A program made the translations under genes and the position numbers. A stretch of 29,883 nucleotides of DNA from a virus. The stretch lies in the IMG/VR virus record IMGVR_UViG_3300017771_000066, positions 1-29,883 of that record; one strand, written 5' to 3'. Below, one piece after another: positions 1-29,883 of this stretch (position 1 is its first letter; every line of letters begins with the position of its first letter). The notes below the pieces were generated by a model. That model saw only the letters and a list, made by a program, of their open reading frames with translations. It was not told where the DNA came from and did no database searches.

Positions 1-2
1 AA

Positions 3-68
3 GCTAGAGAAAGATACGTATTTGGCGTATCAGACCCTAGAGGTATTTTTGCATCACCAGGTGCTTAA
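3..68 (+). CDS. C-terminal end of a virion protein, probably major capsid protein (5' truncated)
   Basis: Only the last 21 codons are in the window, in the frame that ends at the TAA at 66-68. The peptide ends in GVSDPRGIFASPGA. I associate this type of ending with marine podovirus coat proteins, but 21 residues are too few for a firm assignment. Position fits: it lies directly upstream of small head-decoration-like and head-completion genes, where the coat gene sits in short-tailed phages. A second frame, starting at base 1 and ending at the TAA at 73-75, is also open, so even the frame is an inference from the peptide's composition. Confidence 0.5.
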   Translation, partial: ARERYVFGVSDPRGIFASPGA

Positions 69-77
69 TCAATAATT

Positions 78-104
78 TTGTGGCGGGACATAGTTCCGCC
101 ACAA
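78..104 (+). terminator. Stem-loop after the capsid-like gene (possible weak terminator or processing site)
   Basis: A perfect 9-bp inverted repeat (78-86 with 96-104, arm TTGTGGCGG) encloses a 9-base loop and lies 10 bases after the stop codon of the upstream gene. It has no T-run on its 3' side, so it is not a textbook intrinsic terminator. It could reduce read-through or protect the 3' end of an abundant capsid message. Confidence 0.45.
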
Positions 105-124
105 TCAAAGAATAGAAAGGAAAA

Positions 125-394
125 ATGCACCCTAAAAACTTCAGAGTACAAATCTTTGCCTATCAATTACACGCAGATTTTGTTATAAATTGCATAGACG
201 CTCCATTGGATATCGAAAATGCTATTATTGACAAATTAGGAAAAGGTGATATAAAATGGGACAATCTTGGAGAAATGAATGATCCAAGAGTAAAGAGAAT
301 AACTTATGAGGAAGTTATCGATGCAACAACATCTAGAGACCCTTTACACAAAGAAGAGGGGTCTGGACTTAGAGTGGGAACAGGAGCATCTTAA
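125..394 (+). CDS. Small conserved-looking hypothetical protein, 89 aa
   Basis: The start is preceded by a purine-rich ribosome-binding stretch (AGAAAGGA, 115-122) just downstream of the stem-loop. The protein begins MHPKNFRVQIFAYQLHADF and has an acidic, mixed alpha/beta-looking middle; there is no membrane segment or recognised catalytic motif. The function is unknown to me. Its last 25 codons overlap the next gene in another frame, and this C-terminal part has weaker composition, so the conserved part may be only the first 65-70 residues. The location between coat and head-completion genes suggests a head-related or assembly role, which is inference. Confidence 0.6.
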   Translation: MHPKNFRVQIFAYQLHADFVINCIDAPLDIENAIIDKLGKGDIKWDNLGEMNDPRVKRITYEEVIDATTSRDPLHKEEGSGLRVGTGAS

Positions 395-539
395 AGAGGG
401 TAGATATACTCTCAATATGGTTAAGATTGACAGAAAAGTCAGAGAAGTAATTAGCCATATAAAACTTGCAGAAGCAAAAAGAGAGCATCTGCTAAATAAG
501 ATAGAAGATTCTGAACCACAAGTTTCAGTAGCTACTTAA
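321..539 (+). CDS. Small charged helical protein, 72 aa, unknown function
   Basis: I chose the ATG at 321 because it has AGGA at 309-312, 8 bases upstream; the in-frame ATG at 306 has a poorer site. The protein is highly charged and probably helical (LDLEWEQEHLKEGRYTLN, then VKIDRKVREVISHIKLAEAK), with no membrane span. The first 74 bases overlap the preceding gene in a different frame. The more protein-like character starts near residue 12. It may be a small scaffold or assembly factor, but nothing in the sequence proves that. Confidence 0.6.
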   Translation: MQQHLETLYTKKRGLDLEWEQEHLKEGRYTLNMVKIDRKVREVISHIKLAEAKREHLLNKIEDSEPQVSVAT

Positions 540-587
540 ACAAAAAGCTACATCGTTGAATAAATTCAATTCACATTGTAGGCTCTC

Positions 588-616
588 TTGCGCTCTACTC
601 AAATCTAGTATATAAA
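588..616 (+). promoter_or_regulatory. Possible sigma70-like promoter upstream of the virion operon
   Basis: TTGCGC (588-593) and TATAAA (611-616) are separated by 17 bases in the 163-base gap 540-702, and AT-rich sequence follows. The -35 match is partial and the region is AT-rich, so a chance match is possible. If real, the transcript would begin near 623 and carry an approximately 80-base leader including the inverted repeat at 638-682. Confidence 0.35.
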
Positions 617-637
617 ATAATCACTATACAATAATAA

Positions 638-682
638 GTTTATGTAGACGCGTATAGTCGACGGCCTAGAGACTACATAAAC
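638..682 (+). promoter_or_regulatory. Perfect 10-bp inverted repeat in the leader of the next virion gene
   Basis: GTTTATGTAG (638-647) and CTACATAAAC (673-682) form a perfect stem around a 25-base loop that contains the palindrome GTCGAC. The structure ends only 6 bases before the Shine-Dalgarno AGGAGG (689-694). It could be an RNA leader structure that affects translation or stability, or a protein binding site. No T-run follows, so it does not look like a terminator. Confidence 0.5.
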
Positions 683-702
683 GTAACTAGGAGGATAACA
701 CT

Positions 703-1239
703 ATGGCAAATACTACGTTCCAAGGACCAGTAATATCTAAAAATGGATTTTTTACTACAGGTCCGGCTAATGTTGTAGATGCTGATTCGAGCACATCATT
801 AACAGTTGCTTCTCACGCGGGAAGAATTGTACATAATAATGCTGCTGGAGCAGTAACTTACACATTACCAGCAATCAACGCTAACTCTGATTCTGCAGTT
901 GCAGGACCAGGAGCAGATCTAAACAATCTAAGTAACATAGGTGCAAGTTTTGAAATTTTTGCATCAATTACTAAGACTGGAGATTTTGTTGTACAAGTTG
1001 CAAACTCTAACGATGTTATGGTAGGAAGCGCAAAATTTATTGACGACTCTTCTGACAACATGGTTGGTTTTGAAACTGTTGCAGCATCAGACACTATTAC
1101 TTTAAATGGTAGTACAACTGGTGGTGTAACTTTTGCAAAAGTTACGTGTACTGCAATTAGTTCTACTCAATGGAAAGTTGATGTAGAGTCTGGTTGTACT
1201 GGTACACCAGCAACACCGTTTAGCGCGGCAGTAAGTTAA
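703..1239 (+). CDS. Small beta-rich virion protein, possible head decoration protein
   Basis: The 178-aa protein is rich in Ala, Thr, Ser, Val and Asn with alternating hydrophobic residues, typical of a beta-sandwich virion protein. It has no Lys/Arg-rich DNA-binding patch, no signal peptide and no membrane segment. A very strong AGGAGG site (689-694) with 8-base spacing indicates high expression, and a C(UUCG)G hairpin follows directly. Being downstream of the coat-like gene and followed by a terminator fits an abundant decoration or head-fibre protein. I do not recognise a named family. It could alternatively be a minor structural protein. Confidence 0.65.
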   Translation: MANTTFQGPVISKNGFFTTGPANVVDADSSTSLTVASHAGRIVHNNAAGAVTYTLPAINANSDSAVAGPGADLNNLSNIGASFEIFASITKTGDFVVQVANSNDVMVGSAKFIDDSSDNMVGFETVAASDTITLNGSTTGGVTFAKVTCTAISSTQWKVDVESGCTGTPATPFSAAVS

Positions 1240-1251
1240 TAATTAATTTAG

Positions 1252-1271
1252 TGTGGGGCTTCGGCCCCACA
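1252..1271 (+). terminator. Intrinsic terminator-like hairpin with UUCG tetraloop
   Basis: An 8-bp stem (1252-1259 with 1264-1271) closes a TTCG loop (1260-1263), the exceptionally stable C(UUCG)G form. It lies 12 bases after the stop codon and is followed by a broken T-rich tract (TTTAAATTT). It probably gives partial termination or 3'-end protection, so that the preceding gene is expressed more than those after it. Confidence 0.75.
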
Positions 1272-1296
1272 TTTAAATTTAGGAGAATATAAAATT

Positions 1297-1575
1297 ATGA
1301 AGAGTGATGTAAAAGCAGTAAGAGTTACAGCTACTGGTGCAGTATTCGCAGGAAGAACAAGACTAAGAGGACTTATTCTTGCTTCTGATGCTGGCGGAGC
1401 TGGAACTATAGTCCTACAAGACAACACTGATAGTACAACTTTATTTCAAGGAGATTGTCCAAATGGTGATGTCTTTGCATTTAACATTCCAGAGGATGGC
1501 GTACTTTTTCCAGGCGGAATGAAAGTTTCTACTATTACAAATATTGAAGCGGCTACGTTATTAATAGACAAGTAG
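1297..1575 (+). CDS. Small beta-rich virion protein, 92 aa
   Basis: The start has TAGGAGAA 12-19 bases upstream. The sequence alternates short beta strands with Gly/Ala turns (for example RGLILASDAGGAGTIVLQDN), and no catalytic motif is visible. Its pattern of hydrophobic strands, then an Asp/Ala/Gly turn, then more strands is similar to the 113-aa protein at 17593, so the two may share a fold; this was judged by eye only. It lies between a probable decoration protein and a head-completion protein, so it is probably a minor head or neck protein. Confidence 0.6.
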   Translation: MKSDVKAVRVTATGAVFAGRTRLRGLILASDAGGAGTIVLQDNTDSTTLFQGDCPNGDVFAFNIPEDGVLFPGGMKVSTITNIEAATLLIDK

Positions 1576-1583
1576 GAGGCTAA

Positions 1584-2309
1584 ATGGCTAACACTACCTC
1601 TGGAACTACAACGTTTGATAAAACATTTGCTATCGATGAAATAATCGAAGAAGCATATGAAAGAATAGGTATGCAAGGTGTATCTGGTAATCAGTTACGT
1701 CAAGCAAGAAGATCTTTAAATATAATGTTTCAAGAGTGGGCTAATCGTGGTCTTCACTATTGGGAAGTAGCAAATAACAGTATTACATTAGTAGATGGTC
1801 AAGCAACATACACAATGTTTAGATCAACAGGTGATGGTACTTCAAGCACTACTGCAGTTTATGGTGTTGATGATGTATTAGAAGCTAGTTATAGAAACAA
1901 TAATGTTGATACACCATTAACTAAAATAGCAAGATCTGCATATCAAGCTTTATCAAATAAAACTTCAGAAGGAACACCAACTCAATATTTTGTACAAAGA
2001 CTTATTGATAGAGTTACAATCACTTTATATCTAACTCCTGGTTCTACAGAAGCAGGTAAGTTTATAAATTATTATTATGTAAAAAGAATTCAAGATGTAG
2101 GAGACTATACAAATGCAGCAGATGTTCCATATAGATTTGTACCTTGTATGGCTTCTGGTTTAGCATTTTATTTATCACAAAAATTTAAACCACAATTAGT
2201 TCAACAAATGAAACTGTTATATGAAGATGAATTACAAAGAGCATTGTCAGAAGACGGCTCTCCATCTAGTACATATATTAGTCCTAAAGTTTATTATCCG
2301 GAGGCATAA
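1584..2309 (+). CDS. Head-completion / tail-accessory protein (P22 gp4-like)
   Basis: The 241-aa protein has the N-terminal arrangement of the P22 gp4-type tail-accessory factors: a helix (IDEIIEEAYERIGMQG), a second helix with LRQARRSLNIMFQEWANRG, then W-x-V strands. These proteins bind below the portal and seal the packaged head. The C-terminal half contains a Pro/Phe/Ala-rich helical segment (around residues 180-215) of the type that packs against the portal. AGGAGG lies 7 bases before the ATG. The stop codon overlaps the next start (TAATGG). Family assignment is from recognition of the N-terminal pattern, not a search. Confidence 0.65.
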   Translation: MANTTSGTTTFDKTFAIDEIIEEAYERIGMQGVSGNQLRQARRSLNIMFQEWANRGLHYWEVANNSITLVDGQATYTMFRSTGDGTSSTTAVYGVDDVLEASYRNNNVDTPLTKIARSAYQALSNKTSEGTPTQYFVQRLIDRVTITLYLTPGSTEAGKFINYYYVKRIQDVGDYTNAADVPYRFVPCMASGLAFYLSQKFKPQLVQQMKLLYEDELQRALSEDGSPSSTYISPKVYYPEA

Positions 2310-2800
2310 TGGCATTATCCTCAGGTAAATATGCAAAATTTATTTCAGACAGATCAGGATTAGAGTTTCCATACTCTGAAATGGTTATCGAGTGGAATGG
2401 CGCTAGAGTCCATGTTTCTGAGTTTGAACCAAAACAACCACAATTAGAGCCTAGACCATATTCAGCTGACCCACAGGGTTTATTAAATGCAAGACCGGCT
2501 AGAACTGAGCCTGCTGTAGCAAGATTATTGACATTAAATCCTTTATCTATAACAAGTGGTTCCCAAGTGGTGACTGTATTTGAAGAAAACCATGGTAGAT
2601 CTACTAGTGATACTGTTAGATTTAGAAATGGAGAGGGCCAAGATGGTATTTCAGACTCTGATATTAATAACGCTTCGGGATTTACAATTACAGTTACAAA
2701 TGCTAATAATTATACTTTTACAGCTAGTGGTACAGCCACAGCTACAACAAAAATAGGAGGAGGAAGTATAACTGCAGGACCAGTTACACTAACACCATAA
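2309..2800 (+). CDS. Virion structural protein with C-terminal beta domain
   Basis: The first 60 residues are of a type that recurs in marine podovirus virion proteins: GKYAKFISDRSGLEFPYSE, then a short strand, then KQPQLEPRPY. This part includes several aromatic/Pro-rich turns. Residues about 75-163 form a separate Thr/Gly/Asn-rich beta domain (ITSGSQVVTVFEENHG ... TITVTNANNYTFTA). That domain appears again, diverged, near the N-terminus of the large protein at 15243. The gene overlaps both neighbours by one base (TAATG), indicating translational coupling. A neck or tail-tube-associated role is likely. Confidence 0.65.
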   Translation: MALSSGKYAKFISDRSGLEFPYSEMVIEWNGARVHVSEFEPKQPQLEPRPYSADPQGLLNARPARTEPAVARLLTLNPLSITSGSQVVTVFEENHGRSTSDTVRFRNGEGQDGISDSDINNASGFTITVTNANNYTFTASGTATATTKIGGGSITAGPVTLTP

Positions 2801-3501
2801 TGTCAGGATTTACATACACAACACTAACAGCAGCTATTTTAAGTTATACTGAAACAGATTCAAACGTTCTAACATCTACAGTTACAGATGATATTATTGA
2901 AAACGCAGAATTTAAAATTTTGAGAGACATACCACTTGATGCATATAAAAAACAACAGCTAGGTAACTTGATCACAGGACAATCTACAATAAATACACCT
3001 GCTAAAACTCTTTTTATAAAAGGGATACAGGTATACGACTCGACTTCCGCAGCGACCGGATCTAACTCTTATTTAGAGAAAAAAGATGAAACCTATTTAC
3101 AGGAATATATTCCTGCGGAAACATCTACTGGAAAACCTAAATATTACGCTATGTTTGGTGGAGCGACTGGTACTTCAGATACTACGTCAGGAAGAATATT
3201 ATTTGCTCCAGTCCCAGATACTACATATAAATTTAAGATTCATTATGAGACTATCCCAGATGGGTTATCTGGTTCAAATGCTACAACATACGTCAGTCAA
3301 TACTTTCCTAATGGTTTGTTATATGCTTGTCTTGTAGAAGCATATGGATATTTAAAAGGCCCAATAGATATGTTGACACTATATGAAAATAAGTATAAAC
3401 AAGAGGTACAGAAGTTTGCTGCAGAGCAACTTGGTAGACGTAAAAGAGACGACTACACGGACGGAACCGTTCGTATACCAGTCCCTTCTCCGTCACCGTA
3501 A
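2800..3501 (+). CDS. Head-to-tail adaptor protein (SU10-adaptor-like)
   Basis: The 233-aa protein matches the plan of the phage adaptor family found in many marine podoviruses. It has an N-terminal helical segment, a beta-rich centre (GRILFAPVPDTTYKFKIHYE), then a conserved helix (YFPNGLLYACLVEAYGYLKGP) and a long basic C-terminal helix (YENKYKQEVQKFAAEQLGRRKRDDY) with a Pro/Ser tail. In this family the C-terminal helices contact the portal and the beta part contacts the tail. It is coupled to the upstream gene by a one-base overlap. The assignment is based on recognised sequence pattern. Confidence 0.7.
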   Translation: MSGFTYTTLTAAILSYTETDSNVLTSTVTDDIIENAEFKILRDIPLDAYKKQQLGNLITGQSTINTPAKTLFIKGIQVYDSTSAATGSNSYLEKKDETYLQEYIPAETSTGKPKYYAMFGGATGTSDTTSGRILFAPVPDTTYKFKIHYETIPDGLSGSNATTYVSQYFPNGLLYACLVEAYGYLKGPIDMLTLYENKYKQEVQKFAAEQLGRRKRDDYTDGTVRIPVPSPSP

Positions 3502-3516
3502 TTAGGAGAATAAATT

Positions 3517-3948
3517 ATGGCAATAACATCGGCAATTTGTACAAGTTTCAAAGTAGAAATTTTAAAAGGGGTGCACAATTTTACAGCATCTTCTGGAAAT
3601 ACATTCAACTTAGCTCTGTACACAAGTTCAGCTTCACTAGGAGCTGCAACTACAGCGTACACAACATCAAATGAAGTATCAGGTTCTGGATACACAGCAA
3701 AAGGAAATGCACTTACAAGTGTTACACCAGTTGCTGACAGTACAACTGCAGTTTGTGATTTCGCAGATACAAGTTTTACATCTGCTTCTTTCACAGCAAG
3801 AGGTTGTATGATTTTCAATGACTCAGCTTCAGGAGATCCAGCAGTTTGCATAATTGATTTTGGATCAGACAAAACTGTAACAAGTGGAACTTTCACAATT
3901 CAATTCCCAGCAGCAGACGCATCTAACGCTATAGTCAGAATAGCTTAA
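3517..3948 (+). CDS. Small beta-rich tail/virion protein, 143 aa
   Basis: The sequence begins MAITSAICTSFKVEILKGVHNF and continues with a Thr/Ser/Ala-rich run of beta strands (FNLALYTSSASLG, YTTSNEVSGSGYT). I recognise this as a common small structural protein of marine phages, usually near tail-fibre genes; its exact position in the virion is unknown to me. Three Cys residues and no membrane segment are visible. AGGAGAA lies upstream of the start. The next gene follows after 13 bases, suggesting the same transcript as the fibres. Confidence 0.6.
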   Translation: MAITSAICTSFKVEILKGVHNFTASSGNTFNLALYTSSASLGAATTAYTTSNEVSGSGYTAKGNALTSVTPVADSTTAVCDFADTSFTSASFTARGCMIFNDSASGDPAVCIIDFGSDKTVTSGTFTIQFPAADASNAIVRIA

Positions 3949-3961
3949 GGAGTAGCGACGG

Positions 3962-5419
3962 ATGTCCGTTACTAGAACTTTTACAGTAACGGTGGCGAGC
4001 ACCGGCGATGGCAATAAGTATGTCATTGATGGAGTTCAACAAGATACAGTTACTCTAGCTGAAGGTTACATATACAAATTTGATCAAGCAGATAGTTCTA
4101 ATTCCTCTCACCCTTTAAGATTTGCAACAGCTACGGACGCAGCTGGTGGAACTGAATACACAACTGGTGTAACTACCAGTGGCACACCAGGACAAGCAGG
4201 TGCTTATACACAAATAACAGTCGCAGCTTCTGCACCAACATTATATTATTATTGTTCAAACCATGGCGGAATGGGTGGTCAGGCAAATACTGTAGACTCA
4301 GATACTTGGGGTATGTTAACTTGGGACCAAAACTCTTGGAGTGCTCAAGACACTGTTACAGTTTCAATCACGGGACAATCAGCAACTTCTTCCGTTGGTG
4401 ATGGAACTAACATGGGTGTACCTCAAACAGGATGGGGTGGAACTAATTGGAGTAATGGTGAGTGGGGTCAAGTTAATGATAACGGTGTAACACTTACAGG
4501 TTTTGGATTAACAACATCACTAAATGCAGAAGGTTTATTATCTTATACATTAAATGGTTGGGGTAGAAATACTTGGAACTCAGAATCTTGGGGCGATAGT
4601 AATAACCCTGTCGTAACTTTAGATGGTCAAAGTTTAACTTCATCTGTCGGTTCATTAGAAGCTTTCAACTTAACCGGTTGGGGCGGAACTGGTTGGAACG
4701 TTGGAGAATGGGGAGCAGTAAACGACAACTCAGTTGTATTAACTGGTTTATCAATGACAGCTTCTCTAGGTTCTTTAGAAGCTTACAACGAAGTCGGTTG
4801 GGGCCGTGATGGTTGGGGTGAAGAATTATGGGGTCAAGCAAATGACTTTGCTATAATTTTAACAGGTCAGTCTGCAACTTCTTCTGTTGGAGCATTATCA
4901 CCTGCAGATGTAGAAGGTATTACAGGACAATCAGCTACAGCAAGCGTTGGTGATCCTACAATGATTGGAAACGTTTCTGTTGTTCCAACTGGTCAAGCTG
5001 CAACTTCTTCAGTAGGTGCAATAGATCCTGATGGAATTGTACAAGGTCTTACAGGTCAAGCTGGTACATCTGCTGTAGGTTCTTTATCTCCTGCAGATGT
5101 AATGGGTATATCAGGAGTTGGAGCTACTGTTTCTTTAGGTAGTACAGACGAAACTTCAAACCCTATTATAATACCAACTGGATTATCTATCTCATCTAGT
5201 CTGGGATCATTATCTCCTGCAGATGTAATGGGTTTAACTGGTGTTTCTGCAACAAGTAGTGTAGGATCATTGACACAAGATATTAGTTTAGATATAACAC
5301 TTGACGGTCAATCTATATCTAGTAATGTAGCAGCATTTGGAACAGCAAAAGGTTTTGGAATACAGGCATATGAAGCTGTTGACACTGGTTCAAATACAAC
5401 ATATAGTGACGTAGCATAG
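3962..5419 (+). CDS. Repeat-rich virion protein with N-terminal cupredoxin-like domain
   Basis: This 485-aa protein has two parts. Residues 1-110 look like a cupredoxin: an Ig-like strand pattern with His50 (SSHPL) and a closely spaced Cys98, His101, Met104 (YYYCSNHGGMGG). This is the ligand set of type-1 copper sites. Residues about 115-300 contain Trp-rich units (GWGGTNWSNGEWG and variants). Throughout residues 130-475 there are about twelve copies of an 11-residue unit like LTGQSATSSVG. This is typical of an elongated fibre or surface protein. The gene lies in the tail-fibre block. Copper binding is predicted from the residues only; the fold could also be used purely structurally. Confidence 0.7.
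   Translation: MSVTRTFTVTVASTGDGNKYVIDGVQQDTVTLAEGYIYKFDQADSSNSSHPLRFATATDAAGGTEYTTGVTTSGTPGQAGAYTQITVAASAPTLYYYCSNHGGMGGQANTVDSDTWGMLTWDQNSWSAQDTVTVSITGQSATSSVGDGTNMGVPQTGWGGTNWSNGEWGQVNDNGVTLTGFGLTTSLNAEGLLSYTLNGWGRNTWNSESWGDSNNPVVTLDGQSLTSSVGSLEAFNLTGWGGTGWNVGEWGAVNDNSVVLTGLSMTASLGSLEAYNEVGWGRDGWGEELWGQANDFAIILTGQSATSSVGALSPADVEGITGQSATASVGDPTMIGNVSVVPTGQAATSSVGAIDPDGIVQGLTGQAGTSAVGSLSPADVMGISGVGATVSLGSTDETSNPIIIPTGLSISSSLGSLSPADVMGLTGVSATSSVGSLTQDISLDITLDGQSISSNVAAFGTAKGFGIQAYEAVDTGSNTTYSDVA
4365..5330 (+). repeat. Tandem degenerate coding repeats in the cupredoxin-fibre gene
   Basis: About twelve copies of an 11-codon unit (consensus LTGQSATSSVG) are spread over this span. In its first half they alternate with four copies of a Trp-rich unit (GWGG-x2-W-x3-EWG). 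At the DNA level the segment TCTCCTGCAGATGTAATGGG occurs near 5088 and again near 5214, with a diverged copy near 4899, so the array has probably grown by recent unit duplication. Confidence 0.75.
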
Positions 5420-5431
5420 GAGAAAAGAATT

Positions 5432-6535
5432 ATGGCATCGACATACACACCTTTAGGAATTGAACTTCAAGCAACTGGTGAAAACGCCGGTACGTGGGGG
5501 ACAAAAACTAATACTAACTTACAAATTATCGAACAAGTATCTGGTGGATTCACACAGCAATCAATAGCTGGTGGTGCACAAACAACTACTTTATCAGTTT
5601 CTGATGGTTCAACTGGAGCTGTTCTATCTCACAGAATGATAGAATTTACTGGTTCAATTACAGGAAACCAAGTAGTAACAATTCCATTAGACGTTCAAAC
5701 TTTTTATTTTTTAAGAAACTCAACATCAGGTGCATACACAGTACAATTTAAATATGTATCTGGATCAGGAGATTCTATTACTTTCTCTGCAACAGATAAG
5801 GGTGATGCCGTTATATTTGCTGCAGCAGATGATGGAACTAACCCTAATATTGTAACAATCAATACAGGTATTAAATCAGTTGTTGAAGATACTACACCTC
5901 AGTTAGGTGGTAATTTAGATACTAATTCACACAACGTTGACATTGATGATGCACACGGAATTAGAGATGAAAACGGAAATGAACAAATTGTTTTTCAAAC
6001 AACAGCATCAGCAGTAAACCAAATAGATATAACTAACGCAGCAACAGGTAATGCACCAAGCATAGCTGCAACTGGTGGAGATACTAATATTGATTTCAGT
6101 CTTGCTGGAAAAGGTTTAGGAAGAGTAGCTTTAGGTGCTGGTAGTGTACAACAGTTAACAGAAAAAATTACAGTTACTGCTACTGCAGCTACAGGAACAA
6201 TTAACTTTGACGTAATTACACAACCGGTTTTATATTATACATCTGCATCAACTGGTAACTACACTCTAAATATTAGAGGAGATGGTTCAAATGCTTTAAA
6301 TGCAATTATGGACACAGGTGAAGCATTGACTATTGTACATTTAGTTACAAACACAGGTACACCATATTATAACAACGCAGTTACAATTGATGGATCAAGT
6401 GTAACACCAGAGTGGCAAGGTGGTTCAGCACCTTCAGCTGGAAACGCTAACTCTATAGATTCTTACACTTACACTATCATTAAGACTGGTGATGCTGCTT
6501 TCACAGCAATAGCATCTCAAACGCAGTTTGCGTAA
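5432..6535 (+). CDS. Tail fibre protein
   Basis: The 367-aa protein starts with a widespread marine-phage tail-fibre N-terminus (YTPLGIELQATGENAGTWGT). A Thr/Ser/Val-rich beta region follows, with a VEDTTPQLGGNLDTNSH motif near residue 150, which occurs in many fibre shafts. The C-terminal half is beta-rich with no enzymatic motif. AGGAGAA precedes the start. The fibre probably forms trimers and contributes to host recognition, together with the glycine-rich protein immediately downstream. Confidence 0.75.
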   Translation: MASTYTPLGIELQATGENAGTWGTKTNTNLQIIEQVSGGFTQQSIAGGAQTTTLSVSDGSTGAVLSHRMIEFTGSITGNQVVTIPLDVQTFYFLRNSTSGAYTVQFKYVSGSGDSITFSATDKGDAVIFAAADDGTNPNIVTINTGIKSVVEDTTPQLGGNLDTNSHNVDIDDAHGIRDENGNEQIVFQTTASAVNQIDITNAATGNAPSIAATGGDTNIDFSLAGKGLGRVALGAGSVQQLTEKITVTATAATGTINFDVITQPVLYYTSASTGNYTLNIRGDGSNALNAIMDTGEALTIVHLVTNTGTPYYNNAVTIDGSSVTPEWQGGSAPSAGNANSIDSYTYTIIKTGDAAFTAIASQTQFA

Positions 6536-6554
6536 TAAAGTAGGAGGATAAGAC

Positions 6555-7277
6555 ATGCCATTATTAGGAACAAGAGCCGCAGGTTCAGTATACGGATACG
6601 GACGTGGAGGCGGACGAGGACCATATGCAATTGAATATATGGTTGCGGCCGGTGGTGGCGGCGGAGGAGCGACATCGGGAGCCGGAGGAGGCGCGGGAGG
6701 ACTACAAGTTTTTTCTGACGTTGACGTAGCTCCAGATACCCCTTACTCAATTACAATAGGAAGTGGTGGATCAGGAGGATCCAACGCTGTTGGAGGTTCA
6801 GGATCTAATTCTTCTTTTGGACCACAGTCATCAACTGCTGGAGGAAGAGGAGCAAATTCAAATTCTAGAAATGGAAGTCCAGGTGGATCTGGCGGAGGAT
6901 CGGGATCTGCTGGGGGAGGATCTGCAGGATCTGGAATATCAGGTCAAGGAAATTCTGGTGCACAAGGAGCAGGTGGAGGAAAAGGCGGCGGTGCCGGTTA
7001 TCAATCTCCTGGTCCAGGATACACATACCCAATCAATAGTGGATTTTATTCACGAGGTGGTGGATATGGTAACAACACAGGTTATAACCCACAACCAGCT
7101 AACTCGGCACATGGTGGCCCGGGAAGAGGCGCTGGAGGAACGGGTGGATCAGCCGGTTCAGGTATTGTAATTGTTTCTTATGATGGAACAACACAAGTAG
7201 GAACAGGTGGATCGGTTTCAACAGGTGGTGGACGAACAATTCACACATTTACTTCTAGTGGAGAGTTTGTTTCATAA
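6555..7277 (+). CDS. Glycine-rich adhesin-like tail tip protein
   Basis: The 240-aa protein is dominated by Gly, Ser, Ala and Asn, with long Gly runs (YMVAAGGGGGGATSG, then many GGSGG-type stretches). It ends in a short beta segment (GSGIVIVSYDG ... RTIHTFTSSGEF). This architecture resembles glycine-rich phage tail proteins, including fibre-tip adhesins that form polyglycine sheets. Local GC content is higher than its neighbours because of the GGN/GCN codons, which explains the apparent open frame on the shifted plus frame. AGGAGG lies 9 bases before the start, and the stop overlaps the next ATG. A receptor-binding role is inferred. Confidence 0.7.
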   Translation: MPLLGTRAAGSVYGYGRGGGRGPYAIEYMVAAGGGGGGATSGAGGGAGGLQVFSDVDVAPDTPYSITIGSGGSGGSNAVGGSGSNSSFGPQSSTAGGRGANSNSRNGSPGGSGGGSGSAGGGSAGSGISGQGNSGAQGAGGGKGGGAGYQSPGPGYTYPINSGFYSRGGGYGNNTGYNPQPANSAHGGPGRGAGGTGGSAGSGIVIVSYDGTTQVGTGGSVSTGGGRTIHTFTSSGEFVS

Positions 7278-7762
7278 TGGCACATTTTGCAGAAATAAAA
7301 CAATCTGATAATAAGGTTTTAAGAGTTGTTGTTTTAGATAACGCTGACATAGACGCTAATGGTGGTGACTATTCAGAAAGTGCTGAACAATACGTAGCAA
7401 ACAAAATACCTAACGACCCAGGTTATGATGGAGAATACCCAGCAACATATTGGAAACAAACATCATATAACAACAATGCAAGATACAACTATGCAACCGT
7501 AGATGGCACTTGGGATAATGCTAATCAAGCTTTTATAGACCCACAACCTTTTGATTCATGGACTCTAAGTGCTAATTTTTTATGGGAGCCACCTGTGGTT
7601 TACCCTACATCTGCTGAAATTGATGGTGTTGAAATTCAATTAATATGGAATGAAGCCGATCAAAAATGGCAGTGTTACAAAGATCAAGACCCTTTTCCTA
7701 TGTATGACTGGAATGCTGTTGACCTTGAATGGACAGCAACAGGCGAAAACTACTCAGTTTAA
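7277..7762 (+). CDS. Distal tail/fibre-associated protein, 161 aa
   Basis: It belongs to a recognisable marine phage type: an N-terminal MAHFAEI with a strand-rich VLRVVVLDNADID, a W-x-QTSYNNNAR-x-NYA block, then a Trp/Pro-rich C-terminus (FIDPQPFDSW, WEPPVVYP, W near residues 130 and 145). Such proteins accompany fibre genes in cyanophages and other marine phages and are thought to be structural. It is coupled to the glycine-rich gene (TAATGG) and is the last gene before the accessory oxygenase module. A near-consensus promoter begins at its stop codon. Confidence 0.65.
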   Translation: MAHFAEIKQSDNKVLRVVVLDNADIDANGGDYSESAEQYVANKIPNDPGYDGEYPATYWKQTSYNNNARYNYATVDGTWDNANQAFIDPQPFDSWTLSANFLWEPPVVYPTSAEIDGVEIQLIWNEADQKWQCYKDQDPFPMYDWNAVDLEWTATGENYSV

Positions 7763-7797
7763 TTGACTAAATAAAACCATTTGCTATAATATGGCAG
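7763..7797 (+). promoter_or_regulatory. Near-consensus extended -10 sigma70 promoter of the oxygenase module
   Basis: TTGACT (7763-7768), a 16-base spacer that ends in the extended-10 TGC, and TATAAT (7785-7790). The predicted start of transcription is at 7797 or 7798, which is the ATG of the first oxygenase gene. No Shine-Dalgarno sequence precedes this ATG, so a leaderless message is predicted. The promoter begins right after the stop codon of the tail gene. Confidence 0.8.
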
Positions 7798-8406
7798 ATG
7801 TTTACGAAAGAAATATACTACTACTTTAAGAATGCTTTACCCCCTAGATTATGTGAAGACATAATTAGATTTGGTAATGAGTCTAGTAAAGAAGTAGGAG
7901 TCATTGGTATAGAACAAGGTAGAAAAAATGCTATCAGAAAGCTAACCAAAAAAGAAAAAGCAGAGCCTAGAAAAATGAGAAAGTCTACTATTGCATGGTT
8001 AGATGATCCTTGGATATACAAAGAAATTCAACCTTATGTAGAGTTAGCTAATCAACAAGCTGGTTGGAATTTTGATTTAACAACAGTAGAAAAAATACAG
8101 TTTACTGAGTATCGTCCAGGTCAATTTTATAATTATCATCAAGACAATTTTCATAATGAAGGCTTAACAAGAAAAATATCTATGACTGTTAATCTAAGTA
8201 AAGATAGTGACTATGAAGGTGGAGATCTAGTCTTTAAAACAATTGACAGACAAAATCATAATATTATAGAAATAACAGATAAAGAGTTCAGACATCAAGG
8301 AACCCTGTGTGTATTCCCTTCTTTTGAAGTACACAAAGTATCACCAGTTACAAAAGGTGTAAGGTATTCTTTGGTACTATGGACGTTAGGAGAAAAGTTC
8401 AGATGA
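7798..8406 (+). CDS. 2-oxoglutarate/Fe(II)-dependent oxygenase (PKHD/prolyl-hydroxylase-type)
   Basis: The 202-aa protein has the complete set of residues for a prolyl-4-hydroxylase-like (PKHD) dioxygenase. His114 and Asp116 (NYHQDN) and His179 (EVHKVSP) are the predicted iron ligands, and Arg189 (GVRYSLVLW) is the predicted 2-oxoglutarate anchor. The sequence EGGDLVF before the distal His is also typical. These enzymes hydroxylate a substrate while turning 2-oxoglutarate into succinate and CO2. The substrate cannot be read from the sequence. It is the first gene of the module, directly at the promoter and without a Shine-Dalgarno site, and it overlaps the next gene by ATGA. Confidence 0.85.
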   Translation: MFTKEIYYYFKNALPPRLCEDIIRFGNESSKEVGVIGIEQGRKNAIRKLTKKEKAEPRKMRKSTIAWLDDPWIYKEIQPYVELANQQAGWNFDLTTVEKIQFTEYRPGQFYNYHQDNFHNEGLTRKISMTVNLSKDSDYEGGDLVFKTIDRQNHNIIEITDKEFRHQGTLCVFPSFEVHKVSPVTKGVRYSLVLWTLGEKFR

Positions 8407-8942
8407 AAGAAACAAAGTTTACAGAAATTGCATTAGTGCAAAATATTAAATTAAATACTAAAGCTATCGCTAGTGCGATTAATAAGACACCCTCATCATC
8501 TATTTTAGATGATACTAGATCCGTTACAAAGACAGATGTTGATGTAGCTGATTATTCTCAGAAGCCATACGGCATGGAGTTTTTTAAAAAAGTAAAATCA
8601 TCTATACGAGTATTTGCTAAAAAATATAATCATGCAGAGTTACGAGTTACTAACTATTGTTTTATTCGTATGAAAAAAGAAGATCAAGTAGACTACCATA
8701 GTTCTTTTGAATCTAACTTTGTAGGTATTTTTTTATTAGAAAAATCTGAAAAAGATCATCATGTTGTATTTTTTAATAATGAAAAAGCAAAAGATGTTAA
8801 GGTCAATATGAAACCTGGTGATCTATTATTATTTCCTGCTCATCTATTAAGAAAGTTTCCAAATTTAAAAACAAATAAAATGTACACTTATATAGTATTT
8901 GATTTTCATTTAGATAAACCAAGAATGTATGACGAAGAATAG
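8403..8942 (+). CDS. Degenerate 2OG-oxygenase-fold protein
   Basis: The ATG at 8403, overlapping the upstream TGA (ATGA), is preferred over an ATG at 8379 because every junction nearby is of this overlapping type. The 179-aa protein follows the cluster's oxygenase layout: an RVTNYCFIRM strand, an expected metal motif at DYHSSFESNFVGIFLL, then MKPGDLLLFPAHLLRKF and a final YTYIVFDFHL strand. The key residues have changed, however. His99 is followed by Ser101 rather than Asp or His, the distal His position holds Arg150, and no Arg is present for the co-substrate. It may be a pseudo-enzyme, a partner for another oxygenase, or a binding protein. Confidence 0.65.
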   Translation: MKETKFTEIALVQNIKLNTKAIASAINKTPSSSILDDTRSVTKTDVDVADYSQKPYGMEFFKKVKSSIRVFAKKYNHAELRVTNYCFIRMKKEDQVDYHSSFESNFVGIFLLEKSEKDHHVVFFNNEKAKDVKVNMKPGDLLLFPAHLLRKFPNLKTNKMYTYIVFDFHLDKPRMYDEE

Positions 8943-9546
8943 TTTTGAAAAAGAAGGTTTTCTAGTAATTAAGAAAGCAATCTCCACAGAATTAGCTAAG
9001 TTTTGTTTTGATTACTTTAACTTAAAAAGAAAGGTAACATCTAAACTCTTTGAAGACAGAGAGATATCTCCTTATACTAAATTTTTAGGACACTGGGCAG
9101 ATCAACAAGTTCCTAAAACATACTCACATTATTCAGATTTAGTTATGGAAACTCTTTTATTAAAATGTAGAAAGATATTAGAGAAAGAAACTAAATTAAA
9201 ATTAATTGAAAATTACTCTTACGCAAGGATCTATAAAAAGTTTGATACTTTGTTCAGACATAAAGATAGACCTGAATGTGAAATATCTTGCACCATGAAT
9301 TTAGGAGGCGACCCTTGGGCTATATATGTAAAGAATAAAAAACAACATAAGATAATGTTAGCTCCAGGTGATCTAATTATCTATAGAGGCTGTGATCTAG
9401 AGCACTGGAGAGATGTGTTTACTGGTGATAACTGCACACAAGTTTTTCTACACTATAGTCCTAAAAATAAAAAAGACATAAATAAGACAAAATATGATGG
9501 TAGACCTTTCATAGGATTACCTGAATTTTATAAAGGCAAAAAATGA
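8929..9546 (+). CDS. 2OG/Fe(II)-dependent oxygenase-like protein (HxD type)
   Basis: The 205-aa protein has an N-terminal FEKEGFLVIKKAIS segment that is a usual start of phytanoyl-CoA-type and phage 2OG oxygenases. Predicted iron ligands are His111 and Asp113 (FRHKDRPE) and His159 (DLEHWRD). The segment between them contains CTMNLGGDPW and LAPGDLIIYRG, the expected core strands. The usual Arg about ten residues after the distal His is not clear (NCTQVFLHY), so co-substrate binding may differ. It overlaps the previous gene by 14 bases and the carbamoyltransferase gene by ATGA, so they are probably made together. Confidence 0.8.
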   Translation: MTKNSFEKEGFLVIKKAISTELAKFCFDYFNLKRKVTSKLFEDREISPYTKFLGHWADQQVPKTYSHYSDLVMETLLLKCRKILEKETKLKLIENYSYARIYKKFDTLFRHKDRPECEISCTMNLGGDPWAIYVKNKKQHKIMLAPGDLIIYRGCDLEHWRDVFTGDNCTQVFLHYSPKNKKDINKTKYDGRPFIGLPEFYKGKK

Positions 9547-10961
9547 TTTCGCTGTATATTCACTCTAGTCACGATGGATCCGTGACTTGCATAAAAGATA
9601 AACGTATATTGTTTCATCACCAGATAGATAGATTTAATAAATTCAAACACACCTCTATGCCTCATCTTGCTTTCTTTAAAAAACTTTTAGAACTAAATCA
9701 AAAAATAGACAAGGTTGTATTTACGTTTTTTATAAAAGATAACGCAACTGTCATTTGGGAAAAGTACCTAAAACGATTAAGAATAATTGATAAGTCAACA
9801 GAAGTTATTTATGTTATTGACAAACACCATATCTATCACGCATCGTGTGCTAAACTTTTTCACCCCTACGCAGATTACTTTTTAGTTTGGGACAGAGAAG
9901 GTATGACTAACAAAAATAACGAAACAGAACAAGAGACCGTGTATAACAATAAGTTTACTAAAATATATTCTAATGTAAGAAAAGGTGATGGGTCCAATAT
10001 TGGTTTGGGCAGAAGGTATGATGCAGCTACCATAGCCTGTGGTTTTAATGATTTTGAAGAAGGTAAGACAATGGCACTAGCACAATACAAAAGACCGGGT
10101 GCTGCTTTCTTTGAACAGAGAAGGTTGGAAAAAAAGAGTCTAGTTTTATTACAAACATTAGAGATGTTACATTTTAAAAAAGGAGACACTGTTTGCTTAA
10201 CAGGAGGAGTTACACAAAACGTAATTAATAATTCTAATTTAAAAAATAAATTAAAAGATATTAAGATTGTAGCAGACCCTTTCAATGGTGACTTCGGTAT
10301 ATCTTTAGGCGCTGCTGCCTACCATGAAAACTTACATAAAATTTATATGCCAATTAAAAGTATATATACAGGTCTAGAAACTAAAATAGATATTAGTAGA
10401 TTTGATAAATACAATAAAAAGAAAGTTGAGTACAAAGAAGTTTGTGATGTGTTACAAAAAGAACCTGTTGCTATCTTTCAATCTAAATCTGAACAAGGTC
10501 AAAGAGGTTTAGGAAACCGATCATTACTATTAGATATAAATGCTAAAGATGCTATTAAAAAAATAAACGCAATAAAAAAGAGAGAATGGTTTAGACCCTT
10601 TGCTTGTTCTATTTATGAAAGAGATGCTTCGACTTGGTTTGATACTAAAGGTGAATTATCTCCTTATATGATGTTTACATACAAATCAAAAAAACCAAAG
10701 CTTACTAAAAACGTTTGTTGTGTAAACAACACGAGTAGAATACAAACAGTAAATCAATATTCAAACTTTGGTCTGACTTGTTTACTAAGAACAAATAAAA
10801 AATTTTACAACAGACCTTTGTTATTAAACACTAGTTTAAATCTACCTGGCCACACTTTAGTAGAAACCATAGATGATCTTTTATATATGTTTGAAACAAC
10901 ACCTTTGAACTATATTTATTTTCCAGAAGAACACACACTAATAAGTAAAAATGATATTTAA
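9543..10961 (+). CDS. NodU/TobZ-family O-carbamoyltransferase
   Basis: The 472-aa protein has both parts of the NodU/TobZ/HypF-C carbamoyltransferases. The N-terminal Kae1-like domain carries HHIYHASCA (95-103), LTGGVTQNV (219-227) and DPFNGDFGISLGAA (245-258), which bind the metal and the carbamoyl-adenylate. The C-terminal domain carries GQRGLGNRS (319-327), REWFRPFA (347-354), RIQTV (399-403) and NTSLNLPG (429-436). These enzymes use carbamoyl phosphate and ATP to put a carbamoyl group on a hydroxyl. At 472 residues it is shorter than typical members (about 550-600). Its partner genes are oxygenases that could create the hydroxyl. The substrate (DNA base, glycan, protein or metabolite) is unknown. 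Confidence 0.9.
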   Translation: MISLYIHSSHDGSVTCIKDKRILFHHQIDRFNKFKHTSMPHLAFFKKLLELNQKIDKVVFTFFIKDNATVIWEKYLKRLRIIDKSTEVIYVIDKHHIYHASCAKLFHPYADYFLVWDREGMTNKNNETEQETVYNNKFTKIYSNVRKGDGSNIGLGRRYDAATIACGFNDFEEGKTMALAQYKRPGAAFFEQRRLEKKSLVLLQTLEMLHFKKGDTVCLTGGVTQNVINNSNLKNKLKDIKIVADPFNGDFGISLGAAAYHENLHKIYMPIKSIYTGLETKIDISRFDKYNKKKVEYKEVCDVLQKEPVAIFQSKSEQGQRGLGNRSLLLDINAKDAIKKINAIKKREWFRPFACSIYERDASTWFDTKGELSPYMMFTYKSKKPKLTKNVCCVNNTSRIQTVNQYSNFGLTCLLRTNKKFYNRPLLLNTSLNLPGHTLVETIDDLLYMFETTPLNYIYFPEEHTLISKNDI

Positions 10962-11445
10962 AACAAAAGTAAAAGAACACAGTTCGATAAAAGATAAGCT
11001 AGTAAAAGCAATAGAAAATGCTGAAGGAGAAGCATATGAGTCTATTGAAAAAACTGACTGGCATTTACAAAATGTACCAAGAGAGTACATGCATATAGCA
11101 GTGCCGATACTTAAACCCTATATACGAGAGCTAATAAAACATTTGTACAAAGAACACCATGATATAATAAAAGCTAATCTAAGTAATTCTTGGTATCAGA
11201 TATATAAGAAAAACTCTCAACATACTTGGCATACACATACTAAAACTCAATTAGCTAACGTGTATCTTATAGAGTTACCTGAAAAGAAATATGCTACAAA
11301 ATTTTTAAACCATAAAACAGTTAATCTAGAAGAGGGCGATATACTGACTTTTCCATCGTGGTATCTACATTCTTCACCTATTATTAAATCAAATAAAAGA
11401 AAAATAATTATTGCATATAACTTAGATATGGAGTGCTTAATATGA
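10951..11445 (+). CDS. 2OG/Fe(II) oxygenase-fold protein (HxH type)
   Basis: The 164-aa protein is close in layout to the TIGR02466-type putative 2OG-Fe(II) oxygenases: SWYQIYKKNSQHTWHTHTK, then NLEEGDILTFPSWYLHSSP, then KRKIIIAYNL. The predicted metal residues are His94 and His96 (WHTH) and His140, and Arg150 is the likely 2-oxoglutarate anchor. Note that the second ligand is His, not the usual Asp. It overlaps the carbamoyltransferase by 11 bases and the next gene by ATGA. Activity is predicted from conserved residues only. Confidence 0.8.
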   Translation: MIFKTKVKEHSSIKDKLVKAIENAEGEAYESIEKTDWHLQNVPREYMHIAVPILKPYIRELIKHLYKEHHDIIKANLSNSWYQIYKKNSQHTWHTHTKTQLANVYLIELPEKKYATKFLNHKTVNLEEGDILTFPSWYLHSSPIIKSNKRKIIIAYNLDMECLI

Positions 11446-12104
11446 TGTGGCCAACTATCTGTATAGATAACTTCTTTAATAATCCTAAACAAGTTTTAGA
11501 ATATTCAAAGACTTTAAAATATACACCAGCTGAGAAAGGTAACTGGCCAGGTGTAAGATCAAAAGCTATACATGAGATAGACAACGATTTCTATACTCAC
11601 ATAGCAACTAAAATGATAGCAGCATTATACCCTAACGAGTGGCAAGATATAGGTTGGTTAGCTAATAGTTATTTTCAAAAGATAGATTCTAGATGGAGAG
11701 GACCAGGTTGGGTACATAAAGATGTTCATCAACAGTTTTCATCTATTATTTATTTAAGTGGCGATACTAGTTGTGGCACTTCTTTGTATAAAGAAAACAC
11801 ACATGAAACAGTCCCTCTAGTAAACAATATGAAGACGTCTTCTAATTTAAAACCGTCTAAGATGAAGACTGCAGAATATAAAAAAGAATTAGAAAAACAT
11901 AACAATAAGTTTACAAAAACAGTTTCGTTTAACTCTGAAATAAATAGATGTATTATGTTTGATTCTTATCAATACCATGCAGTAGACAATTTTAATAAAG
12001 ACGATGATAATGAGAGAGTAACTATAATAACTTTTTTCAATAGTATTTTTAGACATGATGGTAAACCTTTGAATCCACATGCCGGGGAGAGTTCTAGAAT
12101 ATGA
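11442..12104 (+). CDS. DUF6445-like 2OG/Fe(II) oxygenase
   Basis: I chose the ATG at 11442, which overlaps the upstream TGA as in the rest of the module, over an upstream GTG at 11433. The 220-aa protein has the DUF6445 pattern: an N-terminal CIDNFFNNPKQVLEYS, then WVHKDVHQQFSSIIYLSGD, a large insert, and CIMFDSYQYHAVDNF followed by NERVTIITFF. Predicted iron ligands are His92, Asp94 and His179, with Arg192 as the co-substrate anchor. In phages this family is of unknown substrate. The insert of about 55 residues (118-170) between the strands is Lys/Asn-rich and may hold the substrate lid. Confidence 0.8.
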   Translation: MMWPTICIDNFFNNPKQVLEYSKTLKYTPAEKGNWPGVRSKAIHEIDNDFYTHIATKMIAALYPNEWQDIGWLANSYFQKIDSRWRGPGWVHKDVHQQFSSIIYLSGDTSCGTSLYKENTHETVPLVNNMKTSSNLKPSKMKTAEYKKELEKHNNKFTKTVSFNSEINRCIMFDSYQYHAVDNFNKDDDNERVTIITFFNSIFRHDGKPLNPHAGESSRI

Positions 12105-12664
12105 ATCTAACATACTGGTTTCCAACTGTACTAGGAGAATCAACTATGCCTAATGCAGACAAAGAATATAAAAAACTAAAACCACACATAGAGAAGATTG
12201 TAAAAAAATCTGGTAAATGTTTTAATTACTACCCTATTCACAAAGATAAAAAATTTAAAAACATAAATGACTTTGTTTTAAAAGAAACAACAGAGTATGC
12301 TAAAGCACACAGCTTTGATGCACCCACAATACAAGAGTCATGGTTTAATAACTATAAACCTGGAGACATTAACGATCCACATACACACGCAGGTTCGCAT
12401 CTAACTGCAGTATATTATTTAGTAGGTGAAAAAGATGATTCAGCTTTATTGATATACAGTCCAGTTCCGACAGACATGTCTAACCCTAGTAAAAAAACAG
12501 TCACTGATCCACACAATAGAAGCAATCCTTTGACATCAGAAACATGTATCATAAAACCATCTAATGGGTTCTTGTGCATCTTCAGAAGTTTTATTACTCA
12601 CCAGGTCCCATTAAAAGTAAATAAATCACCAAGGATATCTTTAACCTACACATTCAATGTTTAA
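12101..12664 (+). CDS. TIGR02466-like putative 2OG/Fe(II) oxygenase (HxH type)
   Basis: The 187-aa protein begins with the usual family opening (LTYWFPTVLGES) and has the core ESWFNNYKPGDINDPHTHAG, a YYLVG strand, and FRSFITHQVPLK followed by SPRISLTYTFNV. Predicted metal residues are His94 and His96 (HTH) and His167; Arg178 is the probable 2-oxoglutarate anchor. It is joined to the upstream gene by ATGA and overlaps the next by 8 bases. It is complete for its family, so probably active. The substrate is unknown. Confidence 0.85.
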   Translation: MNLTYWFPTVLGESTMPNADKEYKKLKPHIEKIVKKSGKCFNYYPIHKDKKFKNINDFVLKETTEYAKAHSFDAPTIQESWFNNYKPGDINDPHTHAGSHLTAVYYLVGEKDDSALLIYSPVPTDMSNPSKKTVTDPHNRSNPLTSETCIIKPSNGFLCIFRSFITHQVPLKVNKSPRISLTYTFNV

Positions 12665-12956
12665 ACATTTTACAAAACATTTAAAGAGTGTTCGATATCC
12701 CAAGAAACAGGAAACATGGGACGTATCAGGTATACTAGGAAACGAAAGATATAACTTTGATATAAGAAAACTAGATGAACCACAGAAATTTACGACTGCA
12801 ACTAAAGCTACTAAGCTGGTGTTTGATCTACCTACTAAATTTGTTATTGTAGATTCACAAGAACTACATGCTTACATATTTAAAAATAAGATAAACTATC
12901 TTATACTAGATGACATAGTAAAAGAACTAGAATGGAATATAATATTAGATAAATGA
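12657..12956 (+). CDS. Small unknown protein in the oxygenase operon, 99 aa
   Basis: The gene overlaps both neighbours (8 bases upstream, ATGA downstream) and has no Shine-Dalgarno site, so it belongs to the module. The protein starts with a basic stretch (FKHFTKHLKSVRYPKK), followed by a mixed region with hydrophobic beta strands (ATKLVFDLPTKFVIVDSQEL) and a C-terminal helix (DDIVKELEWNIILDK). No oxygenase metal motif or membrane segment is seen. It could be an accessory or specificity subunit for a neighbouring enzyme. I do not recognise the family. Confidence 0.65.
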   Translation: MFKHFTKHLKSVRYPKKQETWDVSGILGNERYNFDIRKLDEPQKFTTATKATKLVFDLPTKFVIVDSQELHAYIFKNKINYLILDDIVKELEWNIILDK

Positions 12957-13468
12957 TTAAGTTAAATAAATGTATAAAAAGTAAAGTATTAAAGTCCTTC
13001 TTTTATCTAGAAGGTAACATAAAAATAAACAGTCAGTATTTTATTGAGAAAATAAAACAAGGGTGTAGTCAAGAAGACAACTTAAATGGCCAGACTAATA
13101 TTAAAGGTAATCAAACTTCATGGAAATATTTTAATGATGACCCTGCATTTTTAAATGCAATAGATGAAATAATTACTTGTTTAGATAAAAATGTAGACCT
13201 ACCTTCATACGAGCTTAAAGACTCTTGGGGTTTTAATCTAGGATATGGGGGTAAAACAGAGGAACACAACCACATACCACACCTATGGTCTGGTGCACTG
13301 TATCTAAATAGCCATAACCAAACCTTAGATTTTAATGAGATAAAAAGAAAAGTTAAACCGGAACCGGGGAACTTTGTTTTGTTCTCAGCTTTTTTAAAAC
13401 ACAAGTGTAATCAGAATAGAAGTAAAGATGTTAAGTGGGGAATTAGCTTTAATTTAAGTCCAAGATAA
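12953..13468 (+). CDS. 2OG/Fe(II) oxygenase-fold protein (HxH type, altered co-substrate residue)
   Basis: The 171-aa protein has the expected core: SWGFNLGYGGKTEEHNHIPH, a SGALYLN strand, PEPGNFVLFSAFLKHKCNQN and VKWGISFNL. Predicted metal residues are His105, His107 and His150. The usual Arg in the last strand is absent; Lys161 may take its place. It is the last gene before an internal promoter; only 13 bases separate it from the next start, and those bases contain TATAAT. Activity is less certain than for the neighbours because the anchor residue differs. Confidence 0.75.
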   Translation: MIKLNKCIKSKVLKSFFYLEGNIKINSQYFIEKIKQGCSQEDNLNGQTNIKGNQTSWKYFNDDPAFLNAIDEIITCLDKNVDLPSYELKDSWGFNLGYGGKTEEHNHIPHLWSGALYLNSHNQTLDFNEIKRKVKPEPGNFVLFSAFLKHKCNQNRSKDVKWGISFNLSPR

Positions 13469-13481
13469 GATATAATAAATT
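13448..13481 (+). promoter_or_regulatory. Internal promoter of the second half of the oxygenase module (probably leaderless)
   Basis: TATAAT (13471-13476) is a perfect -10 element, with a weak -35 (TTTAAT, 13448-13453) at 17 bases. The next ATG begins 6 bases after the -10, where transcription would start. There is no Shine-Dalgarno site between the -10 and the ATG. This is also the only junction in the module where the genes do not overlap. Confidence 0.55.
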
Positions 13482-14159
13482 ATGTTTAGAAAGAAAATAA
13501 CGATACAGTATAAGGACCCGTTTGATTATAAGATAATTAAAGATATGTTTAAGGTCATTCCTAAAAACTATCCTCCTTACTTTGGTGCAATACCTAAGAC
13601 AATGTTTAATCCTTTTACGGGACATGCAAGACCAGATCAAAAAACAATAAAGAGTTGTTCAGGTTTTATAAACTTATACAAAAGATCTATCTTAGTATCT
13701 TCTCCTTTTGATATTTATTTAGAGTTTGATGAGAATAAAATAATAACAGAAGAGATAGGAAAAACAGGTTGGAAGATAACTACTCAACAAAATAACGCAC
13801 AGTTATTAAATTATGCAAACAGTAAAAACTATAAATTTTTAATAAAACTAGAACTACCTATCTATTTAAAAAGTGATGCATCAATAGTTATGTTAGACTC
13901 TTTCTATCATTTTAATAAATACGAAATTATACCAGGTATAATTAATAAGAAGTATGAGTCGATAATATCTTTTTTTATGCCTGTAAAAAAACGACAGACA
14001 GAACTATATATAAAGCAAGGAGACCCTTTGTTTTTAATAGTGCCTATGTGTGAAGATAAAATAAAACTTAAGATAAAAAAGAATAATAACATACCTACAC
14101 AAAACACAACACTTACTTTCTCTTCTTTAAAAGAATTTGTAATGGATAAACTTACATGA
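13482..14159 (+). CDS. Unknown protein in the oxygenase module, 225 aa
   Basis: The protein is rich in Lys, Ile and beta-strand-like segments and has no clear 2OG oxygenase motif. A central motif (KTIKSCSGFINLYKRSILV, then SPFDIYLEFDENK, then GWKITTQQNNAQLLNY) resembles a family of phage proteins of unknown function that I know only from their pattern (a conserved Ser-x-Lys/Arg-x-Cys-Pro/Ser-x-Phe and a following Trp/Phe-Asp-Ile strand). Beta strands with alternating Lys and hydrophobics follow, ending in a charged tail. It starts directly at the internal promoter and overlaps the next oxygenase by ATGA. A binding or substrate-presenting role is possible but unproved. Confidence 0.6.
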   Translation: MFRKKITIQYKDPFDYKIIKDMFKVIPKNYPPYFGAIPKTMFNPFTGHARPDQKTIKSCSGFINLYKRSILVSSPFDIYLEFDENKIITEEIGKTGWKITTQQNNAQLLNYANSKNYKFLIKLELPIYLKSDASIVMLDSFYHFNKYEIIPGIINKKYESIISFFMPVKKRQTELYIKQGDPLFLIVPMCEDKIKLKIKKNNNIPTQNTTLTFSSLKEFVMDKLT

Positions 14160-14632
14160 TAAAAATTCAAAAGAATTTTTTAGATACAGATGTATTACAA
14201 AATATAAACAATGCAGTAATGCAGACTACCTTTCCTTGGTATTATTCCGGTATTACAAACGCAGAAGATAAGAACAAGCAGTTCTACCATACCTTTTATC
14301 ACAACAATCATATTAACAGTGAATACTATGACTTAGTTAGACCTATATTAATTAAACTAAAGCCAGTAGTGATTATGAGAATTAAATTAAACTTATTGTT
14401 AAAGACACCTAAAATTATAGAACATGATGATCATACTGATGTAGACTCTGAAAGTATTACTTCATCTATACTTTATTTAAATACCAATAATGGTTATACT
14501 AGATTTAAAAATAGAAAGATAATATCAGAGGAAAACAAGTTAGTTACTTTTCCTTCAGCTGTAAAACATCATGGGACGACATGTACTGATGCAGATGAAA
14601 GACTGGTATTAAATATAATGTATGTCAGATAA
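14156..14632 (+). CDS. 2OG/Fe(II) oxygenase (HxD type, phage family)
   Basis: The 158-aa protein has a full set of expected residues: EHDDHTDVDSESI (His93 and Asp95 predicted as ligands), a SILYLNTNNGYTRF strand, then LVTFPSAVKHHGTTCTDADER with His138 as distal ligand and Arg149 as 2-oxoglutarate anchor. The HxG after the distal His followed by Asp and Arg is common in phage members of this family. ATGA overlap with the upstream gene, and an 11-base overlap with the next, place it in the second transcription unit of the module. Confidence 0.85.
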   Translation: MIKIQKNFLDTDVLQNINNAVMQTTFPWYYSGITNAEDKNKQFYHTFYHNNHINSEYYDLVRPILIKLKPVVIMRIKLNLLLKTPKIIEHDDHTDVDSESITSSILYLNTNNGYTRFKNRKIISEENKLVTFPSAVKHHGTTCTDADERLVLNIMYVR

Positions 14633-15209
14633 AAAAATAAACTACGAATACTTTTACTTTGGACCTTTTCTATATAGAGTAAAATTATTAAACAAAGAAA
14701 TAGATCAGATAAAAAAACTTTGTACGCAAAAGAAAGATATACGAAAGACTTTAGCTGGTTTAATAAAAAAAGAGTTTGAAGTAGATAGTAAAAAACTATA
14801 CCCAATAATATCACCTTATTTACAAAGCTATATACAAGCAGCTCAGCAACACTGGGGCACTTACCATGGACACAAAACAGAGTTAATAAGTAGTTGGGTT
14901 AATTACATGACTAAGTATGAGTCTAATCCTATTCATGGACATAGCTATGATCTGTCTTTTGTATTATATACAGAGATACCATCTGGATTAAAAAAAGAAG
15001 CTGAAGATACAGTAAGTAATAACACTAAACCTGGTGTTATAAATTTTGTAAATAAATTACAACAACACAGATATGAATTAAATGTTCAGTCTTTTATTCC
15101 AGAAGTTGGAGATATGTTTATTTTTCCAGGCACTTTGTATCATTTTGTCAACAGTTTTCAAAGCGAAGGAGAAAGAGTATCTGTATCTGGCAACGTAAAA
15201 GTGGTTTGA
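14622..15209 (+). CDS. 2OG/Fe(II) oxygenase-fold protein (HxH type)
   Basis: The 195-aa protein resembles the putative 2OG oxygenases related to TIGR02466. The core is SSWVNYMTKYESNPIHGHSY, a LSFVLYTEIP strand, then EVGDMFIFPGTLYHFVNSF and GERVSVSGNVKV. Predicted metal residues are His105, His107 and His174, with Arg185 as the co-substrate anchor. An insert of about 40 residues (120-158) separates the first and second halves. It is the last gene of the module; a promoter follows for the large tail protein. The substrate is unknown. Confidence 0.8.
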   Translation: MSDKKINYEYFYFGPFLYRVKLLNKEIDQIKKLCTQKKDIRKTLAGLIKKEFEVDSKKLYPIISPYLQSYIQAAQQHWGTYHGHKTELISSWVNYMTKYESNPIHGHSYDLSFVLYTEIPSGLKKEAEDTVSNNTKPGVINFVNKLQQHRYELNVQSFIPEVGDMFIFPGTLYHFVNSFQSEGERVSVSGNVKVV

Positions 15210-15242
15210 TTCCCCTATAAAAACAAGATATAGTGCCAAATT
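15206..15242 (+). promoter_or_regulatory. Sigma70-like promoter at the return to virion genes (leaderless)
   Basis: TTGATT (15206-15211), a 17-base spacer and TATAGT (15229-15234). Transcription would begin at about 15241, only one or two bases before the ATG at 15243, and no Shine-Dalgarno site exists. It begins inside the last codon of the final oxygenase gene and would restart virion gene expression after the accessory module. Confidence 0.7.
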
Positions 15243-17429
15243 ATGTTACAGAAAATAGGCTTTCAACCAGGTATAAATAAACAAATCACACCCACAGGGG
15301 CAGAAGGCCAGTGGATAGACTGTGATAACGTTAGATTTAGATACGGTATACCTGAGAAAATAGGTGGTTGGAATCAACTAGGACAATTAAATTCAAACGA
15401 ATTAACAGGTGCAGCTAGGGGTTTGCACCATTTTGTAAATACGGCCGGTAGAAGGTATGCTATAATAGGCACTAATAGAATACTATATGCTTTTTCTGGT
15501 AATGTATTTTATGACATACACCCTATAAAAAGCACTACAACTCTTACAAGTGCTTTTACTACTACAAATGGATCAACTTCAGTTACTATAACTTTTTCTA
15601 CAGCTCACAATATAAACCCACAAGATATTGTGTTGTTAGATAATTTCTCATCTATTACTGGTTCTAACTATACTGCTTCTGATTTTGATGATAAAAAATT
15701 TATGGTTACTTCTGTTCCTAGTGGAACAACAATAACTATTACAATGCCATCTGCAGAATCAGGATCTGGTGCAACAGCATCTGGTGGTATTAGAGTACAG
15801 CATTACTATCCAGTTGGAACTCCAGTTCAAGAAAAAGGATTTGGTTGGGGCCTAGGAACTTTTGGTGGTGTAGCTAATGGAGCTGTTACAACTACTTTGG
15901 ATGGTGCAATAGATGCTTCAACAACAACTATAGTATTAACAAATGCATCACAGTTTCCATCTACAGGAACTAATTTCATTTTAATCGGAACAGAGATGAT
16001 ACAATACACGGGTATTAGCACTAACACTTTAACAGGTGTAACTAGAGCAGCTAGAGGAACTACAGCTGCAACTCACAGTGATGGTGTTACTGTTACTAAC
16101 GCTACAGATTATGCAGCATGGAATGAACAAACAGAAGAAGGTCTGGCTTTAGATCCAGGTATGTGGTCATTAGATAATTTTGGAGATAAAGCAATTTGTT
16201 TAATTCATGATGGTGCATGTTTTGAATGGGACTCTAGTGCAGGTAATGCAACAACTACAAGAGCAACAATTATATCGGGTGCACCAACAGCATCAAGACA
16301 CATGGTTGTATCTACACCGGATCGTCACTTAGTTTTCTTTGGAACAGAAACAACTATTGGAGATGCGTCTACACAAGACGATATGTTTATTAGATTCTCT
16401 GATCAAGAAAATATTAATTCGTATACACCTACGGCAACGAACACTGCAGGTACACAAAGACTTGCAGATGGATCTAAAATTATGGGAGCTATAAGAGGTA
16501 GAGATGCAATCTATCTTTGGACTGACACAGCATTATTCACTATGAGATTTGTTGGTCAACCGTTTACATTTGCATTTGCACAAGTAGGCACTAACTGTGG
16601 ACTTGTTGGACAGAATGCATGTGTAGAAGTAGATGGCGCTGCGTATTGGATGTCAGAGAATGGTTTTTTTAGATATGCTGGTAAATTAGAATCGTTACCG
16701 TGTTTAGTAGAAGACCATGTCTATGATGATATAAACTTAGTATCAGGTAATCAAATGGTTTCTGCAGGTGTAAACAATTTGTTTGGTGAGGTTATTTGGT
16801 TTTACCCATCAACAACATCTGACGTTATTGATAAACAAGTAGCTTTTAATTATTTTGATTCTTCCTCAGAAAGACCAGTATGGACTGTTGGAACATTAGC
16901 TAGAACAATGTGGAGAGACTCTGCTGTATTTAATAAACCACATGCAACAGAATATAGTGCAGGCAATGATTCATCGTTTGATGTTGTAGGTAACACGGAA
17001 GGTAGAACTTCATACTATGAACACGAAACAGGGACCGATCAAAATAAAAACGGAACTATAACTGCAGTTACTTCAAACATATCTTCTGGTGATTATGACA
17101 TTACACAAGGAAGAACAATACAAGGTAAGTCTTCTGGCCTTGCAGATTTTAGAGGAGACGGTGAACACCTAATGAAGATAAGAAGATTTGTTCCTGACTT
17201 TATATCACAGACTGGAACAACTAGAGTTACATTACAATTAAAAAATTATCCAAATAGTTCACAAGCTGGTTCACCTCTTGGACCTTTTGATATTACAACA
17301 TCTACAACAAAAGTAGATACAAGAGCTAGGGCTAGAGCAGTTGCATTAAAAATAGAAAACACAGCTGCTGATCAAAGCTGGAAACTAGGAACATTTAGAT
17401 TAGACGTACAACCAGACGGGAGAAGATAA
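15243..17429 (+). CDS. Large beta-rich tail/neck protein (P22 gp10-like stabilisation protein type)
   Basis: The 728-aa protein begins with a common marine podovirus pattern (QKIGFQPGINKQITPTGAEG, then DNVRFRYGIPEKIGGW). This is shared with proteins often annotated as phage stabilisation or tail-needle-neck proteins. Residues about 98-190 form a beta domain that also occurs at 2309. Residues about 218-290 form a further beta domain (LTNASQFPSTGTNFILIGTEM ... TGVTRAARGTTAATH). The rest, with repeated W/G-containing strands such as RHMVVSTPDRHLVFFG, fits a beta-propeller. It is the first gene after the accessory module, driven by its own promoter. Confidence 0.7.
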   Translation: MLQKIGFQPGINKQITPTGAEGQWIDCDNVRFRYGIPEKIGGWNQLGQLNSNELTGAARGLHHFVNTAGRRYAIIGTNRILYAFSGNVFYDIHPIKSTTTLTSAFTTTNGSTSVTITFSTAHNINPQDIVLLDNFSSITGSNYTASDFDDKKFMVTSVPSGTTITITMPSAESGSGATASGGIRVQHYYPVGTPVQEKGFGWGLGTFGGVANGAVTTTLDGAIDASTTTIVLTNASQFPSTGTNFILIGTEMIQYTGISTNTLTGVTRAARGTTAATHSDGVTVTNATDYAAWNEQTEEGLALDPGMWSLDNFGDKAICLIHDGACFEWDSSAGNATTTRATIISGAPTASRHMVVSTPDRHLVFFGTETTIGDASTQDDMFIRFSDQENINSYTPTATNTAGTQRLADGSKIMGAIRGRDAIYLWTDTALFTMRFVGQPFTFAFAQVGTNCGLVGQNACVEVDGAAYWMSENGFFRYAGKLESLPCLVEDHVYDDINLVSGNQMVSAGVNNLFGEVIWFYPSTTSDVIDKQVAFNYFDSSSERPVWTVGTLARTMWRDSAVFNKPHATEYSAGNDSSFDVVGNTEGRTSYYEHETGTDQNKNGTITAVTSNISSGDYDITQGRTIQGKSSGLADFRGDGEHLMKIRRFVPDFISQTGTTRVTLQLKNYPNSSQAGSPLGPFDITTSTTKVDTRARARAVALKIENTAADQSWKLGTFRLDVQPDGRR

Positions 17430-17593
17430 TGGCAAAGATTTCACAGGTAATAACTAGACCGGCAAAAGAATACGATTACACTGTAGCTGAAGCACAGACT
17501 AGAGATCTAGATGGTATAGTTGAAAAATTAAATACTACATATCAACAAGACTTAAAAGATGAGGTAGAAGCGTTTAACTTCTTTTTAAATTAA
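17429..17593 (+). CDS. Small protein downstream of the large tail protein, 54 aa
   Basis: This short gene fills the gap and overlaps both neighbours by one base (TAATG at each end). The protein (MAKISQVITRPAKEYDYTVA, then a mostly helical, acidic C-terminal half with LKDEVEAFNFFLN) is about 54 residues, without a membrane segment. The tight coupling on both sides is the main support. It is probably a small virion or assembly protein. Confidence 0.65.
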   Translation: MAKISQVITRPAKEYDYTVAEAQTRDLDGIVEKLNTTYQQDLKDEVEAFNFFLN

Positions 17594-17934
17594 TGGCTAA
17601 TAGTTTTATAAATAAAAAAGCAGATCTATCTACTACAGACCTAACAACTCTATACACTGTTCCAGCAGCAAGAACGGCAGTAATTAAGTCAATTTTAGTA
17701 TCTGAGGACGCTGGATCAGGGACCACAATATCTGTGACTTTAGTCAATGCTTCTGACGCTATATTTAGTTTATTTAAAACTAAGGCAATTGCATCAAATG
17801 CAACAGTGGAACTGCTCACACAACCCCTGATAATACAGGAAAATGAATCATTGAAAGTTCAGGCAGCAGATGCTAATGAGTTACATGTAGTAGCTTCTAT
17901 ACTAGAAATACAACCAAGAGAGGTAACAACGTAA
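17593..17934 (+). CDS. Small beta-rich virion protein, 113 aa
   Basis: The protein begins MANSFINKKADLSTTDLTTL, followed by regular beta strands (TAVIKSILVSEDAGSGTTIS, ATVELLTQPLIIQENESLKV) like a small jelly-roll or beta-sandwich. It has no enzymatic motif. By eye it resembles the 92-aa protein at 1297 in strand and turn pattern, so both may be trimeric or decoration-type proteins. It overlaps its neighbours (TAATG upstream and downstream). Confidence 0.65.
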   Translation: MANSFINKKADLSTTDLTTLYTVPAARTAVIKSILVSEDAGSGTTISVTLVNASDAIFSLFKTKAIASNATVELLTQPLIIQENESLKVQAADANELHVVASILEIQPREVTT

Positions 17935-18110
17935 TGACTATAATGGTACTAAAACCAAAAGATATTAAAACAACAATAAAGAATAAAAAAACTGGTGAGG
18001 TCTATGATAATGAAGAGGCTTTAAAATCAGCAAATATTCCAGATGAAGATGTCCAAAGAGACGTTACTGTAATAATGCCTAGTTTAGATTTAGCAGGAAA
18101 AACAAAATGA
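17934..18110 (+). CDS. Small unknown protein, 58 aa
   Basis: The ATG overlaps the upstream TAA and the stop overlaps the next start (ATGA). The protein is MTIMVLKPKDIKTTIKNKKT followed by an acidic part (YDNEEALKSANIPDEDVQRD) and a C-terminal strand (VTVIMPSLDLAG). It is soluble by composition, with no recognised family. Tight coupling on both sides is the main evidence that it is real. Confidence 0.65.
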   Translation: MTIMVLKPKDIKTTIKNKKTGEVYDNEEALKSANIPDEDVQRDVTVIMPSLDLAGKTK

Positions 18111-18817
18111 GCATAATGCAATTAGTAAAAAAGAAAAAGGGTAAGAAAAGACCAGGTTACAGAGGACCAGGTGGTTACCAGGGAGGAGCTACAAATCAAG
18201 GTGGCGCCGGTAATCCAGGGGACGGTACACCAGCAGGAGGACAAGGGGACGGTAACTATACTGGACCAGAAAGTTTTACAACTCCGGAACAAGATTTAAA
18301 TCAAAAAAATGTAGTAAGAGAAGGTAGAATTAACGCTATTGAAGAACTTATTGATAGACCTACGTTTGCTTTAGATGGGTCTGGTAAATATGGATTAGGT
18401 AGTCTTATTACTGGTGCGTTAGGATTAGTGAATCCTGTAGCTGGTTTGATCGGAAGAGGTATTTCAGCAATACCAAATACATTTAATACGTTTAGACAAT
18501 CAGATACTTTAGCAGATTTTTTTAATACTATGAGAGGTAACAATCTCCCTGTAGGAGTTGTAGACGAAGAGGATAAAGAAGAAATAATAAACCCTAATAT
18601 TGACTTACCTTTTGTACCAACAACTGAAACTCCAGAAACATTTGATTATAGTAACAATATGTCAGTTGGAAGATTCAGTCCTTTTGTAAATATTAATCCA
18701 AATAATATAACAGGGGCTAGTAGAAATATGATTGATGCAAATCAAATGTCAGACTATTTTAATAACCAACAATATATGGATGGTGGCATTGTAGATTTGG
18801 TCGATATATATGATTGA
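18107..18817 (+). CDS. Internal/ejection-type virion protein, 236 aa
   Basis: The protein has a basic N-terminus (VKKKKGKKRPGYRGP), a Gly/Pro-rich low-complexity part to residue 55, a helix, a glycine-rich hydrophobic segment (96-122, GLGSLITGALGLVNPVAGLI) and an acidic, disordered-looking remainder ending in YMDGGIVDLVDIYD. Similar mixtures of basic, Gly-rich and one membrane-compatible segment are seen in podovirus internal proteins that are ejected with the DNA. The terminal GG motif recurs in the next genes. Function is by context. Confidence 0.6.
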   Translation: MSIMQLVKKKKGKKRPGYRGPGGYQGGATNQGGAGNPGDGTPAGGQGDGNYTGPESFTTPEQDLNQKNVVREGRINAIEELIDRPTFALDGSGKYGLGSLITGALGLVNPVAGLIGRGISAIPNTFNTFRQSDTLADFFNTMRGNNLPVGVVDEEDKEEIINPNIDLPFVPTTETPETFDYSNNMSVGRFSPFVNINPNNITGASRNMIDANQMSDYFNNQQYMDGGIVDLVDIYD

Positions 18818-18851
18818 TTATAGGAGAAAAAGTCTATAAAAAGGATAAACT

Positions 18852-19943
18852 ATGGCAATTTCAAGAATGGATATGGAAAGACAACTTAGAGCTGGTGGTG
18901 GTATTATGACACTAGACGAGCCAAGACAAGGGTATTTTTTAGGTAAAATTGTAAAAAAAGCTAAGAGAGCTGTTAAAAAAGTAACTAAATCACCTTTAGG
19001 TAAAGCAGCGCTAGCAGGTGCAGCTATCTATGGATTAGGTGGTGGTACAGCTTTTGGTAGAGGACTACCATTTTTAAAATCTGGTGGTGGTTTTAGTCTA
19101 GCTAATTTAGGATCTAATTTAGGTATTGGAAGTATTACAAAAGGTATAAGAGGTCAACCAACAGGTTTTTCTTTTGACGGACCATTAGCTGGTTTGTTTT
19201 CTAAAGGTGGTAAATTTAGTTTAGGTAGAACTGCGCTTACAGGTTTAGGTGCTACAGCTTTAGCTGCTCCATTTTTAATGGGTGGTGGTGACGACGAAGA
19301 GGTAGATGAAGGTGTTGATGTTTCAGGTATACAACCAATGGTACAAGATATTAGAAATCAAGCTAAAGCATATTATCAAGACCCTACAAAATCTGCACTA
19401 TATTTCATGCCTCAGAAATCAGCTGTACAAAGTTCTTTCTACGCTGCTGGTGGTGGCTTAGCTGACATACCAAGAGAAGGGTATGATGAAGGTAAAATGG
19501 TATTAGGTGAAGGCTTTAAATCATTAAATAAAATGGCTATAGATATGTTTGGAAAACCAGTAAGAGAATTAAACAAAGATCAAATGGAACAATTAAGAGA
19601 AGAATTTAATATATCAAAAGGTATTACAGAAGCTAAAGATGGTGGTATCATGGATCTAGGTGGTCTAGAAAAAGACTATAGAGAAGGTGGTTTTGTACCA
19701 CTAGGAGCTGAGGAAAGAGCTGACGATGTGCCAGCTAGACTTAGCAAAAACGAATTTGTATTTACAGCAGACGCTGTAAGAAATGCAGGAGGAGGAGACA
19801 TTGATAAAGGTGCAGAGGTTATGCAGAATATGATGGACAATCTAGAAGCTGGTGGTAGTATATCAGAAGAATCCCAGGGTATGGAAAATCCTGCACAAGA
19901 AATGTTTGATCAAGCACAAATGATGGAGAGTAGAATAGCATAA
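18852..19943 (+). CDS. Internal/ejection-type virion protein, 363 aa
   Basis: The N-terminus carries a GGGIMTLDEPRQGYFLG motif, followed by a very basic helix (KIVKKAKRAVKKVTKSPLGK) and alternating Gly-rich hydrophobic segments (for example AALAGAAIYGLGGG). The C-terminal half contains a block well known in marine phages: YREGGFVPLGAEERADDVPA, RLSKNEFVFTADAVRNAGGG and DIDKGAEVMQNMMDNLEAGG. It is probably an internal protein near the portal or one delivered with the DNA. It overlaps the next gene by one base. Confidence 0.65.
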   Translation: MAISRMDMERQLRAGGGIMTLDEPRQGYFLGKIVKKAKRAVKKVTKSPLGKAALAGAAIYGLGGGTAFGRGLPFLKSGGGFSLANLGSNLGIGSITKGIRGQPTGFSFDGPLAGLFSKGGKFSLGRTALTGLGATALAAPFLMGGGDDEEVDEGVDVSGIQPMVQDIRNQAKAYYQDPTKSALYFMPQKSAVQSSFYAAGGGLADIPREGYDEGKMVLGEGFKSLNKMAIDMFGKPVRELNKDQMEQLREEFNISKGITEAKDGGIMDLGGLEKDYREGGFVPLGAEERADDVPARLSKNEFVFTADAVRNAGGGDIDKGAEVMQNMMDNLEAGGSISEESQGMENPAQEMFDQAQMMESRIA

Positions 19944-20734
19944 TGGCATTACCAGATTATTTACAAGAAGCAGGAAAAGATTTTGCCAAGCAGCTGACGG
20001 CTGCTACATCCGCACCTATTAATACAGATGCGTTTACTGGCAGAGCTTTTGTTGCAGGAGAAGACCCTTTACAATCACAAGCAATTAATCTTGCTACACA
20101 AGGTATTGGTTCGTATCAACCATTCTTAACACAAGCACAAGCACTAACGGGACCTGGAGCGGGGACCGGGGTAGGATCTGTTGCATCATTTATGTAACCA
20201 TATCAATCAGGTGTTATTGATGAAACTTTAAGACAGTTTGATTTATCAAGAACTACAGGTCGACAACAAATTATGGACGACGCATACTCTACTGGAAATT
20301 TTGGTGGTGGTAGAGAAGGAGCATTATTAGGACAATACGATGCTGATTCACTAGCAAACAGAACAGGTCTTCAAGCACAATTATTACAACAAGGTTTTCA
20401 AAATGCGCAAGCACAAAGAGCACAAGATTTACAAAATCAATTTGCATTATCTAATTTCCAAAGAGCTGGTATAGCTGGCGACGTAGGAAACTTAGGTCAA
20501 CTAGGTGCATTTAGACAAGGATTAGATCAATCGAATTTACAAGCAGACGCACAAGCTGCACAAGCTAGAGCTTATGAACCTTTTCAAAGATTATCTCAAT
20601 ATGGTTCAGGAATTACTAGTTTAGCTGGTGGTGTGGGAGGACAACAATTCCAAACACCTGCAACTCCTAGTCCATTTTCAACAGCTCTAAGTACAGCATT
20701 AGGTATTGGCGGATTGTTTGGAAAATTTAGATAG
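19943..20734 (+). pseudogene. Virion protein gene interrupted by an in-frame TAA
   Basis: Two open stretches in the same frame, 19943-20197 (84 codons plus stop) and 20198-20734 (178 codons plus stop), read as one protein of about 263 residues with a single TAA at 20195-20197. The sequence on both sides is continuous: GSVASFM, stop, PYQSGVIDETLRQFDLSRTT. The pattern FM-S-PYQ is what I expect from intact relatives, so one base change (TCA to TAA) would explain it. The 3' part has a GNFGGGREGALLGQY motif and Gln/Ala-rich helices typical of an internal virion protein. It may be a real truncation, a metagenome error, or a suppressed stop; a re-start at the ATG at 20273 is possible. Confidence 0.75.
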
Positions 20735-20742
20735 GAGAGAAC

Positions 20743-20964
20743 ATGGCAGGTTCAAAAAAGAAAATTAGTTTTGGTAGTAGAGTAAATAGAGCAGTAAATC
20801 CGTTTGCAAAAGATTCTACAATACTGGATAGAATCGGTGCAGCTTCTACGGACTCAATTTTAATTCCGTTAATTTCATCATTGTTTAAAGATGGTGGTAG
20901 AGTAAGAGGATGCGGTATTGCTAAACGTGGGTTTGGAAAAGCAATGAAAGGTAAAAAGAAATGA
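20743..20964 (+). CDS. Small basic virion protein with GGRVRG motif, 73 aa
   Basis: The protein is highly basic, with an N-terminal SKKKISFGSRVNRAVNPFAK, a hydrophobic middle (DSILIPLISSLFK), and a C-terminal DGGRVRGCGIAKRGFGKAMK that is common to many marine podovirus small proteins. A ribosome site (AGGAGAG) lies before the start, and the ATG of the next gene overlaps the stop. It may bind DNA or the membrane during assembly or entry; this is inferred from composition. Confidence 0.65.
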   Translation: MAGSKKKISFGSRVNRAVNPFAKDSTILDRIGAASTDSILIPLISSLFKDGGRVRGCGIAKRGFGKAMKGKKK

Positions 20965-22331
20965 GACCTTTAAATAGACCAATGTTTAGATATGGTGGCC
21001 CTATTAAAGAAGGGATCATGAGTGGTATAAAAGAAAAAAATACTATCGCAGGTGGTAATCAAGTAGGTACACCTATGGGTAATAGAACTGGTTTTGCAGA
21101 TCCAAGAAAAAGACTTTTAACTCTCATACCTGGTTTTACTAAACAATATAATAAAGGTATTGCTAATCTTAAAAAAATACCTGGGTTTTTAAAAAGTAAA
21201 TTAGGTAAAACTGTTAGTGCAAATACCGGTAAAGAAATTACTAGTACAGTAGGTGGCACTGCAGGTACAAAATTTATACCAAACTATTTAGGAAGAGATC
21301 CTGGAGTAAGAGCTATTGGAAGTCTTTATCGAGCTGCAACAGGTGATAAAGCAAAAGGGGTAATTGGTAAAGCAGCATCAACTGCTGTTTCTCCTACGGG
21401 TGCACTTACAATCGGTGCTTTCACAGATGCATTACCAGGTGGTAATCCTTTATTTGGTACAAGAAATATACTTGGTCAAAAATTTGATAAAGAAACTGGT
21501 ATTAAAACTGAAGGATTATTTGGTAGAGATCTACCTGCTAAACAACAATTAGAAGATCAAAGAAAAGAAGCAGAGATACAAAAAGCAGCTGCTGCTCTTG
21601 CAGCAGAACAAGCTGCTGCTGCTGAAGCTGCTGGTGATACAGGCAATAAACAAGAAAAAATGTCTCCTGAATTATTTGAAGATAGAAAAAAATATTATTA
21701 TAAACTTATGGGTCTAGACAATATGAAAAAAGATGACATCTATGATTCATTAATAGACGCAAGTAAAATTGTACAAGAAGAAGGTGCAGATCTTAAAGGA
21801 GCACTTAGATCAGGTACTTTACAATCAAGAATTATAGACGCTGTATCTAAAAACTTAGATGATTCTGAAAAACTAAAAAGACAAATCGATGCTGCTGTTC
21901 TTAAAGGTGAGATTGAAAAAGATGTTTATCAATCAAAACCATCAAGCTCTGAACAATTAATAACAGCTCTTTCAGAATCAGGTGGCTTATCTGAAAAAGA
22001 AGTTGCAAGATCTAGATTAGGTCTACCTATAAACGTATCTCAAGCTATTCAAACTGCATCGGTTGCTAAAAAAGGAGCTCCATTAACTCACAATGATATT
22101 GTATTAGCAGCTACAAACTATGCAGCTCTTGATAACAAAAAAATACAAGAACAATTAGACTCAGATCAAGTTGACGAAAAAATAGGTAGTGGCAAAGAAT
22201 TTGCTAACGAACTAGCTTTTGTAGAATCAATATTAGGTGCTAATCCAGATCCTAAAACAGATGATGGATTTTACATTGTTGGAACTAAATTAATAGAGGT
22301 AGTCAAAGGTAAACCTATACCTCGTAATTAG
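20961..22331 (+). CDS. Internal/ejection-type virion protein, 456 aa
   Basis: The protein opens with MRPLNRPMFRYGGPIKEGIM, a common N-terminus of marine phage structural proteins. A basic segment (KQYNKGIANLKKIPGFLKSK) and an Ala-rich helical stretch (residues about 205-225, KAAAALAAEQAAAAEAAG) follow, then a mostly helical C-terminus. It overlaps the previous gene by ATGA. It probably works with the following 1289-residue protein as part of the set ejected with the DNA. The exact role is unknown. Confidence 0.6.
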   Translation: MRPLNRPMFRYGGPIKEGIMSGIKEKNTIAGGNQVGTPMGNRTGFADPRKRLLTLIPGFTKQYNKGIANLKKIPGFLKSKLGKTVSANTGKEITSTVGGTAGTKFIPNYLGRDPGVRAIGSLYRAATGDKAKGVIGKAASTAVSPTGALTIGAFTDALPGGNPLFGTRNILGQKFDKETGIKTEGLFGRDLPAKQQLEDQRKEAEIQKAAAALAAEQAAAAEAAGDTGNKQEKMSPELFEDRKKYYYKLMGLDNMKKDDIYDSLIDASKIVQEEGADLKGALRSGTLQSRIIDAVSKNLDDSEKLKRQIDAAVLKGEIEKDVYQSKPSSSEQLITALSESGGLSEKEVARSRLGLPINVSQAIQTASVAKKGAPLTHNDIVLAATNYAALDNKKIQEQLDSDQVDEKIGSGKEFANELAFVESILGANPDPKTDDGFYIVGTKLIEVVKGKPIPRN

Positions 22332-22339
22332 GAGATACT

Positions 22340-25300
22340 GTGAGTACCAGAAGAAGCATACAAGATGTTTTAGGGACTACATCTCCCCTTGATAATAATC
22401 AAAGAGTTGGAACAATTGAATCAATACTATCCGGTGTTGCGTCAGGTCTTATTGCAATACCAAAAGGATTTTTTTCTTTGGGTGCAACACTTATGGATCT
22501 TGGTGTTAACAGCGGTAAAGCAGCTCAGGTAGAACAGTTCTTTGATGATCTTACAGAGTTTGATGAAAAGGCACAAGCAACTACAGCCGGTAGAATTACA
22601 GAAGCATTAGTTAATATAGGATTGCCTGCAGCAAGAGGTTTTAAGATAGCTTCTAAAATGGCAGATGATGCTATGCGTGCTGGTAGAAACAATAAATATT
22701 TTAAAGCTTCTAGTCCAGGTCTTAAAAAAGGTTTAGATGATGCATTAGAATTAAATGCTAAAGGTAAGACAAATAAATTTATTGCAGGTACGTTAGGTGG
22801 TGGACTTGCTGAAGCTGTATTTGTAGGTGACGTAGAAAAACTAGGTACCTTTGGAGATTTGGTAGGTGGTCCTACTGAAGTAAACCGATCTACCGATGAT
22901 GATGCAACTAGAGAATTATTAAACAGAGTTAAATTTGGTGTAGAAGGTGCGTTATTCACAGGTATCATAGGTGGTACAGGTAAAGTAATTAAAAGACTAA
23001 CTGATCGAACAAAACAATTAGATGTTGCAAACTCTAAACTAGATGCATTTATAGATAAGATTGCATCAGGGTTCAGGGCCCGAAGTGGTAAGACTCCAGA
23101 GTTTTTTGGTATAGAAAGATTGTCTGTTGGTGAAAGAGCTGCAGATGCTGCAGGTGCAAGAAACATATCTAGAGAACTAGATCAAGCTATAGATAAAGTA
23201 TTTCCACCTTTAAGAACTGTAATGAATAAAGCAGATGCAGAAAAAAGAAAACAAATGCTTACACAAGTAAATGATTTGATGTTATCTGGTAAGGCTGAGC
23301 TTGACGATCAAGGTGTTGCAACATTTGGTAAATTAGATGAAGCAAAGAAAAAAGCTTTAGTAGATAAACTACAAGACATGAAAGTAGACGATCAAGTTAT
23401 TACAGATATACTTGGTAGTCTTTCTACCATAAGGGGTAGATGGGCTGACTTGTTTTCTAAATTAGGAAGATCATTAGGACAAAACGAAATAAAAGAATTT
23501 AAAACTTTATTTGGTAATAAGTTTAAAAACTACATTGGTTCTACTTATGAAATATTTCAAAACCAAAGTATCTTTCCTTGGGTTAGATACAAGCCGACTG
23601 CTGAAGCTATAGACGAAGCTAAAGAAGTATTCAAATCTAGTGCTAAAGAAGCTGGTGAAGAGATGACAGATCTTCAAGCAGAACAGGCTGTAACAAGAGT
23701 TTTAAAAACTGCAAGACTACCAAAAGGTATTAGAATGGACAAACCATCTGATGCTATCTTTGAAGTACCTGGATTTTTTGTAAACAGAACTACATTAGAT
23801 GAGGTTGTAACAGACAGAGGATCTGCATTAGTATCTGCAGGTGCAATTAAAGAAGCTGATAGAAAAGTATTTGAAAAACTTTTAGGTAAACAACAAAATC
23901 CTATGCAAACTATATTAGCTGGTACAGCTAAACTCTCTATGATCACAAGAAGAAATTTATTCTTTCAAGATTTATTAAAAAAGAATGATGAGCTTATAGC
24001 TGCTGGTAAAAAACCGATGTTTGTATCTCAAGAAATGGGTGGTGCAGATAGAGCTAGACTTGTCTTTGGTGATGACTATCAACAGATAAGAATTGATCAA
24101 AATAAAACACTTAGCGTTGCAGCTAAAGGTGGTTCTGTAAACCCACTTAATGAATTATATACAACATCTGGTATGGCAAAAGCATTAGAAGCTACATCAC
24201 TTTCTTTTGATAAAGCAGGACCTTTAGGTCAACTCTATCAAAGTTTAATTTTATATCCAAAAGGTTTATCACAAATAGCAAAAACAATTTTATCACCGGT
24301 AACACACGTTAGAAACTTTGTATCTGCTGGTGCATTTGCAACAGCCAATGGTATTATACCTAATGGTGACGCTATAAAAACTGCGTATCAAGCACTACAA
24401 ACACCTTTAAAAGGTACAAGAATGCAAAATGATTTGTATGAAGAGTTATTAAGACTTGGTGTTGTAAATTCTAACGTAAGACTTGGAGACCTAACAAGAC
24501 TTCTTGAGGATGTAAACTTTGGTGAAACAATGACATCAGATAAAGGTTTAAGATTATTATTAAAACCATTGTCTAAATTAAAATCTGTATCACAAGATCT
24601 ATACACAGCTGAAGATGACTTTTGGAAGATAGCATCATGGGCTATGGAAAAATCTAGAATAGAAAAACAGTTTGCAGAAAAAGGTATTACAAGAGGTATG
24701 ACTGTAAAAAGAGGTGGAGTTGATACTGTAATAGATGAAAATTTTTTTAAAGAAGAAGCAGCTGATATAATAAGAAACAATATACCGAACTATGATTACG
24801 TATCTGATTTTATAAAAGGATTAAGAAAACTACCTATTGGTAACTTCGTATCATTTCCTGCTGAGATAGCTAGAACAGGAACAAATATTGTAAGAAGAGC
24901 ATTAAGAGAAATAAATGAAACAGTAGAATTACCTGATGGCACTATAGTAAAACCTTTTGAAACTTTAGGATATACAAGACTATTTGGTTTTGGTGCAACA
25001 GTAGCGGCCGTGCCTTATGCAACACAAAAAGCTTTCCAAGCTATCTACGATGTGACTGATGAAGAAAGAGATGCAATTAGAAGATACGTTGCTGACTGGT
25101 CAAAAAACTCAACAATACTGCCAATAAAAGACGATGATGGTAATTTTAAATATATAGATTTTAGTCACGCTAATGCATACGATACATTAATTAGACCTAT
25201 TCAAACTGTAATTAATTCTGTTGCCGATGGTAGAACTGATGAAGATGGTTTAATGGATGATTTTATTGCTGGTATGTTTAGTTCAATGTCAGAGTTTGCA

Positions 25301-26209
25301 CAACCATTTATATCTGAATCTATTTGGACAGAAGCAGTAGCAGATCTATTAGTTAGAGGTGGTCGAACAAGAGAAGGTTTCCAAGTATTTAATCCACAAG
25401 ATAATCCTGGTGATAAAGCTCAAAAAATTATGGCTCACTTAGTAAGAGCACAAATGCCTTTTTCATTTGAACAATTAAAAAGATTAGACAGATCTATAGA
25501 ATCTGTTGATGTAATTACAAAAGGTAAGTTTGATAAGTATGGTCAAACATTTGAATTTGGTGACGAGTTTCAAGGTTTGTTTGGTTTTAGAGAAGTAAAA
25601 GTAAATCCTGAAAGAGCTTTAAATTTTAAAATTGCAAACTATCAAAAAGGTGTAAGGGAATCTAGATCTTTATTTACTAGAGAAGCTTTACGTGGTGGAC
25701 CAATAGAGCCAAGAGATATTGTTAATTCGTATATAAATGCAAACAGAGCTTTGTTCGGTGTAAGAAAAGAATTTAAAAAAGATTTAGATGCAGCAAAAAT
25801 TTTAAATGTAAATGAAGATGATTACTACACTACATTAAATAGTAGATTATCTGGTGTTGAAATAGGAACAATAGAAGGAGATGTGTTTAGACCAATAAAT
25901 GTATCACCAGAAGTTTATGCAGCTTTTGCAGAGAACGCTGCAAAGATTAGTGTTGCAGATCCAATGTTAGTAGCTGCTCCTGTTATAGCAGAAATACAAT
26001 CTCAAATGGCAGGTGTTAGTTTAAAACAAACAGAGTTTCCTGTATTTGAAAATCCATTAATACCTATTACACAAGACACACCGTTTACACCACAAACGTT
26101 AAATTTACCTAGTATTGATGCTAATATTATTAATAATCCTAATGCAGCCGGGTCTTTTTCTAACTTGACAACACAAGATAAACTGCGAATATTGTTTCCA
26201 AACGGATAA
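22340..26209 (+). CDS. Large internal virion/DNA-ejection protein, 1289 aa
   Basis: The gene starts at a GTG preceded by AGGAGA, 6 bases after the upstream stop. The protein is the largest in the window. It has a hydrophobic Gly-rich helix near the N-terminus (residues about 26-55, SGVASGLIAIPKGFFSLGAT), helical charged regions through the middle, and a second hydrophobic, Ala-rich segment near residue 882 (FGFGATVAAVPYATQKAF). There is no recognisable lytic transglycosylase motif. Size, position last in the virion block before the lysis genes, and lack of enzyme motifs fit the large ejection protein of podoviruses (T7 gp16-like in role, not in sequence). Only the role is inferred. Confidence 0.7.
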   Translation: MSTRRSIQDVLGTTSPLDNNQRVGTIESILSGVASGLIAIPKGFFSLGATLMDLGVNSGKAAQVEQFFDDLTEFDEKAQATTAGRITEALVNIGLPAARGFKIASKMADDAMRAGRNNKYFKASSPGLKKGLDDALELNAKGKTNKFIAGTLGGGLAEAVFVGDVEKLGTFGDLVGGPTEVNRSTDDDATRELLNRVKFGVEGALFTGIIGGTGKVIKRLTDRTKQLDVANSKLDAFIDKIASGFRARSGKTPEFFGIERLSVGERAADAAGARNISRELDQAIDKVFPPLRTVMNKADAEKRKQMLTQVNDLMLSGKAELDDQGVATFGKLDEAKKKALVDKLQDMKVDDQVITDILGSLSTIRGRWADLFSKLGRSLGQNEIKEFKTLFGNKFKNYIGSTYEIFQNQSIFPWVRYKPTAEAIDEAKEVFKSSAKEAGEEMTDLQAEQAVTRVLKTARLPKGIRMDKPSDAIFEVPGFFVNRTTLDEVVTDRGSALVSAGAIKEADRKVFEKLLGKQQNPMQTILAGTAKLSMITRRNLFFQDLLKKNDELIAAGKKPMFVSQEMGGADRARLVFGDDYQQIRIDQNKTLSVAAKGGSVNPLNELYTTSGMAKALEATSLSFDKAGPLGQLYQSLILYPKGLSQIAKTILSPVTHVRNFVSAGAFATANGIIPNGDAIKTAYQALQTPLKGTRMQNDLYEELLRLGVVNSNVRLGDLTRLLEDVNFGETMTSDKGLRLLLKPLSKLKSVSQDLYTAEDDFWKIASWAMEKSRIEKQFAEKGITRGMTVKRGGVDTVIDENFFKEEAADIIRNNIPNYDYVSDFIKGLRKLPIGNFVSFPAEIARTGTNIVRRALREINETVELPDGTIVKPFETLGYTRLFGFGATVAAVPYATQKAFQAIYDVTDEERDAIRRYVADWSKNSTILPIKDDDGNFKYIDFSHANAYDTLIRPIQTVINSVADGRTDEDGLMDDFIAGMFSSMSEFAQPFISESIWTEAVADLLVRGGRTREGFQVFNPQDNPGDKAQKIMAHLVRAQMPFSFEQLKRLDRSIESVDVITKGKFDKYGQTFEFGDEFQGLFGFREVKVNPERALNFKIANYQKGVRESRSLFTREALRGGPIEPRDIVNSYINANRALFGVRKEFKKDLDAAKILNVNEDDYYTTLNSRLSGVEIGTIEGDVFRPINVSPEVYAAFAENAAKISVADPMLVAAPVIAEIQSQMAGVSLKQTEFPVFENPLIPITQDTPFTPQTLNLPSIDANIINNPNAAGSFSNLTTQDKLRILFPNG

Positions 26210-26211
26210 TT

Positions 26212-26388
26212 ATGGCTAAGAAATCGGCATTACAAAAAATAGAATCTCATGAAAAGCTTTGCAGAATAATGCAGAAGCAAACGTTTGAGCAGATTAAAGA
26301 GATGCAAGAACGTATTAAGAGATTAGAGTATTGGATAGTCGGTGGCATGGGAGCTGTACTTATAACTTTACTTACAGATATTGCATAA
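26212..26388 (+). CDS. Coiled-coil plus one-helix membrane protein, XhlA-like (putative holin or lysis accessory)
   Basis: The 58-aa protein starts two bases after the upstream stop. It has a soluble charged helical part (KIESHEKLCRIMQKQTFEQI, then KEMQERIKRLEY) and then a hydrophobic helix (WIVGGMGAVLITLLTDIA). Coiled coil followed by one membrane helix is the XhlA-type phage lysis accessory layout. It sits directly before another membrane protein and an endolysin, and overlaps the next start by one base (TAATG). Confidence 0.7.
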   Translation: MAKKSALQKIESHEKLCRIMQKQTFEQIKEMQERIKRLEYWIVGGMGAVLITLLTDIA

Positions 26389-26555
26389 TGATGACAGCTA
26401 GTTTTGGTATTGGAATGTTTTTTTATGGTATAGGATGTATCTGTATTGGTGCCCTAGCTGTTCTTTACGTAATAAATAAAGTTAATAAAAGTCCAGAAGA
26501 AATAGAACAAGAAGAAAACGAAAAATATTTAAGAGAACTACAGGGGAAACTATAA
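26388..26555 (+). CDS. One-helix membrane protein, putative holin or spanin-like component
   Basis: The start is the first ATG of ATGATG at 26388, overlapping the upstream TAA. The 55-aa protein has a long hydrophobic helix (residues about 5-29, SFGIGMFFYGIGCICIGALA and VLYVIN) followed by a charged tail rich in Glu and Lys (SPEEIEQEENEKYLRELQ). This topology fits a class-III-like holin or an inner-membrane spanin. Overlap with the endolysin start (TAATGG) supports a lysis cassette. Confidence 0.7.
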   Translation: MMTASFGIGMFFYGIGCICIGALAVLYVINKVNKSPEEIEQEENEKYLRELQGKL

Positions 26556-27034
26556 TGGAATTGACACGAAACTTTTCTTTAGAAGAATTAACCAAATCAG
26601 ACACAGCAATTCGTAAGGGGATTAACAACAATCCTAATCCAGAACAAATAGAAAAATTAAGAGTGTTGTGTGAAAAAATTTTACAGCCAGTACGTGACCA
26701 TTTCGGTAGGGTAAAGGTGACTAGCGGTTTCCGTAGCCCAGAGTTGTGCCAAGCCATCGGTAGCTCAGCGAACAGCCAACATGCCCGTGCAGAAGCGGCC
26801 GATTTCGAAGTGATGGGTGTGGATAATTGTGAGCTTGCTGATTGGATACATAGAGAGCTAGAATGGGATCAATTAATATTAGAATTCTATACTCCTGGTG
26901 AACCTAATTCTGGATGGATACATTGTAGTTATACTGAAGGAATGCCTAGAAAATCTTTTTTACATGCATTTAGAGAAGAAGGTAAAACAAAATACAAACC
27001 TATATTGGGTAAAGCAAAAGATATATTTGTTTAA
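26555..27034 (+). CDS. Endolysin, M15-family (VanY/DAcB-like) peptidase
   Basis: The 159-aa protein has the peptidase M15A architecture: an NFSLEELTKSDTA start, TSGFRSPELCQAIG (57-70, Arg60), SQHARAEAADFE (74-85, with His76 and Asp83 as zinc ligands), and SGWIHCSY (His123 as third ligand). Such phage enzymes cut peptide bonds in peptidoglycan cross-links. There is no signal peptide, so it needs the neighbouring holin candidates. Residues about 47-87, which hold the first catalytic half, have GC-rich, CGT/AGC/GCC codons unlike the rest of the gene. This suggests a recombined segment. Confidence 0.9.
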   Translation: MELTRNFSLEELTKSDTAIRKGINNNPNPEQIEKLRVLCEKILQPVRDHFGRVKVTSGFRSPELCQAIGSSANSQHARAEAADFEVMGVDNCELADWIHRELEWDQLILEFYTPGEPNSGWIHCSYTEGMPRKSFLHAFREEGKTKYKPILGKAKDIFV

Positions 27035-27108
27035 AAATACCAAAGCAAACACATAGTAAGACTAATCCATAGTCCAAATCTAATAACAACTCCTGGTCTT
27101 AAATCCAT
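27031..27108 (-). CDS. Tiny one-helix membrane protein candidate, 25 aa
   Basis: On the minus strand, an ATG lies within the end of the helicase gene (GAATGGATTTAA, sharing 10 bases with its end) and reads 25 codons: MDLRPGVVIRFGLWISLTMC then LLWYF. The last half is a single hydrophobic segment with Trp and aromatic residues at its edges. Its stop is at 27031, overlapping the end of the convergent endolysin gene. The start/stop overlap and membrane-like composition support it; shortness is the doubt. Confidence 0.45.
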   Translation of the reverse strand: MDLRPGVVIRFGLWISLTMCLLWYF

Positions 27109-28532
27109 TCTTTTAACTCCTCTCCCATTATTTGGGTAGCTATATCTACTTTTTTACGTAGAGCTTTTACTATCCGTGTGTCTACAGTATTCTCACATAT
27201 AATGTCAATGTAAGTCATAGGTTTCTCTTGACCAATACGATCTATTCTAGCTTCTGATTGTTGTCTCTTCTCCAGGTCATAACCATTTGAATAGTATATC
27301 ATAGTGCTAGCAGCTGTAAGAGTAATACCATAACCACCAGTCTGTGTAGTTCCTACAAAAAACCGGACTTGAGAATCAGGGTCCTGGAATTTTTTTATAT
27401 TATTTTGTCTATCTTCTTGTGGTGTAAGACCATAATAATCTACAAATGTACCCTCACCATACTCTTTAGATAAGGCTTTAATTATATTATGCACATCTCT
27501 TTGAAACTGGGCCCATATAACAACCTTACCCTCTACTTCATCTAATAGATCAAGTAGTTCACCTATTCTATTGTTTGGCATCTCATGTATCGTACCATCA
27601 TCAGCTGTAAAGTGACCACAAGTTATTTGTTGTAGTCTCATTAACTGAGTCAAGACGGTAGCTGTAGACATTAACTTACCATTTAATTGAGCATGAGCCA
27701 GCTTCTGCATTTGTAAGTATGCTTTAGTTTGTTCTCCTGTTAGCATAACTTCTCTTTTCATAAATGTTTTCTTTGGTAGATCTAAACACTCATCTTTTAA
27801 TACACGATAAGAAAATGCTTTTAATTTTTCTGACAGCTCATCTAGATTTCTATAACCAACTACAATCTGTACAGACCTACCACTAAAGTTTGCTGTTCTC
27901 ATTACAGCGTATCTAGTTCTAAATGCATAATAAGAATTATAGCCTAGTAATTCATCTTCTAGAAATTCACATTGTTTGTAGAGATCCAGTGGTGATTTAG
28001 TTACTGGTGAACCTGTAAGTATTCTTCGGTATGTTGCAAGCTTACCAAGAGTTACAATATTTTTTGTACGCTTAGCTTCTGGGTTTTTTATTGTAGTAGA
28101 CTCATCAATAGCCATCAATGCTCTGTGTGAGTTTAAAAATTTTTCTGCAAAAGCTACACCTTTTTTAGTAGATAAAGATTCTACATTCATAACAAGTATG
28201 TGTAAGTCCTCACCTGTTTCAAACAATGTATCTAATTTTTTCTGTTGCTTTACATTAATCAATGATTGCCATAAAACATTTTTATGTTCTATATGATCTA
28301 CTAAGTGTGTAGGTATTTCACCTTCATACCAGTTTTTTACTACACCTTTTGGTGCCACAATTAGAACACCATTGATCTTACCATTGTCATAAAGCATAGA
28401 TATATTGTCTATTAATACTTTAGATTTACCAGTACCCATCTCCATAAAATATGCAAAGTAGGGTTTATCCCATGACATTTCTAAAGCCTTAATTTGATGG
28501 TCGTATGGCTTTGTCTTAAATTTATAATTCAT
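27099..28532 (-). CDS. SNF2-type DNA helicase/translocase
   Basis: The protein has the SNF2/SF2 motifs: YDHQIKALE near the N-terminus, Walker A MGTGKS (32-37), a DEST box (143-146, variant of DEAH), LTGSP (172-176) and the C-terminal RIDRIGQ (429-435). It uses ATP to move along duplex DNA and is often found in phage replication or repair sets. The start is chosen at 28532 (MNYKFKTKPYD, 477 aa) rather than 28559 because a strong minus-strand promoter (TTGACA/TATATA) would begin transcription at about 28554, downstream of the farther ATG. An alternative -10 (28573-28578) would allow the longer form (486 aa). It is the only long minus-strand gene seen. Confidence 0.9.
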   Translation of the reverse strand: MNYKFKTKPYDHQIKALEMSWDKPYFAYFMEMGTGKSKVLIDNISMLYDNGKINGVLIVAPKGVVKNWYEGEIPTHLVDHIEHKNVLWQSLINVKQQKKLDTLFETGEDLHILVMNVESLSTKKGVAFAEKFLNSHRALMAIDESTTIKNPEAKRTKNIVTLGKLATYRRILTGSPVTKSPLDLYKQCEFLEDELLGYNSYYAFRTRYAVMRTANFSGRSVQIVVGYRNLDELSEKLKAFSYRVLKDECLDLPKKTFMKREVMLTGEQTKAYLQMQKLAHAQLNGKLMSTATVLTQLMRLQQITCGHFTADDGTIHEMPNNRIGELLDLLDEVEGKVVIWAQFQRDVHNIIKALSKEYGEGTFVDYYGLTPQEDRQNNIKKFQDPDSQVRFFVGTTQTGGYGITLTAASTMIYYSNGYDLEKRQQSEARIDRIGQEKPMTYIDIICENTVDTRIVKALRKKVDIATQIMGEELKEWI

Positions 28533-28552
28533 AATATTTTTCTTCTTTCTAG

Positions 28553-28587
28553 TTGACATCTATATATAGGCTATTATATTGTTTGTC
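28553..28587 (+). promoter_or_regulatory. Plus-strand sigma70-like promoter of the DNA-metabolism region (leaderless)
   Basis: TTGACA (28553-28558), a 16-base spacer and TATATT (28575-28580). The predicted start is at 28587, two bases before the ATG at 28589. There is no Shine-Dalgarno site. It shares the interval with the promoter of the opposite strand. Confidence 0.7.
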
Positions 28588-28589
28588 AA
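28561..28589 (-). promoter_or_regulatory. Minus-strand promoter of the SNF2 helicase gene
   Basis: Read on the minus strand: TTGACA (28589 to 28584), a 17-base spacer and TATATA (28566 to 28561). The -35 is a perfect consensus. Transcription would begin near 28554. The element overlaps, back to back, the plus-strand promoter at 28553-28587, so RNA polymerase could use only one side at a time. Confidence 0.7.
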
Positions 28590-28945
28590 TGTCAGAAAGA
28601 ATAGTTTATTTAATACAAGATGTACCTGGTACAAAAGCTGGAACACCTAAGATAAATATTGTAGGTGCACAAAAGTATGGTGAAATAAAATCACTGTTAC
28701 CAGAATTATCTCAAATTATTTTTTCACCAGGACCATTAATTTTTAAGCTTAGAAAACTTTTAAAAAATTTTAAAGCTGATGATTATTTATTATTAACTGG
28801 TGATCCTGCAATCATAGGTGTTGCATGTTCTATTGTATCTGATATTACAAACGGCAAATACAATTTACTCAAATGGGACAGACAAGAAAGAAGATACTAT
28901 CCTATTAAAATTAATTTATACGAGAAAGGAGAATTGAATGAGTAA
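28589..28945 (+). CDS. Conserved phage protein of unknown function, 118 aa
   Basis: The ATG at 28589 is selected because it lies just after the predicted transcription start; the alternative ATG at 28553 is inside the promoter. The protein begins MSERIVYLIQDVPGTKAGTP, with a YLLLTGDPAIIGVACSIVSD block and a C-terminal LLKWDRQERRYYPI. I recognise this as a small protein widespread in marine phages near replication genes. The function is unknown to me. It overlaps the next gene by 8 bases. Confidence 0.75.
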   Translation: MSERIVYLIQDVPGTKAGTPKINIVGAQKYGEIKSLLPELSQIIFSPGPLIFKLRKLLKNFKADDYLLLTGDPAIIGVACSIVSDITNGKYNLLKWDRQERRYYPIKINLYEKGELNE

Positions 28946-29492
28946 CATAAACTTTGAACAAGACCAACGAGAAGATTTGCATAATATAAAAGATGCACAA
29001 TCTTTATCAGATCAAGTTGTAAAACTAAAAAAACTAGAGGACCAACTTGAAGAAAAAGAAAAAGAATTAAAAGAACTGAAAAGAAACATAGAGTTAGTTT
29101 CAGGTGAGGTAATACCTACCATGATGCAAGAGATGAACATCTCTACATTAAAACTAGCAGATGGTTCTTCAGTTGAAGTAAAACCAGTTTACGGTGCTTC
29201 TATTACAGTAGCTAATAAAGAAGCAGCCTACACATGGCTTCGAAACAACGGCCTAGGTGATCTTATTAAAAATGAGATTACAGTTTCCTTTGGTCGCAAC
29301 GAAGATAACAAGGCGGCAGAATATGCTAGCCTTGCGCAAGGTCAAGGGTACGAACCTGTCCAGAAATTAAAGGTCGAACCAATGACACTTAAAGCATTAG
29401 TCAGAGAGCGTCTTGAGTCTGGACAAGAGATGCCCTCTGATTTATTTAACGTGTTCGCAGGAAACAGAACCAAAGTAACGAGGAACAAATAA
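28938..29492 (+). CDS. Conserved coiled-coil phage protein, early region, 184 aa
   Basis: A Shine-Dalgarno site (AAGGAG, 28925-28930) precedes the ATG. An N-terminal coiled coil (residues about 28-52, KLKKLEDQLEEKEKELKELK) is followed by a globular part with ADGSSVEVKPVYGASI, AYTWLRNNGLGDLIKNEITV and SFGRNEDNKAAEYASLAQGQ, and then LKVEPMTLKALVRERLESGQ. This combination is common to phage proteins of the DNA-metabolism region that have no established role. It is soluble and probably oligomeric. Confidence 0.75.
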   Translation: MSNINFEQDQREDLHNIKDAQSLSDQVVKLKKLEDQLEEKEKELKELKRNIELVSGEVIPTMMQEMNISTLKLADGSSVEVKPVYGASITVANKEAAYTWLRNNGLGDLIKNEITVSFGRNEDNKAAEYASLAQGQGYEPVQKLKVEPMTLKALVRERLESGQEMPSDLFNVFAGNRTKVTRNK

Positions 29493-29493
29493 C

Positions 29494-29883
29494 ATGAACC
29501 AAGTAACAGAGAAAAAGTCTGCAGGTCTTCCGGCTAATATGTTTGAAGATGATGCAGCAAAAGGTTTAGGTGCAGTAGGTCAAGAAGATCTAGCCTTACC
29601 TTTTCTAAAAATCCTTGGACAACTTTCACCACAAGTTAACAAACGTGATGGTCAGTATGTCGAAGGTGCAGAACCAGGAATGATTTTCAATTCTGTTTCT
29701 GGAGAACTCTATGATGGAGTGAAAGGTATTGATGTGATTCCATGCTTCTATAAGTTGGAATACATTGAATGGAAAGATAGAGGAGAAGGAACAGGTGCAC
29801 CAGTTGCAATCTATGATTCTTCATCTGACATTATGTCCAAAACAAAACCTGATGCAAACTACAAAGATAGATTACCTAATGGT
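29494..29883 (+). CDS. Conserved phage protein, possible ssDNA-binding protein (3' truncated by the window)
   Basis: The gene begins just after the previous stop, with AGGA 10 bases upstream, and runs off the end; 130 codons are seen. The protein starts MNQVTEKKSAGLPANMFEDD and has QEDLALPFLKILGQLSPQVN, EGAEPGMIFNSVSGELYDG and IDVIPCFYKLEYIEWKDRGE. The last part looks like beta strands of an OB-like domain. I associate this pattern with phage proteins near DNA replication genes, some annotated as single-stranded DNA-binding, but I am not sure. Confidence 0.6.
   Translation, partial: MNQVTEKKSAGLPANMFEDDAAKGLGAVGQEDLALPFLKILGQLSPQVNKRDGQYVEGAEPGMIFNSVSGELYDGVKGIDVIPCFYKLEYIEWKDRGEGTGAPVAIYDSSSDIMSKTKPDANYKDRLPNG

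Follow-up and report, generated by a model that had tools for sequence, protein, structure and literature searches.

Our analysis shows that a twelve-gene cassette in a phage of SAR11, the most abundant bacteria of the ocean, fills a slot between fiber and tail genes in which the set of enzymes goes with the fiber type. The cassette contains nine genes of 2-oxoglutarate (2OG)-oxygenase-fold families, one carbamoyltransferase gene (g4), and two further genes (g8 and g10). Because the enzyme set changes along with the fibers, the enzymes may decorate the parts of the phage that recognize the host. We tentatively propose that the cassette performs a late, fiber-linked tailoring of adhesin proteins and is swapped along with the fiber, a reading to which we give slightly less than an even chance.

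A twelve-gene cassette between fiber and tail genes

The window analyzed here, the whole 29,883-nt stretch of DNA, is a genome fragment of an HTVC023P-type SAR11 podophage, with tail, helicase and flanking genes co-ordered with those of HTVC027P, HTVC023P and 023Pt_psg01. All twelve consecutive open reading frames listed in an initial annotation were confirmed as intact (g1–g12; 7798-15209). These genes, their neighbors and the promoter-like site described below are all on the plus strand. On one side of the cassette lie genes for a Gly-rich fiber/adhesin protein (fib_b, 6555-7277; PF21722, 1e-6; phrog_2295, 3e-19) and for fib_c (7277-7762; phrog_7759, 5e-28), which has a conserved Trp/Pro motif in alignment and serves as a marker of fiber class; cyanophages carry fib_c too. 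On the other side, the slot is bounded by the gene for a 728-aa tail protein (15243-17429; phrog_3287, 1e-97) with homologs in HTVC023P and HTVC027P.

As first described, the internal junctions overlap with one exception: ten of eleven do so, by 4-28 nt, and a 13-nt gap (13469-13481) separates g9 from g10. The promoter that had been placed at this junction (13468/13482) was not found when we inspected it for a promoter-like site; instead, a sigma70-like site with an extended -10 element (7763-7790; TTGACT-16-TATAAT with a TG extension, 11/12 consensus) directly precedes g1. This is the window's only exact match to the extended pattern, and comparable sites occur in just a minority of relatives (14 of 98 junctions, using a loose pattern).

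The whole cassette is also intact in two near-identical contigs, and dN/dS for g1-g8 against the relative L005 is 0.09-0.26 (0.15 for g1, 0.17 for g2, and 0.09 for both g3 and g4). The cassette genes show no disruption and carry a signature of purifying selection, beyond what chance open reading frames would show. The module is neither absent from relatives nor disabled, g2 alone having lost metal ligands. SNP counts against L002 were set aside, since one indel displaces the simple coordinate offset.

Oxygenase-family genes

By sequence and profile comparison, nine cassette genes are predicted members of the 2OG/Fe(II) oxygenase superfamily by fold, and for g3 a structural model agrees. The double-stranded beta-helix fold is supported for g3 by AlphaFold and Foldseek and for g1, g7 and g12 by sequence matches to solved structures; g2, g5, g6, g9 and g11 are assigned solely through matches to families or profiles. 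The initial count of nine 2OG oxygenases stands at the level of fold families, but just eight genes keep all three metal-ligand positions, g2 being the exception. In g5, g7, g9 and g12 the core is H-x-H...H rather than H-x-D/E...H, which is normal for their family, and the HxD..H triad is found in g1, g3, g6 and g11. The nine genes are spread over PF13640, PF13759, DUF6445, phrog_2954 and phrog_274, ruling out a simple tandem expansion, as the annotation had recognized.

The first gene, g1 (7798-8406; PF13640, 1.9e-16), encodes a PKHD-like oxygenase with an intact HxD..H..R motif (H114, D116, H179, R189) and has the PKHD-type hydroxylases 3dkq and PiuC as PDB relatives. The oxygenase-like g2 (8379-8942; phrog_81, 1.7e-12) has lost two metal ligands: H107-S-S and R158 replace the H-x-H and H of its relatives. 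This loss is fixed in all orthologs (L005, L106 and L107), making g2 a probable pseudo-oxygenase kept by purifying selection.

Four genes are of the PF13759 type: g5 (10951-11445; 3e-9; H94-x-H96..H140), g7 (12101-12664; 1.8e-15; H94-x-H96..H167), g9 (12953-13468; 2.1e-9; H105-x-H107..H150) and g12 (14622-15209; 5.4e-13; H105-x-H107..H174..R185). TIGR02466 also matches g7, at 2e-14 and under that model's cut-off; the PDB relatives of g7 are 2rg4/3bvc, to which the g12 profile matches at 2e-17. The DUF6445-type g6 (11433-12104; PF20043, 2.5e-14; H95-x-D97..H182..R195) additionally matches PF13759, at threshold only, and its motif residues are invariant in alignment A9.

Two genes belong to families with other published or database labels. 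The first, g3 (8929-9546; phrog_2954, 2e-46; H111, D113, H159, Q171), yields an AlphaFold model with pLDDT 95.2, and the structure search run with this model points to the oxygenase fold expected from the annotation. The best Foldseek matches of the model are structures of the Pseudomonas putida prolyl-4-hydroxylase (4iw3/4j25; E 1e-8), a protein hydroxylase that shares the g3 fold but only ~12% identity; small-molecule oxygenases are also among the closest matches. No Pfam family, PF00762 included, matched g3, and no ferrochelatase appeared among the 50 structural matches listed. We therefore reject the ‘ferrochelatase’ label of phrog_2954. The second, g11 (14156-14632; phrog_274, 1e-42; H93-x-D95..H138..R149), is linked to the superfamily because of its own motif, in which H, D and H are invariant in alignment A5, and an hhalign match of 92% to the g12 family; hhalign gave no significant match to the g3 family. 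The metal motif and the g12-family match lead us to reject the label ‘DNA endonuclease V’ for phrog_274. Assignment of the cassette to a defense system was likewise rejected: the only PADLOC hits were those of g1 and g11, to a generic 2OG model.

Carbamoyltransferase and two further genes

The initial assignment of g4 (9543-10961) to the NodU/TobZ-type O-carbamoyltransferases was borne out by matches above cut-off to PF16861 (1.6e-38) and PF02543 (2e-12) and by a PDB profile match at 7e-73. Like TobZ, GdmN and NodU, it combines a Kae1-like N-domain with a YrdC-like C-domain, and the metal-site and C-domain residues align; unlike them, it has a shorter, compact N-domain, and its match to the NCBI NodU model falls far under the cut-off. 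The metal site is conserved (H95 and H99 of the HxxxH motif, D117 and D250), and these residues are invariant in alignment A4 together with the C-domain residues R321, R326, R347, R399 and N429. We conclude that g4 is an intact predicted carbamoyltransferase with conserved active-site residues.

The 99-aa product of g8 (12657-12956) has no Pfam family match, and the gene recurs in such cassettes at at least 20 related loci. The non-oxygenase g10 (13482-14159; phrog_7084, 1.2e-13) is a distant DUF6065 relative whose homologs match PF19541 weakly and which adjoins fiber genes in class IV loci. Its AlphaFold model shows a beta fold at medium confidence, with nothing better than a weak, dUTPase-like Foldseek match.

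The enzyme set goes with fiber type

The initial annotation had suggested looking for the same gene order in other marine phages. The module does recur, with 36 of 45 related slots holding 1-9 2OG-oxygenase-fold genes, but the combinations almost always differ, and gene orders are nearly all distinct. The window's cassette is the largest example found in this analysis (range 0-9 oxygenase-fold genes per slot). In the tail-gene scan, no oxygenase-bearing slot lacks a g1 homolog, and 30 of the 36 have a g3 homolog. Genes for a sulfotransferase, a carbamoyltransferase or a flavin tryptophan halogenase also appear in slots. Across the complete genomes HTVC023P, HTVC027P and 023Pt_psg01, oxygenase-family genes number 13, every one of them in this slot; the cultured HTVC023P and HTVC027P have 3-5 apiece. 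Among 71 g3 homologs, 69 adjoin another oxygenase gene, and 70 have a fiber or tail marker at most 8 genes away.

The enzyme set goes with fiber type. Oxygenase genes occur in 36 of 37 slots without DUF7483 fibers and in none of the eight with them (at least 6 independent events; Fisher 4e-8, ignoring kinship). On the tail-gene tree, fiber class changes at least 18 times, and six independent DUF7483 contrasts are all concordant (sign test, median p 0.031). Kelch-type fibers accompany the set g12-g1-g12-g3, and collar-type fibers a set encoded on the opposite strand.

The modification pathway first envisaged, hydroxylation followed by carbamoylation, holds up as a multi-enzyme module found in many phages, joining several unrelated 2OG-fold families with a carbamoyltransferase, but not as a strict order. 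A carbamoyltransferase is missing from many slots that hold 2-8 oxygenases, and in some relatives it stands without an adjacent oxygenase; pairing of the two activities is therefore not obligatory.

Similar clusters stand beside fibers in other phages. In the cyanomyophages S-SSM5, S-CAM8, S-MS29 and P-RSM4, genes for fib_c, a carbamoyltransferase, 2OG oxygenases and phrog_2954 are clustered next to tail fibers; the families are those of the window's cassette, but order and strand differ and the carbamoyltransferase falls in a separate clade. The pelagimyophage HTVC008M carries fib_c together with oxygenases, and Bellamy, Melnitz-2, Greip and CRP-143 have fib_c without oxygenases nearby.

Tailoring of fiber proteins as a possible function

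In the mechanism we propose, the enzymes would be made late, alongside virion proteins, and would act on newly made fiber or adhesin proteins. Residues would be hydroxylated by the product of g1, which along with g3 is the cassette member found most often, and by the other oxygenases. Using carbamoyl phosphate and ATP, g4 would transfer a carbamoyl group to a hydroxyl (or thiol), and g2 would act as a non-catalytic partner. Enzymes and fiber would be exchanged jointly because the decoration would set fiber folding, stability or receptor specificity. Among the targets named in the annotation (DNA bases, fibers, and a host glycan or metabolite), linkage and set-fiber coupling favor fibers, and a host glycan remains a rival. 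Fiber tailoring is the most likely reading given the slot position, the coupling, the class-specific sets and the recurrence beside cyanomyophage fibers; intact genes under purifying selection and the prolyl-hydroxylases among the best matches of the g3 model are also consistent with it. Against it, the kinship-aware test comprises six contrasts only, some relatives have oxygenase or carbamoyltransferase genes outside the slot, fib_c occurs in four phages without oxygenases nearby, and small-molecule oxygenases are among the matches of the g3 model. Bacterial relatives of g3 are clustered with genes for asparagine synthase or a sulfotransferase, which fits small-molecule or glycan chemistry equally well. 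The coupling may also partly be physical linkage, because neighboring genes are exchanged jointly. More broadly, marine phages might diversify adhesins by chemistry besides sequence, with swappable hydroxylases and an optional carbamoyltransferase, halogenase or sulfotransferase making natural-product-like tail-fiber modifications whose fiber-coupled exchange changes host recognition; we regard this generalization as speculative, with roughly one chance in three.

Multiple oxygenase genes in HTVC023P-type phages are already published: eight non-orthologous 2OG genes co-located with a ‘ferrochelatase’ gene were interpreted as auxiliary metabolic genes whose partner inserts iron (Wittmers et al, 2022; PMC9599517). 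Those phages belong to the same group as the window, and their ‘ferrochelatase’ is our phrog_2954; here, by contrast, we find mixed tailoring enzymes, a link to fiber type and an oxygenase fold for phrog_2954. The main text of that paper does not mention ‘carbamoyl’ or ‘tail fiber’, and literature searches, with most subscription journals outside their coverage, returned nothing on hydroxylase modification of phage receptor-binding proteins or on ferrochelatase and tail fibers in cyanophages. The fiber coupling, the mixed chemistry and the oxygenase fold of the ‘ferrochelatase’ appear to be new. Genes for 2OG oxygenases are common and unexplained in SAR11 and marine cyanobacterial phages and are usually labeled metabolic; the fiber link offers an alternative, testable role in host recognition, with defined peptides for mass spectrometry. 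The same link would set right the published interpretation in terms of iron and give enzymologists a large number of compact and divergent enzymes to study, among them oxygenases, halogenases and carbamoyltransferases.

Alternative roles

The main rival, which we consider unlikely yet worth weighing, is that during infection the enzymes modify a receptor glycan of the host surface, such as lipopolysaccharide, and thereby block superinfection or the sticking of progeny to debris. Enzyme sets would then also track fiber type, because the receptor used by that fiber must be altered. NodU and TobZ act on sugars, in P-SSM2 and S-CAM1 the carbamoyltransferase gene has heptose genes, nucleotide-sugar genes and tail fibers as neighbors, some cassettes include sulfotransferases, and a glycosyltransferase gene lies a few kb off in HTVC023P and HTVC027P; pelagimyophage glycosyltransferases have been read as host-surface modifiers (PMC7029224). 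However, family searches of g1-g12 found no glycosyltransferase or sugar-nucleotide gene, one glycan hardly needs up to nine oxygenases, tryptophan halogenases better suit aromatic or peptide substrates, and late action in a lytic infection leaves little time for surface change.

A metabolic role, in which the oxygenases consume 2-oxoglutarate or host metabolites and steer nitrogen or iron metabolism, has been proposed for cyanophages and pelagiphages (PMC3037559, PMC9599517, PMC11561400). We find it improbable: the ‘ferrochelatase’ behind the iron hypothesis has an oxygenase fold, a bulk 2OG sink needs no nine divergent enzymes, and position and fiber coupling are left unexplained. Somewhat more doubtful still is a mere recombination hot spot that gathers cargo of no common function, with co-transfer by linkage producing the coupling. 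The distinct gene orders, the conserved flanking genes and the oxygenases located elsewhere suit such a hot spot, but its cargo is strongly limited to tailoring enzymes, g1 and g3 recur across slots, and like sets lie by the fibers of unrelated cyanomyophages.

Least probable, and rejected as first choice, is DNA hypermodification, in which oxygenases would hydroxylate phage bases for carbamoylation by g4. A phage 5-hydroxymethylcytosine carbamoyltransferase of the g4 superfamily yields 5-carbamoyloxymethylcytosine in vitro (PMC8670742), carbamoyltransferase genes adjoin thymidylate synthase in S-SCSM1 and a cytosine methyltransferase in S-SZBM1, and certain HTVC023P-type clades have thymidylate synthase and a hypermodification enzyme (PMC9599517). 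The former paper links residues W408/G421/R423 to DNA substrates, but its text leaves unspecified the letters that mark DNA enzymes, and these positions do not bear on g4 here. However, the 5-hydroxymethylcytosine enzyme partners thymidylate-synthase-type genes and g4 partners oxygenase-fold genes and fibers; thymidylate synthase (PF00303) was found in 0 of 34 relatives' contigs (most with g4 homologs and most fragments, but including contigs of 47.8, 52.8 and 63.1 kb), and no TET/JBP-type family among g1-g12 of the window, itself a fragment. In the carbamoyltransferase tree the pelagiphage enzymes group by themselves, separate from those encoded next to thymidylate synthase, and the cassette genes stand in the virion region by the fibers, with a set that varies with fiber type.

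An oxygenase and carbamoyltransferase cassette in SAR11 podophages

The window, a viral fragment of 29,883 bases, corresponds in gene sequence and order to the SAR11 podophages HTVC027P and HTVC023P and the environmental genome 023Pt_psg01 across their virion half, and it belongs to the HTVC023P-type group (PMC9599517). The cassette of oxygenases plus a carbamoyltransferase described in the initial annotation is real: twelve plus-strand ORFs (g1-g12, 7798-15209) overlap at 10 of 11 junctions, and Pfam, PHROGs, solved structures and one AlphaFold model assign nine to 2-oxoglutarate (2OG)-oxygenase families and one (g4) to the NodU/TobZ carbamoyltransferases. That annotation under-read its observation, however, as fibre-coupled tailoring cassettes of this sort are widespread and the window holds the richest one we found. 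L002 and L003, two near-identical contigs, carry all twelve genes intact as well; the genome is therefore real and recurring rather than an assembly accident. The cassette is under purifying selection, with dN/dS ratios of 0.09-0.26 for g1-g8 (reference, related locus L005). For g9-g12 the ratios are 0.25-0.50, from homologs just 38-53% identical with near-saturated synonymous sites.

We found no promoter at 13468/13482, where one had been annotated. A near-perfect extended -10 site lies ahead of g1 (7763-7790), and most relatives have no comparable site before their cassette. The -10 box of this site ends 7 nt ahead of the g1 start codon (7763-7798), so transcripts from this candidate promoter would be nearly leaderless.

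Active sites and published annotations

In alignments with relatives, HxD..H is intact in g1, g3, g6 and g11, and HxH..H in g5, g7, g9 and g12. HxH, a putative metal site, is the usual form in the PF13759 family, common to the solved but uncharacterized structures 2rg4 and 3bvc. g2 (8379-8942) lacks two of three metal ligands (HSS..R). Because its orthologs in loci L005, L106 and L107 (57-80% identity) share this loss and its dN/dS is 0.17, g2 is most simply read as a putative conserved pseudo-oxygenase. Alignments show that g4 keeps the metal and C-domain residues that are catalytic in TobZ.

A co-located gene, phrog_2954 in PMC11561400, was taken as a ferrochelatase in PMC9599517 and PMC11561400, and iron or seasonality arguments there rest on this label. 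For the AlphaFold model (pLDDT 95) of the phrog_2954 gene g3 (8929-9546), the 50 structural matches listed include prolyl-4-hydroxylases and further 2OG oxygenases but no ferrochelatase, and H-x-D..H is invariant in the family (alignment A2). Given this 2OG-oxygenase fold and motif, we reject the ferrochelatase label for phrog_2954 (A2; loci L096, L097, L098, L105, L267). Judged by the predicted fold, published iron-metabolism readings of pelagiphage and cyanophage phrog_2954 are built on a misannotation. Genome-wide, close g3 relatives lie in phage-like contigs, and distant ones (31-40%) are bacterial chromosomal genes, in some cases with asparagine-synthase or sulfotransferase genes close by. 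The phrog_274 gene g11 (14156-14632) has the HxD..H..R pattern of an oxygenase, and a profile comparison links it to the oxygenase family of g12; phrog_274, annotated as 'DNA endonuclease V', thus looks like an oxygenase family.

Cassette content varies among relatives and follows fibre type

We gathered 80 loci through the 728-aa tail gene (15243-17429), a query without selection for oxygenases; in 45, the slot between the fibre genes and this gene was complete enough to read. Oxygenase-type genes recur in 36 of these slots (mean 4.4), in 34 distinct ordered sets. The window has the highest count (nine) among the 45; g1 occurs in all 36 oxygenase-bearing slots and g3 in 30. L005 and L006 align to the window over 5993-12947 with 78% nucleotide identity and resume at 15218, and therefore lack g9-g12. 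All 13 oxygenase-family genes of three complete HTVC023P-type genomes sit in the slot; three larger metagenomic contigs have a few outside it.

In some loci the slot also holds sulfotransferases or flavin tryptophan halogenases (PF04820, 1e-91 to 1e-106). Within fibre-adjacent cassettes the halogenases often adjoin the carbamoyltransferase (L016, L018, L038, L067, L090, L108-L110, L113, L114, L117, L118, L131, L140). Sulfotransferase-like genes lie inside or beside the cassette in L023, L042, L063, L064 and L076; in L042 the next gene is small, encodes a P-loop protein and weakly matches APS kinase. A carbamoyltransferase scan added 76 further loci, with an oxygenase-type gene within two genes in 67, a fibre or tail marker within ten genes in 66 and a halogenase nearby in 10; these counts call for caution, as the scan retains only the closest relatives of g4. 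One 63 kb pelagiphage contig (G014; L257, L258) carries two different carbamoyltransferases at two places, each adjoining an oxygenase-type gene.

Cassette content is coupled to the fibre class upstream of the slot: Gly-rich with the phrog_7759 gene fib_c (I), collar (II), kelch-like (III), Gly-rich with g10 (IV) or LamG-like with DUF7483 (V), where collar, Gly-rich and DUF7483 come from Pfam and kelch-like and LamG-like are our reading of the sequence. None of 8 class V slots contains oxygenases, versus 36 of 37 slots of other classes; class III slots carry g12-g1-g12-g3 and class II slots a reversed set. The tail-gene tree shows at least 18 fibre-class changes. Supported branches give class V at least 6 separate origins, and all independent class V contrasts agree with the coupling (median p 0.031).

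Linkage alone could account for part of this coupling, yet the partners recur beyond the slot. In the cyanomyophages S-SSM5, S-CAM8, S-MS29 and P-RSM4, carbamoyltransferase, 2OG, phrog_2954, fib_c and further 2OG genes adjoin tail fibres. Their carbamoyltransferase clade differs from the pelagiphage one in a tree with uncertain rooting and long branches. HTVC008M carries fib_c, phrog_2954 and four 2OG genes, then one more 2OG gene and a halogenase. fib_c is not a strict marker, being present without nearby oxygenases in Bellamy, Melnitz-2, Greip and CRP-143. That such phages can carry several oxygenase genes is already published, and the kind is therefore known; as far as the literature searched shows, the fibre coupling and mixed chemistry are unpublished.

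Possible substrates of the cassette enzymes

Going beyond the location, composition, coupling, purifying selection and folds shown above, we propose that the cassette is expressed late and that its enzymes act on fibre or adhesin proteins: the oxygenases would hydroxylate, and the carbamoyltransferase would carbamoylate hydroxyls or thiols. There are precedents for protein substrates in both groups, namely the prolyl hydroxylases and HypF, a related carbamoyltransferase that modifies a cysteine of a protein. The main alternative is that the enzymes alter the host surface, in which case their set would likewise track fibre type. For DNA modification, an activity established for a different phage carbamoyltransferase (PMC8670742), the partner genes are missing, with no thymidylate synthase in 34 contigs, most of them incomplete and the window itself a fragment.

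fib_c (7277-7762) and its relatives share a conserved Trp/Pro motif, roughly QPxxSWxLxxxxxWxxPxxxP, and fib_c may be a substrate or may act as a fibre chaperone. Two cyanophages have carbamoyltransferases in DNA-related surroundings: S-SCSM1 (L266, 6270-10520) with thymidylate synthase, and S-SZBM1 (L268, 4370-8176) with a cytosine methyltransferase, a 2OG oxygenase and replication genes. These enzymes are good candidates for DNA carbamoylation. In P-SSM2 and S-CAM1 (L264, L265), the carbamoyltransferase adjoins heptose/nucleotide-sugar genes, cysteine dioxygenase and tail fibres, which suggests a carbamoylated sugar.
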